Shown here piece after piece: positions 1 to 64,000 of a DNA stretch of 64,000 nucleotides. A program made the translations under genes and the position numbers. The stretch's first letter is position 1, and the number at the start of each line of letters is the position of its first letter. The notes under the pieces were generated by a model. It was not told the DNA's origin and did not search any database. It saw only the letters and a list, made by a program, of their open reading frames with translations. Origin of the DNA: Flavobacterium salilacus subsp. salilacus (GTDB lineage Bacteria > Bacteroidota > Bacteroidia > Flavobacteriales > Flavobacteriaceae); NCBI RefSeq assembly GCF_004634195.1, contig NZ_SKBP01000003.1, positions 186,001 to 250,000 on the forward strand, read 5' to 3'.

Positions 1-413
1 GCGGTAACCGTTTTGGCAGAGATCTTATCAGAGCCTATTACTTTAATAAAATGCCACAGGAACTTGCCGCTAAGTTTGAAAAAGAGTACAACCTTGACCC
101 GGATGTGATAAAGCATAACCTTTATAAAGAGCCAAACCCAAATGCCTATTTAGCTACTTTTGCTAAGTTTTTAATACAGCATAAAGATAATGCCTTTATA
201 AAAGGGCTTATTACAGATGCTATGCAGGTATTTGTAGATAACTACATCACACAGTATGATAATGCGCACGAAGTACCGGTACACTTTGTAGGTTCAATAG
301 CATTTTACCTGAAAGCCGAGCTTGCCGAAGTATTAAGTAAAAATAATCTGAAAATAGGTAATGTATTGCGACGCCCTATAGACGGATTGATTGAATATCA
401 CGAGTTAAACTAA
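1..413 (+). CDS. BadF/BadG-type N-acetylhexosamine kinase family protein, C-terminal fragment
   Basis: The frame is open from base 3 (GNRFGRDLIRAYYFNKM...) and stops at 411-413, so this is the C-terminal part of a gene that begins outside the window. The visible piece has a VGSIAF glycine/adenosine-binding stretch and ends with a RRPIDGL motif followed by about five residues, as in the ASKHA-fold BadF/BadG/BcrA/BcrD family. In Bacteroidota and Clostridia members of this family phosphorylate GlcNAc or MurNAc in the cytoplasm. The stop overlaps the mgsA start by one base (TAATG), which suggests translational coupling. The substrate is inferred; the N-terminal phosphate motifs are not visible. 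Confidence 0.75.
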   Translation, partial: GNRFGRDLIRAYYFNKMPQELAAKFEKEYNLDPDVIKHNLYKEPNPNAYLATFAKFLIQHKDNAFIKGLITDAMQVFVDNYITQYDNAHEVPVHFVGSIAFYLKAELAEVLSKNNLKIGNVLRRPIDGLIEYHELN

Positions 414-796
414 TGCCGGATATGGAAATTGCCATTATAGCCCATGACGGTATGAAAGCCGAAATGGTACAGTTTTTAAACAAAAACAGGGATATTCTTG
501 CTAAAGAGAATATCCGGCTTGTTGCAACGGGTACTACGGGAGGAAAAGCCGAAAAAGCAGGTTTTACGGTTACTAAAATGCTTTCGGGACCGCTGGGTGG
601 CGATGCGCAAATTGCAGCCCGCGTTGCCGAAGGGAAAACCAATATGGTGTTCTTTTTTAAAGACCCTTTGGCAAACCATCCGCATGAGGCAGATATTAAT
701 ATGCTGATACGAGTATGCGATGTGCACAATGTACCTTTGGCAACCAACTCTGCTACCGCAGAATTATTGCTTCAGGCTATAGCGCAGCAATCATAG
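413..796 (+). CDS. mgsA: Methylglyoxal synthase
   Basis: This enzyme converts dihydroxyacetone phosphate to methylglyoxal and phosphate in the cytoplasm, a bypass of lower glycolysis used under phosphate or sugar-phosphate stress. The 127-residue protein has the family hallmarks: AHD at 10-12, Lys15, the phosphate-binding TGTTG at 39-43, SGPLGGD at 58-64 with the catalytic Asp64, DPL at 84-86, and His91/Asp94. It is shorter than the E. coli protein (152 aa), mainly at both ends. The start at 413 overlaps the upstream kinase stop; an in-frame ATG at 422 is an alternative. Its 3' end overlaps that of the convergent ridA by 20 bases. Confidence 0.95.
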   Translation: MPDMEIAIIAHDGMKAEMVQFLNKNRDILAKENIRLVATGTTGGKAEKAGFTVTKMLSGPLGGDAQIAARVAEGKTNMVFFFKDPLANHPHEADINMLIRVCDVHNVPLATNSATAELLLQAIAQQS

Positions 797-1157
797 AAAT
801 TTCGACATTTACATTTTTTGGCAAACATGCCACTTGAACCGTTTCTCTTGCAGGAGCGGTTTCTTCGTTAAAATAAGCGCCATATACACCGTTTATCTTT
901 GCAAAATCGTTCATGTCGCTTATAAAGATGGTGGTTTTTATAACATTGTCAAAACCCATTCCGGCAGCTTCCAATACCGCTTTCATGTTTTCCATAACCT
1001 GTTTGGTTTCGGTTTCAATATCACTTGTAATCAGTTCGCCCGTTTCAGGATGCAATGCAATTTGTCCTGACGTATATAACATATTGCCTGTAAGTACAGC
1101 TTGATTATAAGGTCCTATAGGAGCAGGAGCTTTATCAGTAAAAATAATTTTTTTCAT
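777..1157 (-). CDS. ridA: RidA family reactive imine/enamine deaminase
   Basis: RidA hydrolyses reactive 2-aminoacrylate and related enamines/imines to keto acids, protecting PLP enzymes. The 126-residue protein is full length for the YjgF/YER057c/UK114 family. Visible marks are SGQI at 30-33, the signature PARETVQVACLP with the carboxylate-binding Arg104, and a late VEI with Glu119. It is cytosolic and probably a trimer. It lies just downstream of lptD on the same strand (20-base gap) and may share its transcript. Its last 20 bases overlap the end of mgsA on the opposite strand. Confidence 0.95.
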   Translation of the reverse strand: MKKIIFTDKAPAPIGPYNQAVLTGNMLYTSGQIALHPETGELITSDIETETKQVMENMKAVLEAAGMGFDNVIKTTIFISDMNDFAKINGVYGAYFNEETAPARETVQVACLPKNVNVEISMIAAL

Positions 1158-1177
1158 GTCTTTGTTAATATGCTAAG

Positions 1178-3931
1178 TTAGTTTCCTAATACTCTGTCCG
1201 GTACTTGGCGCTTATCATACTTAATATCGCTAAGTACAGATGATTTAATCCCTATAAAAAAGCCCCAATAGGTATTATCGCCAAACGGAACCCAGTTAAA
1301 ATCCATGCGCCAGCTAAGCAAGTCCCGCTCAAAGCGTAACTGGGTAAAAGTAACCCCTTTTTGCACAAAGTCATAACCTGACGAAAAGCCCATTTTCCAG
1401 CGGGGGGTTAAATCCACATTACCCGATACCATTATAGAGTTACCCGTTATTTCGCTTTGCCTGTTATTGTTAGAATAGGTTAGGGAGTAAGCAAGGCGTA
1501 AATCCCAAGGCAGCTTGGCATTAAAAAATGTACCACCCGATTTATCGCTTTTCTCAGTATCCTCGTCTTCCTCATCAAACATACTTTTACGCCTGTCACT
1601 CAGGTCGGTAGCAGTACCAAACAGGTCGTCTTCACGCCCGCCGTTTCGTGCCGTTTGGTCGTCGCTTTTACCTCCGCCTGATTCACCGTCTTTACTTGAA
1701 AAAGAATAATTTACCGTTACATTGGCACTGGTCATCCTAAAAAGGCTTCCGCCATTGTCTATATTATACGTATCTATTCTTTGTCCGGCATTATCAATAG
1801 CATATGGGTCTAAAGTAGTACCAAAGTTAATATTCATTTTTTGTTTAAACAGGTTAGTACCTGCTGTAACCCTTAGTGGCGACCATGCCAGTGAATCGGC
1901 AGCCATATTATAGCTGGTAGAAAAATTAAGGTTGTTAAGCAACATTATTTTTTTAGCTTCTTCATCAGGATCTTCATCATTTCTTACTTTGGCTTCAAAA
2001 GTATTATTTACAGATAAGCCTATACTGTTAGATAAATTTTTGCCCGGAGCACCAAATAACCCGCCTTCAAACCTTGTATAATCCCTATAGGCAGTTCCTG
2101 TTTCATCTATTTCATACCGGTCATAATACTGGTCAAAACTTGGTGTGTAGGTGTAGGATACCGATGGGCGAATTACATGGCGTATAGCCTGTATTTTTTT
2201 ACTTTCTCCAAAATTAAAAGTACCATATATTGTAGTACCTATGCTCGAAGAAAAATTGTAAGTGCGGTACGATTCAAAACCTTTCAGGTCGCGTGTTTCC
2301 TCTTCATTGGTATTAGGGTTGTAAAAACGTTCAATAGTGTTCATTACCCAGGTTTCCTGAAAATTACTTCCGGCAGAAACGCTGAAATGTTTAAAAATTT
2401 TAAAGTTGGTGCTTAGGGGTATAGTATGCTGTAAACCTGACTTTGCATCGCGAAACATTTGGGGTTTAAAGAAAAGCGAATCGGTAGTGGCAATCCTGTT
2501 TTCTCCGCGCAGGTTATATTGCAGGTTAACATTTTTTATAATTCCTTTTTTCGGAGCATCGTCAGCAGCAAACGGAAATATCCTGTCAACACTGGCTTGC
2601 AGGGTAGGCAATGTCATATTTATCGTTTCGGTATTCGTGTTTTGGCTGTGCGTAGCACTTAGCGAAACATTAACCTGCGGTACAGTTTGGAATGTTTTGG
2701 AATAGGAAACGGATGACTGTAATGTATTATTAAGGCTTGCGCCAATATTGCTGAGGTTTTGTGACTGGCGGTAGTACTGACTTGAACCTAAGTTTACGCT
2801 AGCCGAAAATCGGGAATTGGGGTTGGCTTTTGCATCCTGATTGTGCGACCATTGTATATTATATTGCCTGGAGCGTACATAATCGGGGAAACCTCTTTCG
2901 CTTTGCACATTGTTTTCAAACCGAATATTAATATTGCCACGAAACTTGTATCGTTTGGCATAGGCGGACTGAAACCTGAGCCCGTAGCTCCCGTTGGTAT
3001 AATAATCGCCCAGCACCGCAAGATCATAATAATCGCTAAGGGCTAAATAATACCCTCCGTTTTGTAAAAAGTAACCCTGATTGTTGTTTTCGCCAAAAGT
3101 AGGTACTATAAACCCTGATTCAGCTTCATCCGTCATCGGGAAAAAGGCAAAAGGCAGTGCCAGTGGCGTGGGCACATCGGCAATAACCATATTGGTAAAG
3201 CCTATCACTACTTTTTTGCCCGGTACGAGTTTTATTTTATTCGTATAAAAATAATATTCGGGGTCGTCTATGTTTTTAGAAGTAGTAAAACGTGCGCCTT
3301 TTATGTAGTAAACCGAATCGTTTTCTTTTTTTGTTATTTCACCTTTTACCCTAAATTCTCCTTGGTCGGAACGCGAGTTCCATATACGGGCTTTTTTGCT
3401 TACGGTATTAAAATGTATCGAGTCAGCCTCCACAACGTTATTTCCTTGTTTAAAATAAGGCATCTGAGAGTAGTTGCCCAAAGAGTCTTTTATACGCCCT
3501 GCAAAAACCTCATTAGTTTCATAGTTCATTTTAATTATACCGGCTTTTAGTTCTATATCTTTATAGTACAATTCTGCCTTGTTGTATAATGTGAGCATTT
3601 TGGTTTCCTGGTCAAGCTCTTCATAATCTTCGGCCACACGCTTTACTATGGCATCAAGACCTGATTTATTTTTAACAGTATCTGCGGCTATTATTTTAGT
3701 TTCGGTAGCTACTGTTTCCGCTTCCTGTAGCTCGGCAGCAATGACTTTGGGTATTGTATCGTTCTCTTTTTCAGCCGGTACAGTTATTGATTTCCCCGTT
3801 ATTTCCTGAGCCGATATTCTTGAGCTTCCTATTGTTAGGAAAATTGCTGATAAAACGATATGAAATAAGTTTGTACGCAACGGTTTTAATACTATTTTTG
3901 TAAAAATGTGGCTTATTTTTTGGAGTGTCAA
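1178..3931 (-). CDS. lptD: LptD-like outer-membrane LPS assembly protein
   Basis: This is a 917-residue outer-membrane protein that, with LptE, would insert lipopolysaccharide into the outer leaflet. A hydrophobic N-terminal signal lies at about residues 20-42 (ending near ISAQ). It is followed by a Bacteroidota-type linker, an OstA/LptA-like beta-taco (about 105-245) and a long beta-barrel rich in alternating aromatic strands to the C-terminus. The barrel entry contains PTPLALPFAFFPMT, which is conserved in flavobacterial LptD. A low-complexity acidic loop (SDKSGG, DEEDEDTEK) sits near 780-810. The usual C-terminal aromatic residue is replaced by ...RVLGN. It is transcribed divergently from the amidase gene. 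The start at 3931 overlaps the amidase -7 element; a later start cannot be ruled out. Confidence 0.85.
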   Translation of the reverse strand: MTLQKISHIFTKIVLKPLRTNLFHIVLSAIFLTIGSSRISAQEITGKSITVPAEKENDTIPKVIAAELQEAETVATETKIIAADTVKNKSGLDAIVKRVAEDYEELDQETKMLTLYNKAELYYKDIELKAGIIKMNYETNEVFAGRIKDSLGNYSQMPYFKQGNNVVEADSIHFNTVSKKARIWNSRSDQGEFRVKGEITKKENDSVYYIKGARFTTSKNIDDPEYYFYTNKIKLVPGKKVVIGFTNMVIADVPTPLALPFAFFPMTDEAESGFIVPTFGENNNQGYFLQNGGYYLALSDYYDLAVLGDYYTNGSYGLRFQSAYAKRYKFRGNINIRFENNVQSERGFPDYVRSRQYNIQWSHNQDAKANPNSRFSASVNLGSSQYYRQSQNLSNIGASLNNTLQSSVSYSKTFQTVPQVNVSLSATHSQNTNTETINMTLPTLQASVDRIFPFAADDAPKKGIIKNVNLQYNLRGENRIATTDSLFFKPQMFRDAKSGLQHTIPLSTNFKIFKHFSVSAGSNFQETWVMNTIERFYNPNTNEEETRDLKGFESYRTYNFSSSIGTTIYGTFNFGESKKIQAIRHVIRPSVSYTYTPSFDQYYDRYEIDETGTAYRDYTRFEGGLFGAPGKNLSNSIGLSVNNTFEAKVRNDEDPDEEAKKIMLLNNLNFSTSYNMAADSLAWSPLRVTAGTNLFKQKMNINFGTTLDPYAIDNAGQRIDTYNIDNGGSLFRMTSANVTVNYSFSSKDGESGGGKSDDQTARNGGREDDLFGTATDLSDRRKSMFDEEDEDTEKSDKSGGTFFNAKLPWDLRLAYSLTYSNNNRQSEITGNSIMVSGNVDLTPRWKMGFSSGYDFVQKGVTFTQLRFERDLLSWRMDFNWVPFGDNTYWGFFIGIKSSVLSDIKYDKRQVPDRVLGN

Positions 3932-3947
3932 ACTTACAATATTTTTG
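3920..3947 (+). promoter_or_regulatory. Bacteroidota-type promoter for the amidase gene
   Basis: There is a TTG at 3920-3922, then exactly 17 bases, then TATTTTTG at 3940-3947. This matches the flavobacterial consensus TTG-N17-23-TAnnTTTG. The amidase ATG follows 58 bases later. The site overlaps the first codons of the divergent lptD, so the two genes may compete for or share regulation. It was predicted by eye only. Confidence 0.5.
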
Positions 3948-4005
3948 CCAAATTAAATCACATATTACATTTTAACACTTAGAGGAAATAATAACAGATA
4001 TTGCA

Positions 4006-5142
4006 ATGACAGTGAACCCGAATTTAAAACTTACTTTCTTAATTTTTATTACATTTTGCAGTGCATGTTTGGGTCAGGGCAACTCAAAATTCAGGGTAGT
4101 GCTTGATGCCGGACACGGAGGAAAGGATTTTGGAGCTAATTACCATGGGTTTGTAGAGAAGAACATAGTGCTGAATGTATCTAATAAAGTAGGGAAAATA
4201 CTGGAAAAAGAACAGGATATAGAAGTAGTATATACTCGAAAAACAGATGTTTTTATAGAGCTTAATGAACGTGCCAATATTGCTAATAATGCAAACGCAA
4301 GCGTATTTGTATCAATTCACTGTAACGGTGCTGCAAATCAGTCGGCTTACGGTACGGAAACTTTTGTAATGGGACTTACCCGTAACGCCTCTAACCTTGA
4401 AGTTGCCAAGAAGGAAAATGCTGTGGTTACTATGGAGGAAGATTATAAAATAAAGTATAAGGATTATGACCCTAATAAGCCGGAATCGCTTATTGGGCTA
4501 CAAATGATGCAGGAAGAGTATTTAGACCAAAGTATAGACATTGCAAGTAAAGTGCAAGACGCTTTTACTTATGAATTGAAAAGGAAAAGCAGAGGTGTAA
4601 AGCAAGCAGGCTTTTTGGTGCTTAGAAATATATACATGCCCAGAATATTAATAGAATTGGGCTTTATATCGCACAGACCCGAAGGGCAGTTTCTTAACTC
4701 AGAAGCAGGTCAGGATAAACTGGCAAAAGCCATAGCCGAAGCGATATTAAATTATAAGAAAGAATTTCACATCCCTATAATTCAAAAAACAGCCCAGCCC
4801 GCCCCTGTAAAAGAGCATAAACCCGAAACAGAGGTTATAACCGTAGTGCCTGTTAAAGAAGAAGTTAAAGAAAGTGTTGCCGAAGGCGTTATATTTAAAG
4901 TACAGATATCGGCAAGCGCCAGAAACCTGGATACCGTACCCTCTAATTTTAACGGGCTTACATCCATATCTAAAGATAGCAGCACATCTTTAATAAAATA
5001 TTTTTATGGAGAAACCCGAAGTTATGAAGAGGCTAATGAATTGAAACAACAAGCCAGAGATAAGGGATTTGAGTCTGCTTTTGTGGTTGCTTTTCGTAAC
5101 GGGAAAAAAATCCCTGTTCAAGAAGCACTCAAGAAACATTAA
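4006..5142 (+). CDS. N-acetylmuramoyl-L-alanine amidase (Amidase_3) with C-terminal SPOR-like domain
   Basis: This is a zinc amidase that cuts the bond between MurNAc and the stem peptide in the periplasm, used in cell separation and wall turnover. An N-terminal hydrophobic signal spans about 8-24. The Amidase_3 domain (about 28-250) shows all zinc and catalytic positions: DAGHGG (His37), VEKN (Glu51), SIHCN (His105) and IELGFIS (Glu217). A proline/lysine-rich linker (about 255-290) leads to a domain of about 80 residues (FKVQISASAR... to the end) that resembles SPOR septal-glycan-binding folds. It has no inhibitory alpha-helix typical of EnvC-controlled AmiB, as far as I can judge. The MCE gene follows 70 bases downstream. 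Confidence 0.9.
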   Translation: MTVNPNLKLTFLIFITFCSACLGQGNSKFRVVLDAGHGGKDFGANYHGFVEKNIVLNVSNKVGKILEKEQDIEVVYTRKTDVFIELNERANIANNANASVFVSIHCNGAANQSAYGTETFVMGLTRNASNLEVAKKENAVVTMEEDYKIKYKDYDPNKPESLIGLQMMQEEYLDQSIDIASKVQDAFTYELKRKSRGVKQAGFLVLRNIYMPRILIELGFISHRPEGQFLNSEAGQDKLAKAIAEAILNYKKEFHIPIIQKTAQPAPVKEHKPETEVITVVPVKEEVKESVAEGVIFKVQISASARNLDTVPSNFNGLTSISKDSSTSLIKYFYGETRSYEEANELKQQARDKGFESAFVVAFRNGKKIPVQEALKKH

Positions 5143-5212
5143 AAAGCTTTAAAGTAATATTCACACTATAATAATTTTATTGTCCTACATTTGTTAAATA
5201 AATAATTAGATT

Positions 5213-6151
5213 TTGAAAGTAACAAGAGAAGCTAAAACAGCAATATTAGTAATAGGAGCCATTTTGGTATTTATTTGGGGGTACAGTTTTCTAAAAGGAA
5301 GAGATCTTTTCAATTCCTACAGGACTTTGTATGTTATATATGAAAATGTTGAAGGATTATCGCCATCAGCCCCAATAACATACAGTGGCTTGGTAATAGG
5401 TAAGGTAAGCTCTATCAAGCCGGAAAAAGAAGGACGTTTGATGGTTGAGTTAAAAATAAGTAATAACGATGTATTTATTTCCAAAACAAGCCATGCCGTT
5501 TTAAATAAGCCCGATTTAGTTGGAGGTAAACAAATAGCCATAGAGTCTGATTTTAAAAATAACACTCCTGCAGAAAATGGCGATTATCTTATAGGTACCG
5601 AAGAGTCGAGCATGCTCTCTACAGTTGGTCAACAGTTGAAACCTTTACAGAACAAAGTGGAAACTACAGTAGTATCGGCAGATAGTTTAATGACTAAACT
5701 TAATAATGTTCTTGATAAAGAAACACAGGCAAACCTGCGTAATTCTATTGCAGATTTAAGTAAGACTATGAAAGAATTTAGTCAAACCACTAAATCAATT
5801 AATACAATGTTGGCAGACAATAAGACCAACATAAACGGTACGGTTGAAAACATGAATAAAGCCAGTGCCAACCTTGTCCAGATAACCGACTCGTTAAACG
5901 CTGCTAACCTTGCGGAAACAGTACGCAAGCTGGAAAACACAATGGCAAATGTAGATAATATACTGAGCGATTTAGAGTCAGGCAAAGGCACAATGGGCAA
6001 ACTACTGAAAGATGAAGCCATGTATAACAACCTTACCGATGCCTCAAAAGAGCTTAAAGAACTTTTGGCAGACTTTAAGAACAATCCCAAGCGTTATGTA
6101 CATTTCTCTGTTTTCGGTAAGAAAGGTACGCCATATGTAGAAAAGGAATAA
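5213..6151 (+). CDS. MlaD/MCE family lipid-transport protein, TTG start
   Basis: This is a 312-residue MCE protein, the periplasmic lipid-binding part of Mla-type transporters that move phospholipid between membranes. One N-terminal TM helix (about 8-27) anchors it. The MCE domain follows (about 35-120, with VEGLSPSAPITYSGLVIGKV), then long amphipathic helices with ATPase-independent coiled-coil character up to about 270. The start codon is TTG. Flavobacterial relatives begin with the same MK-T-EAKTAI pattern and no in-frame ATG lies nearby. A TACATTTG -7-like box at 5186-5193 suggests its own promoter, though no well-spaced TTG is seen. The partner permease and ATPase (MlaE/MlaF) are not in this window. 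Confidence 0.88.
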   Translation: MKVTREAKTAILVIGAILVFIWGYSFLKGRDLFNSYRTLYVIYENVEGLSPSAPITYSGLVIGKVSSIKPEKEGRLMVELKISNNDVFISKTSHAVLNKPDLVGGKQIAIESDFKNNTPAENGDYLIGTEESSMLSTVGQQLKPLQNKVETTVVSADSLMTKLNNVLDKETQANLRNSIADLSKTMKEFSQTTKSINTMLADNKTNINGTVENMNKASANLVQITDSLNAANLAETVRKLENTMANVDNILSDLESGKGTMGKLLKDEAMYNNLTDASKELKELLADFKNNPKRYVHFSVFGKKGTPYVEKE

Positions 6152-6190
6152 TAACTTTGCGGGTAGCACAACCTGCCACTTTATATTTAT

Positions 6191-7522
6191 ATGAGTTATA
6201 TTGATAATATTTTATTTGTTTTAGTCCTCGCAGCAGGCTTTGGTTATTTTGCATTAAATGTAAAAAAACTGAGACGCAACATCAAGTTGGGTAAAGATGT
6301 AAACCGTAATGATAACCCGGGTGCTCGCTGGAAAAACATGGCTATGATTGCTTTAGGGCAATCTAAAATGGTGAGAAGACCAATAGCCGGACTACTGCAT
6401 ATCATTGTATATGTAGGATTTGTTATTATCAATATCGAATTATTAGAGATTATAATCGACGGTATATTCGGCACCCACAGGCTTTTTGCCTTTATGGGAG
6501 GCTTTTATAGTTTCCTTATAGGTTTCTTCGAAATTTTAGCCTTTTTGGTAATTGTATCAGTAACAATATTCTGGATAAGAAGAAATATAATAAAATTATG
6601 GCGTTTTGCACATGGCGACCTTAAAGGGTGGCCACATGGCGATGCTAATTACATACTATATTTTGAAGTAGTACTTATGGTACTGTTCCTAACCATGAAT
6701 GCTGCCGACTATCATTTGCAGGGAGTAGGAGCAGACCACTACACACAGGCAGGTGCTTTCCCTATATCAGGAATTATTTCTCCACTTTTTGACGGTATGG
6801 CAGAAGGCACAGTAATATTAATAGAACGAACAGCATGGTGGCTGCATATCATAGGTATTTTAATTTTTATGAATTACCTCTATTTTTCAAAACACCTGCA
6901 TATATTACTGGCGTTCCCAAACACCTACTATGCTAACCTGAAACCCAAAGGACAGTTTGAAAATTTAGAATCAGTTACCAATGAGGTAAAACTGATGATG
7001 GATCCTAACGCCGACCCATTTGCAGCAGCACCGCCCACAGAAGAGGGAGCAATACTGGAAAAATTTGGTGCAAGCGATGTACAGGATTTAAACTGGGTAC
7101 AACTTCTTAATGCTTATACCTGTACCGAGTGCGGACGCTGTACGGCATCATGCCCTGCGAACATTACAGGTAAAAAATTATCGCCACGAAAAATTATGAT
7201 GGATACCCGCGACAGGCTTGAAGAAGTGGGCAGAAACATAGACAAAAACAAAGGTACATTTGTAGATGACGGAAAGACGTTGCTAAACGACTATATAACC
7301 CCCGAAGAATTATGGGCATGTACCACCTGTAACGGATGTGTAGAGGCTTGCCCTGTTAATATTGACCCGCTTTCTATTATTATGGATATGAGAAAATACC
7401 TTGTAATGGAGCAGAGTGCTGCGCCTGCGGAACTTAATGCAATGATGACGAATATAGAGAACAACAGCGCACCATGGCAATATAACCAAATGGACAGGTT
7501 GAACTGGAAAGATGAGCAATAA
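6191..7522 (+). CDS. Membrane-bound 4Fe-4S dicluster oxidoreductase subunit (HdrC/GlpC-like)
   Basis: The 443-residue protein has an N-terminal membrane domain with about five helices (residues 5-23, 68-92, 97-125, 155-175, 215-235). It resembles the cytochrome b/NarI-like part of such subunits. A cytoplasmic domain follows with two clusters: CTECGRCTASCP at 311-322 and CTTCNGCVEACP at 377-388. The family passes electrons between a quinone or soluble donor and a CCG-domain partner, which here would be the product of the gene at 7979. The physiological substrate is unknown. It sits 39 bases after the MCE gene and overlaps the HAD gene by one base (TAATG). Confidence 0.85.
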   Translation: MSYIDNILFVLVLAAGFGYFALNVKKLRRNIKLGKDVNRNDNPGARWKNMAMIALGQSKMVRRPIAGLLHIIVYVGFVIINIELLEIIIDGIFGTHRLFAFMGGFYSFLIGFFEILAFLVIVSVTIFWIRRNIIKLWRFAHGDLKGWPHGDANYILYFEVVLMVLFLTMNAADYHLQGVGADHYTQAGAFPISGIISPLFDGMAEGTVILIERTAWWLHIIGILIFMNYLYFSKHLHILLAFPNTYYANLKPKGQFENLESVTNEVKLMMDPNADPFAAAPPTEEGAILEKFGASDVQDLNWVQLLNAYTCTECGRCTASCPANITGKKLSPRKIMMDTRDRLEEVGRNIDKNKGTFVDDGKTLLNDYITPEELWACTTCNGCVEACPVNIDPLSIIMDMRKYLVMEQSAAPAELNAMMTNIENNSAPWQYNQMDRLNWKDEQ

Positions 7523-7968
7523 TGAAACAGGAAGAAAAAGCTAATAACTTACAGCCACTTACTGAAAATGGCGAGCATATAAGCCCAATGCTGCCTGAAG
7601 GTATAAAGAATTACCTGATAGATATAGACGGCACTATTTGCGATGATATACCCAATGAAGAGCCGGAGCGTATGGTTACCGCAAAAGTATATCCCGATGC
7701 ATTGGCTACATTAAACAAATGGTATGACGAAGGACATATAATATACTTTTTTACATCGCGGACAGAAGCACACAGAGAAATTACCGAAACATGGCTTGAT
7801 AAATACGGTTTTAAGTATCATGGCATGATAATGGGAAAACCACGCGGAGGAAATTACCATTGGATAGATAACCACTTGGTGAGGGCCACCCGTTACAGAG
7901 GAAAATTTACAGATTTAATAGAAAAAGCGGTTACCATCCAGGTTTTTGATGATGGTAAGCACGAATGA
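7522..7968 (+). CDS. HAD-superfamily small hydrolase-like protein (often misnamed phosphoheptose isomerase)
   Basis: The 148-residue cytosolic protein has a compact HAD core: motif I DIDGT at 34-38 (nucleophile Asp34 and Asp36), motif II TSR at 78-80, a motif III lysine in MGKPRGG (Lys106) and a possible motif IV acid (WIDN, Asp116). From memory, flavobacterial relatives are listed as phosphoheptose isomerase, but there is no SIS fold here, so that name is not supported. It is embedded between two Fe-S protein genes (overlap of one base upstream, about ten bases to the next start), so it probably acts with that redox module. The substrate is unknown. Confidence 0.75.
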   Translation: MKQEEKANNLQPLTENGEHISPMLPEGIKNYLIDIDGTICDDIPNEEPERMVTAKVYPDALATLNKWYDEGHIIYFFTSRTEAHREITETWLDKYGFKYHGMIMGKPRGGNYHWIDNHLVRATRYRGKFTDLIEKAVTIQVFDDGKHE

Positions 7969-7978
7969 TTTATACGAT

Positions 7979-8773
7979 ATGACTCAGGAAGAATTAAAAG
8001 TTCCCACAATGGCCGAAATGATGGCGCAGGGGCAGCAGCCGGAAGTATTATTCTGGGTAGGCTGTTCCGGTAGCTTTGATGACAGAGCCAAGAAGATAAC
8101 AAAAGCATTTGTACGAATATTAAACCGTGCCAATGTGCCTTTTGCAGTATTAGGCACTGAGGAAGGTTGTACGGGCGACCCTGCAAAAAGAGCCGGAAAC
8201 GAATTCCTGTTCCAGATGCAGGCGATGATGAATATTCAGGTGCTTGACGGTTATGAAGTAAAAAAAATAGTAACGGCTTGCCCGCACTGTTTCAATACCA
8301 TAAAAAACGAATATCCCGGTTTGGGCGGAAAGTATGAAGTAGTGCACCACACCGAGTTTTTAAAATCGTTACTTGATGATGGCAGGCTTACTGTAGAAGG
8401 TGGGCAGTTTAAAGGAAAAAAAATAACATTTCACGACCCTTGCTACCTTGGGCGTGCCAATAATATATATGAAGCTCCGCGCGACCTGATACAAAAGCTG
8501 GATGCCGAGCTGGTAGAGATGAAACGCTCACGCAGAAACGGGCTTTGCTGTGGTGCCGGAGGTGCGCAGATGTTTAAAGAGCCGGAAAAAGGAAATAAGG
8601 ATGTGAATGTGGAAAGAACTGAAGAAGCTTTGGAAACACAACCCGAAATTATAGCGGCAGGATGCCCTTTTTGTAATACCATGTTAACCGACGGAGTAAA
8701 GGCTAAAGACCGTGAAGCAGACGTTAAGGTGATGGATATAGCTGAATTGATAGCTAATGCGCAGGATTTATAA
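7979..8773 (+). CDS. CCG-domain (Fe-S)-binding oxidoreductase (HdrB/LldE-like)
   Basis: The 264-residue protein carries two cysteine-rich CCG domains, which in HdrB, GlpC, SdhE and LldE bind a non-cubane or [4Fe-4S] centre. The first half shows GCSGS (Cys29), EGCTGDP (Cys64) and CPHC at 101-104. The second half shows HDPCYLGR (Cys155), LCCGAGG (Cys190-191) and CPFC at 229-232. I chose the ATG at 7979 because relatives begin at about this point (...VPTMAEMMAQG). An upstream TTG (7946) and ATGs (7949, 7952) in frame would overlap the HAD gene. It likely pairs with the membrane Fe-S protein encoded two genes upstream. Confidence 0.87.
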   Translation: MTQEELKVPTMAEMMAQGQQPEVLFWVGCSGSFDDRAKKITKAFVRILNRANVPFAVLGTEEGCTGDPAKRAGNEFLFQMQAMMNIQVLDGYEVKKIVTACPHCFNTIKNEYPGLGGKYEVVHHTEFLKSLLDDGRLTVEGGQFKGKKITFHDPCYLGRANNIYEAPRDLIQKLDAELVEMKRSRRNGLCCGAGGAQMFKEPEKGNKDVNVERTEEALETQPEIIAAGCPFCNTMLTDGVKAKDREADVKVMDIAELIANAQDL

Positions 8774-8783
8774 AAAATAACTT

Positions 8784-9266
8784 ATGTACGTTCCCTTTGA
8801 AACATTACCCGAAGAGTCAAGAATCTGGATATACCAATCCGATCGTAAATTTTCGGATACAGAAATAGCAGAGATTGAAGAAGCTCTGAAAGAATTTATA
8901 GAAAACTGGGCAGCACATGGTACAGGGCTTGAAGCTTCGTTTATTACTAAATACAACCGTTTTATCATTATTGCCGTAAATCAGGATATACAACAAGCAA
9001 CAGGTTGTTCTATTGATGCATCGGTACATTTTATACAAGAACTTGAAAAGAAGTATAATGTATCACTTTTAGATAAAATGAATGTGACCTTTAAGTTGGG
9101 CGAACATATAGCATATAAGCCACTTATCGATTTTAAAAAGATGGCTAAAGACAAGGCGGTTTCAGCTAATACCATTGTATTCAATAATCTTGTAAATACA
9201 GTAGGCGAGTGGCAGGATTTTTGGGAAGTTCCCGCCGGAGAGAGCTGGCACAGCCGCTTCTTTTAA
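8784..9266 (+). CDS. Conserved flavobacterial protein of unknown function (often labelled ABC transporter ATPase)
   Basis: The 160-residue cytosolic protein is well conserved in flavobacteria directly after the Fe-S operon, as here (ten-base gap). It has no Walker A, signature or Walker B motif, so the name ABC transporter ATPase, which I recall for relatives, is not supported. It contains acidic helices (TEIAEIEEALKEFIENW), a beta-rich core (FIIIAVNQD) and a C-terminal WQDFWEVPAGESWHSRFF tail with several aromatics. The FF end is unusual and may be a docking or degradation signal. The function is unknown. A stem-loop follows at 9300-9330. Confidence 0.8.
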   Translation: MYVPFETLPEESRIWIYQSDRKFSDTEIAEIEEALKEFIENWAAHGTGLEASFITKYNRFIIIAVNQDIQQATGCSIDASVHFIQELEKKYNVSLLDKMNVTFKLGEHIAYKPLIDFKKMAKDKAVSANTIVFNNLVNTVGEWQDFWEVPAGESWHSRFF

Positions 9267-9299
9267 CAGAGTAGTTTTTTTTCACTCTCAAAAAAATAA

Positions 9300-9330
9300 A
9301 ATCATCATTAACGCAGCGATAATGATGATT
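9300..9330 (+). terminator. Stem-loop after the Fe-S operon
   Basis: An 11-base perfect stem (AATCATCATTA / TAATGATGATT) encloses a nine-base loop. It is AT-rich and lacks a clean T-run, so it is a weak terminator or mRNA-stabilising hairpin between the operon and the GH3 gene. Confidence 0.4.
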
Positions 9331-9356
9331 TACTATTTATAAAACAAATACATTAC

Positions 9357-12311
9357 ATGCGGCTATCCATACTATTTTTTCTTTTATGCATCCGGTTTGC
9401 CTTTGCGCAGCAGGATATGGTTTTTAATGATTACAAAACTCCGATAGAAAAGCAGTGGGTAGATAGCCTTTATAATACACTTTCTTTTGAAGAAAGAGTA
9501 GGGCAGTTGTTTATGGTGGCAGCTTATTCCAATAAAGACTCCGCACATATAAAAAGTATTGATAGACTGATAACCGAGAACAAAATAGGCGGACTTATCT
9601 TTTTTCAGGGAGGTCCTGTACGTCAGGCTAAGTTGACTAACCGTTATCAATCAGAATCAAAAATACCCCTTTTTATAGGTATTGATGCCGAATGGGGGCT
9701 TAGCATGCGCCTTGACTCTACCTACCGTTATCCTTGGAATATGACATTGGGCGCGGTGCAAGATATGAGCCTTATAGAAACTATGGGCGAGCAAATGGGC
9801 ATTCAATCCAACCGTATGGGTATTCATTTTAATTTTGCCCCTGTGTTGGATGTAAACACTAATCCGCTTAACCCCATCATAGGCAATCGCTCTTTTGGTG
9901 AAGACAAAGTAAATGTAACCCGCCGAGCATCAGCTTTAATGCGCGGTTTGCAAAGTCAGGGGGTGTATGCCACGGGCAAACACTTTCCGGGTCATGGTGA
10001 TACAGCTACCGATTCGCACTACTCATTACCCTATCTTCCTTTTAATAAAGAAAGACTGGAAAGTATAGAGTTTTACCCGTACAAAACATTGTTTAACGAG
10101 GGGCTTGCCAGCATTATGGTGGCGCACCTTAACGTGCCCAGTATAGAGCCCACGCCAAATTATCCTACTTCGTTATCCTATAATGTAGTAACCAATATTG
10201 TACAAAAAGAGTTGGGTTTTAAAGGTTTGATTTTTACAGATGCATTAAACATGAAAGCTGCCAGCAGCTTTATGCAACCCGGAGATATTGACCTCGAGGC
10301 TTTTTTGGCAGGTAACGATGTGTTACTGTTTACCGAAAATGTACCCGTGGCAATAGAACGTTTTTGTACAGCTTATTATGACAGCGGTGTTCTTTCGGAG
10401 GCGCGACTGGCATATTCTGTAAAAAAAATACTGGCTTATAAGTACAGAGTAAGGCTTAATAAGTACAAGCCCATTGAGCTTCAACATTTATACAGTGATT
10501 TGAACACGCATGAATTTGAAGATTTGAATTATAAATTATATGAAAATGCGGTTACTGTACTAAAAAATGACCGAAATCTTATGCCTTTTCCTCATCTGGA
10601 AGATGAAAAGATTGCCTATGTGAAAATGGGCGATGATGACGGTTTCGATTATTTAACCACGCTTCAAAAATATACAGCGGTTACTGAGGTAAACGAAGAA
10701 ACCCTCGAATTGCTTATGCAAGAGCTAAGGCGTTACAGTACCGTAATTATAGGTTTTCATAAAGCTGACGGAGCTTGGAAGAAACATGATTTTACCGAAA
10801 AAGAGCTGACTTGGCTTGATGCTATTGCCAAGCAAAAAAGGGTAATACTCACGGTATTTGCAAAGCCTTATACACTTAATTCTATTAAAGATTTTAGCGA
10901 TATAGAGGGGCTTGTGCTTGGTTATCAAAACAATACTATTGCCCAAACCGTAGCTGCCGAAGTTGTTTTCGGGGCTTTGGGGGCTAAGGGTAAAATTCCC
11001 GTTTCTATAGGCAGTACGTTTACGGTAAACGATGGGATAGATACTGAAGCATTGGGAAGAATGGGCTTTACCACACCACACAATGTGGGTATGAATGCCG
11101 CTATGCTTACAAATATAGATTTGATTGCCCAGAAAGCTATCAATGAAAAAATGACACCCGGACTTCAGGTACTGGTGGCACGCAGGGGTAAGGTATTTTA
11201 TCAAAAATCATTTGGATATCATACTTATGATAAAGAGATGCCGGTAAAAAACTCCGATATTTATGATGTAGCTTCGCTCACTAAAATACTGGCTACATTG
11301 CCTAACCTGATGCAGCTTTATGATAAAGGAGAGATTAAGCAGGATACTAAGTTAGGTAAAATGCTCCGCGAATTTTCCCGAACCAATAAAAAGAATATCA
11401 CGCTGAAAGATATGTTGTTGCACCAAGCGCGTTTTCAGCCTTGGGAACCCTTTTATAAAGAAACGCTGGATAGTAATAACCAGCCCGATTCCTTATACTA
11501 CAAAAAAGCATACAGCCCCGAATTTCCGTATCAGGTTGCCGAAAACCTGTATATAAGAAAAGACTATCCTGATACTATAATTGCACGTATTGCCGAAAGC
11601 AAGTTATTACCCAAAAAAGAATATAAGTACAGCGATTTTACTTTCATCATTTTAAAAAAATATCTTGAAAATAAAGCGGGAAAACCTCTGGATGTATTGA
11701 GTGATGAGGCTTTTTATAAACCACTGGGTGCTGCCTATACTACCTATAACCCATTGCGTAAATTTGATATGTGTATCATTCCCCCTACAGAGGTAGATAA
11801 TTACTACCGCTATCAGATAATACAGGGCTATGTGCACGATATGACTGCCGCTATGGAAGATGGCGTTGGCGGGCATGCCGGGGTATTCTCTAACGCTATG
11901 GATGTAGCTAAAATAATGCAGCTATATCTTAACAAAGGTACGTATGCCGGTAAGCGTTATTTCTCTGAAAAAACTTTTGATACTTTTAATACCTGTTATG
12001 CCTGTAAGGATGGTAACAGGCGCGGGTTGGGTTTAGACAAGCCACAAATAGACAAACCGGGACCTACCTGCGATTGTGTTTCCAAAAGCAGTTTTGGGCA
12101 TACAGGTTTTACAGGCACTATGGCATGGGCTGACCCTGAAACGGAGATTGTATATGTTTTTCTTTCTAACAGAACATACCCCGAAGCAGGGGATAACAAA
12201 CTCTCAAAAAATAATATAAGAGAAGACATACAAAAGATAATTCAGGAGTCGATACTGCAGGAAGAACTGCCTGACGAAAAACCGCTTAATACAATAAATT
12301 TAAATAAATAA
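9357..12311 (+). CDS. Fused GH3 (NagZ-like) glycosidase and class C beta-lactamase-fold serine hydrolase
   Basis: The 984-residue exported protein starts with a signal peptide (about 1-18, ending FAFAQ). The N-terminal GH3 barrel (about 30-370) has the NagZ signature KHFPGHGDTATDSH at 208-221, with the Asp/His general acid-base dyad, and the nucleophile Asp295 in TDALNMKA. A GH3 C-terminal domain (about 390-570) links to a penicillin-binding/beta-lactamase fold (about 600-960) with SLTK (Ser640, Lys643), YSD (Tyr758) and HTG (915-917) in place of KTG. The fusion suggests removal of GlcNAc and trimming of peptide or ester groups on the same muropeptide in the periplasm. Such fusions are known in Bacteroidota; the second activity is inferred. 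It is followed five bases later by the DUF1801 gene. Confidence 0.9.
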   Translation: MRLSILFFLLCIRFAFAQQDMVFNDYKTPIEKQWVDSLYNTLSFEERVGQLFMVAAYSNKDSAHIKSIDRLITENKIGGLIFFQGGPVRQAKLTNRYQSESKIPLFIGIDAEWGLSMRLDSTYRYPWNMTLGAVQDMSLIETMGEQMGIQSNRMGIHFNFAPVLDVNTNPLNPIIGNRSFGEDKVNVTRRASALMRGLQSQGVYATGKHFPGHGDTATDSHYSLPYLPFNKERLESIEFYPYKTLFNEGLASIMVAHLNVPSIEPTPNYPTSLSYNVVTNIVQKELGFKGLIFTDALNMKAASSFMQPGDIDLEAFLAGNDVLLFTENVPVAIERFCTAYYDSGVLSEARLAYSVKKILAYKYRVRLNKYKPIELQHLYSDLNTHEFEDLNYKLYENAVTVLKNDRNLMPFPHLEDEKIAYVKMGDDDGFDYLTTLQKYTAVTEVNEETLELLMQELRRYSTVIIGFHKADGAWKKHDFTEKELTWLDAIAKQKRVILTVFAKPYTLNSIKDFSDIEGLVLGYQNNTIAQTVAAEVVFGALGAKGKIPVSIGSTFTVNDGIDTEALGRMGFTTPHNVGMNAAMLTNIDLIAQKAINEKMTPGLQVLVARRGKVFYQKSFGYHTYDKEMPVKNSDIYDVASLTKILATLPNLMQLYDKGEIKQDTKLGKMLREFSRTNKKNITLKDMLLHQARFQPWEPFYKETLDSNNQPDSLYYKKAYSPEFPYQVAENLYIRKDYPDTIIARIAESKLLPKKEYKYSDFTFIILKKYLENKAGKPLDVLSDEAFYKPLGAAYTTYNPLRKFDMCIIPPTEVDNYYRYQIIQGYVHDMTAAMEDGVGGHAGVFSNAMDVAKIMQLYLNKGTYAGKRYFSEKTFDTFNTCYACKDGNRRGLGLDKPQIDKPGPTCDCVSKSSFGHTGFTGTMAWADPETEIVYVFLSNRTYPEAGDNKLSKNNIREDIQKIIQESILQEELPDEKPLNTINLNK

Positions 12312-12316
12312 TACCG

Positions 12317-12772
12317 ATGCAGTCTAAAGCTACCACACCTGCGGAATATATGGATTCTTTACCGGAAGACAGGAAGCCCGCTATGGAAAAACTTCGTAAT
12401 GTTATTTTAGAAAATTTACCCAAAGGATTTCAGGAAGGTATGGGATACGGTATGCTGGGCTACGCAGTGCCCCATTCATTATACCCGCCGGGGTATCATT
12501 GCGACCCGAAAATTCCGTTGCCTTTTATGAGCATTGCTTCGCAAAAAAACTTTATAGCATTTTATCACATGGGTATCTATTCGGATAAGGATTTATACCA
12601 ATGGTTTGTAACCGAATATCCTAAGCACAGTAAATATAAACTGGATATGGGTAAGAGTTGTGTGCGCTTTAAAAAGCCCGACGCCATACCCTTTGAACTG
12701 ATAGGACAACTGGTAGTCAAGATTACGCCGGAGCAATGGATTGCTACCTATGAGTCGCATATAAAACGATAA
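12317..12772 (+). CDS. DUF1801 domain protein (YdhG-like)
   Basis: The 151-residue cytosolic protein matches the DUF1801 pattern: a helical start (TPAEYMDSLPEDRKPAMEKLR), a central beta-sheet with FMSIASQKNFIAFYHMGIY and a SCVRFKK strand before the C-terminal helix. The fold is related to the frataxin-like/YdeI group; no enzymatic activity is established. It lies five bases after the GH3 fusion gene, so the two are probably co-transcribed, and a terminator follows at 12806. No catalytic residues can be named. Confidence 0.8.
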   Translation: MQSKATTPAEYMDSLPEDRKPAMEKLRNVILENLPKGFQEGMGYGMLGYAVPHSLYPPGYHCDPKIPLPFMSIASQKNFIAFYHMGIYSDKDLYQWFVTEYPKHSKYKLDMGKSCVRFKKPDAIPFELIGQLVVKITPEQWIATYESHIKR

Positions 12773-12805
12773 TATGCCAATGCTATACATACGTTAATTT
12801 CATCT

Positions 12806-12831
12806 AAAAACAGGTATAGCCTGTTTTTTTT
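12806..12831 (+). terminator. Intrinsic terminator after the DUF1801 gene
   Basis: The stem AAAAACAGG / CCTGTTTTT has a five-base loop (TATAG) and runs into a T-tract. It separates the GH3-DUF1801 pair from bshA. Confidence 0.75.
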
Positions 12832-12863
12832 ATTTAAATTCGTTATCTCATTTATTACAATCT

Positions 12864-13997
12864 ATGAAAATCGCAATAGTATGTTACCCCACCTTTGGCG
12901 GTAGTGGTGTTGTAGCTACCGAACTGGGTTTGGAGCTGGCACGCAGGGGGCACGAAATACACTTTATAACCTACAGCCAGCCAGTACGTCTGGCATTATT
13001 AAGTCCTAACATACATTATCACGAAGTACACGTACCGGAATATCCATTGTTTCATTATCAGCCTTATGAGCTGGCACTTTCCAGTAAGTTAGTTGATATG
13101 GTAAAACTGCATGATATAGAGTTACTGCATGTGCATTATGCCATTCCGCATGCTTATGCGGGCTATATGGCTAAGAAAATGCTGAAAGAGCAGGGCATAC
13201 ACATCCCTATGGTTACAACCCTGCATGGTACTGATATTACACTGGTTGGCAACCACCCTACCTATAAACCTGCCGTAAGTTTCAGCATCAATCATTCCGA
13301 TGTGGTTACATCGGTATCTCAAAACCTGAAAGAGGAAACCTACAGGCTTTTTGATATAAAAAGAGATATTACGGTAATACCCAATTTTATTGAGCTTGAT
13401 AAGAAAAAAATGGATACAACATCCGAGTGTCATCGCTCTATGATGGCTACCGAAACCCAAAAGATAGTAACCCATATCAGTAACTTCAGGAAAGTAAAGC
13501 GTATTCCTGATGTTATTAAAATATTTTATAATATCCAAAAAGTACTGCCTGCCAAGTTGATGATGGTGGGCGACGGTCCTGAAAAAGCTGCTGCGGAGAC
13601 ATTATGCGAGGAGTTGGGTATCAGCGATAAAGTAATATTTTTTGGCAACAGTAATGAGATAGATAAAATACTATGTTTTACTGATTTGTTTTTGCTTCCT
13701 TCGGAAACAGAGAGTTTCGGGCTTGCAGCACTGGAGGCTATGGCATGCGGAGCACCCGTTATATCTACCAACAGTGGTGGGCTTCCCGAAGTAAACCGCG
13801 AAGGATATTCGGGATATCTGGGTAATGTGGGGGATGTGGAGTATATGGCACAAAAAGCGATATCGATACTCTCGGACGATGAGGTATTATATGAATTTAA
13901 ATCGAATGCCCTAAAAGTGGCACAGGAATTTGATATAAAAAATATTATGCCACTATATGAAAACTTATACAGAAAAGCTTTAAAACAATTAGTATGA
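12864..13997 (+). CDS. bshA: N-acetyl-alpha-D-glucosaminyl L-malate synthase (bacillithiol step 1)
   Basis: This GT4 glycosyltransferase joins UDP-GlcNAc and L-malate, the first step of bacillithiol synthesis. It has 377 residues, the usual length. The N-terminus has the nucleotide-sugar loop FGGSGVVATEL (Gly12-Gly13) and the acceptor-side HVHYAIPHAYAG and LHGTDITLVG motifs. The C-terminal Rossmann domain has the GT4 E-x7-E motif (Glu283 and Glu291 in ETESFGLAALEA) followed by GAPVISTNSGGLPE. The similarity to BshA across the whole length separates it from general GT4 enzymes. bshB and bshC are not in the window. The next gene overlaps it by four bases (ATGA). Confidence 0.93.
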   Translation: MKIAIVCYPTFGGSGVVATELGLELARRGHEIHFITYSQPVRLALLSPNIHYHEVHVPEYPLFHYQPYELALSSKLVDMVKLHDIELLHVHYAIPHAYAGYMAKKMLKEQGIHIPMVTTLHGTDITLVGNHPTYKPAVSFSINHSDVVTSVSQNLKEETYRLFDIKRDITVIPNFIELDKKKMDTTSECHRSMMATETQKIVTHISNFRKVKRIPDVIKIFYNIQKVLPAKLMMVGDGPEKAAAETLCEELGISDKVIFFGNSNEIDKILCFTDLFLLPSETESFGLAALEAMACGAPVISTNSGGLPEVNREGYSGYLGNVGDVEYMAQKAISILSDDEVLYEFKSNALKVAQEFDIKNIMPLYENLYRKALKQLV

Positions 13998-14425
13998 AAA
14001 AAATAATAGCACTTAGTTTATTGATAGTATTAACCGTTGGCTGTAAATGCAAAAAGTCAGCAGCGGAGAATGGTGACTTTACCATCTTAAAAGAAAACGG
14101 TTATGGAGGTAAGGATACCGAATCGCATCAGTTAGTAAATAATCAATCAGAGTTTGAAGCATTATGCAATGAACTTACTATAGAGGAAGTACCTGAAGTG
14201 GATTTTTCTAAAAACAGCGTGGTAGCTGTGTTTATGGGGCAAAAAAGAAGCGGAGGTTATAGTATAACCATCAAAAAGGTAGAAATTGACGGTAATACGG
14301 CAAATATTTTGGTTAAAAATACAGTACCCGAACCCGGAGCAATGGTTACTATGGCACTAACCGCCCCCTATTGTATGGCAGTTATACCTAAAACTGAAAA
14401 AGTAACAGTTAAAGAGACCCTGTAA
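13994..14425 (+). CDS. PrcB_C-domain lipoprotein
   Basis: The 143-residue protein has a lipoprotein signal with lipobox LTVGC (Cys17). A small beta-sandwich domain follows with the motif KNSVVAVFMGQKRSGGYSI, typical of PrcB_C, the domain first seen in the Treponema dentilisin protease complex. It is probably an inner- or outer-leaflet lipoprotein facing the periplasm. The start overlaps the bshA stop by four bases, implying coupling. Why it is linked to bacillithiol synthesis is unclear. Its stop codon lies inside a hairpin shared with the convergent gene. Confidence 0.75.
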   Translation: MKKIIALSLLIVLTVGCKCKKSAAENGDFTILKENGYGGKDTESHQLVNNQSEFEALCNELTIEEVPEVDFSKNSVVAVFMGQKRSGGYSITIKKVEIDGNTANILVKNTVPEPGAMVTMALTAPYCMAVIPKTEKVTVKETL

Positions 14426-14444
14426 AAATGTAATTTTTACGGGG
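14418..14444. terminator. Hairpin spanning both stop codons of convergent genes
   Basis: CCCTGTAAAAAT (14418-14429) pairs with ATTTTTACGGGG (14433-14444) around a three-base loop, with one G-T wobble. The hairpin contains the stop of the PrcB-like gene (14423-14425) and the last codons and stop of the convergent gene at 14437. It can serve as a compact bidirectional terminator. Confidence 0.5.
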
Positions 14445-15282
14445 CTATAAGGGCTATCTCTACATATACCGGCAAATGGTCTGAGGGGTATCGGCAGTCT
14501 TCAGAGTCGCTTAGTACAGCGTATTTTAGTACTTCTACACCTTCGGTCGGAGTAAAAATATAATCTATCCTGCGGGTTACGGGTTTATTAAACTCAAAAC
14601 CGTTAAACGTACCGCTTGGTCCAAAAGTAAGTTTGGCTAAGTCTTTACTGTCTTTAAGCTCTGTTTTTATTGTAGTTATGGGCTCGCTATTGGGTTCTAA
14701 GTTAAAATCGCCTGTAAGCACAAACGGGTAATTTTGTTTGTTGAGTTCTTTTATCTTTTTCAGGATAAGCTGTGCACTTTCTTTTCGTGCAACAGTCCCC
14801 ACATGGTCAAAATGGGTATTAAAAACCCATATTTTTTGTTTTGTTTTTAAATCTTCAAACAAACCATAGGTACAAATTCTTTTGCAGGCAGCATCCCAGC
14901 CCATCGAAGGAGCATCAGGTGTTTCTGATAGCCAAAATGTTGACTGTTGTACTACTTTATATTTTTTGATATTATAAAATATAGCCGAATATTCGCCCTC
15001 ATATTTTCCGTCATCTCGTCCCACTCCAATAGCATCATATTGATTGTTAAAATAAAGCAGCAGGTGTATCATTTGCTTTGGTAAGGCTTCCTGAACCCCC
15101 ATAAAGTCAGGTTCATAAAATTTTACCTGTTGTGTTAAAAACTCTTTTCGGTTGTCCCAACGGTTTTCGCCGTCGCTTTCCACATCCAGCCTTATATTAT
15201 AGCTCATTACTTTAATATGTTGGCTATAAACGCATAGTGGTAATAACATCATGAGTGCAAGAAAGAGATACCGGTTTTTCAT
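14437..15282 (-). CDS. Secreted endonuclease/exonuclease/phosphatase family protein
   Basis: The 281-residue protein has a signal peptide (about 1-20, ending VYSQ) and a complete EEP metal-dependent phosphodiesterase fold: MSYNIRLD near 27-33, MGVQEAL with the metal-binding Glu, NTHFDHVG, TGDFNLEPNS, and the terminal SDHLPVY with the catalytic His. The family includes DNase I, sphingomyelinase and sugar-phosphate phosphatases. The substrate cannot be told from sequence, and export points to extracytoplasmic phosphoesters. Its start overlaps the stop of the upstream small gene (TAATG), so the two form an operon. Confidence 0.88.
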   Translation of the reverse strand: MKNRYLFLALMMLLPLCVYSQHIKVMSYNIRLDVESDGENRWDNRKEFLTQQVKFYEPDFMGVQEALPKQMIHLLLYFNNQYDAIGVGRDDGKYEGEYSAIFYNIKKYKVVQQSTFWLSETPDAPSMGWDAACKRICTYGLFEDLKTKQKIWVFNTHFDHVGTVARKESAQLILKKIKELNKQNYPFVLTGDFNLEPNSEPITTIKTELKDSKDLAKLTFGPSGTFNGFEFNKPVTRRIDYIFTPTEGVEVLKYAVLSDSEDCRYPSDHLPVYVEIALIAP

Positions 15283-15602
15283 TATTGTTTGTCTTTTCGG
15301 TGCACTAACAGCTTTTCGATAATTTTATTTGCCATTGGGTCAGAGAAACTTTCATCGCCGGTAACCAAAACCCCTTTTATACCGGATGTTGATTCGATAC
15401 CATATACTGTGGCTTCGTCTCCCGGGTCTGATTCCCCTTCATAAAAATAAATATCAGATATTTCAAACTCATCATGATCATATTGATTACCGAGGTTACA
15501 GATCAGTTTATTGTCTTTCAGGTTAAAATCGTTGTCAAATCCTTTTGATCTCAGCTCATTTATGGCTACAGATACGGTTGCATAATGGTATGTTATATTC
15601 AT
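15282..15602 (-). CDS. Conserved small protein of unknown function
   Basis: The 106-residue acidic cytosolic protein begins with a helical segment (TVSVAINELRSKGFDNDFNL) followed by beta-strands (KLICNLGN, FEISDIYFYEG, ATVYGIES, IKGVLVTG). From memory, relatives in flavobacteria are carried as phosphoribosylpyrophosphate synthetase, but the protein is far too short and lacks a PRPP loop, so that name should not be used. It is transcribed just upstream of the nuclease-like gene with a one-base overlap. Confidence 0.7.
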   Translation of the reverse strand: MNITYHYATVSVAINELRSKGFDNDFNLKDNKLICNLGNQYDHDEFEISDIYFYEGESDPGDEATVYGIESTSGIKGVLVTGDESFSDPMANKIIEKLLVHRKDKQ

Positions 15603-15674
15603 AATTTACAATATTTATTGATTATTCTCAAATTTAAAGAAATATACCTGATATTTATTAAAGTTGTTAAAAAT

Positions 15675-15706
15675 AAAAAATCCGGGCTTTGAACCCGGAT
15701 TTTTTT
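15675..15706 (-). terminator. Intrinsic terminator of the DUF4293 gene
   Basis: A stem AAAAAATCCGGG / CCCGGATTTTTT has a seven-base loop. On the minus strand the T-run follows the stem. It lies 27 bases after the DUF4293 stop and could also act in the other direction. Confidence 0.75.
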
Positions 15707-15732
15707 CGCACTAATAAACTAAGTTAAAAGGT

Positions 15733-16155
15733 TTATCGCAGTCGGTCAACTGATTTTACGAGATCTTCATCCTTCTTGATAGCCCTATTGGCAAGGCTTA
15801 AAAAAACGATAGAAACAATAGGAAGAATCATCCCAATACCCTTCTCTGAAACCACCTTTTCAGGGTCGGTCTCTCCGGATAAATTTAGTAACCTGTATAC
15901 AAATAATCCTAATAAAATTAAATTCAATATGATGTTCAGTCTGCCCATTACAAACTGATTTTTTCGTTTCTTAAAAGATACAATACTTATTAACGACAGC
16001 GTTGTACTACCCCCGAAAAGGGCAACAAAAGCAAGATTTTTTACAAAATAATACTCAATCCCGTTTTCAGTAAACCATAACGGAAACACAAAAGGCAGTA
16101 TTCCTGTAACAATAAATGCTATTAATAAATATATTGTTTGTATTCTCTGTAACAT
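15733..16155 (-). CDS. DUF4293 family membrane protein
   Basis: The integral membrane protein has four predicted helices (about 5-25, 42-60, 70-88, 105-122) and a charged C-terminus. DUF4293 proteins begin with MIQRIQTVYLL; here MLQRIQTIYLL, which sets the start at 16155 rather than the ATG seven codons upstream. Its place next to and divergent from rho is a conserved arrangement in Bacteroidota. The function is unknown. Confidence 0.85.
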   Translation of the reverse strand: MLQRIQTIYLLIAFIVTGILPFVFPLWFTENGIEYYFVKNLAFVALFGGSTTLSLISIVSFKKRKNQFVMGRLNIILNLILLGLFVYRLLNLSGETDPEKVVSEKGIGMILPIVSIVFLSLANRAIKKDEDLVKSVDRLR

Positions 16156-16342
16156 TGTTGCATATTTGCTGCACAAAAATATGGTTTCTTTTTAAAAAAT
16201 ACTATTGTAACTAAAAATAAATTTGTAATATTGCATAACTTATTCATAACTACTTCATTCTGCGAAGTATTATATCTACAAAACAAAGACATACCCTCCA
16301 CACCACATAAAGACACCACTCTAATTTAACCAAAAATTATAA

Positions 16343-18211
16343 ATGTTTGATATTTCTGAACTAAAAGAAATGAAGCTTCCTGAGCTTCAGGAAATTGCAA
16401 AAAAAGCTAAAATAAATAAGTATAGAGGTTTAAAGAAAGATGATCTGATATATCAAATTTTAGATCAACAAGCTGCTGCTCCCGAAGTGATAAAAACACT
16501 TTTTGATGAGTCAGCTACGCCGGGCAGCCAGGCAGCCAAAGAGGCAGCCACAGCCAAACCCAAAACAGCAAAGCCTGCATCTGCCATACAAAAGCAGGCC
16601 GAAAAGACAGCAATGCCGATACAACCTGATACAAATGAAAAAGAGGATACTGCTGTAAAAGCCGTTAATGACGACAAACCGGTTGTTCGCAGACCAAGGG
16701 TTGCCAAAACGGCACTCAAGGCTGCACCAAAAGCAGCATCCGAAAGTACTACTACTGAGGAAGAACCTAAAGTTGTAGCGAAAGAAACACCTCAGCCTAA
16801 AGAGACACCACAGCCTAAAGAGCCTGCCCAAAAAGATAACAGACGTAAAGTAGCTCCTGCAAGAGATAATAATCAGCAAAAAGGAGAATCGGCAGAAAGT
16901 AAAAAAGCCCGGCTTACCGAAGAGGAACGCCTGGCACAAATAGAAAGGGCAAATGCAAATAACCCTAACCATCCAAGCTACAAGAAAAACCAGAATCAGA
17001 ATCAGAACCAAAACCAAAACAATCAAAATAATCAGCCAACGCAGAGTAATCAGCAACAAAAGAAGCAAAATTATCGTGAGCCCGATTATGAGTTTGATGG
17101 TATAATAGAAAGTGAAGGTGTACTGGAAATGATGCCTGATGGCTATGGTTTTCTTCGTTCGTCAGATTATAACTATTTAGCATCGCCTGATGATATTTAC
17201 TTATCAAATTCACAGATACGTCTTTTCGGACTAAAAACAGGAGATACTGTAAAAGGAGTAGTACGTCCGCCAAAAGAAGGCGAAAAGTATTTCCCATTGG
17301 TAAGGGTACTTCGCATAAACGGGCACGACCCTCGTGTAGTGCGTGACAGGGTATCGTTTGAGCACCTTACACCACTTTTCCCCGAAGAAAAGTTTAACCT
17401 TGCCGATAAGCAAAGTACTATATCAACCCGTATTATCGATTTGTTCTCGCCCATAGGTAAAGGACAGCGTGGTATGATAGTAGCACAGCCAAAAACGGGT
17501 AAAACAATGTTACTGAAAGACATTGCTAACTCTATAGCGGCTAATCATCCTGAAGTATATCTTATCGTATTATTGATTGATGAACGCCCTGAGGAGGTTA
17601 CCGATATGCAGCGCAGCGTGAGGGGAGAGGTTATTGCCTCTACCTTTGATGAGCCTGCCGACAGACACGTAAAAGTGGCAAATATAGTACTGGAAAAGGC
17701 CAAACGCCTTGTAGAGTGCGGGCATGATGTTGTGATATTGCTTGACTCCATTACACGTCTTGCCAGAGCTTATAATACAGTACAACCTGCATCGGGTAAA
17801 GTATTGAGTGGTGGTGTAGATGCCAATGCATTACAGAAACCAAAACGTTTCTTTGGTGCGGCACGTAATATAGAGGGCGGAGGCTCGCTAAGTATTATTG
17901 CTACTGCGCTTACTGATACCGGTTCTAAAATGGATGAGGTTATCTTTGAAGAGTTTAAAGGTACAGGTAATATGGAATTACAGTTGGACAGAAAAATTGC
18001 TAACCGACGTATTTTCCCGGCTATTGACCTTACCTCGTCAAGCACCCGTAGGGACGACTTGTTACTGGACGAGAAAACCATACAGCGCATGTGGATTATG
18101 CGAAAATATCTTGCCGATATGAACCCTGTAGAGGCTATGGACTTTATTAACGATCGTTTCAAGAAAACGCGCAATAATGAAGAGTTCCTGATATCTATGA
18201 ATGACGGCTAG
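16343..18211 (+). CDS. rho: Transcription termination factor Rho with a large disordered insert
   Basis: Rho is a hexameric RNA-dependent ATPase that ends transcription. The 622 residues comprise a Rho_N SAP-like start (1-45), a long low-complexity region (about 50-245), the RNA-binding cold-shock-like domain (about 250-330) and the RecA-type motor. The insert is Lys/Ala/Pro-rich and then an Asn/Gln-rich tract at about 211-245. Walker A is PKTGKT with Lys387; Walker B is [16 protein letters not shown]; the Q-loop/R-loop region follows. E. coli Rho has 419 residues; the extra 200 are the insert. A long leader (at least 117 bases if transcription starts after TAAATTTG at 16218-16225) could allow autoregulation. 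A terminator follows. Confidence 0.96.
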
Positions 18212-18231
18212 TACTCGTTAGTATATAAAAT

Positions 18232-18263
18232 AAAAAAGCCCGCTTTATTAAGCGGGCTTTTTT
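18232..18263. terminator. Bidirectional terminator between rho and the secreted protein gene
   Basis: AAAAAGCCCGCT (18233-18244) and AGCGGGCTTTTT (18251-18262) form a 12-base perfect stem with a six-base loop and T/A runs on both sides. It serves rho on the plus strand and the convergent gene on the minus strand. Confidence 0.9.
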
Positions 18264-18287
18264 ATTTTTAAAATTTTATAATGGTAA

Positions 18288-18935
18288 TTATTCTTTAATA
18301 ATAATAACAGTAGCTTTAAAACCTGTGGCAAGATTCCATTGGTTAGATGATACCAGTTTTTCCTTATCATCATATACTCTGAATTCGGCAGTGTTAGGTC
18401 CTGATGTTCCCTGATTTAAAGCCTCAAAATCTATTTTATTAAATCCGGGTTGCAGTGTTATTTGCACGCCTTTAAAATCGTTTGTAAGTACAATATTGGC
18501 AACTACCACACGGTCGTTAACCAGTACTTTAATTCTGTCGCCATCTTCATACTCAAAGTCGCGCGCCATAACCTGAATAAACTCGGCATTGCTTTTATGT
18601 TCACCAAAAAACTGATTGCCTCTGTAAGGCTCATTCGATTCGCTTTTGCGTGTTTTTACCTGTACACGATCCATATACTCGCTGCTGCGGTTTACAAACT
18701 CATCTTTTTGGTACATACTAAAGTTCTCATCATTATTTGCACCTACCTGATACGGATTGGAAACCGTAGGCTTTGGCGGTGTAACCGAAAAAGGGCTGGT
18801 GGTGCTTAAAGACGGGGTATCGGTACTGGTAGTATTACCTTTGGGCACAGTAATACTGCCCGTATTACTGTCAAACTGAGCCTGAGCAGTAACGGTTGCA
18901 AAAACGATAAATACAAGAATGAATATTTTTTTCAT
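18288..18935 (-). CDS. Conserved secreted protein of unknown function
   Basis: The 215-residue protein has a clear signal peptide (1-20, ending AQAQF). A Ser/Thr/Pro-rich spacer (about 25-65) comes before a beta-rich C-terminal domain (about 115-215) with DGDRIKVLVNDRVVVANIVL and FKGVQITLQPGFNKIDFEALN. That domain has an Ig- or carbohydrate-binding-like strand pattern. There is no lipobox and no T9SS sorting domain. The protein is probably periplasmic or surface-exposed. I do not recognise a named family. Confidence 0.75.
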   Translation of the reverse strand: MKKIFILVFIVFATVTAQAQFDSNTGSITVPKGNTTSTDTPSLSTTSPFSVTPPKPTVSNPYQVGANNDENFSMYQKDEFVNRSSEYMDRVQVKTRKSESNEPYRGNQFFGEHKSNAEFIQVMARDFEYEDGDRIKVLVNDRVVVANIVLTNDFKGVQITLQPGFNKIDFEALNQGTSGPNTAEFRVYDDKEKLVSSNQWNLATGFKATVIIIKE

Positions 18936-19058
18936 AAACCCGTTGTATTGTAAAACAAAATAACAAAAAATACCTGACTTACAATGTATAACGAATAAAG
19001 TTTTTGTTTGGTATTTATGTAGCTATAATCAAAAATAGAGCCAGTTTTATATACTATC

Positions 19059-19925
19059 CTAATAAATCAGTTCCTCTACATTTTTCCTGATGTTATCGGC
19101 AATTTTATCAAGCGGCAGGTCGTTGGCATCGGTACCAAACGGGTCTTCTATCTCTTCGGCAATAAGCTCAAGACTGGCAAGCACATAAAAAATGAATACT
19201 ACCACAGGGATGACATAATAGCTTAACTGAAATGAGTAACCAAAAGGCAGCGTCATTACATAAAAGAATATAAATTTTTTAATAAAAGCACTGTAGGAGT
19301 AGGGTATAGGTGTGTTTTTAATGCGTTCGCAGGCACCGCAAATATCAGTAAGCGATTGTACTTCGGCATTAAGCACGATAAGTTGATCGCCTGTAATTTT
19401 TCCCTCTTTATATAAACTATTCACCTTTGCCATAATTGTTTTGGCAATTTGGTTGGGCTTGTGGTTATAATGGTCGGGGGCAAGAGTGGCATCATCAAAC
19501 AGTTCATGATTAATATCTTCATTCTTCAAGTGCAGGCTCAATACGTGCGCATAGGCAGGAATCAGCCTGCGCATTATGGCTTTGTCCTCTTTATCGTCCA
19601 GCATTACGGCAATTTTCAGCGCAAGGTTACGGCTGTTGTTTACCAATGCGCCCCACATTTTGCGTCCTTCCCACCAGCGGTCATAAGCGGTATTGGTACG
19701 AAATACCAATAGTAATGATATTACAAACCCCAGCATAGAGTGCATTATGGTTACATTACTTATATAATCTTTTTTAGACAGTTGCCAATACTCCATTTCA
19801 AGATATCCAATTAATGCCGAATAGGCTGCTATGAACAGCATTAAAGGAAAAAGCTTGCGTACGGTGTCGGCTTTATGAAATCGAAAAATAAACGAAAACC
19901 ATTCTTTGGGGTTATACGATATCAT
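19059..19925 (-). CDS. Bestrophin family chloride/anion channel
   Basis: The 288-residue membrane protein belongs to the bestrophin (RFP-TM/UPF0187) group, pentameric anion or cation channels. The family pattern is visible: MISYNPKEWFSFIFRFHKADT, then MLGFVISLLLVFRTNTAYDRWWEGRKMWGALVNNSR, with four TM helices (about 24-44, 58-80, 200-220, 225-248). A late acidic stretch (IAEEIEDPFGTDANDLPLD) matches the calcium-clasp region of eukaryotic bestrophins. The ion selectivity is unknown. It is monocistronic or co-transcribed from the MscS gene side (113-base gap). Confidence 0.92.
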   Translation of the reverse strand: MISYNPKEWFSFIFRFHKADTVRKLFPLMLFIAAYSALIGYLEMEYWQLSKKDYISNVTIMHSMLGFVISLLLVFRTNTAYDRWWEGRKMWGALVNNSRNLALKIAVMLDDKEDKAIMRRLIPAYAHVLSLHLKNEDINHELFDDATLAPDHYNHKPNQIAKTIMAKVNSLYKEGKITGDQLIVLNAEVQSLTDICGACERIKNTPIPYSYSAFIKKFIFFYVMTLPFGYSFQLSYYVIPVVVFIFYVLASLELIAEEIEDPFGTDANDLPLDKIADNIRKNVEELIY

Positions 19926-20038
19926 GCAATGTAATAATAGTTAATTCGTTTCAAATATAAGAAGATTTTAAACCGTGCAAGTATGTGAGAGCAGGTTGCT
20001 TTATAAAGTAATCAGGAAGATTCGATTTTTCTGAAAAT

Positions 20039-20953
20039 CTAATTATCTAAACTTCTTCCATCGGCAATATTTACCTGCATTTCGCTTAGTTTTTCACCGC
20101 CTTTAATACCAAAGTCCAGTGTACGTATCGGGAACGGTATCATAATACCATTAGCGTCATAGGCTTTCTTGATGCGGATAATAGCCTCGCTGCCCACTTT
20201 TTTATATACAAGCTGCTCGGCAGTATCAATCCACATCCGAATGCTGAAGTTGATGGAGCTGTCGCCAAACTCTTCATAAAAAAAAGTGGTTTCTTCGGTT
20301 TTAGAAAGCTCTTCAATATCCTTAACCGCATCGAGGGTTATTTGCCTCACGCGTTCCAAATCTTCCCCATACGATACGCCCACCGTAAGGTCAAAACGCC
20401 TTTTTTGAAGGAAAGAATAATTTTCTATAGGGTTCTGGAAAACCTCTTTATTAGGGATAATTACGGTTTGCCCGCCAAAGGTACTGATAACCGTATCGCG
20501 CAGGTTAACCTCTACCACCTTGCCCATATAGTCTTTTATGGTTACAATATCGCCTACTTGTAACGGCTTGCGAAATGATATAAAAATACCCGACATAAAG
20601 TTGGCAGCAATATCCTGAAAGGCAAATGCCAGCGCCAAACCTAATATACCTGCTCCTGCCAGTATAGAGGTTACCGTTTGGTCGAGCTTAAGCACATTGA
20701 GCGTGATAAACAGCACAATGCCTATAAATGTGAAATGAATTACTGAGGCGAAAAGGTTATTAAGTGTAATGTTATGCGATACTCTGTTAACAAAGCGCAG
20801 GGCTAATTTTTTAATCCATTTTGATACCAAAAGACCTACTACCAATATAATAGCAGCTAATACAATATTGGGAAGAATGCTTATCAGGGCTTCAATCCAT
20901 CCTCCTAATTTTTTTGTAATAAGCTCTGAAAAATTATTGATATCGATATTCAT
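20039..20953 (-). CDS. Small-conductance mechanosensitive channel (MscS family)
   Basis: The 304-residue protein is an MscS-type tension-gated channel: TM helices at about 20-42, 62-82 and 88-115. The pore helix is rich in Gly and Ala (ILAGAGILGLALAFAFQDIAA), followed by the conserved FISFRKPLQVGD and the beta domain with VIIPN (Asn/Lys) and NYS. The C-terminal alpha/beta domain is complete to about residue 285. It releases osmolytes on hypo-osmotic shock at the inner membrane. The tail after GIKGGEKLSEMQVNI is family-variable. Confidence 0.92.
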   Translation of the reverse strand: MNIDINNFSELITKKLGGWIEALISILPNIVLAAIILVVGLLVSKWIKKLALRFVNRVSHNITLNNLFASVIHFTFIGIVLFITLNVLKLDQTVTSILAGAGILGLALAFAFQDIAANFMSGIFISFRKPLQVGDIVTIKDYMGKVVEVNLRDTVISTFGGQTVIIPNKEVFQNPIENYSFLQKRRFDLTVGVSYGEDLERVRQITLDAVKDIEELSKTEETTFFYEEFGDSSINFSIRMWIDTAEQLVYKKVGSEAIIRIKKAYDANGIMIPFPIRTLDFGIKGGEKLSEMQVNIADGRSLDN

Positions 20954-21068
20954 AGTATGAATTAAGGTTAAAAAAATAACTGTTAAGTAGTATTTTGATT
21001 GCTAAAATAGTAATTAATAAAGAAAAAAGTGACAGGTTTACAACTCTTTTAATACTTGTTTACATTGC

Positions 21069-23171
21069 TTAGGATATATAATTCCAAATGCTTTTTTTCT
21101 TGCTGAGCGCTATAAAAGCATTTTTTAATGCAGCATGTTCCGGTTTAGCCAGTGGGGCATCTTCTTTTAGTAACTTAATAGCATGGTGGCGTGCCAGCAT
21201 CAGTATATCCCTGTCCTTAACCAAATCGGCTATTTGCAGGTTCAGTACACCGCTTTGCTGCTTGCCCATAATATCGCCCGGACCGCGCAGTTTTAAATCT
21301 ACTTCGGCAATTTCGAAACCATCATTGGTACGTACCATCGTTTCCATACGGGTTTTGCTGTCGTTACTCAGTTTATGACTTGTCATCATAATACAGTAGC
21401 TCTGTTCTGCACCACGCCCCACACGTCCGCGTAGCTGGTGCAACTGGCTCAGCCCGAAACGCTCGGCACTTTCTATTACCATAACGCTGGCGTTGGGTAC
21501 ATTTACACCTACCTCAATTACAGTGGTAGCCACCATAATGTTGGTTTTACCTTTGGCAAAACGTTCCATTTCGCTGTCTTTCTCGGCGGGTTTCATGCGC
21601 CCGTGCACAATGCTCACGCTGTATTGCGGTAACGGAAAGTCGCGCGAAATACTTTCGTAGCCATCCATCAGGTCTTTATAGTCCATTTTGTCGCTCTCCT
21701 CAATCAGCGGATATACAATATATACCTGCCTGCCTTTGGCAATTTCTTCTTTCAGGAAAGCCCATACTTTTAGGCGGTTGCTATCGTAACGGTGTACGGT
21801 TTTTATGGGTTTACGTCCCGGAGGCAGTTCATCAATAACCGACACGTCCAAATCGCCATACAAGCTCATAGCCAGCGTACGCGGAATAGGGGTGGCGGTC
21901 ATGACCAATACATGCGGCGGAATTTCATTTTTATGCCACAGCTTGCTGCGTTGTTCTACGCCAAAGCGGTGTTGCTCGTCAATAATAGCAAGCCCCAAGT
22001 TTTTAAACTGTACTTTATCTTCCAAAAGGGCGTGTGTACCAATAATAATGGGGAGCGAACCGTTTTCAAGTTCTTCGTGTATGATATTACGTTCGGAAGT
22101 TTTAGTTGAACCTGTCAGCAGTTTAATACTGATACCCATAGGTTCGGCAAGTTCGCTTAAACCCATATAGTGCTGGTTAGCCAGTATCTCGGTAGGCGCC
22201 ATAAGGCACGCCTGGAAACCATTATCAATAGCAAGCAGCATGCTCATAAAAGCCACAATGGTTTTACCCGAACCCACATCGCCTTGCAACAGGCGGTTCA
22301 TTTGGGCGGGCTGCCCCATATCATTCCTTATTTCTTTTATAACCCTTTTTTGGGCATCGGTCAGTTCAAACGGTAAATGGTTTTGGTAAAAATCATTAAA
22401 GTAATTACCCACCGTGGTAAACGGATGCCCCTTTATTTTATGTTTGCGGATGAGGTTTTTGGTAATGAGTTGCAGTTGTATAAAAAACAATTCCTCAAAC
22501 TTGAGCCGAAACTGCGCTTTTGCCAGCAGTTCATTGCTCTTAGGGAAATGGATGTTAAATAACGCTGCGTTTTTAGGAATAAGTTGTAACTCTGCCAGCA
22601 GGGCAGGGGGCAGGGTTTCGTCGAATTTTGCCTGTGTTTCTGTAAACAGTTGCTGCATCATTTTGTTCATTACCTTATTGGTAATGCCCCGTTGCGTTAG
22701 CTTTTCGGTACTTGGGTATAGGGGCTGCATGGCACTGCGCAGGCTTTGCTCGTGTTCGGCAAGCAATTCCATTTCGGGGTGCGCCATATTGAAAACACCG
22801 TTGAAAGCCGTACACTTCCCGAAAATAACATAGGGTACGTTAATTTTAAGGTTTTCGCGTATCCATTTTTGCCCCTGAAACCATACCAGTTCCATTTCGC
22901 CTGTGCCATCCACGAATGTTGCTACCAAGCGTTTACCACGCTTTTGCTCTACCGTTTTTATGTTGATTACTTTACCCACTACCTGTACTTCGGCATTGCT
23001 GTTTTGCAGTTCGTTTATTTTATAATAACGGGTACGGTCGATGTATCGGTTCGGGAAAAGGTGCAGTAAATCGGCATATTTATGAATGCCCAACTCCTTG
23101 CGTAGCAGTTCGCCACGTGCCGGGCCTACACCTTTAAGGTATTCGATAGGAGTTTCGAGAGGGTTGTTCAT
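21069..23171 (-). CDS. recG: ATP-dependent DNA helicase RecG
   Basis: RecG remodels stalled replication forks and Holliday junctions. The 700 residues show an N-terminal HhH-like segment (PIEYLKGVGPARGELL), the wedge OB domain (about 60-160), Walker A GDVGSGKT at 297-304, DEQH at 398-401 (motif II), MTATPIPRT (motif III), and the C-terminal helicase motifs ATTVIEVGVNVPNA and LHQLRGRVGRG, with the LRGPGDIMGKQQSG TRG-like element. The length is normal. The AT-rich AbiC-like gene starts 104 bases away on the other strand. Confidence 0.96.
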   Translation of the reverse strand: MNNPLETPIEYLKGVGPARGELLRKELGIHKYADLLHLFPNRYIDRTRYYKINELQNSNAEVQVVGKVINIKTVEQKRGKRLVATFVDGTGEMELVWFQGQKWIRENLKINVPYVIFGKCTAFNGVFNMAHPEMELLAEHEQSLRSAMQPLYPSTEKLTQRGITNKVMNKMMQQLFTETQAKFDETLPPALLAELQLIPKNAALFNIHFPKSNELLAKAQFRLKFEELFFIQLQLITKNLIRKHKIKGHPFTTVGNYFNDFYQNHLPFELTDAQKRVIKEIRNDMGQPAQMNRLLQGDVGSGKTIVAFMSMLLAIDNGFQACLMAPTEILANQHYMGLSELAEPMGISIKLLTGSTKTSERNIIHEELENGSLPIIIGTHALLEDKVQFKNLGLAIIDEQHRFGVEQRSKLWHKNEIPPHVLVMTATPIPRTLAMSLYGDLDVSVIDELPPGRKPIKTVHRYDSNRLKVWAFLKEEIAKGRQVYIVYPLIEESDKMDYKDLMDGYESISRDFPLPQYSVSIVHGRMKPAEKDSEMERFAKGKTNIMVATTVIEVGVNVPNASVMVIESAERFGLSQLHQLRGRVGRGAEQSYCIMMTSHKLSNDSKTRMETMVRTNDGFEIAEVDLKLRGPGDIMGKQQSGVLNLQIADLVKDRDILMLARHHAIKLLKEDAPLAKPEHAALKNAFIALSKKKSIWNYIS

Positions 23172-23275
23172 TCAAATTAATTTGAAATACGAAGATAAAG
23201 ATTATTAAAATGAATTAATAATGTTATTGTTTGATGTCATATATTAGCTTTATATCTGACTAAAATTTTTCTAAC

Positions 23276-24535
23276 ATGAATCAATATTTCATTCTTTTAA
23301 TTTTAATTACAGTTATTACGCTCATATTTATATATTATAAACTTGATGAAAGTACATCAAAGCAAAAGAAGTCAGAAAAAACAAATATTATAACAATTTC
23401 CTTTTTATCTATTATTGCAGCATGTTTAATTATTGGTTCAGCTTTAATTTATGTTTATATATTAATTGAAAGAAAAGGAGGTGATTATGGAGATTTTTCA
23501 AAAATTGGTCCTTATGGAGATTTGATAGGAGGCATACTTAATCCGGTTGTTGCATTTGTAGGTATAATGGCAGCCTTTTTGGCTTTTTATGTTCAATATA
23601 CAGCTAATAAGCAGGTTCAGGAACAATTTAATTTGCAAAAATTTGAATCTCAATTTTATGAAATGATAAGAATGCATCGAGAGAACCTTAATGAGATGAA
23701 AATAGAAGGATATAAATTTGACTCTAATTTTTTAGGTATAAAATCTAAGAAAGATAAAATAACATCAGGTAAAAAGGTATTTGTAACTTTAGATACAGAA
23801 TTAAAAGCAATATATACAATTCTTAATAAGGAATTTGATATACATTATAGTAGTAGAAAATTAAATACTTTAGAAGTAAAAAGTTTGCTTTTCAAGGAAG
23901 CATATTCTGTTTTTTTTGCAGGTGTTACTTCATATGAAATACAAGTTAAGAACTCTTCTAAAAAAGATAATTTATTTGATGATGTCTTGTTAAAAAAGTT
24001 TGTTAAAGAACTTAAAGAGATAAGAAAAGGACATGAAAATAGAGGTAAGAAAGAAATTCCAAACTATAAAGATTCTAATACACTTTGGTTAAGTTTTAAT
24101 TATAGACCTTTTTCAGGGCATCAATCTCTTTTAGCACATTATTATAGACATTTGTTTCAAACAGTTAAATTTGTTGTCAAACAAGATGAAAATTTCATTT
24201 CTTATGAAAAGAAGAGAGACTATTTAAGAATGTTGAGATCTATGCTATCGAATAAGGAACAATTATTATTATATTATAATTGGTTAGCTGGTCATGGAGA
24301 TGCATGGGAGATAAAGCGTAGTAATTTGAACAAAAAATATAGTCGTAATAATAAAGGGAATAAGTTTTTTACTGATTATAGAATGATACATAATATCCCT
24401 TCTGGAGAAGTGATAGAAGACTTTGATTTAGAAAAAATATTTAATGAAGAATACAGAGACTTTAGATATGAAGAAAATAGAAAAGAAGAGGACACATTAT
24501 TCGAATTAATAGGTATAATTAGTAACTATAAATAA
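23276..24535 (+). CDS. AbiC-like putative phage abortive-infection membrane protein
   Basis: The 419-residue protein has three N-terminal TM helices (about 3-21, 39-62, 84-107). The third carries the GDLIGGILNPVVAFVGIMAA pattern typical of the putative AbiC family. A cytosolic domain follows with SQFYEMIRMHRENLNEM (125-141) and FSGHQSLLAHYYRHLF around 279-294; the latter His/Tyr-rich stretch is the family hallmark. Relatives are predicted phage-exclusion proteins; the mechanism is unproven and membrane sensing plus cell arrest is an inference. The DNA is clearly more AT-rich than recG or the M1 gene, with AGA arginine and TTA leucine prominent, which suggests recent transfer. It lies 15 bases before the M1 peptidase start. 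Confidence 0.75.
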   Translation: MNQYFILLILITVITLIFIYYKLDESTSKQKKSEKTNIITISFLSIIAACLIIGSALIYVYILIERKGGDYGDFSKIGPYGDLIGGILNPVVAFVGIMAAFLAFYVQYTANKQVQEQFNLQKFESQFYEMIRMHRENLNEMKIEGYKFDSNFLGIKSKKDKITSGKKVFVTLDTELKAIYTILNKEFDIHYSSRKLNTLEVKSLLFKEAYSVFFAGVTSYEIQVKNSSKKDNLFDDVLLKKFVKELKEIRKGHENRGKKEIPNYKDSNTLWLSFNYRPFSGHQSLLAHYYRHLFQTVKFVVKQDENFISYEKKRDYLRMLRSMLSNKEQLLLYYNWLAGHGDAWEIKRSNLNKKYSRNNKGNKFFTDYRMIHNIPSGEVIEDFDLEKIFNEEYRDFRYEENRKEEDTLFELIGIISNYK

Positions 24536-24550
24536 ATATTAAATATTTTA

Positions 24551-26677
24551 ATGAAACTCTCTATATTTTTCCTCTCACTCTTTATAACCTCTTTAACCTT
24601 TGCCCAGCAAACGCAAAAGGTTGATTTTAAAACCTGCGATGCTGCTATTAGTTTTGACGTTCTGCAGAAAAAAGTAATGGGTACAGTAACCTATACTTTT
24701 GAGGTATTGGACAAAAAAACAGATACCATTTATATTGATGCCCGCAACATGCAGTTTACCGATGTTACCATTAACGGTAAAAAAGCAGGTTGGGTAAACT
24801 CTGCTACGGCATTAAAGCTGTATAAAGGATATAAAAAAGGGAATAATACGGTTACCTTCAGTTATTCGGCACAGCCTAAGCAGGCACTCTATTTTGTGGA
24901 ACTGGATGCAGATGCTTCCGCTGCAAATGACATGACCGACAGCGATGAGGAAAAAGAATTACAGATATGGACACAGGGGCAGGGCAAATATACCAGTCAC
25001 TGGCTGCCCAGTTTTGATGATATGAACGAGAAGGTAATTTTTAACCTTGAAGTTACATTTGATAAGGGTTATACTATTTTGGCTAACGGAAAAAATAGTA
25101 AGAATACTTTTACTACAGATACTAATCAACGTATTGCCAGTTACCAAATGGATAAACCCATGAGCAGCTATTTGGTAATGCTTGCCATTGGTAAGTTTGA
25201 TAACACCTATGCCCTACCGGATAAAGAAAAACCATTACAGCTGTTTTACAGGCCGGAAGATGCAGATAAACATGAACCAACCTACCGCTATAGCAAGCAA
25301 ATATTTAACTATTTTGAGGCAGCAATAGGTGTAAAATACCCTTGGGGTGTGTACCGCCAGGTTCCGGTCTTAGATTTTTTATATGCCGGTATGGAGAACA
25401 CGACTTCTACTATTTTCTCACAGGATTTTGTGGTCGATTCCATAGGGTTTAATGACAGGACGTATATCAATGTAAATGCGCACGAACTGGCGCACCAGTG
25501 GTTTGGCAACCTTATTACGGCACAATCGGGAGAGCACCATTGGTTGCAGGAGGGGTTTGCTACCTACTATGCGCTGTTGGCAGAACAGGAGCTTTTTGGT
25601 GACGACCATTTTACCTACGAATTATATCAAATGGCAGAACGCCTGCAACGCGTTGCCCAAACCGATACTGTACCCATACTCAGTGATAAGGCAAGCTCGC
25701 TTACCTATTACCAGAAAGGAGCATGGGCACTGCATGTGTTGCGCGAAGGGGTTGGGCATGAGGCATTCCGCACTGCGGTAAAAAATTATCTGGAAAAATA
25801 TGCTTTTAAAAATGTAACTACCGATGATTTTTTAGCCGAAATCAATAGAGTGTCAGATTATGATACTAAAGCGTTCAGGGAGCGTTGGCTGGAAAAGGGA
25901 GGTTTTGAAGTACAGGAAGCGATAGCATTGCTAAACGGAAATCAGTTTATGGAACTGTATTTTAAGCTGGGCGAATTACACGACAAACGTTTTGAAGAGA
26001 AGCAACCGATATTTGAGCAGATTTTGCATTCGGATATGTATTATCCTGTAAAGGAGGAGGTATTGTTGCAAATAGCTGATGTGCCGTTTGAGGATAAAGC
26101 GGTATTGATACGGCTTGCGATGGCAAGCGGTGATATAAAACTGCGACAGGCAGTGGCACGAACGGTTACTAATTTCCCCGATACTTTTTATGAGGAGTAT
26201 AAATCGTTATTGCAAGACAAGTCATACATTACCCGCGAAATAGCATTAAATGTGCTGTATAATAAATTCCCTGAAAGGCGACCTGAGTTACTGGATTTAT
26301 CTGACGGTTGGGTAGGATTTAACGATAAAAACCTGCGCATACTCTGGCTAACGCTTGCCTATGCCACACCCGATTACCGCGAAGCGGAAAAGGTCGAAAT
26401 TTATGCTGAGTTGCAAGGCTATGCTTCGCCACGCTATGAGAGTACTGTACGCCAAAATGCGCTTACCAACTTGTTGTATATAAATAAACCCGATCCTGTG
26501 GTGTGGGCTAACCTTGTTAATGCTACGCTGCACCATAAATGGCAGTTTGCCAAATTTGGGCGCGAGAGCATCCGTGCACTATTAAAGCGGGAAGGTTATC
26601 ATGAATTTTTTGAGAGTATTTTATCAGGATTGCCACAGGCGGAGCAAAAGAAATTACAACAGTTGCTGGCAGAATAA
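24551..26677 (+). CDS. M1 family zinc aminopeptidase (secreted)
   Basis: This is an aminopeptidase N type enzyme of 708 residues with a signal peptide (about 1-18, ending TFAQ). Zinc ligands are HELAH at 311-315 and Glu334 (in WLQEGFATYYA, 18 residues later). The exopeptidase motif is GMEN at 280-283. An N-terminal beta domain precedes the catalytic domain, and a helical, HEAT-like domain fills about 460-705. It would act in the periplasm or at the cell surface to take N-terminal residues from peptides. Its start is 15 bases after the AbiC-like stop. Its own promoter must lie in that gene or the two share a transcript. Confidence 0.93.
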   Translation: MKLSIFFLSLFITSLTFAQQTQKVDFKTCDAAISFDVLQKKVMGTVTYTFEVLDKKTDTIYIDARNMQFTDVTINGKKAGWVNSATALKLYKGYKKGNNTVTFSYSAQPKQALYFVELDADASAANDMTDSDEEKELQIWTQGQGKYTSHWLPSFDDMNEKVIFNLEVTFDKGYTILANGKNSKNTFTTDTNQRIASYQMDKPMSSYLVMLAIGKFDNTYALPDKEKPLQLFYRPEDADKHEPTYRYSKQIFNYFEAAIGVKYPWGVYRQVPVLDFLYAGMENTTSTIFSQDFVVDSIGFNDRTYINVNAHELAHQWFGNLITAQSGEHHWLQEGFATYYALLAEQELFGDDHFTYELYQMAERLQRVAQTDTVPILSDKASSLTYYQKGAWALHVLREGVGHEAFRTAVKNYLEKYAFKNVTTDDFLAEINRVSDYDTKAFRERWLEKGGFEVQEAIALLNGNQFMELYFKLGELHDKRFEEKQPIFEQILHSDMYYPVKEEVLLQIADVPFEDKAVLIRLAMASGDIKLRQAVARTVTNFPDTFYEEYKSLLQDKSYITREIALNVLYNKFPERRPELLDLSDGWVGFNDKNLRILWLTLAYATPDYREAEKVEIYAELQGYASPRYESTVRQNALTNLLYINKPDPVVWANLVNATLHHKWQFAKFGRESIRALLKREGYHEFFESILSGLPQAEQKKLQQLLAE

Positions 26678-26685
26678 TAGAAAGA

Positions 26686-27291
26686 TTACTTTCTTTTGAT
26701 TTGTATGGTTTTTATCAGCCGTAAAAATTCCATGCTGCAATCTTCTCCCATAAGGTCGTCCGTCATATTAATCTGGAAGTAGTAATGTTTCCAGGGGATA
26801 ACATATATCCTGCTGCGCACTCTGTGTGTTAATCCGTTTTCAGTACGCATGGTAAATTTGGTTACAAAGTAAATGCTTTTTATGTGCGATATTTTTACAT
26901 CCGTAGGTTCTTCTATAAACTCAAAATCGTCATACAGTCCTTCAAAACTTCGCGCACTTTTTATAATGTGTGATTTAAATGCATTATAATCCTCGTTGTT
27001 TCTTTCGCGCACGTTTATCTGTATGGCAGGTACAAGTCCTTTATGTGTTTGGGGGTCATATTTATAAAGGGAGAGTATCAGTACAGAGCCCTCATGTTCT
27101 TTAATAATTTTCAGCAGCTTTTCTTCGTCAATATCCAGTTTTTCCAGGTTGCGCACAAGGTCATCCTCATTGCCCCATATCCACCCCATAGGCTCTTGCA
27201 TAGCGAAGCCAAAGGTTTTGTTTTCAAACCTTCTTTGTGCAACTGATGTTGTAGTAATGAATACTAAAAATATAAGAATAAACTGTCTCAT
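26686..27291 (-). CDS. Secreted protein of unknown function
   Basis: Using the ATG at 27291 gives a clean signal peptide (MRQFILIFLVFITTTSVAQ), which decides the start over an ATG 15 codons upstream. The mature protein of about 180 residues is alpha/beta (FGFAMQEPMGWIWGNEDDLV, SVLILSLYKYDP, IQINVRER, YYFQINMTD). The last part resembles the PsbP/MOG1-like fold found in flavobacterial proteins of this sort. No catalytic motif is seen. It converges on the M1 gene with only eight bases between stops. Confidence 0.7.
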   Translation of the reverse strand: MRQFILIFLVFITTTSVAQRRFENKTFGFAMQEPMGWIWGNEDDLVRNLEKLDIDEEKLLKIIKEHEGSVLILSLYKYDPQTHKGLVPAIQINVRERNNEDYNAFKSHIIKSARSFEGLYDDFEFIEEPTDVKISHIKSIYFVTKFTMRTENGLTHRVRSRIYVIPWKHYYFQINMTDDLMGEDCSMEFLRLIKTIQIKRK

Positions 27292-27382
27292 AACCCTAAT
27301 TGTAATACAAACATAATCAAAAAAAGGCACTTGCAATTAAGTACCTTTTCTATATCATAAATATAAAAGTAGTCTTATTATA

Positions 27383-27910
27383 TTATTCCCTCCACATTTC
27401 GCCTACCTCATTTTTCAGGTAGGCAACAGCCACACTGCTGGGGCTTTGCTTGTCAAAAAGATTAGTAAGCATTACTTCGCGCAGTTTGTTGGCACTATCT
27501 ACTTTATCGCTCATGTTTGACTTACGGATGAGTTGTATCGTAGCATTTTTGGCAGTAGTAATAATATCCCAACTTTCGGCAGAAACATATATTTGTTGTG
27601 TAAGGTTATGTTCATATTCCTGTTCAATTTGCGATATTAAATACTCTTCATAATCCAATTTATCAGACGATTGCGGTACTACCCTTATCAGTAGCTTTGC
27701 AGGGTTAATACGTTCTAAAAACAACACAAGTCTTTCATAAGCCTGAAGGCGAAGCGGCATTGCATTTTTTTGTGCTTCTTTATGGATGAGGTAACGACGG
27801 CGACCTTCTTCATTAGCCGTATGCATTTTAAAAAAGTAGTAGGCAATAAGCCCTGTAATAATAGCCGGTAGCGTATAAAATAAAAGTTCTAAAATTTTGT
27901 CAGCGTCCAT
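27383..27910 (-). CDS. Conserved single-TM flavobacterial protein (DUF7935-like)
   Basis: The 175-residue protein has one N-terminal TM helix (about 8-27, FYTLPAIITGLIAYYFF) followed by a long alpha-helical cytosolic part (IHKEAQKNAMPLRLQAYERLVLFLERI). It ends with GEMWRE. From memory it matches a DUF7935-type family confined to Bacteroidota; the number should be checked. The function is unknown. It lies alone between two convergent or divergent genes. Confidence 0.65.
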   Translation of the reverse strand: MDADKILELLFYTLPAIITGLIAYYFFKMHTANEEGRRRYLIHKEAQKNAMPLRLQAYERLVLFLERINPAKLLIRVVPQSSDKLDYEEYLISQIEQEYEHNLTQQIYVSAESWDIITTAKNATIQLIRKSNMSDKVDSANKLREVMLTNLFDKQSPSSVAVAYLKNEVGEMWRE

Positions 27911-28053
27911 TTATATGGGGTTTAGATGGTTATGTGTTTTGTAACAAGGTTTTTTTATTAAAAATTGTAAAAAGCTAAAATAACAATAAACTTTAATGAA
28001 TACAGGCGCGCACAAAAATAATTAACAATTATATTTGGCTACTTATATTTATT

Positions 28054-28467
28054 ATGAAAATCAAAAGCAGACTTATTTATATACTGGTTACACTGCTTAC
28101 TATACCGCTTGGGCTGTTAGTGCGCAGTAAAAAAGCATGGTTTCCCGATGTGGTAAACCTGTATGCAGGCGATGCCCTGTATGCTTTTATGATGTATTAC
28201 TTTGTTTGTGCAATGTATATAAAAAAGAACATCACATTTAGAGCTGTAACAGGATTGCTGATTTGTTATATTATTGAATTAAGTCAGCTATACCAAGCCG
28301 ACTGGCTCAATACCATACGACAAACAATATTGGGAAAACTGATTTTGGGTTCCGGCTTTTTGTACAGCGATTTACTGGCATATTTTATAGGAATAGTGGC
28401 CGCTGCAACTGTTGATTATTTGTTGATTTACAATACGGCTTCACAAAGGGTTTCTCGCTTAAAATAG
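28054..28467 (+). CDS. DUF2809 family membrane protein
   Basis: The 137-residue protein has four TM helices (about 8-25, 38-57, 62-80, 103-125) and the family start RLIYILVTLLTIPLGLLVRS, with LYAGDALYAFMMYY and ELSQLYQADWLN. DUF2809 proteins are small inner-membrane proteins of unknown role. A TATATTTG box lies at 28030-28037, 17 bases before the ATG, but no well-spaced TTG. The helicase gene starts 25 bases downstream, so the two may share a transcript. Confidence 0.85.
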   Translation: MKIKSRLIYILVTLLTIPLGLLVRSKKAWFPDVVNLYAGDALYAFMMYYFVCAMYIKKNITFRAVTGLLICYIIELSQLYQADWLNTIRQTILGKLILGSGFLYSDLLAYFIGIVAAATVDYLLIYNTASQRVSRLK

Positions 28468-28492
28468 TTATTTTTGCTACTTTGTAACAACT

Positions 28493-30829
28493 ATGGAAAT
28501 CCAAAAATATATAAGTCAGCTAAACGAAGCACAGCAAGCCCCCACACTTCAAAAAGATGGTCCCATGATAGTGATAGCGGGTGCAGGGTCGGGCAAAACC
28601 CGTGTGCTTACCATGCGTATTGCCTACCTGATGAGCCAGGGCGTAGATGCTTTTAATATACTTGCCCTTACTTTTACCAACAAGGCAGCACGCGAAATGA
28701 AAAAACGTATTGCCGATATTGTAGGCTCATCCGAAGCGAAGAACCTTTGGATGGGTACATTTCACTCGGTATTTGCCAAAATATTACGTTTTGAGGGCGA
28801 AAAGCTGGGCTTTCCTTCCAATTTTACCATATATGACACGCAGGACAGCGTAAGGCTCATTAGTGCCATTATAAAAGAAATGCAGCTTGATAAGGATATA
28901 TATAAGCCCAAGCAGGTATTGAACCGTATATCGAGCTACAAAAACAGCCTTATTACCGTTAAGGCATATTATAATGACCCTGACCTGCAGGAAGCCGATG
29001 CCATGTCGAAAAAACCCCGCTTGGGCGAAATCTATGAGAAGTATGTAGAGCGTTGCTTTAAAGCGGGAGCAATGGATTTTGATGATTTACTCTTGAGAAC
29101 TAACGAGTTATTGAACCGTTTTCCTGAGGTGCTGATGAAATATCAAAACCGCTTTAAATACATATTGGTCGATGAGTATCAGGATACTAACCACTCGCAG
29201 TACTTAATAGTACGTGCCTTGAGCGACCGTTTCCAGAATATATGTGTGGTGGGCGACGATGCACAGAGTATCTATGCTTTTAGGGGAGCAAATATTAATA
29301 ACATCCTGAATTTCCAGAAGGATTATGATAATGTACAAATGTACCGACTGGAGCAAAACTATCGTTCTACCAAAAACATAGTAGAAGCAGCCAACTCCAT
29401 TATAGATAAGAACCAAATTAAACTGGATAAAATAGTTTGGACAGCGAATGACGAAGGACCGAAGATAAAAGTGCACCGCAGCCTTACCGATGGCGAAGAA
29501 GGGCGTTTTGTGGCAAGTACCATTTTTGAGCAAAAGATGCAACACCAGATGAAAAACGGAAGTTTTGCCATACTGTACCGCACCAATGCCCAGTCGCGGG
29601 CAATGGAGGATGCGCTGCGTAAGCGCGACATACCGTACAGAATATACGGAGGGCTATCGTTTTACCAACGCAAAGAGATAAAAGATGTACTTGCCTATTT
29701 AAGGTTGGTAATCAATCCGAAAGATGAAGAGGCATTAATGCGGGTTATCAACTATCCTGCAAGGGGAATAGGGGGGACTACACTTGAAAAACTTACTGTT
29801 GCAGCCAATCATTACGGACGGACGGTGTTTGAAGTAATGGAAAACCTCGACAGGATAGACCTGAAATTCAATTCCGGGACTAAAAACAAGCTACAGGATT
29901 TTGTAACCATGATAAAAAGCTTTCAGGTGATAGACCAATCGCAGGATGCTTTTTTTCTTGCCGAACACGTTACCAAAAAAACGGGGCTGATACAAGAACT
30001 GAAAAAAGATGCTACGCCCGAAGGGATTGCCCGTATTGAGAATATAGAGGAATTACTAAACGGTATAAAAGATTTTATTGAAGGGCAAAAAGAAGTAGAT
30101 GGCGCACGCGGTGCGCTCTCTGAATTTTTGGAAGACGTGGCACTTGCCACCGACCTTGATAAAGACACAGGAGATGATGACAGGGTTGCCCTGATGACCA
30201 TTCACCTTGCCAAAGGATTAGAATTCCCCTATGTGTTTATTGTGGGTATGGAGGAAGATTTATTCCCCAGTGCTATGAGTATTAATACCCGTAGCGAGTT
30301 GGAAGAAGAACGCCGATTGTTTTATGTGGCGCTTACCCGTGCCGAGCATCAGGCATATTTAACGTATGCACAATCACGTTACCGTTGGGGCAAACTGGTA
30401 GATAGCGAGCCTTCGCGATTTATTGAAGAAATTACCGATACATATCTGGAATACCTTACCCCTGTAGAAACAGGTTATCGATATAAACCAATGATAAATT
30501 CGGATATTTTTGGCGATGTGGATAAATCGAAGCTGCGACAGGTAAAACCAACGAGCGGTACACCACCCAAATGGATTACGGATAACGACCCTAAGCCCGA
30601 TGCCAACATCCGTAGGCTAAAACCCATGTCAAGACCTGCTCCTTCCGGAAATGCTATCCCCGATACTAAACTGATAATTGGTAATGTGGTAATGCACGAA
30701 CGTTTTGGTAAAGGAGAAGTACTTAACCTTGAAGGCATAGGGGCAGACAAAAAAGCCGAGATAAAATTTGAAGTAGGAGGGATTAAAAAATTATTGCTTC
30801 GTTTCGCAAAACTGGATGTAATAGGGTAG
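28493..30829 (+). CDS. UvrD/PcrA family superfamily 1 DNA helicase
   Basis: The 778-residue 3'-5' helicase acts in repair and in clearing stalled complexes. Visible motifs: Walker A AGAGSGKT at 29-36, motif Ia LTFTNKAAREMKKR, Walker B LVDEYQDT around 225-232 (Asp227-Glu228), GDDAQSIYAFRGA, QNYRS, LMTIHLAKGLEFPYVFI and VALTRAE. A C-terminal Tudor-like domain of about 45 residues (HERFGKGEVLNLEG...) is of the PcrA/UvrD type that contacts RNA polymerase. The full architecture favours PcrA/UvrD over Rep. Confidence 0.94.
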   Translation: MEIQKYISQLNEAQQAPTLQKDGPMIVIAGAGSGKTRVLTMRIAYLMSQGVDAFNILALTFTNKAAREMKKRIADIVGSSEAKNLWMGTFHSVFAKILRFEGEKLGFPSNFTIYDTQDSVRLISAIIKEMQLDKDIYKPKQVLNRISSYKNSLITVKAYYNDPDLQEADAMSKKPRLGEIYEKYVERCFKAGAMDFDDLLLRTNELLNRFPEVLMKYQNRFKYILVDEYQDTNHSQYLIVRALSDRFQNICVVGDDAQSIYAFRGANINNILNFQKDYDNVQMYRLEQNYRSTKNIVEAANSIIDKNQIKLDKIVWTANDEGPKIKVHRSLTDGEEGRFVASTIFEQKMQHQMKNGSFAILYRTNAQSRAMEDALRKRDIPYRIYGGLSFYQRKEIKDVLAYLRLVINPKDEEALMRVINYPARGIGGTTLEKLTVAANHYGRTVFEVMENLDRIDLKFNSGTKNKLQDFVTMIKSFQVIDQSQDAFFLAEHVTKKTGLIQELKKDATPEGIARIENIEELLNGIKDFIEGQKEVDGARGALSEFLEDVALATDLDKDTGDDDRVALMTIHLAKGLEFPYVFIVGMEEDLFPSAMSINTRSELEEERRLFYVALTRAEHQAYLTYAQSRYRWGKLVDSEPSRFIEEITDTYLEYLTPVETGYRYKPMINSDIFGDVDKSKLRQVKPTSGTPPKWITDNDPKPDANIRRLKPMSRPAPSGNAIPDTKLIIGNVVMHERFGKGEVLNLEGIGADKKAEIKFEVGGIKKLLLRFAKLDVIG

Positions 30830-30858
30830 TTTTTTGTCATCCTCATCGTTTTTACTTT

Positions 30859-30905
30859 GTCATTCTGACGGTTGCTGTTTTGTCATTCTGACGAAGGAAG
30901 AATCT
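30859..30905 (+). repeat. GTCATTCTGA dispersed repeat, two partial copies
   Basis: A 12-base copy (GTCATTCTGACG, 30859-30870) is followed by a 24-base copy at 30882-30905, which starts GTCATTCTGACG and ends GAAGAATCT. The longer one is an exact inverted copy of the arm at 31728-31751 beyond yciO. Such GTCATTCTGA...GAAGAATCT elements are common between genes in Bacteroidota. Confidence 0.85.
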
Positions 30906-31006
30906 ATTTATAGAAAGTCTTTAAGTCATATATTTTATTATGTTAGAGCAATGATTTAATCGAAAAAATGTAACTTTAAGCATTCTAACGATCACACACT
31001 TTTACA

Positions 31007-31627
31007 ATGGCACACTTTATAAAAATTTACCCTGAAAATCCTAACGAAAAGGAGGTAGCCAAAGTAATAAAGATATTACGCGATGGCGGATTGATAATTT
31101 ATCCTACGGACACAGTATATGGTTTGGGATGCGATATAACGAACACTAAAGCTCTGGAGCGTATAGCCCGCATCAAAGGCATTAAGCTCGATAAGGCTAA
31201 CTTTTCATTTATATGTCATGACCTTAGTAACCTTTCAGACTACGTAAAGCAGATAGACACCAGTACTTTTAAAATATTGAAACGATCCTTACCCGGTCCT
31301 TATACCTTTATTTTACCCGGAAATAATAACTTACCAAAAGAGTTTAAAAAGAAAACTACGGTAGGTATTCGTGTACCCGATAATAATATTGCGCTCGAAA
31401 TTGTGAGGCAGTTGGGTAACCCTATAGTATCGACCTCGATACACGATGAAGATGAGGTACTGGAATATTCAACTGACCCCGAACTGATATTCGAAAAGTG
31501 GCAAAACCTTGTAGATGCCGTTATTGATGGTGGTTATGGCGACAATGTAGCCTCTACCATAATTGACCTGTCGGGAGATGAACCTGTGGTAGTAAGGGAA
31601 GGAAAAGGCGATCCCGATATTTTTTAA
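31007..31627 (+). CDS. YciO-type Sua5/YrdC family protein
   Basis: The 206-residue protein has the YrdC fold that binds ATP and threonylcarbamoyl-adenylate chemistry: GGLIIYPTDTVYGLGCD at the start. It matches YciO rather than TsaC/Sua5: a LDKANFSFICHDLSNLSDYVKQ segment, RSLPGPYTFILPG, and the ending VVVREGKGDPDIF. YciO lacks the full KxR/SxN set of TsaC, so threonylcarbamoyl-AMP synthase activity for tRNA t6A is uncertain. The gene is bracketed by inverted copies of the dispersed repeat. Confidence 0.88.
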   Translation: MAHFIKIYPENPNEKEVAKVIKILRDGGLIIYPTDTVYGLGCDITNTKALERIARIKGIKLDKANFSFICHDLSNLSDYVKQIDTSTFKILKRSLPGPYTFILPGNNNLPKEFKKKTTVGIRVPDNNIALEIVRQLGNPIVSTSIHDEDEVLEYSTDPELIFEKWQNLVDAVIDGGYGDNVASTIIDLSGDEPVVVREGKGDPDIF

Positions 31628-31650
31628 ATAATCACATACATCTATCTAAT

Positions 31651-31793
31651 AAAAACAGGGCTGTCTCAAAAGTGTCATTCTGAACGAAATAGAATAGAGT
31701 GAAGAATCTCAATATTAAATTAATAAGAGATTCTTCCTTCGTCAGAATGACAAAAATGCTGATTTAAGTGCTTTTTTACACAGCCTATTTTTA
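31651..31793. repeat. Palindromic MITE-like element with nested inverted repeats
   Basis: The outer arms AAAAACAGGGCTGT (31651-31664) and ACAGCCTATTTTT (31781-31793) are imperfect inverted repeats. The inner arms GTCATTCTGAACG...AAGAATCTC (31673-31710) and GAGATTCTTCC...GAATGAC (31727-31751) are longer. The inner loop is AT-only. No ORF is present. The structure fits a small non-autonomous mobile element or a REP-like palindrome. It sits between yciO and serA and could fold as a strong hairpin in mRNA from either side. Confidence 0.75.
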
Positions 31794-31794
31794 A

Positions 31795-32757
31795 TTATGC
31801 TTTTTCGGTCTTTAAAATGCTCACAATTTGCTCGGCAAGCTCTACGCCTATGCGGTCTTGCGCTTCCTGTGTTGCTGCACCAATATGCGGCGTAAGCGAT
31901 ATTTTAGGGTGCATCAGTATTTGTATTGCCGGTTTAGGCTCTTCTTCAAAAACATCAAGCCCCGCAAAGGCAACTTTACCCGAATCGAGTGCTTCTACAA
32001 GTGCCACTTCGTCCAGCACACCGCCACGTGCTGCGTTTACTATGCCCACTCCGTTCTTCATCATTTCAAATTCAGGGGTGCTGATTAGGTAGCCATCCTG
32101 CGCAGGTACATGCAGCGATATAAAATCGGCATGCTTAAAAATTTCTTCAGTAGGTTCGGTAGTTATTTCTACATTTATAAACTGTCCGTTATAAAAATCA
32201 ACTCTTATTTCTGCGGTGCCTACAAATTTATCCGAAGCGATAACACGCATGCCTAAACCTAAAGCAATACGCGCTACGGCACGACCAATACGCCCAAAAC
32301 CAATAATACCTAGTGTTTTACCTCTTAGTTCACTACCGTTGGCATAGGCTTTTTTAAGGTCATTAAAACTTGCTTCGCCCTCAAGAGGCATAAGGCGGTT
32401 GGCATCGTGCAGGAAACGTACTCCTGTAAACAGGTGGGCAAATACCAGTTCGGCAACCGAATCGGATGATGAAGCTGGGGTATTGATAACATGAATGCCT
32501 TTTTCGCGGGCATATTCCACATCTATATTATCCATGCCTACACCGCCACGACCAATAATTTTTAGTGTGGGGCAGTTGTCTATAATATCTTTACGCACTT
32601 TGGTAGCACTGCGCACCAGCAATACGGCTATATTATTTTTATTAATGTAATTGGCTACCTGTTCCTGAGCTACTTTGGTAGTTATTACTTCAAATCCGTT
32701 ATCTTCAAGTGCTATAATGCCACTTGGCGAGATACCGTCATTAGCTAATATTTTCAT
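31795..32757 (-). CDS. serA: D-2-hydroxyacid (3-phosphoglycerate) dehydrogenase, short form
   Basis: This enzyme oxidises 3-phosphoglycerate with NAD, the first serine-biosynthesis step, in the cytoplasm. The 320 residues include a Rossmann domain with GIIGFGRIG, the catalytic Arg in NAARGGVLDE, Glu in LDVFEEEP and His in TPHIGAATQEA. The ACT domain of the long E. coli form is missing, so serine feedback by that route is absent. The gene follows serC on the same strand (58-base gap), which supports the serA assignment over other 2-hydroxyacid dehydrogenases. Confidence 0.87.
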   Translation of the reverse strand: MKILANDGISPSGIIALEDNGFEVITTKVAQEQVANYINKNNIAVLLVRSATKVRKDIIDNCPTLKIIGRGGVGMDNIDVEYAREKGIHVINTPASSSDSVAELVFAHLFTGVRFLHDANRLMPLEGEASFNDLKKAYANGSELRGKTLGIIGFGRIGRAVARIALGLGMRVIASDKFVGTAEIRVDFYNGQFINVEITTEPTEEIFKHADFISLHVPAQDGYLISTPEFEMMKNGVGIVNAARGGVLDEVALVEALDSGKVAFAGLDVFEEEPKPAIQILMHPKISLTPHIGAATQEAQDRIGVELAEQIVSILKTEKA

Positions 32758-32802
32758 TCTTTAGTATTTAAAGATTTAATAATTAAAATTATCCTAAGAT
32801 TT

Positions 32803-32826
32803 CCCCCTTTGGGGGTTAGGGGGCTA
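32803..32826. repeat. C/G-tract intergenic repeat overlapping the serC stop
   Basis: CCCCCTTTGGGGG (32803-32815) is a short palindrome that continues as TTAGGGGGCTACA into serC. The pattern CCCCCTAACCCCCAAAGGGGG on the minus strand resembles a short repeat I recall in many Bacteroidota genomes. It supplies the TAA stop and the last two or three codons of serC. Recognition is from memory; a genome-wide count is needed. Confidence 0.45.
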
Positions 32827-33892
32827 CACTTTTCTCAAACTCCTGCATAACATCTACCAATACCTGTACACTTTCTATCGGCATAGCATTGTATATAGAG
32901 GCACGGTAACCGCCTACTGACCTGTGTCCGCTCAGCCCGCTTATGTTGGCAGCCTTCCACATCTGGTCAAATTGTTCTGTATGGGTTTCATCAACAAGTA
33001 AAAAGGTAACATTCATTTTAGAACGGTCTTCTTCTTTAGCTACTCCTTTAAACAACGGGTTACGGTCTATTTCGTTATATAGCAGTGCTGCTTTTTCAAT
33101 GTTTTTCTTTTCCATTGCAGCAATACCGCCATTGGCTTTAACCCATTGCAGGGTGAGCAGGGAGGCATAAACGGCAAAAACCGGAGGGGTATTGTACATA
33201 CTTTCTTTGGCTATATGTACTGAATAATCGAGTATGCCCGGTATAGTTCTGCCTGTTTTGTCTAACAAATCTTCTTTAACAACAATAAGGGTTGTACCGG
33301 CAGGACCCATGTTTTTTTGTGCTCCGGCATAAATAAGTCCGAATTTGGAAAAATCAATTGCTCTCGAAAATATATCCGAACTCATATCGCACACAATAGG
33401 GACATTGGTTTCAGGGAAGTCGTGCATTTGTGTACCAAATATGGTATTGTTGCTGGTACAGTGAAAGTAATCGGCATCAGCAGGAATACTATATCCTTTC
33501 GGGATATGGGTATAATTGTCATCTTTGGATGACGCTACCACTACGGTTTCACCAAAATACTTAGCTTCTTTTATAGCTCCCGCTGCCCATGTACCTGTAT
33601 CGAGGTAGGCAGCTTTACCGCCTTGTTTTAACAGGTTGTAGGGTACACGTACAAATTCCATACTTGCACCACCCGAAAGAAAAAGCGCTTGGTAGCCTTT
33701 GCCTTCAAGCCCCAGCAGTTCCAGCGCCAGTGCGCGCGCCTCATTCATAACAGCTACAAAATCTTTACTGCGATGGGAGATTTCCAGTATAGAAAGCCCC
33801 GAATTGTTAAAGTTAAGTACTGCCTGTGCGGCTTTATCAAATACTTCCTGTGGCAGGATAGAAGGTCCTGCGCTGAAATTGTGCTTTTTCAT
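32816..33892 (-). CDS. serC: Phosphoserine aminotransferase
   Basis: This PLP enzyme converts 3-phosphohydroxypyruvate to phosphoserine (and acts in pyridoxal phosphate synthesis in some bacteria). It has 358 residues. The start KKHNFSAGPSILP is the family hallmark. The PLP lysine is Lys193 in YAGAQKNMGPAG, with TSNNTIFGTQ (147-155) and the phosphate-binding HR near GHRSVGGYRASIYNA. It is the first gene of a serC-serA pair. The last residues (SVAP) and the stop lie in a C/G repeat, so the C-terminus is probably extended by a few residues over relatives. Confidence 0.96.
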   Translation of the reverse strand: MKKHNFSAGPSILPQEVFDKAAQAVLNFNNSGLSILEISHRSKDFVAVMNEARALALELLGLEGKGYQALFLSGGASMEFVRVPYNLLKQGGKAAYLDTGTWAAGAIKEAKYFGETVVVASSKDDNYTHIPKGYSIPADADYFHCTSNNTIFGTQMHDFPETNVPIVCDMSSDIFSRAIDFSKFGLIYAGAQKNMGPAGTTLIVVKEDLLDKTGRTIPGILDYSVHIAKESMYNTPPVFAVYASLLTLQWVKANGGIAAMEKKNIEKAALLYNEIDRNPLFKGVAKEEDRSKMNVTFLLVDETHTEQFDQMWKAANISGLSGHRSVGGYRASIYNAMPIESVQVLVDVMQEFEKSVAP

Positions 33893-33969
33893 TATGCGCT
33901 TGTTGAAGTGAGGTACAAATTTCCAAATTATATATCAAAAAGGTGTAACAAAACTTGCTAATTATTCGG

Positions 33970-35028
33970 CTATATTTTTGATAAAAATGAAATAGTATCT
34001 ACATTATCAGCATAATCCCATAATGCCGGTTTTTGAGTTTGCCCAAACGGGATACTGTTTTCGGTTATACCGTTACTTACAACACATTGCAACTGTTCGT
34101 GTTCGGCTTCCAATTTTTGCTTTAAGTTATCAATATCATCATAATATTCATAAAAGACAGAAGAGATAGGTGAGGCATAGCTCGTATCTTCTTTCAATGT
34201 CATAAATTCGTTATCGAGTATTTTAAAGTTGCTCATCAGGAACACCGCTTTGTTATAGTCGTAGTTATTAGCATATTTTTCATAATGAACAATATCGCCA
34301 TAGGTAAACATCGCTTCGAAAAAGTCTTTAAAATCATAATCTTTAGGAACATACAGTTTGGAAACATTACGACATCCTAATCCGAAATAACGGAATATAT
34401 CTTCGCCAAGTGCCGTAAGTTCTTCTTTAGTTTCTTTGCCTGTAAGGATGGCAACTGAATTTCTGTTTTTACGGATTATAGCCGGCTTATTTTTAAAATA
34501 ATATTCAAAATAGCGGGCGGTGTTGTTACTGCCTGTCGCAATTACGGCATCAAAGCCTTCGAGCTTACCTTCGGTAAAGGTTATTCTGTCGGCAAGTTTG
34601 GGTTCTACAGCAATAAGGTATTTTGCTAAAAACGGCAGTAAGTGCTGGTCGTTTGATGATGCTTTTACCAAGGCTTTATTGCCGGTAATCAGTACCGATA
34701 AAAAATCGTGAAAGCCAACCATAGGGATGTTACCCGCCAGTACCAGCCCAACAGTTTTAGGCTCTGTATAATTGATAGTATAATTTTCGAGCCATTTATC
34801 AAGATTGTCATCGGTTAAGGCTTCTGCCCACGACTGTATGGCAAAATAAACCTGCTGCGGTGTAAACCACCCGTTATGCGATTGGGATAGTTGTATGAGG
34901 TTTATAAAATTATCAAAAAAGGTATCGTTATGCGGTACAGACTCGTTTTTTACAGCATCATCTTCAGAAAATTGACTGAGAAATTTTCCTAATGTTGCGA
35001 ACGCTTTTTTTGTTTGGGTTAACGTCAT
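33970..35028 (-). CDS. LuxC-family acyl-CoA reductase
   Basis: The 352-residue protein belongs to the LuxC-like aldehyde dehydrogenase superfamily group that reduces acyl-CoA or acyl-ACP to aldehyde with NADPH. Visible: VLAGNIPMVGFHDFL (97-110), ATGSNNTAR (164-172), and Cys219 in FGLGCRNVSKL as candidate catalytic cysteine. No luxD or luxE is near, so bioluminescence is not implied. It is divergent from a ferredoxin gene, an arrangement that I recall as conserved in flavobacteria. Its true substrate and product are unknown. It is followed by serC on the same strand. Confidence 0.85.
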   Translation of the reverse strand: MTLTQTKKAFATLGKFLSQFSEDDAVKNESVPHNDTFFDNFINLIQLSQSHNGWFTPQQVYFAIQSWAEALTDDNLDKWLENYTINYTEPKTVGLVLAGNIPMVGFHDFLSVLITGNKALVKASSNDQHLLPFLAKYLIAVEPKLADRITFTEGKLEGFDAVIATGSNNTARYFEYYFKNKPAIIRKNRNSVAILTGKETKEELTALGEDIFRYFGLGCRNVSKLYVPKDYDFKDFFEAMFTYGDIVHYEKYANNYDYNKAVFLMSNFKILDNEFMTLKEDTSYASPISSVFYEYYDDIDNLKQKLEAEHEQLQCVVSNGITENSIPFGQTQKPALWDYADNVDTISFLSKI

Positions 35029-35033
35029 TATGT

Positions 35034-35064
35034 TTGTTTATGAATAGATTTGGACGTAATTTTG
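35034..35064 (+). promoter_or_regulatory. Bacteroidota-type promoter for the ferredoxin gene
   Basis: TTG at 35034-35036, a 20-base spacer, and TAATTTTG at 35057-35064 match TTG-N17-23-TAnnTTTG. The ferredoxin ATG lies 32 bases further on. The divergent acyl-CoA reductase starts at 35028, immediately upstream. Confidence 0.6.
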
Positions 35065-35096
35065 CACAAATTTACGTTATTAAAATAAAATAAGCT

Positions 35097-35447
35097 ATGG
35101 CTATCATTATAACAGATGAATGTATAAACTGTGGTGCTTGTGAGCCGGAATGTCCAAACACGGCAATATATGAGGGAGCAGATGATTGGAGATACAAAGA
35201 TGGTACTAAACTAACAGGCAAAATTATTTTGCCATCGGGTGAGGAAGTGGATGCTGATGCAGCACAAACACCAATATCTGACGATTTGTATTATATAGTA
35301 CCTGATAAGTGTACGGAGTGTAAAGGTTTTCATGACGAACCGCAATGTGCCGCAGTATGTCCGGTAGATTGTTGTGTGCCTGACGAAAACCATGTGGAAA
35401 GCGAAGAAACGCTGCTGAACAGACAGGCATTTTTACACAATGAATAG
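35097..35447 (+). CDS. 2[4Fe-4S] ferredoxin (Allochromatium type)
   Basis: The 116-residue soluble electron carrier has cluster ligands Cys9, Cys12, Cys15 and Cys19 ([12 protein letters not shown]) and Cys72, Cys75, Cys84 and Cys88 (CTEC-x8-C-x3-CP). The widened second motif and the C-terminal helix of about 25 residues are features of the Alvin type, known for very low potential and slow exchange. The 35-residue insert between clusters (about 35-70) is longer than in most. A promoter of the Bacteroidota type precedes it and a terminator follows. Confidence 0.92.
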
Positions 35448-35467
35448 AGTAATGTGTACCGCAAAAT

Positions 35468-35501
35468 AAAAAAATCCCGAAGCATTGCTTCGGGATTTTT
35501 T
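35468..35501. terminator. Bidirectional terminator after the ferredoxin gene
   Basis: AAAATCCCGAAGC (35471-35483) and GCTTCGGGATTTT (35487-35499) form a 13-base perfect stem with a three-base loop and A/T runs on both sides. It ends the ferredoxin transcript and the convergent minus-strand gene at 35523. Confidence 0.92.
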
Positions 35502-35522
35502 AGTTGTAATTATTAAAACAAT

Positions 35523-36065
35523 CTAATCAATTAAGTTCTTTTTTGCAGGAGTATATTTTTCTACCATAACTCCGTCACCATCATTATCATAGGTTTCTAC
35601 AACTAAGTTACCATCCGCATCAAAATATCCGAAAGAAGTTTTATTCTCAGTTTTATAAATATAGTTATTGTTTGATGTTTTTCTCAGCACACCGTGATTA
35701 AGATTTTCAGGAGTAGAAATTTTGTACCCTTTTTTATCTTTAACAAAACTATAGTTGGTACCGTTCATGGTATAATAAGTAGTACTGCCTATTTGGGTTG
35801 GTATGCCATCGCCTGAAATAGTTTCTGACTTTGTTACCTTAACAGAAGTTTCTTTTATATCCTTGTTCAGCTTATTAGAATCGGCATTTTTTAATTCAAT
35901 ATCCTGAACTTTATCTGTTTTCTCGGTCGTAACCGTTCTTTTCTTTTCCGTACCGTTATCAACAGTTGTAGTTGTCGTTTTGGTTTCTTCCGTTACATTT
36001 TTATTGACTTGTGCATACATCCCTGCACTAAGGCCAAACAGTATAATTAAAGCAATTTTTTTCAT
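35523..36065 (-). CDS. Secreted protein of unknown function
   Basis: The 180-residue protein has a signal peptide (1-19, ending GMYAQ). It has a Thr/Lys-rich N-terminal part (TEETKTTTTTVDNGTEKKRTVTTEKTD), a middle beta-strand region (TQIGSTTYYTMNGTNYSFVKDKKGYKI) and a C-terminal GYFDADGNLVVETYDNDGDGV with a possible calcium-binding DxDxDG-like loop. No family is recognised. It is probably periplasmic. The terminator at 35468 serves it. Confidence 0.7.
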   Translation of the reverse strand: MKKIALIILFGLSAGMYAQVNKNVTEETKTTTTTVDNGTEKKRTVTTEKTDKVQDIELKNADSNKLNKDIKETSVKVTKSETISGDGIPTQIGSTTYYTMNGTNYSFVKDKKGYKISTPENLNHGVLRKTSNNNYIYKTENKTSFGYFDADGNLVVETYDNDGDGVMVEKYTPAKKNLID

Positions 36066-36202
36066 GATTTTTCCCTTTTTTGGTTTTTATGTTACAAAGT
36101 TAGTTGCAAACTGTTAAAATAGTTGGTAATAAAAGCATAAAGTATTTATAAATCATACCACTATATCCATACACCTACGCTGTATTTTTAATTTCAAAAA
36201 CT

Positions 36203-36210
36203 TATATTTG
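36203..36210 (+). promoter_or_regulatory. -7 box TATATTTG upstream of ychF
   Basis: TATATTTG fits the flavobacterial TAnnTTTG element, 24 bases before the ychF ATG. No TTG at the usual 17-23 base spacing is present, so this is a single-element prediction. Confidence 0.4.
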
Positions 36211-36233
36211 CAGCCTTAAAAACACAGTTACTG

Positions 36234-37328
36234 ATGAAAGCAGGAATAGTAGGATTGCCCAACGTAGGTAAATCGACCCTTTTTAATTGTTTGTCAAATG
36301 CTAAGGCACAAAGTGCAAACTTTCCCTTTTGTACTATAGAACCCAACATAGGCGTAGTAAACGTACCCGACCCAAGGCTGGAAAAGCTGGAAGAGTTGGT
36401 AAAACCCGAGCGCGTGCAGCCTGCTACCGTAGATATTGTAGATATTGCAGGATTGGTAAAAGGAGCAAGCAAAGGCGAGGGGCTGGGCAACCAGTTTTTA
36501 GGTAACATTAGGGAGTGTAATGCCATTATACACGTACTACGCTGTTTTGATAACGATAACATTGTACACGTAGATGGCAGCGTAAACCCCATTCGCGATA
36601 AAGAAACTATAGATATAGAGCTACAGCTAAAAGACCTTGAAACCGTTGAAAAACGTTTGGAAAAGGTAAAAAGAGCTGCCAAAACAGGCAATAAAGAAGC
36701 ACAAACCGAAGAAGCCCTTTTAGAGCGAATAAGAGAAGTGTTACTGCAAGGCAAATCGGCTAGAGTAGTAGCGGCTAAAAACCAGGATGAAGAAGAGTTG
36801 TTGGAAGCCTTTCAGTTGATTACGACCAAACCTGTACTGTATGTATGTAATGTAGATGAAGGCGCTGCTGCAACCGGCAACCACTATGTAGAAAAAGTGC
36901 GCGAACTGGTTAAGGAAGAAAACGCCGAAGTTATTGTACTTGCCGTAGGCACAGAAGCAGATATTACCGAACTGGAAACCTACGAAGAACGCCAAATGTT
37001 CCTGGAAGATTTAGGGCTTAAAGAACCGGGAGCTTCGGCACTGATACGCGCGGCATACAAACTGCTGAGCCTGCAAACCTACTTTACCGCAGGGGTAAAA
37101 GAGGTTCGTGCCTGGACGATACAAATAGGCGACACCGCACCACAGGCAGCGGGTGTTATCCATACCGATTTTGAAAAAGGATTTATTCGTGCCGAAGTAA
37201 TTGCCTATGACGATTACGTGGCTTTTGGCAGCGAAGCCAAAGTAAAAGAAGCCGGTAAACTACGTGTAGAGGGTAAAGAATACATTGTGAAAGACGGCGA
37301 TGTAATGCACTTCCGTTTTAATGTGTAA
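36234..37328 (+). CDS. ychF: Redox-regulated OBG-family ATPase YchF
   Basis: The 364-residue P-loop ATPase binds ribosomes and modulates the oxidative stress response; it prefers ATP over GTP. P-loop GLPNVGKS at 7-14; DIVDIAGLVKGASKGEGLGN (switch II/G3); the NKxD motif of GTPases is replaced (CNVDEGA), which is typical of YchF. A helical coiled-coil (about 125-200) and a C-terminal TGS domain (about 280-364, with FTAGVKEVRAWTI) complete it. It is monocistronic, ended by a long hairpin at 37356-37404. Confidence 0.96.
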   Translation: MKAGIVGLPNVGKSTLFNCLSNAKAQSANFPFCTIEPNIGVVNVPDPRLEKLEELVKPERVQPATVDIVDIAGLVKGASKGEGLGNQFLGNIRECNAIIHVLRCFDNDNIVHVDGSVNPIRDKETIDIELQLKDLETVEKRLEKVKRAAKTGNKEAQTEEALLERIREVLLQGKSARVVAAKNQDEEELLEAFQLITTKPVLYVCNVDEGAAATGNHYVEKVRELVKEENAEVIVLAVGTEADITELETYEERQMFLEDLGLKEPGASALIRAAYKLLSLQTYFTAGVKEVRAWTIQIGDTAPQAAGVIHTDFEKGFIRAEVIAYDDYVAFGSEAKVKEAGKLRVEGKEYIVKDGDVMHFRFNV

Positions 37329-37355
37329 TACAGTAGTGAGATAATAGAATTAAGT

Positions 37356-37404
37356 ATAATGACTAGTCCTAAAACAGTTAGACTGTTTTGAGACTAGTCA
37401 TTAT
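37356..37404. terminator. Long near-perfect hairpin after ychF, border of the MBL cassette
   Basis: ATAATGACTAGTC (37356-37368) pairs with GACTAGTCATTAT (37392-37404), and inside it AAAACAGT (37371-37378) pairs with ACTGTTTT (37382-37389), with a two-base mismatch between and a three-base loop. TTTTT follows on the plus strand. It can terminate ychF and, from the minus side, the MBL gene. Its length exceeds normal terminators here. Confidence 0.75.
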
Positions 37405-37406
37405 TT

Positions 37407-38429
37407 TTAAATAGGTTCAGCACTTTCCCAGTTTCTTGTTGGAAATATTTCTCTATTTGTAGTGTATGATAATACCCCTTTCATTTTATGTGTACTGTAA
37501 ACATTACAATTTGGTAAATTTTTCTTCACACAACTTATAACTGCTTTTCTAGGATGCTTTTTATTACCCTCAGCTGATACTAAATACATATCAGGATTAA
37601 ATTTTGATAACCACTTTGTATTTACATTTCTTCTACTTCCATGATGTGGTAATTGTACAATGTGTAGTTCTTCACAATCAAAACCATTCTTTTCCATATC
37701 ATCAAAAGATTCAACCCCAGCATCACTGGTTAATAAATAACGTCTATTTTTACTATCAGTTAGTTCAATAACTGTGGCAGATAAATTTTCAGGAGAAGCA
37801 TCGTTTTTTTCATCTACAATAATACAAGGCTTTATATTTTCTTCATATTCGTCAATATCTATAGATGATTTGGTTTTAAAATCAACTTTTTTTAGAAAAT
37901 CAATATTTGTGAATTGCTGAACTTTTTCAATATAAAATTCTCGAGTAGGTGATACAACTTTAATTTCTTTATAGTTGAAGATTTCACTTAAAGCTTCTTT
38001 CTGCTCAATTTTATACTTAGTACATAGTTCATTAAGCTCATGAACTTTTTGAAAAGATTTATAAAGATGGACAATGTCTTTATCTTCTTCTTTTAAGGCG
38101 GATTTTTTAATGTTTTCTCTTAACTCTTCAGTAATAAATTTCACAGGATCGTTATAAAATCCCCAACTCAGATCATTTCCTAATTCATTTACTATTTCAA
38201 TTAAACCATTTATATGATCTGTATGTGGATGGCTATTAATAAATGCTAGAGTTCTTTTTTTGTACAAGTTCGGTTCAATCCAATTTCTGTAGTGCTCTAC
38301 AATTTTTTTGCCATATCCTTGACTTCCACCATCTAGAAAAAACACAAAGTCTGATTCATTTGGATTCCTTCCCCATATTACTATTCCATCACCATCACCA
38401 ACGTATATAAAATCTATTACAAAGTCCAT
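37407..38429 (-). CDS. ComEC-like metallo-beta-lactamase-fold hydrolase
   Basis: The 340-residue soluble protein resembles the C-terminal MBL domain of ComEC/Rec2 without the channel part. DFIYVGDGDGIVIW at 6-19 matches the VGQGD start of ComEC. Metal-binding motifs are SHPHTDH at 66-72, SDAG at 235-238 and LPHHGS at 260-265, and a late SAEGNKKHP at 285-293 matches the ComEC terminal HP site. An insert of about 120 residues (95-215) of acidic helices is unlike ComEC. It probably cleaves a nucleic acid or nucleotide. It is nine bases downstream of a four-TM protein gene. The DNA is AT-rich, which suggests transfer. A defence or competence-like function is inferred. Confidence 0.78.
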   Translation of the reverse strand: MDFVIDFIYVGDGDGIVIWGRNPNESDFVFFLDGGSQGYGKKIVEHYRNWIEPNLYKKRTLAFINSHPHTDHINGLIEIVNELGNDLSWGFYNDPVKFITEELRENIKKSALKEEDKDIVHLYKSFQKVHELNELCTKYKIEQKEALSEIFNYKEIKVVSPTREFYIEKVQQFTNIDFLKKVDFKTKSSIDIDEYEENIKPCIIVDEKNDASPENLSATVIELTDSKNRRYLLTSDAGVESFDDMEKNGFDCEELHIVQLPHHGSRRNVNTKWLSKFNPDMYLVSAEGNKKHPRKAVISCVKKNLPNCNVYSTHKMKGVLSYTTNREIFPTRNWESAEPI

Positions 38430-38438
38430 ATTGTTTAA

Positions 38439-38924
38439 TTATTTATTAGCATCAATTCTTTTAGTTATGTAATTCGTCTGTTTGCGAAATGCTAAGAGAT
38501 ATACTGTCCCTATACATAACAGAAGTAAGTACTTTTCTGTATTTTCGGATAATTTTAGAAACTGTGATAAATAGTAGTAAAATTTAGAAATTAGCAATAG
38601 AAACAACATTGTAAATAAAACTCTAAACTTATTACTTACTTCTACTAATACCTCTAATTTAGAATCTCTTTTTTGTGCTTCAACGAAAGATTTATAATCT
38701 CTAAACTTAATAATATTTAGAAACTTTAAAATAGGTTCTATAATAGTTGAAGAAACTCTACTTATGGTTAATCCAATGAAATAATATAAAAATATGCCCA
38801 GTATTTGATTTTCTTGTATCATTTTATAACCTACAAAAAAATCAAGTAGTATAACAAATAAAACTCCTGGGAGTAGATTATTAAATAAATTATATGAAGA
38901 AATTTTGTTTAACAAGTCATTCAT
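38439..38924 (-). CDS. Four-TM membrane protein paired with the MBL hydrolase
   Basis: The 161-residue protein has four predicted helices (about 15-34, 41-60, 101-121, 131-147) and a cytosolic loop of about 40 residues rich in charge (KFRDYKSFVEAQKRDSKLEV). The start LNKISSYNLFNNLLPGVLF is a motif I associate with small membrane proteins found next to variable enzymes in many bacteria. It is the first gene of the pair; its stop is nine bases before the MBL start. A 34-base perfect palindrome lies 40 bases upstream of its start. Function unknown; it may anchor or gate the MBL enzyme. Confidence 0.7.
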   Translation of the reverse strand: MNDLLNKISSYNLFNNLLPGVLFVILLDFFVGYKMIQENQILGIFLYYFIGLTISRVSSTIIEPILKFLNIIKFRDYKSFVEAQKRDSKLEVLVEVSNKFRVLFTMLFLLLISKFYYYLSQFLKLSENTEKYLLLLCIGTVYLLAFRKQTNYITKRIDANK

Positions 38925-38964
38925 AAGGAAGTTATTATGTCTGTAAATATATAACTTGGTTGTT

Positions 38965-38998
38965 TTAACAAAATACCCATTAATGGGTATTTTGTTAA
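38965..38998. repeat. 34-base perfect palindrome upstream of the MBL cassette
   Basis: The left half TTAACAAAATACCCATT (38965-38981) is the exact reverse complement of the right half (38982-38998). There is no T-run as for a terminator. It lies 40 bases before the start of the four-TM protein gene, in the promoter position, so an operator for a dimeric regulator or a recombination/insertion site are the leading readings. Confidence 0.85.
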
Positions 38999-39120
38999 TT
39001 GTCTTACTTTAATTAGTAATTAGATACAATTTTATTTATTTGACTTTATTTTTTCTCATTCCTTTAACATCATTTCTTCTCTATTTTTCGTTAATTTATC
39101 CAACATCAAAAAATATAAAA

Positions 39121-39663
39121 ATGAAAATAATAGCCCTTGCAGGAAGCAGTAGTACACAATCGATAAACAAACGTTTGGCAACCTATGCCGCCGGTTTGTT
39201 TGAAAATGGTCAGGTAGAAGTTCTCGACCTGAATGATTATGAGCTTCCGTTGTTTAGTGTAGATAAAGAAAAAGAGATGGGTCAACCCCAAATAGCGCGC
39301 GCCTTTCTCGATAAAATCGGTAGTGCCGGTATAATCGTGCTCTCCGTTGCCGAACACAATGCCGGGCTAACCGCAGCATTTAAAAATAGTTACGACTGGG
39401 CATCGCGCCAGCATAAAAAAGTATGGCAGGATATACCCATGCTGCTCATGAGTACTTCGCCCGGGGGTTATGGCGGTAAAAATGCCATGGAAGCTGCCAA
39501 AATAAGCCTTCCGCGTTATGGCGGAAACATCCGCGCTACATTTTCGCTGCCCTCATTCAATGAAAATTTTGATGTGGAAGCCGGTAAAATATCCAATAAA
39601 GAGCACGATGATGCGTTAAAGGATATTATACGCAACTTCGACTATGGCAAAGAAGGCTCTTAA
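39121..39663 (+). CDS. NADPH-dependent FMN reductase family protein
   Basis: The 180-residue flavodoxin-fold enzyme reduces FMN or quinones/azo compounds with NAD(P)H. I set the start at the ATG at 39121, where MKIIALAGSSSTQSINKRL gives the FMN phosphate-binding loop (AGSSSTQS); an upstream in-frame start at 39040 would only add a hydrophobic stretch. VLSVAEHNAGLTAAFKNSYDW and MSTSPGGYGGKNAME are the family's flavin-contact motifs. Cytosolic. It overlaps the next gene by 20 bases. Confidence 0.88.
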   Translation: MKIIALAGSSSTQSINKRLATYAAGLFENGQVEVLDLNDYELPLFSVDKEKEMGQPQIARAFLDKIGSAGIIVLSVAEHNAGLTAAFKNSYDWASRQHKKVWQDIPMLLMSTSPGGYGGKNAMEAAKISLPRYGGNIRATFSLPSFNENFDVEAGKISNKEHDDALKDIIRNFDYGKEGS

Positions 39664-40330
39664 AAAAATCCTGCGTTATACAGCCCGTATTGTGCTCGGT
39701 CTGTTTGCTTTTATTATCCTCTATACAGCAGGGGCTTATATCCTCTCGAACATCACTGTAAACAGTAGCAACAATGAGGGCAACGATGTGAGTATTTACA
39801 TACATACCAACGGGGCACATACCGATATAATAGTCCCTGTAAAAAATAATACCAAAGACTGGACTGCCGATATACTTTTTACCCACACCAAAGCACAGGA
39901 CAGCCTCGCCCGGTATATCGCCTTTGGCTGGGGCGACAAGGAGTTTTACCTGAACACCCCGCAATGGAGCGACCTCAAGGCAGGTACGGCATTTCGCGCC
40001 GCTTTTCATTTAGGCACATCGGCTATCCACACCAGGTTTTATACTGCCGTTCAGGAAGATGAAAATTGTATTAAAGTAAACATCAGTACAGAAAACTATC
40101 AGCGCCTTGTCGAATATATTTCGGACAGTTTTGTCTATGATGCGCATAATAAAGTACAATGGATAGCCCACCGGGGCTATGGCGACCATGATGCTTTTTA
40201 TGACGCCAAGCGAAAATACAGCCTGTTTTATACCTGCAATACCTGGACAAACAATGCCCTGAAAGCAGCCAACCAAAAGGCGGCAATATGGACACCTTAT
40301 GATAAAGGGATTTTTTGCCATTACAGATAA
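39644..40330 (+). CDS. TIGR02117 family protein (DUF2459)
   Basis: The 228-residue protein has an N-terminal TM anchor (about 13-33) and a periplasmic domain. Marks of the family are NGAHTDIIVPV (54-64 region), IAFGWGDKEFYLNTPQW and the late YTCNTWTNNALKAAN. The conserved Cys-Asn-Thr-Trp and His-Thr-Asp pattern suggests a papain-like (NlpC/P60-related) fold, but activity is unproven. Its start lies inside the 3' end of the flavin reductase gene (20-base overlap), indicating coupling. Confidence 0.85.
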   Translation: MAKKALKKILRYTARIVLGLFAFIILYTAGAYILSNITVNSSNNEGNDVSIYIHTNGAHTDIIVPVKNNTKDWTADILFTHTKAQDSLARYIAFGWGDKEFYLNTPQWSDLKAGTAFRAAFHLGTSAIHTRFYTAVQEDENCIKVNISTENYQRLVEYISDSFVYDAHNKVQWIAHRGYGDHDAFYDAKRKYSLFYTCNTWTNNALKAANQKAAIWTPYDKGIFCHYR

Positions 40331-40376
40331 TTAAACTTTTTACTCGCTTGGCAGGATTATTGGTAGTAAAAAAATT

Positions 40377-41348
40377 ATGAAAACATTACTTTTTAAAATT
40401 ACACTGGTTTTACTCCTTATATCGCCTACCATTTTTGCACAGGATTATGAAAAAGTTGATGCTACGGTAAGAGCCTACCCACGATCATTCACAGCTATTG
40501 ACAGGCTTGCCGACCGCATTAATAACGATTTTACCCGAGAGGATGAGAAAGCCCGAGCCCTATTTACCTGGATAGCTACTAATATAAGCTATGATATGGG
40601 CGCTATAGGTACTTCTAAAAGCCCTGCGGGTTTTTCGTATAGTTCGGAAGAAGAATTGATTGCCAAAAAGAAAAAATTTATAGAAGATATCGCCTATCAG
40701 ACATTGCGCTCCAAAAAAGGCGTATGCCAGGGCTATGCCTATCTTTTTGCTATTGTTGCCGAAAAAGTAGGGCTGGAGGCTGAAATTATTACAGGAACAT
40801 CAAAGTCCTACCCGGATCATATCGGCAGATATCCGAATATTAGCGACCATGCATGGAATGCCGTTAAGATAAACGGCGAATGGAAATTGATAGATACCAC
40901 ATGGGGTGCGGGCAGCGTGATAGGGAATACAAAAAAGTTTGAATTTGATTTTAGCGAAGGTTATTTTTTTAGTAATCCTAAAGACTTTTTCCTGAAACAT
41001 TATCCGGATGATGAAAAATGGTTACTGCTAAAGGCTACCAAAGAAGAATTTGCGGCATTGCCTTTATATTACAGAAACTACCTGAAAGAAGGATACGAAG
41101 TTGTAACCCCAACCACAGGAATAGTCACTACAGGGCAGGGAACAATAACATTTAAAATGAAAAACGTAAAGCCTACCGAAAAAATAGCCTATGTGCTTAG
41201 TAACAACAATACTTTTACTATAATACAGCCTGTATTTAATAACGATATTGCCGAATTTCAAATACCGTTAGATAAAAGATCGGCAGGGTTTTTAACCATT
41301 TACATTAATGGGGAATCGGTTGTATCGTATAAGATTAATAGGGGGTAG
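40377..41348 (+). CDS. Secreted transglutaminase-like protease-fold protein
   Basis: The 323-residue protein has a signal peptide (about 1-21, ending TIFAQ). The transglutaminase-like core (about 55-180) has the catalytic triad Cys117 (GVCQGYA), His158 (DHAWNAV) and Asp173 (IDTTWG). A C-terminal beta domain (about 225-323) of Ig-like strands follows. In bacteria such proteins are usually cysteine proteases or peptidoglycan-linked enzymes rather than cross-linkers. The substrate is unknown. It is 46 bases after the TIGR02117 gene and probably in the same operon. Confidence 0.88.
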   Translation: MKTLLFKITLVLLLISPTIFAQDYEKVDATVRAYPRSFTAIDRLADRINNDFTREDEKARALFTWIATNISYDMGAIGTSKSPAGFSYSSEEELIAKKKKFIEDIAYQTLRSKKGVCQGYAYLFAIVAEKVGLEAEIITGTSKSYPDHIGRYPNISDHAWNAVKINGEWKLIDTTWGAGSVIGNTKKFEFDFSEGYFFSNPKDFFLKHYPDDEKWLLLKATKEEFAALPLYYRNYLKEGYEVVTPTTGIVTTGQGTITFKMKNVKPTEKIAYVLSNNNTFTIIQPVFNNDIAEFQIPLDKRSAGFLTIYINGESVVSYKINRG

Positions 41349-41460
41349 GCGTATGGTAAAGTTATGAACCATATTTTTAGCTACTCTTAATAAGTTTATT
41401 TGATACGACTTTCATTTTTTGTGTTTATATACTACATTAGCACAAAATCCATAAATTTTT

Positions 41461-43314
41461 ATGCTGGAGCAGAATCAGTACACTGAAGATAACATCCGTT
41501 CACTCGACTGGAAGGAGCACATCCGTATGCGTCCCGGTATGTACATCGGTAAGCTTGGTGACGGTTCTTCGCCCGACGATGGTATTTATATCCTTTTAAA
41601 AGAAGTACTCGATAACTCTATCGATGAATTTGTAATGGGCAGCGGTAAAACCATAGAGGTTACCGTAAAAGACAAAACCGTTACCGTGCGTGATTACGGT
41701 CGTGGCATTCCGTTGGGTAAAGTAGTCGATGTGGTATCTAAAATGAACACGGGGGGTAAGTACGACTCCAAAGCCTTTAAAAAATCGGTAGGATTAAACG
41801 GGGTGGGTACTAAGGCGGTAAATGCACTGTCTAACTACTTTCGCGTAGAATCGGTACGGGATAATCAGCAAAAAGCAGCCGAATTTTCTGCAGGAGAAAT
41901 TACCCTTGAAGAAGACGTTATAGAAACCACTAAGCGTAAAGGAACGAAAGTTACCTTTATTGCCGACGAAGCTATATTTAAAAACTACAAGTACCGTAAT
42001 GAGTATATTATAAAAATGCTCAAAAATTATTGTTACCTCAATACAGGACTGACAATATTGTATAACGGCGAAAAATACTTCTCTGAAAACGGACTTAAAG
42101 ACCTGCTTAGCGAAACGATAAACGAAGACGACAGGATATACCCGATAATCCACTTAAAAGATGAAGATATCGAGGTAGCAATGACGCATAGTAAAACCCA
42201 GTATAGTGAGGAATACTATTCGTTTGTAAACGGTCAAAACACTACACAGGGAGGTACGCATTTAGGTGCTTTTCGCGAAGCAATAGTAAAAACCATAAAA
42301 GAGTTTTACAATAAGAATTTTGAAGCTGCCGATATTCGTAAATCGATAGTAAGTGCCATTAGTGTAAAGGTAGAAGAGCCGGTATTTGAATCGCAAACCA
42401 AAACCAAGCTGGGCTCTACCGATATGGGACCCAACCTGCCAACGGTGCGTACCTTTGTAAACGACTTTATCAAAACAAAACTTGACAACTTTTTGCACCG
42501 CAACCCAGAAGTTGCCGATGCATTGTTGAAAAAAATATTACAGGCGGAGCGCGAGCGTAAAGAACTTTCGGGAATCCGAAAGCTGGCACGCGACAGAGCC
42601 AAAAAAGCAAGCCTGCACAATAAAAAATTGCGTGATTGCCGTGTACACCTTACGGATGCCAAAAATCCGCGTAGCTTAGAGAGTACGCTGTTTATTACTG
42701 AGGGCGATTCCGCTTCCGGTTCTATAACCAAGTCGAGGGATGTAAATACCCAAGCAGTATTCAGTTTGCGAGGTAAGCCGCTCAACTCCTATGGCATGAG
42801 CAAAAAGATTGTGTATGAAAATGAGGAGTTCAACCTGTTACAGGCAGCACTGGATATTGAAGAGGAAATGGAAAACCTGCGGTATAATAACATTGTTATC
42901 GCTACCGACGCCGATGTAGATGGTATGCACATACGCTTACTGTTGATAACCTTCTTTTTGCAATTTTTTCCTGAACTGATTAAAGAGGGGCATTTATACA
43001 TTTTGCAGACACCGCTTTTTCGCGTACGAAACAAAAAAGAAACGATATATTGCTATAGCGAAGAAGAACGTAGAGCAGCGATAGAAAAACTTACAGGTAA
43101 ACCGGAGATAACCCGATTTAAAGGATTGGGAGAGATATCGCCCGATGAGTTTAAACACTTTATAGGGCAGGATATAAGGCTCGATCCTGTGATGCTGGAT
43201 AATGCCACGTCGATACAAACATTACTGGAGTTTTATATGGGTAAAAATACCCCCGACAGACAGGAGTTTATTATAAACAATTTGAAGGTAGAACTCGATG
43301 TGTTGGAACAATAG
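41461..43314 (+). CDS. parE: DNA topoisomerase IV subunit B
   Basis: This ATPase subunit of a type IIA topoisomerase acts with ParC to decatenate chromosomes. 617 residues, typical of flavobacterial ParE and shorter than GyrB. GHKL ATPase: [17 protein letters not shown] and [15 protein letters not shown]. Toprim: TEGDSASG with Glu414, and DADVDG (Asp483, Asp485, Asp487). Its partner gene parC is 110 bases downstream, with a dispersed repeat between. Linkage to parC supports topoisomerase IV over gyrase, but a tree would settle it. Confidence 0.92.
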
Positions 43315-43345
43315 TGCTTTATATAAAAAGTAAAACAATCATTTT

Positions 43346-43381
43346 GTCATTCTGAACAGAGCGAGGCAAAGTGAAGAATCT
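43346..43381 (+). repeat. GTCATTCTGA dispersed repeat between parE and parC
   Basis: This copy starts GTCATTCTGAAC (43346-43357) and ends AGTGAAGAATCT at 43381, like the left inner arm at 31673. It is single-armed, so it is not a hairpin here. It is the third locus in this window. Confidence 0.85.
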
Positions 43382-43424
43382 AAAAAAACATAGAATTTTC
43401 AAATTAAGAATTTGAAGGCAATAC

Positions 43425-46064
43425 ATGAGCGAAGATAATTTTGAACCTTTAGAAGGAGAACATTTTTACGACAAACAGGAAGATCCTGACCAGAAAGATA
43501 CTATTACTAAGGTAACCGGTATGTATAAAGATTGGTTTCTGGATTATGCTTCCTATGTTATCTTAGAGCGTGCCGTGCCTGCCATTGAAGATGGTTTTAA
43601 GCCCGTGCAACGTCGTATAATGCACTCGCTCAAGGAGCTTGACGACGGTCGTTACAACAAAGTTGCCAACGTAGTAGGGCACACCATGCAGTACCACCCG
43701 CATGGCGATGCCAGTATTGGCGATGCAATGGTACAGATAGGGCAAAAAGAACTGCTTATAGACACACAGGGTAACTGGGGTAACATCCTTACGGGCGATG
43801 GGGCTGCGGCTTCCCGTTATATAGAGGCTCGATTATCTAAATTCGCTTTGGATGTATTGTACAGCCCTAAAATTACGCCTTGGCAATCGTCTTATGACGG
43901 CAGGCGTAACGAACCCATAAATCTTCCCGTAAAATTTCCGTTGCTGTTAGCACAAGGAGCAGAGGGTATTGCCGTAGGACTATCTACTAAGGTACTTCCG
44001 CATAACTTTAATGAGCTTATCGATGCTTCGATAAAAATATTAAAAAACAAACCTTTTACACTTTTTCCTGATTTCCCAACGGCAGGTATTGCCGATGTTT
44101 CAGCATATAACGAAGGTATGCGCGGTGGGCGTGTGCGTGTGCGTGCCAGAATATCTCAGGTAGATAAAAGTACACTTGCCATAACACAAATACCTTTCAG
44201 CACTAATACTACTACGCTTATAGACAGTATTTTAAAAGCTAACGAAAAAGGTAAAATCAAGATAAAGAAAATAGAAGATAACACTGCTGCTGAGGTAGAG
44301 ATAGTAATACACCTGCCTCCTGGAGTTTCGCCTGATAAGTCGATAGATGCATTGTATGCTTTTACGGCTTGCGAAACCTCAGTTGCGCCACTGGGCTGTG
44401 TTATCGAAAACCATAAACCGCTGTTCATTGGGGTAAATGATATGCTTAAAATATCGACCCATCGTACGGTTGACCTTTTAAAACGCGAACTTGAAATTCA
44501 GCTTGATGAACTGGAAGAACAATGGCATTTCCAGTCGTTAGAGCGTATTTTTATTGAAAATAGGATATACCGCCTTATTGAGGAAGAAGAAACATGGGAA
44601 GGTGTTATTAAAGCTATTGATGAAGGGTTAAAACCGTTTACGCAACACCTGAAACGGGCGGTAACGGAAGAGGATATCGTGAGGCTGACAGAAATACGCA
44701 TTAAGCGTATCTCTAAATTTGATATTGACAAAGCACAACAAAAAATTGAAGCGCTGGAAGGCGATATAGAAAAGGTAAAATATGATTTAGAGCATCTTAC
44801 TGATTTTGCCATTGCTTATTTTCAGAACCTTAAAGACAAATACGGTAAAGGCAGGGAACGCAAAACGGAGTTGAGAAGTTTTGATAACATTGAGGCTACA
44901 AAAGTGGTACTGCGCAATACCAAGCTATATGTAAACCGAGAGGAAGGCTTTGTAGGTACCGGATTAAAGAAAGATGAATATGTAGCTGATTGCAGTGATA
45001 TTGATGATGTTATTGTTTTCCTGCGTGATGGCAGTATGATGGTAACTAAAGTGGATGTTAAAACCTTTGTGGGAAAAGACATCATTCATGTGGCTATTTT
45101 TGATAAGAGCGATAAGCGTACTATATACAATATGATTTACCGCGATGGCAGGACAGGACCATCATTTGTAAAACGATTTAATGTTACAGGCGTAACCCGC
45201 GATAAACTGTACGATTTAACTATAGGCACAAAAGGCTCTCAGGTACTTTATTTTTCTGATAATCCTAACGGAGAAGCTGAGGTGGTAACCATATTGTTGC
45301 GCCAAGTGGGCAGTATTAAAAGATTGAAATTTGAAATTGACTTCGCTGCCATAGGTATAAAAGGTCGCGCCTCGCGCGGAAATACGGTTACAAAATATCC
45401 TATCAGGAAAATAGAATTGAAAGAAAAAGGTATATCTACACTCAAGCCAAGACGCATTTGGTTTGACGATACCGTGCAACGCCTGAATGTAGAAGGCAGA
45501 GGAGAATTGTTAGGCGAGTTCCGACCTAATGACAGGTTACTGATTATTAATCAGTCAGGTAAAGTAAAGACTATTATTCCTGAACTTACAACACATTTTG
45601 AGGATGGTATGATAGTACTGGAAAAATGGATTCCTAAAAAGCCTATATCGGCAATATATTATGATGGCGAAAAGGAGCGTTACTATGTGAAGCGTTTTCT
45701 TATCGAAAATGAGAATAAAGAAGAAATATTTATTACAGAGCATCCTAACTCACAACTCGAAATAGTTTCTACAGATTACCGACCTGTTGCCGAGATTGTA
45801 TTCCCTAAAATAAAAGGTGTACAAAAAGATACCCTTACTGTAGATCTTGAAGATTTTATTGCTGTAAAAGGTATAAAAGCATTGGGTAATCAAATAACGA
45901 CAGATAAGGTAAGGCAGGTAAATTTATTAGAACCATTACCGTTTGAAGCCCCTGAGGAAGAAATACCCGAAGAAATTGAGGTAAAAGATGAAGATACTAT
46001 ATCTGATACAGAGGATAAAAGCGCACCGGATGAAGACGGTCAGATAACATTAAGCCTGGACTAA
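43425..46064 (+). CDS. parC: DNA topoisomerase IV subunit A
   Basis: The cleavage-rejoining subunit has the active-site Tyr132 in AAASRYIEARLSK and the winged-helix start YASYVILERAVP...KPVQRRIMHSLKEL. The quinolone-contact stretch is PHGDASIGD, with Ala96 and Asp100 at the positions of GyrA Ser83 and Asp87. The coiled coil (about 410-480) and a C-terminal beta-pinwheel (about 520-830) follow. The acidic tail (about 840-879, EEEIPEEIEVKDEDTISDTED) is low-complexity. 879 residues is longer than E. coli ParC (752). A terminator at 46089 ends it. Confidence 0.93.
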   Translation: MSEDNFEPLEGEHFYDKQEDPDQKDTITKVTGMYKDWFLDYASYVILERAVPAIEDGFKPVQRRIMHSLKELDDGRYNKVANVVGHTMQYHPHGDASIGDAMVQIGQKELLIDTQGNWGNILTGDGAAASRYIEARLSKFALDVLYSPKITPWQSSYDGRRNEPINLPVKFPLLLAQGAEGIAVGLSTKVLPHNFNELIDASIKILKNKPFTLFPDFPTAGIADVSAYNEGMRGGRVRVRARISQVDKSTLAITQIPFSTNTTTLIDSILKANEKGKIKIKKIEDNTAAEVEIVIHLPPGVSPDKSIDALYAFTACETSVAPLGCVIENHKPLFIGVNDMLKISTHRTVDLLKRELEIQLDELEEQWHFQSLERIFIENRIYRLIEEEETWEGVIKAIDEGLKPFTQHLKRAVTEEDIVRLTEIRIKRISKFDIDKAQQKIEALEGDIEKVKYDLEHLTDFAIAYFQNLKDKYGKGRERKTELRSFDNIEATKVVLRNTKLYVNREEGFVGTGLKKDEYVADCSDIDDVIVFLRDGSMMVTKVDVKTFVGKDIIHVAIFDKSDKRTIYNMIYRDGRTGPSFVKRFNVTGVTRDKLYDLTIGTKGSQVLYFSDNPNGEAEVVTILLRQVGSIKRLKFEIDFAAIGIKGRASRGNTVTKYPIRKIELKEKGISTLKPRRIWFDDTVQRLNVEGRGELLGEFRPNDRLLIINQSGKVKTIIPELTTHFEDGMIVLEKWIPKKPISAIYYDGEKERYYVKRFLIENENKEEIFITEHPNSQLEIVSTDYRPVAEIVFPKIKGVQKDTLTVDLEDFIAVKGIKALGNQITTDKVRQVNLLEPLPFEAPEEEIPEEIEVKDEDTISDTEDKSAPDEDGQITLSLD

Positions 46065-46088
46065 TTGTTATTATTACTTTAAAAATAT

Positions 46089-46114
46089 AAAAGGGGAGCA
46101 TAGCTCCCCTTTTA
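46089..46114. terminator. Terminator after parC
   Basis: AAAAGGGGAGC / GCTCCCCTTTT is an 11-base perfect stem with a three-base loop. It serves parC on the plus strand. Confidence 0.9.
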
Positions 46115-46146
46115 TATTTCATAATTTCATAGCGATTATCAAAAAA

Positions 46147-46175
46147 AACTGTCCTGATTTTTTTTCAGGACAGTT
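46147..46175 (-). terminator. Terminator for the DUF4397 gene
   Basis: AACTGTCCTGA / TCAGGACAGTT is an 11-base stem around a T-rich loop. The A-run at 46141-46148 is a T-run on the minus strand. It lies 33 bases after the DUF4397 stop. Confidence 0.85.
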
Positions 46176-46207
46176 CCAAAACACTCACACATTAAAAAAA
46201 ACAATTA

Positions 46208-47890
46208 TTATTTTTTAATCACAATTTTATGTTGTGATTGTATTCCGTTTGCATTCAGTTGCAGCATATACATTCCGTTTTGAAGACCGGATACATCTAC
46301 ATCATTTGTTGTAGAAGAAGTTATTATATTTCTGCCTGACACATCATAAATACTGTAATTTACAGTCGTAGCAAATGGAGTATTTATTGTTATTGTTGAT
46401 GATGCCGGATTAGGGTAAATAACTAATTCATTACGTTCAAAATTTGTATTATTAAGCGTAGCAGCCGGCAGCTCTATAAGTTCTTCACCATCTCCTGTAA
46501 CAACCCACAAACCAAATTCAGGCCCATCGCTGTTTGCACCGGGGTTAAGGAAACCACTTGCAAGTACAGTTAATGCTTCACCTTCCAGTTCTAACAGCTC
46601 CAGCGGTGCCTGGTAAGAAGCTACAACCGTATTACCATCGGCAGTTGTTACATCAAGCACATAGTCGTCTGTGGCAAGCTCAAGGTATCCGTTAAAATCA
46701 CCATAAGCTATATTATCCACAATAGTACCTGCACCTTGCGCTACTACATCTACAGTTGGTGCATCGGTAGCACCATGAAATACAAGTATATCGGTATTGC
46801 CATCTTCATTGGCTTCTTCTCTGGCCATGGCATAAACATAAAGGTCGAACTCCTGATTAGGCTCATATCCTTCCTGGCTTATTATACCATTAGCTATCAA
46901 TATATAGCTTTCATCAGCTTCTAGTGTTGTAGTAAGGTTATAGAGTGATTCACTTGCTGATTCACTATCGCCCGGAGCTATGTCTATTGATATTTCCTGT
47001 CCTGCAGGTGCATCAATAAATGGCGTAGCTGTCCTGAAAGCGAAATTATCTATAAGTATTTCACCGTTAAGGTAAACATCTACCTCCTGTGCAGCCAGGT
47101 CGGCAGCGTTATGTATTACTTTTACTCTTGCTGTCTGGTTAGCCAGTGGCAGCTCAATAAGTTCTTCGCCGTCTCCCGTAACAGCCCAAAGGCCAAATGC
47201 AGGCCCGTCACTGTTAGCTGCAGGGTTAAGAAAACCGCTTGCAAGCACTGTAAGAGCTTGCCCTTCAAGTTCTAATGATTGTAAAGGAGCTAAATATGAA
47301 GCTACTACAGTAGTACCAGAAGCGTCGGTAATATCAATTGTATAGTCTCCCGGAATCAGCTCTAAGTATTCATCTCCAAATTCAGGATATGAAATGTCGT
47401 TGATTATTGTACCAACAGGCACGCTTGTTTCAACAACATCTACTGTAGGCGCGTCAGGAGAACCATGCATAACCAGCATATCTACTGCATCTGTTTCAGA
47501 GGCATTTTCTCTTGCACCGCTAAATACGGTTAGCTCAAAAGGTTGTAGCGGAGAATAGCCGGTAGTACTAACAATGCCGTTTGCTACTATAATGTAAGTT
47601 TCATTAGCCGTAAGGGTTGTTGTTAGTGTGTATAAATCATCATCAGCAGAACTACTGGTACCGGGAGCTACTACAAGTGTTATGGGTGTTCCCGCAGGCG
47701 CATCTATAAATTGTGTAGCAGTCCTGAAAGCAAAATTATCAAGTAAAATACCTCCGTTAAGATAAACGTCAACTTCTTCTGCCGCAAGATCCGGCGAATT
47801 GTGAATCACTTTCACTCTTGCCGTTTGGGCATAAACTGGTAGTGTTAACGAGAATAAAAATAATAATAATGGTAAAGTAAGTTTTTTCAT
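46208..47890 (-). CDS. Duplicated DUF4397 surface protein with T9SS type A sorting domain
   Basis: 560 residues using the ATG at 47890, which gives a standard signal peptide (MKKLTLPLLL..., ending VYAQ); an ATG eight codons upstream is less likely. The mature part is two tandem DUF4397 units (about 22-250 and 251-475) that both begin TARVKVIHN, carry VDVYLNG and FAFRTAT, and end with DGPxFGLWxVTGDGEELIELP. The last 80 residues form a type IX secretion C-terminal domain (ELVIYPNPASSTITI ... MYMLQLNANG ... KIVIKK). The protein should therefore be exported across the outer membrane and be surface-attached or released. DUF4397 may bind a ligand or glycan; no function is known. Confidence 0.92.
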   Translation of the reverse strand: MKKLTLPLLLFLFSLTLPVYAQTARVKVIHNSPDLAAEEVDVYLNGGILLDNFAFRTATQFIDAPAGTPITLVVAPGTSSSADDDLYTLTTTLTANETYIIVANGIVSTTGYSPLQPFELTVFSGARENASETDAVDMLVMHGSPDAPTVDVVETSVPVGTIINDISYPEFGDEYLELIPGDYTIDITDASGTTVVASYLAPLQSLELEGQALTVLASGFLNPAANSDGPAFGLWAVTGDGEELIELPLANQTARVKVIHNAADLAAQEVDVYLNGEILIDNFAFRTATPFIDAPAGQEISIDIAPGDSESASESLYNLTTTLEADESYILIANGIISQEGYEPNQEFDLYVYAMAREEANEDGNTDILVFHGATDAPTVDVVAQGAGTIVDNIAYGDFNGYLELATDDYVLDVTTADGNTVVASYQAPLELLELEGEALTVLASGFLNPGANSDGPEFGLWVVTGDGEELIELPAATLNNTNFERNELVIYPNPASSTITINTPFATTVNYSIYDVSGRNIITSSTTNDVDVSGLQNGMYMLQLNANGIQSQHKIVIKK

Positions 47891-48084
47891 TGTACTGATT
47901 TTTTTGTTTAACATATATCAAAATTAATTAAACAAAATTGTTTCTATTTGCTTTAAGGGTAATTATAGTAAATAATTAACTCTTGTTTAAAATATAAAAT
48001 ATTTATTTCCTTTCTCTTTTTATATACTTTTATTAGCAATTATTAAGGTTTACGGTATTTTAACTATAAATAATATAATTAAAC

Positions 48085-48112
48085 AAAAAGCAGCTAAATA
48101 AGCTGCTTTTTT
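48085..48112 (-). terminator. Terminator of the murQ-terC operon
   Basis: AAAAAGCAGCT (48085-48095) pairs with AGCTGCTTTTT (48101-48111) around a five-base loop. The A-run becomes a T-run on the minus strand. It lies 24 bases after the terC stop. Confidence 0.85.
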
Positions 48113-48135
48113 ATAATATTGTATCTTGACTGCTA

Positions 48136-48906
48136 TTATTTCTTCTTTCTCATTTTCATATTTAAAAACTCTACCGCAAGCGAAAAGGCAATCGCAAAGT
48201 ATAGGTAGCCTTTTGGTACTGCCCCAACATGCTGACCTCCAAGCTGTGCATCCGATAAGTGCATACTCTCTGTAATAAGCATAAAGCCAATAAGTATCAG
48301 AAAAGCGAGTCCGAGTATTTGTAACGATGGGTTGGCATTTACAAAGTTGCCGACAGGTACGGCAAAAAGCATCATAATACCTACTGATATTACTACGGCG
48401 GTAATCATAATATACAGTGCTCCGGGTAGTCCGTTAGTCATACCAACAGCCGTAAGGATAGAATCTACAGAAAAGATAAGGTCAATAAGCAGTATTTGCA
48501 CAATAACATTACTAAATGATTTTTTGGCAGCACTGCCTAACGATTTTTCCTCTTCTCCTTTATGATCTACTTTTTCATGAATTTCTTTTGTGCTTTTGTA
48601 TATTAGGAATATACCTCCTGAAAAGAGCACGACCGCTTGCCCGGTAAAACTGGCGCTGAACCACCCCCAGTCAACATTAAACCAAGGCTTTTTCATGGCT
48701 ATAAGCAGGGTAATACCAAACAGCAGCCCTATACGCATAAACATAGCAAGGAATAAACCTATTTTAGTAGCACGTTTTCTGTTTTCTGGAGGGAGTTTTC
48801 CTGTTACAATAGAAATAAAAATGATATTGTCTATACCCAGTACAATTTCTAAAAAGGTTAATGTTAATAATGCTATCCATGTATCGGGGTTGCTTAAAAA
48901 TTCCAT
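48136..48906 (-). CDS. TerC family membrane protein
   Basis: The 256-residue protein has seven predicted TM helices and two acidic membrane motifs: LEIVLGIDNIIF (about 19-30) and DLIFSVDSILTAVGM (about 141-155). TerC proteins export manganese during protein secretion in Bacillus and are tied to tellurite resistance elsewhere. The role here is inferred as metal-ion export, perhaps in balance with the ZIP importer upstream in the same operon. The last gene of a minus operon, it ends at a terminator at 48085. Confidence 0.88.
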   Translation of the reverse strand: MEFLSNPDTWIALLTLTFLEIVLGIDNIIFISIVTGKLPPENRKRATKIGLFLAMFMRIGLLFGITLLIAMKKPWFNVDWGWFSASFTGQAVVLFSGGIFLIYKSTKEIHEKVDHKGEEEKSLGSAAKKSFSNVIVQILLIDLIFSVDSILTAVGMTNGLPGALYIMITAVVISVGIMMLFAVPVGNFVNANPSLQILGLAFLILIGFMLITESMHLSDAQLGGQHVGAVPKGYLYFAIAFSLAVEFLNMKMRKKK

Positions 48907-48914
48907 AGTTATGT

Positions 48915-49301
48915 TTAGTTTATTTTGGTAACGGTTCCTTTTTGTTTATTGCTGTCGCCTACAATAGAGAATTCAAAAGTATAAGAATCATTGTTTGTGG
49001 TTAAAATTTTCATGTGTACGGCTTTCTGTTCCTGCATATTTTTAGGATGTATTTTTTCCAGTATGTACTCGCAGTCATTTATCCAGCGAATGGAAGCGGT
49101 ATCAGTTTTACCCTCAAAAGTTTCAATCTCTATTTCTTCATTACGCTCAAAATACGTAACTTTTTTTTCGCCGTCAATTTCGTGCTCAAATTTAAATTTC
49201 CCCGTTTTAAAATCAGTACAATTGCGTTCCTGATTGTAACATGAGGCTAAAAGAAATATGCTGAAAAAAAGTATATAATTAAATTTATGATTCATTTTCA
49301 A
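48915..49301 (-). CDS. Conserved flavobacterial lipoprotein (often mislabelled DNA topoisomerase IV)
   Basis: 128 residues with a lipoprotein signal (lipobox LLASC, Cys21). The mature domain is beta-rich and highly conserved in type: ERNCTDFKTGKFKFEHEIDG, EIETFEGKTDTASIRW, CEYILEKIHPKN. From memory, relatives carry the name DNA topoisomerase IV, which the sequence rules out. Two closely spaced start codons (49301 and 49295) are possible. It overlaps the DUF6095 gene by 17 bases and is nine bases upstream of terC. Confidence 0.8.
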   Translation of the reverse strand: MKMNHKFNYILFFSIFLLASCYNQERNCTDFKTGKFKFEHEIDGEKKVTYFERNEEIEIETFEGKTDTASIRWINDCEYILEKIHPKNMQEQKAVHMKILTTNNDSYTFEFSIVGDSNKQKGTVTKIN

Positions 49302-49512
49302 AAAGGCTTTTCATTATTGTTTTTAACCCTATGGCAACCATAAAAATAGCCAACAGGCAAAATATGATACCCAACCCCAGTACAGGTATATATAGCGGAT
49401 GCTCCTGGTTTTTGAAAGAACTGTGTATTACGGAAGGACCTATAAAGAATAACGGAAGTGCCCAGCCCATATATTTAAGTCCTTTTACCAATATTTTTTT
49501 ATCTGTTGCCAT
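49285..49512 (-). CDS. DUF6095-like small membrane protein
   Basis: 75 residues with two TM helices (about 12-28 and 44-66) joined by a short loop. From memory it matches the DUF6095 family of flavobacteria. The gene overlaps murQ by 14 bases and the lipoprotein gene by 17 bases, so all three are coupled. Function unknown; small two-helix proteins of this kind may act as accessory subunits of a transporter. Confidence 0.75.
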   Translation of the reverse strand: MATDKKILVKGLKYMGWALPLFFIGPSVIHSSFKNQEHPLYIPVLGLGIIFCLLAIFMVAIGLKTIMKSLFENES

Positions 49513-50314
49513 ACTGTTCTATTGCGGTTCTTACATTTTTATGTTCATTCAATAAGGCAGTAGCTTCCTCTTCAGAGATGTTCAATTCATCGATTAACAT
49601 CCTGATACCACGATTTACCAACTTATGGTTACTAAGCTGCATATCTACCATTTTATTACCTTTAACGCGACCGAGTTGTATCATTGCTGTTGTAGATATC
49701 ATATTCAGTACCAGTTTTTGCGCCGTTCCCGCCTTCATGCGCGAACTGCCTGTTACAAACTCCGCACCCGTTACTGCCTCTACAGGATATTGTGCTGCCT
49801 TTGCCAATGGGCTGCCGCTGTTACAGGTAATGCAACCTGTAGTAATGCCATTTTTGTTACACATTTCCAGTCCGCCTATAACATAAGGCGTTGTACCCGA
49901 TGCAGCAATACCAATAACAATATCATTACTATTTATGTTATAACTGCTAAGATCTTTCCAAGCTTGTTCTCTATCATCTTCGGCAAACTCTACCGCTTTG
50001 CGTATCGCCGTATCGCCACCGGCAATAATACCAATAACAAGGTCGAAAGGTACGCCAAAAGTAGGAGGGCACTCCGAAGCATCTACAATACCCAAACGCC
50101 CGCTTGTGCCTGCGCCGATGTAAAAAAGCCTGCCACCCAGTTTTAATTGTGCAGTTACCTTTTCAGTCAGCTTTTCTATTTGCGGTAACGCCTTTTCTAC
50201 GGCAAGCGGAACGGTTTTATCTTCGGTGTTAATGTTACGTAACAATTCGGCTACCGACATTTTTTCTAAATGTTCATATTTCGAGCTTTGTTCTGTAGTT
50301 CTTGTAAAAGCCAT
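49499..50314 (-). CDS. murQ: N-acetylmuramic acid 6-phosphate etherase
   Basis: MurQ cuts the lactyl ether of MurNAc-6-phosphate to give GlcNAc-6-phosphate and D-lactate, a step of peptidoglycan recycling. It is an SIS-domain protein of 271 residues. GAGTSGRLG at 67-75, catalytic Glu81 in DASECPPTFG and the second glutamate in EFAEDD (Glu112) agree with E. coli Glu83/Glu114. It is slightly short at the C-terminus compared with E. coli (298). It is cytoplasmic and so needs an importer and kinase (or the anhydro route) for its substrate. Overlaps the next gene. Confidence 0.95.
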   Translation of the reverse strand: MAFTRTTEQSSKYEHLEKMSVAELLRNINTEDKTVPLAVEKALPQIEKLTEKVTAQLKLGGRLFYIGAGTSGRLGIVDASECPPTFGVPFDLVIGIIAGGDTAIRKAVEFAEDDREQAWKDLSSYNINSNDIVIGIAASGTTPYVIGGLEMCNKNGITTGCITCNSGSPLAKAAQYPVEAVTGAEFVTGSSRMKAGTAQKLVLNMISTTAMIQLGRVKGNKMVDMQLSNHKLVNRGIRMLIDELNISEEEATALLNEHKNVRTAIEQYGNR

Positions 50315-50338
50315 GAGTGAAATTACTTTAGCGTAAAA

Positions 50339-51064
50339 TTATAGAAAATATGCCATAATAACCCCCAGTATGATAGCTAAAAGTTTTGCCATATTAAATT
50401 TATGCCCTTCGCTGCTCTCAAAAATGATTGTAGATGAAATATGGAATAATATGCCTACTACAATAGCCGAAATTTCGGTATAATAATTTCCTATAAATGC
50501 TAATTGTCCTGATAATAATGTTCCTAAAGGTGTCATTACTGCGAATGCCATCATAAACAGCAGTATAATAGTTTTATTTAGCCCTGAGTTTACAAAAAAG
50601 GCGGTAAGTATAATAGCGATAGGGAAGTGGTGTATGGCTATGCCCCATGCCAAATCATGATGATGGCTTACAGGCATACCCTCCAGTAACGCATGGGTAC
50701 ATAAACTGATGAACAGCAGCCAGGGCATACTGTTGCTATGCTCGTGCCCTTGCCCGTGCACATGCCCGTGTTCTGCACCTTTAGAAAAATATTCCAGTAT
50801 AATTTGGAATATTATACCGGCCATAATGTACAGCCCTATAGGGTTATTACCATGTTCGTGCGCATGGTTATGCCCATGCTCCGCATGTCCCATCATTACA
50901 CTTTTGTACACATCGGGCAACAGGTGCATTACCGTAAGCGACAGTAGAAAAGAGCCACTAAAGGCAAGCAGTAATTTAAGGTTTTGACGGTTAGTAGGTT
51001 TTAAAATCAGTGCTATTGCATAGCCCAAAACAACAGATAATAACGGGAGTATGTATATCATCAT
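50339..51064 (-). CDS. ZIP family divalent metal transporter
   Basis: 241 residues with eight TM helices. Metal-path residues are visible in HALLEGMP (His124, Glu128) and AIHHFPIA (His145, His146). Two His-rich segments, HAEHGHNHAHEHG (60-72) and EHGHVHGQGHEHS (98-110), probably collect zinc at the membrane surface; two are more than usual in bacterial ZIPs. It is an inner-membrane importer, likely for zinc or manganese. The start overlaps the methyltransferase stop (TAATG); ATGs at 51064 and 51061 both fit. Confidence 0.88.
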   Translation of the reverse strand: MMIYILPLLSVVLGYAIALILKPTNRQNLKLLLAFSGSFLLSLTVMHLLPDVYKSVMMGHAEHGHNHAHEHGNNPIGLYIMAGIIFQIILEYFSKGAEHGHVHGQGHEHSNSMPWLLFISLCTHALLEGMPVSHHHDLAWGIAIHHFPIAIILTAFFVNSGLNKTIILLFMMAFAVMTPLGTLLSGQLAFIGNYYTEISAIVVGILFHISSTIIFESSEGHKFNMAKLLAIILGVIMAYFL

Positions 51065-51795
51065 TATTTAAAAATCATAATTAAACGTTCTGACTCGTTT
51101 TTATAAAACTTATGCAGCTTATAATCGCCAAAAACATCAAGCAGGTCAATACCCGCTTTTTCCATCATAGCTTCAAAATCTTCAAGCGTTAATGCTTTTA
51201 CACTTTCGGTATAATTGAAAGTTTTGCCTTGGTGTTCAAAACTTATTTCTTTAACGATATGGTCGTCTTTCAGGTATTTTTTTATATGAAATTCGATACC
51301 TTCTACTGTTTTTGTTTGTTCTGCGACAAGATTTTTCAATACATAATGCACATTCATAAAATCAATTACGGCAAAGCCATATTCGCTGAGGCTGTTGTGT
51401 ATTGCTTTTAGGGTGGTAAAGTTATCTTCGTCATTTTCGAAGTAGCCAAAACTGGTAAACAGGTTAAATATGGCATCAAATTTTTCTTCAAATGGCTCAC
51501 GCATATCGTGTACCTTAAAATGCAGTTTTTCATTACTGAATTTTGAAGCCGCTGCAATACTGTTTTCAGAGAGGTCGGCCCCTGTAACATCATACCCTAA
51601 CTCATTCAGATATATGGAGTGCCTGCCTTTGCCACATGCCAAGTCGAGTATTTTAGCATTTTCAGGTAAGTTCAGGTAATTGGTAAGCGTGTCCATAAAG
51701 GCTCGCGCTTCGGTATAATCACGATCTTTATATAAAATATGGTAGTAAGGTGTATCGAACCACGATGCAAACCAGTTACATTTTTCTTCTTGCAT
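51064..51795 (-). CDS. Class I SAM-dependent methyltransferase
   Basis: Starting at the ATG at 51795 (MQEEKCNWFASWFDTPYYH) the protein has 243 residues. Motif I is LDLACGKGRHSIYL, with the acidic end of strand beta-2 in DVTGADLSE, and DAIFNLFTSFGYFEND for motif IV. This is a small-molecule type methyltransferase with no clear substrate-specific domain. First gene of a six-gene minus-strand operon (methyltransferase, ZIP, murQ, DUF6095, lipoprotein, TerC). Confidence 0.85.
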   Translation of the reverse strand: MQEEKCNWFASWFDTPYYHILYKDRDYTEARAFMDTLTNYLNLPENAKILDLACGKGRHSIYLNELGYDVTGADLSENSIAAASKFSNEKLHFKVHDMREPFEEKFDAIFNLFTSFGYFENDEDNFTTLKAIHNSLSEYGFAVIDFMNVHYVLKNLVAEQTKTVEGIEFHIKKYLKDDHIVKEISFEHQGKTFNYTESVKALTLEDFEAMMEKAGIDLLDVFGDYKLHKFYKNESERLIMIFK

Positions 51796-51887
51796 GGAAA
51801 TTATTTGTAACCGCAAATTTATTAATAATTATGGTATGTAAAGCATAATTATTTAAATAAATGCAATATTGTTGCAATAGTGTAATA

Positions 51888-53345
51888 TTACTGTTTTATC
51901 AGCCTTCTTATTTTGATGCTAAAGGCAGCAAAAATAAGTGTCATTATCGGGCTGAGTATATTAAAGAAGGCATAAGGCAAGTAGGCAAATGTACTAACCC
52001 CTAATACGCCTGACTGGTAAGCCCCGCAGGTATTCCAAGGGACAAGTACAGAGGTTACTGTACCCGAATCTTCCAGTGTACGGCTCAGGTTTTCGGGAGC
52101 AAGCCCTTTTTCTCTGTAGGCATCGGCAAACATTTTTCCCGGTACTACAATAGCAAGGTACTGGTCGGATGCTGTAACGTTTAATACTACACAACTTGCT
52201 ACAGTACTGGCAAAAAGTCCGAAGATACCTTTAGCCACTTTCAACAATGCATCACTAATGGTTCGCAATGCACCTATAGCCTCCATAACACCGCCAAATA
52301 CCATAGCACAAAGTATAAGCCATATAGTACCCATCATTTTTTGCATTCCGCCCGATGTGAATAAGTCTTTCAACATTTCGTTATCGGTTGGTACGGTAGT
52401 TTCTACTGTTATGGCATTCATCACGCCTTTATAGCCCGAAGCAAAGTTTAATGTATCAGCACCGCCTATTTTTGCTACAAGTTCGGGCTGAAATATAAGG
52501 GCAAACAATCCGCCTAAAAGTGTACCCAGCATCAGGGCAATAAGCGGTTCGGTTTTCTTTACAATGAGTACTATAACAATAACCGGAACAAGAAACAGCC
52601 ATCCGTTTATGTTAAAGCTTTCCTTTATCGCAAGCAATGTCTCCGGAGCATCGGCAGTACCCGATGTAGTTTGCGTAAGCCCCAGTATGATGAAAAGTAT
52701 CAGTGTTATGGCATAGGTAGGCACGGTAGTGAGTGCCATATAGCGTATGTGCGTAAACAAATCAGTACCCGCCATAGCAGGGGCAAGGTTGGTAGTATCA
52801 GACAACGGTGACATTTTATCGCCAAAATAAGCTCCTGATATTACGGCACCGGCTACCATACCGGAATTCATGCCCATAGCATTGCCAATACCTATCAGGG
52901 CTATACCTACCGTAGCCGAAGTTGTCCATGAACTGCCTGTAGCGATAGATATGATAGAGCATATTACTACACAGGCGGGCAGGAAAACATCAGGGTTTAA
53001 TATTTGCAGCCCATAATATATCATAGCAGGGATAATACCGCTTAACAGCCAAGTACCCGATAATGCACCTACGAGTAGTAATATTAATATAGCACCCGCA
53101 GTCGATTTTATATTTTTAGATACCTTTTCGAGCATCTTATGATAGGGCACTTTATTAGCAAAGCCCACTATGGCAGCAATAGCACCACCTATAAGCAGTA
53201 CAAACTGGTTAGAGCCACTAAGGGCATCATCGCCGTAGATATATACATTATAGGCTAAAATGATAACAAGTAAAATAACGGGTATAAGTGCCTGAAAAAG
53301 GCTTATTGATTTTTTAGTATCGGTAGTACCGGAAGTATTGTCCAT
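51888..53345 (-). CDS. nhaC: Na+/H+ antiporter of the NhaC family
   Basis: 485 residues with about 11-12 TM helices. Family traits: GFANKVPYHKMLEKVSKNIKS near the N-terminus, ATGSSWTTSATVGIALIGIG in the mid-region, and SGAYFGDKMSPLSDTTNLAPA followed by HIRYMALTT, the conserved acidic/Ser-Thr core of NhaC. It exchanges cytoplasmic Na+ for H+ at the inner membrane. Alternatives in the same superfamily include malate-Na+/lactate antiporters (MleN), which share this fold; substrate is not proven. Confidence 0.88.
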   Translation of the reverse strand: MDNTSGTTDTKKSISLFQALIPVILLVIILAYNVYIYGDDALSGSNQFVLLIGGAIAAIVGFANKVPYHKMLEKVSKNIKSTAGAILILLLVGALSGTWLLSGIIPAMIYYGLQILNPDVFLPACVVICSIISIATGSSWTTSATVGIALIGIGNAMGMNSGMVAGAVISGAYFGDKMSPLSDTTNLAPAMAGTDLFTHIRYMALTTVPTYAITLILFIILGLTQTTSGTADAPETLLAIKESFNINGWLFLVPVIVIVLIVKKTEPLIALMLGTLLGGLFALIFQPELVAKIGGADTLNFASGYKGVMNAITVETTVPTDNEMLKDLFTSGGMQKMMGTIWLILCAMVFGGVMEAIGALRTISDALLKVAKGIFGLFASTVASCVVLNVTASDQYLAIVVPGKMFADAYREKGLAPENLSRTLEDSGTVTSVLVPWNTCGAYQSGVLGVSTFAYLPYAFFNILSPIMTLIFAAFSIKIRRLIKQ

Positions 53346-53439
53346 GTAAAATTTTCGGGTATTAAAGGATGCAATTTAGTAAAATTCTACGAATGCTAAT
53401 TTAATATGCCGATTTAATAGTAAAAATGGAATATAGCTG

Positions 53440-54216
53440 TTAAAACTTCTCAAACACGCCCAACCCGAATAAAGCAAAGTCATACTTTACAGGGTCGGTG
53501 GCATCCATGAGGCGAAGTTGTGCGTCCAGCTCCGCTAAGGCTTTGGCATCGTTTTGCTTACGGGTAAGAATGCCCAGTTTTCGCGCTACGTTACCACTAT
53601 GTATATCAAGCGGACAGGAGAGGGCAGCGGGCGGGATGCTTTTCCAAATTCCCAAATCTACACCCGTAGTATCGTTACGTACCATCCAGCGCAGGAACAT
53701 ATTAATACGTTTTGCTGCCGAACCATTCAACGGGTCAGATACGTGTTTTTGTGTACGAGGCTGGTGTACTATTTCAAAAAATACTTTTTTAAACTCGTGT
53801 ATGCTTTTTTGCAGGCTGTTGTTTTCGATATTCTTAGCAAAAACAGCTTCCAGTCCGTTGTGTTGGGTGTAGATGTTTTGCAATGCTTTTATGAAAGTGG
53901 TAAAGTCTGCACCGTTAAACGTGCGGTGTACAAAGCCCTCAAGCGATTCCAAATGATGTTCTTTGTGGTTCATCACAAAGTCGTAGGGGCTGTTGCCCAT
54001 CAGTTCCATCATTTTATGGGCGTTGTTAATAATCATTTTTCTATTACCCCAAGCGATGGTTGCAGCCAGAAAGCCCGCTATTTCTATATCCTTTTTTTGC
54101 GTAAATAAATGCGGTATTTGTATCGGGTCAGATTCTATAAAATCGGATTTATTGTATAGTAGTACTTTTTCGTTAAGAAAGTCTTTTAGCTCTGTTGCAT
54201 TCAGCGTTATTTCCAT
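53440..54216 (-). CDS. TIGR02757 family protein
   Basis: 258 residues that match TIGR02757 (DUF2400) over the whole length: FLAATIAWGNRKMI near residue 50, FVHRTFNGADF, NMFLRWMVRNDTTGVDLGIW, and LDIHSGNVARKLGIL. The helical fold with the HSGN element recalls HhH-type DNA glycosylases, but no catalytic Lys/Asp assignment can be made, so enzymatic action is speculative. It lies downstream of the GT-C-like gene (28-base gap) and likely shares its transcript. Confidence 0.85.
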   Translation of the reverse strand: MEITLNATELKDFLNEKVLLYNKSDFIESDPIQIPHLFTQKKDIEIAGFLAATIAWGNRKMIINNAHKMMELMGNSPYDFVMNHKEHHLESLEGFVHRTFNGADFTTFIKALQNIYTQHNGLEAVFAKNIENNSLQKSIHEFKKVFFEIVHQPRTQKHVSDPLNGSAAKRINMFLRWMVRNDTTGVDLGIWKSIPPAALSCPLDIHSGNVARKLGILTRKQNDAKALAELDAQLRLMDATDPVKYDFALFGLGVFEKF

Positions 54217-54244
54217 AAAGGCAAAGATACTAAAGCCCTAAAAA

Positions 54245-55888
54245 TTATTCTCTTAAAGTTTTTTCCGAAATAAAGCCATCTTCTAATGACTCTCCTCTTA
54301 ATTGTGGAATGTATCCTGTTTTTCGCTCAAAATAATTAATCTGTGCTTCATTAATGCAGGGTAACGAACCATCGGCAGTACCAAAAATAAAGAAATTGGT
54401 TTCAGGAGAGTAATACTCAAGGTTTCCCATTTGTTTTTGAATGAATTTCATTTCAGGATAGCGGGTAACAGGCTCAGGGCGATAAAGCTGTGATAATTGA
54501 AATCCTGATCGCGACTGATGAAATTTATTTGGAGTAATGGAGATAAAACTGAAATTGAAAAACAGGACAAAAGCAGCCAATGCCCCGCCAAGCATAACTA
54601 TTTTATTGAAAACCCTCGACTGTACATAGCTCATTATTTCATTGCCGATAAACAGCAGGAAGAATATCATTTCCGGCAGGAAAAATCGATACTGTGGCGA
54701 AGTAAATAATAAAATAACGAAATGTACTAAGAATACTATATATACAGCGCGATAGCTTTTATTACGGCGTATTATCCTGAAATTTGGTAGTAATAAAAAT
54801 AAAATCACGATTAGTTTATTCAATATTCCTTTAATTCCCTCCATCTGTAACCAGCTTGCTATCTTTTGTATAAAAGGGGCATCTGTGCCTACACCATATA
54901 CATCTTTATGGGCTATTGCGCCCATGCTGTCTGTTATAGCTTGAGGTACAACCCAGTCGTTATCAGCAGCTATATTTGTAAAAGGATATAACGGATAGCC
55001 CGAAACGATAGTATTCTTTACCATCCATATTACTGCGAAAACAACTGCTGTTTTTATAAAGAAGAATCGTTTTTTTTGAGTAGATAGTTTAAACAGGAAT
55101 AGCAGCGCCAACGGTGCAATGGTAACTTTTATAAAAGCTATAAATGCGAGCAGCAGCAAGCTGACCTTAAAATCATCCTCAGATTTTTTTTCGGTGTACA
55201 AATAGAGTATAACAGGGATAATTATCAAAACAGGCAGGTCAGGCGAGGGGGCGTCGAGGAAGAGGAAGTACACTGTTGAAAATACAGGCAGCAGACTGAA
55301 CCAACCGTCTTTGTTTTTACTCTCTGTAATGCAGTATAGCATACAGATGATGAATAGGAATCCGTTGAGGTCGTTAAACGTAATGCCTAAAAAATTCAGG
55401 TTTAAACCTGCATGCAGTATATGCCAGGGCGATGTTTGTGCCAGGTAAATATGGAGGTTGCCCAAGCCCTTTACCAGTCCGTATTGGTTTATCCATTTTA
55501 TGGTTTGGATGTAGTAGCTTTCGTTATCAATAACAAAAGGGAGTTGTGCGCTTTTTAAAGCTGCACCCAAAAGCAGTAAAATGATTATTGACTTATGAAA
55601 CAGTGTAAGGCTTTGTAAGTCTTTATAAAATGTGCTTAGTATTTCGTTTAACTCTTTTCGGTAAAAGAAATAGAGCAAAACACTCAAAAAAATATAACAT
55701 AAAAAACTATTAGCCCCAAGCGGAACAAAAAGAGCAGTTATCGTAAAACTTACTGTGAGAAACAGCAGCCCCAATAGTACTGTAATACAAGCACGCGTTG
55801 TTTTTAGCTTAATTCCCTTTTGCAGTACTACGCCAAAAGGCAGTATCAGGAAAAACAAAAACAGCCAATATGCCAGTATCAGTATCAT
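54245..55888 (-). CDS. GT-C-like polytopic membrane protein (LIC_10190-like)
   Basis: 547 residues with about 12 TM helices. A first periplasmic loop with [24 protein letters not shown] resembles the conserved Asp/Glu loop of GT-C glycosyltransferases of the PMT type. [13 protein letters not shown] and YPLYPFTNI are further GT-C-like elements. I recall a LIC_10190 membrane family with this architecture, but the name is unsure. A lipid-linked sugar transfer is a reasonable guess. The start overlaps the ABC ATPase stop by four bases (ATGA). Confidence 0.6.
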
Positions 55889-56553
55889 ACATGCTGTACT
55901 ATTTGCCCGTCGCTCATTATCAGTTTTCGGTCAGCCATATTAGCAAGTTCTTCGTTATGGGTAACAATAACAAAAGTTTGCCCCATTTCGTCGCGCAGTT
56001 TAAAAAACAGTTTGTGCAGGTTTTCGGCAGAAGCCGTATCGAGGTTACCCGAAGGTTCATCGGCAAAAATTACGGCAGGGTTATTAATTAAGGCTCTTGC
56101 TACCGCCACCCGTTGCTGTTCGCCCCCCGAAAGTTCTCCCGGTTTGTGGTCTATGCGGTGCGATAACCCTAAATAGTCCAATAACCTTTTAGCTTCGGCT
56201 TCCACTTCTTTTTTAGGTCTGTCGGCAATAAAGCCGGGAATACAAACATTTTCAAGCGCCGAAAATTCAGGTAATAACTGGTGAAACTGAAATATAAAAC
56301 CCAGTTGCAGGTTGCGAAAGCGAGACAATGCTTTGTCCTTCATGTTTAGTATGTCCTCGTTGTTTATTACTAACGAGGTGCCATTTTCTTTAGTAGGCTT
56401 GTCAAGTGTGCCCAGTAATTGCAGCAGGGTAGTTTTACCTGCTCCCGAAGCTCCTACTATCGAAACTATTTCACTTTTTTTAATATGCAGGCTTACTCCT
56501 TTTAACACATGGAGGTCGCCATAGTATTTGTGTATATTTTGTGCCTGTATCAT
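55885..56553 (-). CDS. ABC transporter ATP-binding protein, LolD/MacB type
   Basis: 222 residues from the ATG at 56553 ([12 protein letters not shown]); an ATG five codons upstream is less likely. Walker [10 protein letters not shown] (34-42), Q-loop [16 protein letters not shown], signature [15 protein letters not shown], Walker [13 protein letters not shown] and the switch His (VTHNEEL). The NLD and SALENV features place it among LolD/MacB/FtsE-type ATPases that work with FtsX-like permeases, for example lipoprotein release. The permease is not adjacent. It overlaps the GT-C-like gene by four bases. Confidence 0.88.
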
Positions 56554-56690
56554 TCGTGCAGTTTTCACAAAGAAACAAACATTTTAAAAAAGAATACATC
56601 TTTTTTGGCACAATATTTCGTATATGATATTTGTAAAGTTTCGTTAAGTATACTTTGCACAGCGTACTAATCATTAATTTTGGAAAACTT

Positions 56691-57353
56691 ATGAATAAGG
56701 CAATAGCAATAGTATTGGCTATGGTTTCATTTTCGTGCCAGTCGAAGGGAAAAAGCCCAATGACAAGCAATGAGAATGTAACCGAAGCAAAAGAAAAAAC
56801 AAATAACATGGATAACACAAAAACAGAAACAGCCATTTTTGCAGGAGGGTGCTTTTGGTGCACCGAAGCTTTTTTTATAGATTTGAAAGGGGTAGAGAAA
56901 GTAGTATCGGGTTACATAGGCGGAAAAACCGAGAACCCGACTTATAAAGAGGTTTGCAGTGGTTATACCGGTCATGCCGAAGCCATTAAAATAACCTTTA
57001 ATCCGGATGAGGTGGCGTATGAGGATTTACTGGAAATATTTTTTGCTACGCACGACCCAACTACGCTGAACAGGCAGGGTGCAGATGTGGGCACACAGTA
57101 CAGGAGTGAAATATTTTATACTACTGAAGCCCAGAAAACGACTGCCGAAAACTTTATTAAACTGCTTACCGGGCAAAATATATTTGATAAAAAAATAGTG
57201 ACTAAGGTATCTAAGGCTACAACTTTTTATCCTGCCGAAGATTATCATCAGGACTATTATGCACAAAATGAAAATCAGCCTTATTGCCAAGCGGTAATAA
57301 CACCCAAACTGGAAAAGCTGAAAAAGAATTATAAATCGAAACTTAAAGAATAA
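56691..57353 (+). CDS. msrA: Peptide-methionine (S)-S-oxide reductase, lipoprotein form
   Basis: MsrA repairs methionine S-sulfoxide. I start at the ATG at 56691; the first 20 residues form a lipoprotein signal (VSFSC, Cys16), so this enzyme acts in the periplasm or at the outer membrane. GCFWCTE (53-59) has the catalytic Cys54. YPAEDYHQDYY is the conserved active-site segment, and QPYCQAVI near residue 200 carries a candidate recycling cysteine. 220 residues. A terminator follows at 57361. No msrB fusion. Confidence 0.94.
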   Translation: MNKAIAIVLAMVSFSCQSKGKSPMTSNENVTEAKEKTNNMDNTKTETAIFAGGCFWCTEAFFIDLKGVEKVVSGYIGGKTENPTYKEVCSGYTGHAEAIKITFNPDEVAYEDLLEIFFATHDPTTLNRQGADVGTQYRSEIFYTTEAQKTTAENFIKLLTGQNIFDKKIVTKVSKATTFYPAEDYHQDYYAQNENQPYCQAVITPKLEKLKKNYKSKLKE

Positions 57354-57360
57354 TAATTGA

Positions 57361-57387
57361 AAGCCCTGCCAAGCGGGGCTTTTTTAT
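57361..57387 (+). terminator. Terminator after msrA
   Basis: AAGCCCTGC / GCGGGGCTT is a nine-base stem (one G-T pair) with a CAA loop and a T-run. It overlaps the last codons of the convergent gene at 57384. Confidence 0.85.
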
Positions 57388-57689
57388 TTTTTGAAGAGAA
57401 AGCCGAGCCCTACCATTTTCAGCATTCGTTTTTCGAAAGTCCAAAAGAAACGGAACTGCCCCGAAATAAAGCCAAAAAATACAAGTAATACCTGATATAT
57501 AGGGAAGATGAGTATTAAATACAGCGGGATGTAAAAGTATAGTGGCAGGGTTTCTTTAGTAACGCCCATCCATGTTAGTACGGGTTTAGACAAATAGGCG
57601 GATGTTGACCCTGTAACAGCAAACACTATAAAGATTACTACAAGCTGAAAATTGCTTGTTATGCCCCAACGTTTTTTTAATTTTTCCAT
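57384..57689 (-). CDS. DUF6787-like small membrane protein
   Basis: 101 residues with two TM helices (about 14-34 and 47-75). The pattern EKLKKRWGITSNFQLVVIFIVFAVTGS and the terminal RFFWTFEKRMLKMVGLG are conserved in flavobacteria; from memory this is DUF6787. Function unknown. Probably in one transcript with the lipoprotein gene upstream (30-base gap). Confidence 0.75.
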   Translation of the reverse strand: MEKLKKRWGITSNFQLVVIFIVFAVTGSTSAYLSKPVLTWMGVTKETLPLYFYIPLYLILIFPIYQVLLVFFGFISGQFRFFWTFEKRMLKMVGLGFLFKK

Positions 57690-57719
57690 AATAAAAGCCT
57701 GACGGCAAATATACCTGTT

Positions 57720-58163
57720 TTAATATTGCGGTACAACACCTCCCAGCTTTTGCCCGTTGGTTTGCTGAAAATATACAAGGTAATTGTAAAGTAGGAAGTT
57801 TACTTCGTAGCCATAATCAATTTGCGGTCTGTAGTCTATTTGCATTAAGTAAAGATTCCCATATTGCTGCGGATTCATAGCTCTTGTATTCCATTGGGCA
57901 ACCCATTGCTGGTTTTTTACTTCCAGATATGCCTGGCTGTAATACCCTCTTTGGCGTGCCCTTGTTGCCAGCCATCCTGTAAAGCCCGGATCTATTATTA
58001 TAACTTCATATTCCAATTCTTCATTGGCTATACGCACCGTGTCGCCTGCTATTGCTGCATTTTCAGATTTTACAATTTCCTTTGTATTATCGGGTTTACT
58101 TTGCGATTTGCAGCTAAAAATGAGCAGTGAGGCGATTGCTGTTATGTATAAATATTTTTTCAT
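57720..58163 (-). CDS. DUF6146-like lipoprotein
   Basis: 147 residues with lipobox LIFSC (Cys18). The mature domain contains ELEYEVIIIDPGFTGWLAT, a Tyr-rich RGYYSQAYLEVKN segment and WNTRAMNPQQYGNLYLMQIDY; from memory this is DUF6146. It is likely anchored at the outer membrane facing the periplasm. Function unknown. Confidence 0.78.
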   Translation of the reverse strand: MKKYLYITAIASLLIFSCKSQSKPDNTKEIVKSENAAIAGDTVRIANEELEYEVIIIDPGFTGWLATRARQRGYYSQAYLEVKNQQWVAQWNTRAMNPQQYGNLYLMQIDYRPQIDYGYEVNFLLYNYLVYFQQTNGQKLGGVVPQY

Positions 58164-58192
58164 GCTTCCGTATTTTGTATAAAGTTAAAAAA

Positions 58193-58224
58193 AAGAAGCC
58201 TTTTCTTTAAAGAAAAGGCTTCTT
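58193..58224 (-). terminator. Perfect inverted repeat terminator for the YtxH-like gene
   Basis: AAGAAGCCTTTTCTTT (58193-58208) is followed directly by its reverse complement (58209-58224), 16 bases each. An A-run precedes it on the plus strand, giving a T-run on the minus strand. Confidence 0.85.
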
Positions 58225-58249
58225 AAAATAGCATCTTTTTTACGGTCTA

Positions 58250-58495
58250 TTAAGCTTGCGCATCAATAGCTTTTTGGGTTTTATTGGCTATATCGTCACC
58301 TTTTTGTGCTACTTCATCAAACTTGTTTTTAGCGGATTCTTTTATGTTTTTAAAACGATCCTTAAGACTATGGGTTAAATCATCTACTTTTTCCGACAGT
58401 CCGTCAAGATGTCCCTTTCTTTTTAACAGTATTCCTACTATTGCTAAGGCTGCAACTCCGGCTGCAACGCCTACTATTACTTTTGTATTGCTCAT
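58250..58495 (-). CDS. YtxH-like small membrane-anchored protein
   Basis: 81 residues: one N-terminal TM helix (about 6-23, VIVGVAAGVAALAIVGILL) and an amphipathic coiled coil (LSEKVDDLTHSLKDRFKNIKESAKNKFDEVAQKGDDIANKTQ). This is the layout of YtxH/general stress proteins. It may be stress-induced in this organism. Function unknown. A strong terminator lies 26 bases downstream. Confidence 0.75.
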   Translation of the reverse strand: MSNTKVIVGVAAGVAALAIVGILLKRKGHLDGLSEKVDDLTHSLKDRFKNIKESAKNKFDEVAQKGDDIANKTQKAIDAQA

Positions 58496-58771
58496 AATGT
58501 TATTTGTTTAGATTATTAATAAAATGGGTTTGTGTAAACAGTTATTTTTTTATCACATTACTAAGTTAGCTATTGTGATAAGCTTACTGTATTAAGGTTA
58601 TCTTAAAGTTTGTAAACACAAGTTTTATTTAACTTTTTGTTAGAGACTATTCTAAAAATAACAACCCATATGTTAAATTTTGCTCATAAAAAATAAAGCC
58701 CCGATATAAATCGAAGCCTTATCAATCCATCCAACTTATATTAAAAAACGATTTTGTATCCCTATAGGTAT

Positions 58772-58966
58772 TTATTTTTTAGAAAATGGACTATTAGAAT
58801 ATTTCTTATTATATATAACCTGATCAATCGTAGATAAAGAAAGGTTATTAAACTCAGTACTGATAATTTTTTTAGCATCATTGCTTTTCATTTTTAGTTG
58901 TTTTAGTTGATGATAGCGCTCTAAAATTTTTTTGTTTCTCTCTTTTAATAAATCACTTACTGTCAT
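58772..58966 (-). CDS. Small helix-turn-helix-like protein
   Basis: 64 residues: ERNKKILERYHQLKQLKMKSNDAKKIISTEFNNLSLSTIDQVIYN. The pattern of RN-x-x-I-x-x-RY followed by a second helix pair with the LSLSTIDQVIYN end resembles very small HTH proteins that I have seen near phage and conjugative elements of Bacteroidota. It is divergent from an XRE regulator (104 bases between starts). A partly matched stem with A-rich flank lies at about 58690-58730. Could be a remnant. Confidence 0.5.
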   Translation of the reverse strand: MTVSDLLKERNKKILERYHQLKQLKMKSNDAKKIISTEFNNLSLSTIDQVIYNKKYSNSPFSKK

Positions 58967-59070
58967 AAATTATATTTTTGCAATAAATTTCTTTATATTT
59001 ATAAAGATAAAGCTACGAAATTAAATTGTTAAAACAATTATTTATATACAAATATATTATTAATTTTGAG

Positions 59071-59445
59071 ATGAAAAACTATATTGGATTAAATATCAAA
59101 TATTTGTGCGAAAATAATTTTTTGTCACAAGACGAATTTGGCGCTAAGTTTGGGCTTAAAAAGAGCGTTGTAGGTACTTATATCAGGGGAATTTCGTACC
59201 CTAAAATAGAAATAATACAAAAAATATGCGATGAATTTAACCTTACTATTGACGAATTTATAAACGAAGATTTGTATATAAAATATAAAGGATATACAGG
59301 TGCAGGGGGTAACCCTGTTAAGGTAAACGAACCTGAAACCCCTGTATATGGAGCGGAAAAAGATGCTTTGCTGAAAACCATTGAAGCGCAACAGCAAACT
59401 ATTGCAGCCATGAAAATTACTATTGATACCTTAAAACATAAATAA
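59071..59445 (+). CDS. XRE family helix-turn-helix regulator
   Basis: 124 residues from the ATG at 59071. The N-terminal HTH (about 5-60) has LNIKYLCENNFLSQDEFGAKFG, LKKSVVGTYIRGISYPKI and EIIQKICDEFNLTIDEFINED, as in Cro/CI-type repressors. A Gly/Pro linker (about 72-90) leads to a short coiled coil (LLKTIEAQQQTIAAMKITIDTLKHK) that probably makes dimers. It would bind an operator in the 104-base divergent region; no matching operator is recognised. An ATG 15 codons upstream would only add hydrophobic residues. Confidence 0.85.
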   Translation: MKNYIGLNIKYLCENNFLSQDEFGAKFGLKKSVVGTYIRGISYPKIEIIQKICDEFNLTIDEFINEDLYIKYKGYTGAGGNPVKVNEPETPVYGAEKDALLKTIEAQQQTIAAMKITIDTLKHK

Positions 59446-59703
59446 AAGCAGTAGAAAGCCCCGTATAATAGATACTTTAATAGCTTTTCCGTAAATTTAG
59501 CATATCAATGTCTAATAAAAAAACAGTTATTAACCGTTTTTATACTTAAATTTTTTTTACATTTGTTAAGTATGACTATGAGTGTGAAGTTACATTGCGA
59601 GGTAACTATGTAATAATAGGTGTGTATTTTAAAATAACAATTTTTAAACCTCCCCCTTTTGCTATAAAAAATGCTTATTGTTAACTAACAAAAGTAAAAG
59701 GCT

Positions 59704-59949
59704 ATGAAACTATTTTCGCTACTATTATCCATATCAGTTTTTTTTGTATCACTCTATTTCTTTTTAGAAGGGGTTTCTGATATATATACTTTTAATGATG
59801 TAATTTATATATCGTTGCTCATAGTACTGATGATAATATGTATAACAGGAATAATAATTAACTGGGATTTTTTCCCGAAGAAAAAAAAAAACAAAATGAT
59901 ACTGTTTGTATCTAATAACTTCTCCAAAAAAGTAAAAAAACTCCGATAA
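59704..59949 (+). CDS. Small membrane protein of unknown function
   Basis: 81 residues with two TM helices (about 3-22 and 31-52) and a very basic C-terminus (KKKKNKMILFVSNNFSKKVKKLR). A TACATTTG -7-like box is at 59558-59565, which would give a leader of about 130 bases. The stop overlaps a terminator hairpin. Length and composition are plausible for a real gene, but there is no family support. Confidence 0.5.
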   Translation: MKLFSLLLSISVFFVSLYFFLEGVSDIYTFNDVIYISLLIVLMIICITGIIINWDFFPKKKKNKMILFVSNNFSKKVKKLR

Positions 59950-59964
59950 TTCGGAGTTTTTTTT
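59935..59964 (+). terminator. Terminator overlapping the end of the small membrane protein gene
   Basis: AAAAAACTCCGA / TCGGAGTTTTTT has a four-base loop and a T-run. It includes the last four codons and stop of the gene at 59704. Confidence 0.85.
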
Positions 59965-59986
59965 GATATATTTTTAATAAGTATTA

Positions 59987-61015
59987 CTATTTACCGTCTT
60001 TATCTACCACCGGGCGGTTTTCACGATTGGCAAGTTCCCAAGCCGTAACAAAAGCAAGTTGCGCACGTTTTGCCAAAATATCATACTCAATCTTGTCCGG
60101 TGTATCTGTAGGTTTATGATAATCAGCATGGACACCGTTAAAATAAAAAATAATAGGAATACCTTTTTTTGCAAAATTATAATGATCTGACCTGAAGTAA
60201 AACTGATTAGGGTCGTTCCTGTCGTTATACGTATAATCAAGCTCCAGGTTAGTATATTTCTTGTTCGCAGTTTCATTTATAGTATGCAAATCGGTACTTA
60301 ACCTGTCCGAGCCAATAATATATACATAATTGCCATTAGCAGTATGCTCGTTATCCCTGCGTCCAATCATATCAATATTAAGATCGGCAATAGTGTTTTC
60401 TATCGGGAATAAAGGATTTTCGCTATAATAGCGCGAGCCGTGCAGCCCGTGTTCTTCGCCCGTAACGTGCAGGAAAAGTATAGAGCGTTTAGGAGCGTAA
60501 CCGTCTTTTTTGGCAGCCATAAAAGCCTGTGCAATTTCTAACAGTGCCACGGTACCCGACCCGTCATCATCAGCGCCATTATATACCTGCCCGTTTTTCA
60601 TGCCCACGTGGTCATAGTGTGCCGATATTACCAATATTTCATCAGGTTTTTCCGTACCCTTTATAAATGCCCAAATATTTTCAGAATCATTCAGCTTTGG
60701 GCTGAAAGGTCTTGCCATAAATTCCGAAGGTACTGTTTGATAAAAGCTATCCGCCCCTGTAGGGAAGGATATATCATTTGCTTCATACTGGCTTATTAAG
60801 TATTTACCGGCTTTTTTTTGTCCCGGAGTGCCTGTGTCACGCCCTTCCATTTCATCTGAGGCTACAATATATAAGTGTTTTTTCAGGTCGGCAGCAGTAA
60901 TCGTGTTCATGTATTTGTTAACATTGGCTCTTGAGTAATCATTTTGCTTAGCTTGTTGCGCACTACCGCAAGCGAGTACAAATAATGACAGAGGGAAAAG
61001 GAGCAATTTTTTCAT
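59987..61015 (-). CDS. M28 family zinc aminopeptidase lipoprotein
   Basis: 342 residues with lipobox LACG (Cys16). Zinc ligands and catalysis: SAHYDHVG (His), GADDDGSG (Asp), TGEEHGL (Glu-Glu), NIDMIGRRD (Asp) and SDHYNFAKKG (His). These are all five positions of M28 enzymes. It likely sits in the outer membrane or periplasm and takes N-terminal residues from peptides. The DUF3667 gene is transcribed just upstream (11-base gap). Confidence 0.94.
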   Translation of the reverse strand: MKKLLLFPLSLFVLACGSAQQAKQNDYSRANVNKYMNTITAADLKKHLYIVASDEMEGRDTGTPGQKKAGKYLISQYEANDISFPTGADSFYQTVPSEFMARPFSPKLNDSENIWAFIKGTEKPDEILVISAHYDHVGMKNGQVYNGADDDGSGTVALLEIAQAFMAAKKDGYAPKRSILFLHVTGEEHGLHGSRYYSENPLFPIENTIADLNIDMIGRRDNEHTANGNYVYIIGSDRLSTDLHTINETANKKYTNLELDYTYNDRNDPNQFYFRSDHYNFAKKGIPIIFYFNGVHADYHKPTDTPDKIEYDILAKRAQLAFVTAWELANRENRPVVDKDGK

Positions 61016-61026
61016 TGACGTTATTT

Positions 61027-61983
61027 TTAATGAAGATGCAATATAGTATAGAACATTGTGATAACTAATAAAATTAGTATAAATATTGAATTAATCAAGA
61101 ACAATATTATCGATTTTAACCTCGATACCAGTCGGGATTCGCCATACATTCTTCTGTGCGAACGGAAAAAATAAAAAACAGCATATAAAAACGTTATAAA
61201 AATCAGTATGATATATGTGGAATAATAGGTATCAGACCCCACTCCCATAAGCCCCACAACGGTAGCAATTAATGAAGCGGTTAAAAATGAAAGCAGCAGA
61301 AACGAAAAATAATGAAGTGTGTAAATACCATGATCGAAAAAATACCATCGTTTTTTGCCATGAAACAGCCACAGCCAAAAAGCAAATATCGGCATATAGA
61401 TAAAGAGTACTTTGGGTAAATTGTGAATGAAAGATTCGGCAAAATCCTCATAGTCAACTTCGTTATTAACAAACATTGCTACTGCTTTTATTACACTATA
61501 TTCAATCCAGTGCATTCGCTGCGCCACAGGACCGGTTTGTATAGAGTCTAATTCTTCAACAGAGTTTATTTCTTCACCATTAGGTAATTCTATAGCTTTT
61601 TTAATTTCATTAGTATCCTCAATATTAGCTTCGGTATGTTGTGCATCATGCACAGGAGTTTCTTCAACACCGGGTAGCACAGCTATAATAAAAAACGTAA
61701 TAAAACTGACAAAAATATAAAGTTTTACAGGAGCTACATAGGTTTGCCGTTTGCCCGACAGGTAAGCCTTTGTAAGTTTTGCAGGATTAAACAGCAGGTA
61801 CTTTATGGTTTTCCAAAAAGCGCTGTCATAATGTACAAGATCTTCAATAAAATGGGTAATCAAGTGCCCAAAAGATTGCCGGGTTTCGGTATTTTTCTGT
61901 CCGCAGTTAGAACAGTAAGCAATTTCTACGATATGCCCGCAATTTTCGCAGGTTTTATCTTCGCGTAAATAATGTTTTCCCAT
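61027..61983 (-). CDS. DUF3667 family membrane protein with zinc ribbon
   Basis: 318 residues. The N-terminal zinc ribbon CENCG-x8-CSNCG (Cys12, Cys15, Cys24, Cys27) is followed by the family segment TETRQSFGHLITHFIEDLVHYDSAF and KTIKYLLFNPAKLTKAYLSGKRQTYV. Five TM helices follow (about 86-108, 190-210, 222-245, 250-270, 290-315) with an acidic periplasmic loop (about 115-170). The role is unknown. It forms an operon with the M28 gene. Confidence 0.9.
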   Translation of the reverse strand: MGKHYLREDKTCENCGHIVEIAYCSNCGQKNTETRQSFGHLITHFIEDLVHYDSAFWKTIKYLLFNPAKLTKAYLSGKRQTYVAPVKLYIFVSFITFFIIAVLPGVEETPVHDAQHTEANIEDTNEIKKAIELPNGEEINSVEELDSIQTGPVAQRMHWIEYSVIKAVAMFVNNEVDYEDFAESFIHNLPKVLFIYMPIFAFWLWLFHGKKRWYFFDHGIYTLHYFSFLLLSFLTASLIATVVGLMGVGSDTYYSTYIILIFITFLYAVFYFFRSHRRMYGESRLVSRLKSIILFLINSIFILILLVITMFYTILHLH

Positions 61984-62033
61984 ACAGGCAAGGCTTGACG
62001 ATTTGATTATAAAAATAGCGATTTAATTCAAAT

Positions 62034-62070
62034 AAAAAAGCCGGAGATAAACTCCGGCATATTTTTTTTG
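62034..62070 (-). terminator. Terminator after the hypothetical secreted protein gene
   Basis: GCCGGAG (62040-62046) pairs with CTCCGGC (62052-62058) around a five-base loop, flanked by A- and T-runs on both sides. On the minus strand it ends the gene at 62091. Confidence 0.85.
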
Positions 62071-62090
62071 ATAGTAATAAAATTTATTTC

Positions 62091-62579
62091 CTAATCTTTT
62101 TTCAGTTGCCTTTTAAACTCGACAGGAAGCCCAAATTTTTCAGGGTTTTCCCTTCTAACGCTCATCAATACATCCGACGATATGGGAGCACCGTGTTTAC
62201 TTATGGCTATCTTCAGAAAATCATAATATCCCTGGTTTTCTTCAATAGATTTTTTCTGTAATAGCTTTATGATGTCCCATTCAAATTCGGCTTCTGTAAA
62301 ACTTTTAAAATCGGTTTGCTCTATATTATCTTTCACCCAGTTTATATAATCATCAGGATGTATAAGTACCGTCTTATCCTTTTTATTCATTTTTTGAAAA
62401 AATGATTTCATAAGTTTCGAACTTTCTTGATAAGAATCCGTATCCAGCATTTTTATATATAGTGCTTTTAGTTGCTCATAATCGGCTACATAGGCACTAT
62501 CCTTTACAGTTTCCTGACTAAAAGAGTTTTGGGTTATAATACATACAAGCAGGGTAACAAGGAAAGAAATAATTTTCAT
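62091..62579 (-). CDS. Secreted protein of unknown function
   Basis: 162 residues with a signal peptide (about 1-21, ending NSFSQ). The mature part is mostly helical and charged: YEQLKALYIKMLDTDSYQESSKLMKSFFQKMNKKDKT, then WVKDNIEQTDFKSFTEAEFEWDIIKLLQKK. No lipobox or known motif. It follows the dienelactone hydrolase gene by 28 bases, so the two are probably co-transcribed and may act together in the periplasm. Confidence 0.7.
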   Translation of the reverse strand: MKIISFLVTLLVCIITQNSFSQETVKDSAYVADYEQLKALYIKMLDTDSYQESSKLMKSFFQKMNKKDKTVLIHPDDYINWVKDNIEQTDFKSFTEAEFEWDIIKLLQKKSIEENQGYYDFLKIAISKHGAPISSDVLMSVRRENPEKFGLPVEFKRQLKKD

Positions 62580-62607
62580 GGTTGTTTAGTTGAATTGTTA
62601 TACAAGA

Positions 62608-63381
62608 TTATTCATTAAAAGTTTCTTCCAAAAACAATAAAAAGTGTTCCCAGCTCCTCCTGTTGGCTACATCGTTATAAGCAGCTCCTTTACTGTTATC
62701 GGTACCGGCTTCTTCCTCTGTAAAGGCATGCACGGCATTGCTGTAATATATCATTTGCCAGTCGGCATTACCGTCGCGCATTTCTTTCTGAAAAGCTTCT
62801 ATATCCTTTTGCGAAACATAAGGGTCATCTGCGCCATTCAGTATTAAAACTTTCGATTTTATTTTCTTGTTTTCACGCGCAGGGTTTTTACCCAGCCCGC
62901 CATGAAAAGATACTACTCCTTTTACCGCCATTTGTGCCCTTACCGCCTCAAGAGCACCCGTACCGCCAAAACAATAGCCTATTACCACAATATTTTCGGC
63001 ACTTGCGCCATATTTTATAAGCTCGCCCATAGCAAGGCTTATCCTTTTTTGATATTGTTCCGGGTTATTTTTATAATATCCTGCACGTTCGCCCGCTTCC
63101 TGAGTATTTTTTGGATAGTTGCCTTCGCCGTATATATCGGCTATAAAGGCATAATAGCCCAAATCGGCAAGCTGTTGTGCCACCCTTTTGGAGTGGTCGT
63201 TTATACCTTTCCATGCAGGGAGTATCAGCACGCCCGGTGTTTCGGGTGTTTGTTTTTCGGGAGCAATGGCATAACCGTTAAGTTTCTGATTGCCGTCTTT
63301 ATAGCTCACAGCTTTTAGCTGCGCGTTGGTTTGTAATGCCATAGTTAAAAGTGTGATGCAGAATAATGATTTGAATTTCAT
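62608..63381 (-). CDS. Secreted dienelactone hydrolase family protein
   Basis: 257 residues with a signal peptide (about 1-20, ending QTNAQ). Alpha/beta hydrolase triad: Cys nucleophile in IGYCFGGTG (about residue 137), Asp in LNGADDPYV and His in NAVHAFTEE. The Cys in place of Ser is standard for dienelactone hydrolases. The substrate is not known; exported members probably act on esters or lactones from outside. First gene of a pair with a hypothetical protein. Confidence 0.9.
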   Translation of the reverse strand: MKFKSLFCITLLTMALQTNAQLKAVSYKDGNQKLNGYAIAPEKQTPETPGVLILPAWKGINDHSKRVAQQLADLGYYAFIADIYGEGNYPKNTQEAGERAGYYKNNPEQYQKRISLAMGELIKYGASAENIVVIGYCFGGTGALEAVRAQMAVKGVVSFHGGLGKNPARENKKIKSKVLILNGADDPYVSQKDIEAFQKEMRDGNADWQMIYYSNAVHAFTEEEAGTDNSKGAAYNDVANRRSWEHFLLFLEETFNE

Positions 63382-63472
63382 GATATTGATTTTAAATGCT
63401 AAATATAACCAAGAAAGCTTTTATACACAATGTATAAAAGCTTTACTGTGAGTTAAAAAATGATAAATTTAA

Positions 63473-64000
63473 CTATGCTTGTTGCAACTCGTGTTTACCC
63501 TCTTTTATTTCTTCTATCATTTTACTGTTAAAAGCATCCAGGTCTTCCGGGCTTCGGCTGGTAACAAATCCGTTATCTACCACCACTTCTTTATCTACCC
63601 ATTTTGCTCCTGCATTTTCAAGGTCTTTTCTGATCGAGAAGAAAGAGGTGAGTTCTCTGCCTTCTACAACTTCGGCATCAATTAATATTTGAGGTCCGTG
63701 ACATATCGCCGCTACAGGTTTTTTCTGTTCAAAAAAACTTTTTACAAAGCTTACAGCTTTTTTATCTCTTCTCAAAAGGTCGGGGTTAATTACACCTCCG
63801 GGAATTACAAGGGCATGATAATCAGAAGCCGAAACTTCGTCCAAGGTTTTATCTACAGTATAAAGTTTACCCCAGTCTTTTTCTGCCCACGATTTGATGC
63901 TGCCGCCCTCCGGGCTTACTATATGTGCTGTCCAGCCCTGTTTTTCGATTGCTTCTTTTGGCGATTTTAATTCGCTTTCTTCAAACCCGTGTGTTGCTAA
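63473..64000 (-). CDS. DJ-1/PfpI family protein, 5' end outside the window
   Basis: The frame is open to base 64000 and stops at 63473-63475, so the first part (with LATHGFEESEL...) starts outside. 175 residues are visible. The nucleophilic elbow is AICHGP, with the Cys codon at 63701-63703 and His next. Other marks: ALVIPGGVINPDLLR, FVKSFFEQKKPVAAI, VVDNGFVTSRSPEDLDAF. The last is standard for PfpI-type general stress proteins (YhbO/YraA-like) that act as deglycases, chaperones or proteases. The ATG at 63844 is internal and should not be used. Confidence 0.9.
   Translation of the reverse strand, partial: LATHGFEESELKSPKEAIEKQGWTAHIVSPEGGSIKSWAEKDWGKLYTVDKTLDEVSASDYHALVIPGGVINPDLLRRDKKAVSFVKSFFEQKKPVAAICHGPQILIDAEVVEGRELTSFFSIRKDLENAGAKWVDKEVVVDNGFVTSRSPEDLDAFNSKMIEEIKEGKHELQQA

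Follow-up and report, generated by a model that had tools for sequence, protein, structure and literature searches.

A pair of neighbouring minus-strand genes, one for a four-TM protein and one for a ComEC-like MBL-fold metallohydrolase, sits amid housekeeping genes in Flavobacterium salilacus subsp. salilacus, and raises the question of what such a unit is, how it came to lie there and what it might do. We examined it within a window of 64,000 nucleotides, by which we mean the whole stretch of DNA that was analysed. The initial annotation had taken the pair for an accessory module, acting in phage defence, DNA uptake or nucleotide signalling and lying between two long palindromes. The features concerned are listed below; the name ychF, and likewise the prfA-like, nadC-like, XRE-like and integrase-like names used further on, are presumptive and were given from sequence.

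36234 to 37328, plus strand: presumably ychF; left flank of the insertion, outside the system
37356 to 37404, no strand: 49-bp near-perfect hairpin (stem 23, 2 mismatches, loop 3) between the convergent ychF and MBL genes
37407 to 38429, minus strand: gene for the ComEC-like MBL-fold metallohydrolase (340 aa; PADLOC PDC-M48B family), proposed to act as a sensor/regulator or to hydrolyse DNA or nucleotides
38439 to 38924, minus strand: gene for the four-TM protein (161 aa; PADLOC PDC-M48A family), a proposed membrane effector
38965 to 38998, no strand: 34-bp perfect palindrome (17+17) between the divergent four-TM and FMN reductase genes
39121 to 39663, plus strand: gene for an NADPH-dependent FMN reductase (PF03358, E 1.8e-30); right flank, outside the system

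The gene pair and its insertion site

The layout first described for the pair holds: the MBL gene lies downstream of the four-TM gene on the minus strand with 9 bases between them, and the two are seated between ychF and the FMN reductase gene. The AT-richness claimed for them is equally plain, with a G+C of 0.293 in the MBL gene and 0.239 in the TM gene against 0.445 in ychF and 0.449 in the FMN reductase gene. Third-position G+C is 0.17 in the MBL gene and 0.19 in the TM gene, four other housekeeping genes have a G+C of 0.40–0.43, and a small gene near the pair (35523–36065) has 0.328. In 42 of the 46 relatives' loci that were long enough and had an adjacent MBL gene, the unit likewise exceeds its flanks in AT content, and low G+C is a family habit of the TM+MBL unit.

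The pair is PDC-M48, a candidate system already catalogued in PADLOC, and both models are matched from end to end: the M48A model PDLC04670 matches the four-TM protein (E 9.8e-57, residues 1–160 of 161) and the M48B model PDLC04677 matches the MBL protein (E 2.2e-194, residues 1–340). The PADLOC models carry no functional description, and we saw nothing in the structure of the window pair that departs from PDC-M48. Neither protein reaches the cut-off of any Pfam or NCBIfam model, and no messenger-binding domain was recognised in either with the PADLOC, Pfam and NCBIfam models. We found neither the name PDC-M48 nor an experimental study of the pair in the literature searched, which included few subscription papers and no preprints, and the available part of the DefensePredictor paper holds no mention of an MBL.

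The distribution of the pair bears out its description as an accessory module. A search of the genus with the FMN reductase matched 47 of 61 genomes, from which 30 loci were taken, one of them the window's own; within the stretch examined, ychF is also present in 15 of the 29 others, and the pair is absent from all 15. Neither the MBL nor the TM protein was matched in any of the 29 relatives' loci. The 60 other genomes of the genus hold no close copy of the MBL (five weak matches, E 9e-6 to 5e-5), and at E ≤ 1e-20 it was matched in its own genome and four others among 397 family-level genomes, and in its own genome and two others among 395 phylum-level genomes. The same pair occurs in Flavobacterium pectinovorum (MBL 73.5% and TM 59.6% identity), where it stands beside a prfA-like gene. 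Among the 15 relatives' loci, ychF and the FMN reductase gene are 119–412 bp apart in nine and 653–1,208 bp apart in six, mostly with a different gene between them. Because these gaps differ and the F. pectinovorum pair sits at another site, we conclude that the junction varies between genomes and that the pair has moved. Three other genes occupy the junction in the genus relative whose FMN reductase is most similar to the window's. Different small genes are held by the window's junction (37329–39120) and its counterparts in loci L126, L127, L128, L132, L141 and L158, and the ychF-FMN reductase junction is a possible minor integration spot in the genus.

Both palindromes are real, but the suggestion that they form the ends of a cassette did not stand, as they look ordinary and show no sign of bounding a mobile element. 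We rejected a role as mobile-element ends: by the same scan, hairpins of this class number 10 across the 64 kb, the second palindrome has a core that recurs elsewhere, and the direct repeats detected around the unit are all short and imperfect. The 22-bp core of that palindrome has one exact and five near copies (2–3 mismatches) elsewhere in the genome, the exact one upstream of a nadC-like gene, and the core read backwards as a control has zero genome copies. Since its position between convergent genes fits one, the hairpin at 37356–37404 is probably of the ordinary bidirectional-terminator type, and the palindrome at 38965–38998 is probably a terminator or an operator. Rfam gave nothing above gathering score within the window.

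Partner genes across the family

Searching with the TM family yielded 101 loci (the best 80 of 139 confirmed loci from GTDB genomes, plus 21 viral contigs), which became 89 distinct loci once 11 near-duplicates and one locus without a TM frame (L069) were dropped. The 21 viral contigs came from the TM alignment; scanning viral contigs with the MBL alone gave no confirmed locus. A script sorted the 89 loci into 67 with an adjacent MBL gene, 15 with an adjacent E1/JAB gene and 7 with neither, and we re-sorted them by reading and with Pfam. In this set, drawn from the best 80 of 139 and the viral contigs, the TM and MBL genes stand side by side in a unit without an E2-E1-JAB gene in 66 of 89 loci, and MBL, E2-E1-JAB and TM genes occur together in 17 of 89. 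The larger class gained L063 (MBL by Pfam), lost L033 and L089, and includes L082, whose MBL is split in two frames; the smaller consists of 14 of the script's 15 together with L033, L089 and L102, the last having separate genes, with ThiF and MBL recognised by Pfam, and E2 and JAB assigned by reading alone with no Pfam match. As for the rest, a DDE transposase gene interrupts the MBL in L024, L080 has just a JAB-like remnant, L067 and L078 have no MBL in reach, and L109 and L122 end at a contig edge. The initial annotation had allowed that the two genes might never co-occur elsewhere; they do so in most of the 89 loci. Their order is free, with the MBL gene downstream of the TM gene in line in 46, upstream in line in 14 and convergent in 8 of 68 placements (again from the best 80 of 139 and the viral contigs).

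Hosts of the TM family are found in Bacteroidota, Pseudomonadota, Planctomycetota, Cyanobacteriota, Bacillota and several candidate phyla. On a tree of the TM proteins (93 rows, built by a quick method, with 43 of 90 inner branches open and many weak forks), the two-gene and E2-E1-JAB states require 11 changes, at least four of them forced by well-supported branches, against 15.8 in shuffles, and all seven partner labels together require 36 changes against 49.0 when shuffled. Because the changes are many yet fewer than shuffled, the partners are clustered yet have been repeatedly re-paired. In loci L047, L073 and L100, a two-gene TM+MBL unit lies within a few kb of an MBL + E2-E1-JAB pair. In another locus (L007:382-2541), a related MBL is preceded by an XRE-like regulator and by a membrane protein of a different kind, with an integrase-like fragment alongside.

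The E2-E1-JAB loci connect the TM family to 6A-MBL (NCBIfam NF058523/NF058524), named an anti-phage system in NCBIfam and corresponding to operon type 6a. The cap2_3 model of 6A-MBL matches both of the E2-E1-JAB proteins scanned with it (L040 above cut-off, L058 just below), and the 6A-MBL_enzyme model matches four of the linked MBLs (L040, L033 and L098 above cut-off, L058 just below). Pfam recognises Prok-E2_A, ThiF and Prok-JAB within a single protein in L031, L035, L065 and L096, and ThiF and Prok-JAB in separate genes in L072; the remaining E2-E1-JAB proteins were assigned by their resemblance to three seeds. In the available part of the account of operon type 6a, an E2-E1-JAB triple-module protein almost always adjoins an MBL, usually as two genes, and a four-TM gene is not mentioned (Iyer et al. 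2006, PMC1779556). The TM proteins of L058 and of the window match nothing in NCBIfam. The window pair resembles 6A-MBL in that the MBL partner is of the same broad class and in that the same four-TM family supplies a further gene in the 17 loci. It differs in that the window's genome has no cap2_3 match at E ≤ 1e-30, and in that the window MBL reaches 20.4 of 220 bits on the enzyme model, far below cut-off, and ends in NWESAEPI, without a Gly tail.

What occupies the third position in these operons was examined in 296 genomes of the window's phylum, 10 of which match cap2_3 at E ≤ 1e-30, five of them above cut-off. In all five above-cut-off 6A-MBL loci, a patatin phospholipase stands in the third slot with the MBL and cap2_3; one further locus with cap2_3 below cut-off (L166) has an MBL but no recognised third gene, and the four weakest cap2_3 loci show no MBL. 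The TM gene was found within the 1.5-kb flanks of none of the 10, including the six that bear an MBL, so it is one option in the third slot; and because the above-cut-off 6A-MBL loci of this phylum carry patatin there, the TM gene and the phospholipase share one slot in different operons. Two other loci hold a PDC-M48B-related MBL, which in one has a patatin phospholipase on one side and a TIR-domain protein on the other (L016:61-3358), and which lies beside a patatin and near a ThiF protein on a Hymenobacter plasmid in the other (L012:2610-8419), and their neighbours suggest further effector choices.

The MBLs of the two forms differ at their C-termini. A Gly lies in the last three residues of 14 of 18 E2-E1-JAB-linked MBLs but of only 1 of 74 TM-adjacent two-gene MBLs, a contrast that the Fisher value of 3e-12 overstates, given the kinship of the sequences and the near-copies among the 74. 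The linked MBLs mostly end in YG, HG or AG plus 0–4 residues (for example L031, L033, L058, L084, L089 and L098), and the six MBLs of the cap2_3 loci (L161–L166), which stand outside the 14 of 18, end in Gly or one residue past Gly. In type II CBASS, according to the available parts of two papers, the cyclase ends in a conserved Gly/Ala, which Cap2 attaches to targets and Cap3 cleaves (PMC10097602, PMC11153139). By analogy, the MBL may be the conjugated protein in 6A-MBL, by way of the adjacent Cap2-like protein. The E2-E1-JAB form is analogous to type II CBASS in its Gly-tailed enzyme, E2-E1, JAB, and patatin or membrane protein; it differs in having an MBL for the cyclase and no known messenger, and the window pair is further removed in being without Cap2/Cap3. 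Neither protein of the pair matches a CD-NTase cyclase model in PADLOC, Pfam or NCBIfam. We tentatively propose, at somewhat less than even confidence, that PDC-M48 and 6A-MBL are the two-gene and the ubiquitin-like-primed forms of one CBASS-like family, in which the MBL replaces the cyclase, its Gly tail is reversibly conjugated, and the four-TM protein and patatin are interchangeable membrane effectors. In that case the MBL would make or break down a messenger, or infection would act on it as a direct switch. The window pair appears to be a stripped-down form of this bacterial ubiquitin-like immune system.

The two proteins and how they may act

The four-TM reading of the small protein is upheld by a confident AF2 model (pLDDT 91) with four long membrane helices, the modelled helices spanning residues 10–30, 40–68, 77–86, 89–123 and 127–160. 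The family carries the motif SYNxFNxLxPG ... KQTxYIxKR, and Y11, N12, F14, P19, G20, Y48, G51, E95, N98, R101, K148, Q149 and R156 are invariant in a 63-row alignment. Two stretches are rich in Lys/Arg (10 K/R in 56–103 and 5 in 146–161) and hold the invariant polar residues E95, N98, R101, K148, Q149 and R156; by the positive-inside rule these stretches would face the cytosol, and their polar face is a plausible docking face. Sequence and fold searches found no characterised relative: Foldseek returned no PDB or BFVD match at E ≤ 0.001, and the best VIA-align Z among 57 chains was 3.9, from which we claim no relative.

The larger protein is a ComEC-like MBL, as first described. Among solved structures it most resembles the ComEC MBL domain 9ic4 (Foldseek E 3.5e-11), with whose HxxxDH, D, HHG and HP motifs its own align, and the motifs are intact (H67-x-H69-x-D71-H72, T234-x-D236, H262-H263-G264, H292-P293), although Pfam Lactamase_B stays below cut-off at 15 of 22.7 bits. 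The model has a pLDDT of 77, with residues 176–204 and 207–210 unreliable. An insert of about 120 residues had been noted and called acidic; the insert (about residues 92–212) exists and, at 119–131 residues in all 23 aligned sequences, is a family feature, but it is near neutral (26 D/E against 21 K/R). DNA uptake, one of the roles first considered, finds no support, since the protein shares the fold and metal motifs of ComEC/Rec2 but has the MBL part alone (27.6 of 190 bits on ComEC_Rec2) and no channel.

These likenesses bear on whether the MBL itself could be the killer. Its structural matches are led by nucleases (ComEC, then RNase Z and RNase J), with beta-lactamases and lactonases also listed, and the PADLOC models of the ComEC-like defence MBLs Avs1a of AVAST type 1, LmuA of Lamassu and the RT-associated MBL match it at 5e-09, 2.3e-25 and 2.5e-22, respectively. 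Tested for membership of AVAST type 1, the protein scores 41.6 of 420 bits for Avs1a, below cut-off. In these systems the MBL is partnered by a STAND ATPase, an SMC protein and a reverse transcriptase, respectively, and such partners are not among the genes adjoining the pair. The main rival to the reading we prefer builds on the same evidence: a membrane-anchored nuclease, in which the four-TM protein would serve as sensor or scaffold, recruiting and gating the MBL, which would cut incoming phage DNA at the inner membrane. The nuclease-like fold, the presence of every metal-ligand motif and the putative docking face all speak for this reading, which we nevertheless consider rather unlikely, as patatin fills the TM slot in related operons, suggesting an effector there. 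Moreover, 10 of 76 TM-adjacent MBLs have N, S or G in place of the first His of HxDxDH, with DxDH and HHG kept; some members may thus lack hydrolysis, a mild argument against it as the common killing step. The substituted proteins are those of L049, L054, L057, L074, L083, L087, L097, L100, L104 and L114.

The best-supported reading is, we infer, a CBASS-like division of labour with the MBL in the cyclase's place. We see about an even chance that the pair is a compact anti-phage unit spread by horizontal transfer, with a four-TM membrane effector and an MBL sensor or processor, and that it is the two-gene form of a modular family. The four-TM protein is favoured as effector because a phospholipase replaces it in sister operons and because, in the available part of PMC9122126, the membrane proteins of known defence systems are believed to be effectors. 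A cytosolic MBL would sense or process an infection cue and would hold or release the four-TM protein, which once released would act on the membrane so that infection ends with membrane integrity lost. This two-gene arrangement would be a 'type I' form; a 'type II' form, 6A-MBL, would add the E2-E1-JAB (Cap2/Cap3-like) protein to conjugate the MBL's C-terminal Gly tail, with either the same four-TM gene or patatin in the effector slot.

New here are the tie between PDC-M48 and the E2-E1-JAB/MBL systems, the exchange of genes in the effector slot and the difference in MBL tails. They give a catalogued, uncharacterised candidate a testable mechanism, and point to what may be the membrane component and the conjugation substrate of the E2-E1-JAB/MBL operons known since 2006. 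If the proposal is true, ubiquitin-like priming of immune enzymes extends past CBASS cyclases to MBL hydrolases.

Phage and defence context

Phage defence, one of the roles first suggested, remains a candidate that draws support from context: the PADLOC entry PDC-M48, the E2-E1-JAB operons and a defence hotspot of P2. The P2-like phages D8, 12W and P24E6b carry the pair, and in E. coli at least 80% of the two-gene query is present in 44 of 5,426 genomes, in every case on the chromosome. In both E. coli prophages inspected, the pair is flanked by the portal and replication endonuclease genes, a site of P2 that, in the available text of Rousset et al. 2022 (PMC9122126), was shown to be a hotspot holding anti-phage systems; the words 'MBL', 'lactamase', 'ComEC' and 'metallo' are absent from the main text as available. 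Among the matches listed (25 of 168 families) for 117 neighbour proteins from 66 relatives' loci are Gabija, AbiE, PARIS, Thoeris, type II RM and other defence proteins, each family in one or two proteins (PADLOC E ≤ 1e-25).

The window's own surroundings are different. As a control we used 27 of its 33 reading frames of at least 250 aa, leaving out the MBL and five over 700 aa, and none of the 27 matches PADLOC at E ≤ 1e-25; the window copy therefore stands alone. Such a setting, amid housekeeping genes, is what would be expected of a non-defence enzyme module acquired horizontally by chance, but the patchy distribution, the P2 hotspot and the defence neighbours of some relatives make this very improbable.

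Carriage by P2-like prophages can also be read otherwise, as would suit a toxin-antitoxin-like or maintenance module of mobile elements in which the MBL restrains a TM toxin. Tight coupling of the two genes would fit such a module, as would small plasmids on which TM and MBL genes are neighbours (Citrobacter, 5.5 kb; Arsenophonus, 35 kb). Free gene order is, however, unusual for co-regulated toxin-antitoxin operons, and the E2-E1-JAB context is a better fit to immunity, so that we think this reading improbable.

The MBL of a P2 phage (phage D8, L011:558-1643) is annotated as 'tail protein' in NC_049389 and belongs to PHROG 7043, which bears the same label; on this protein it looks like a misannotation.
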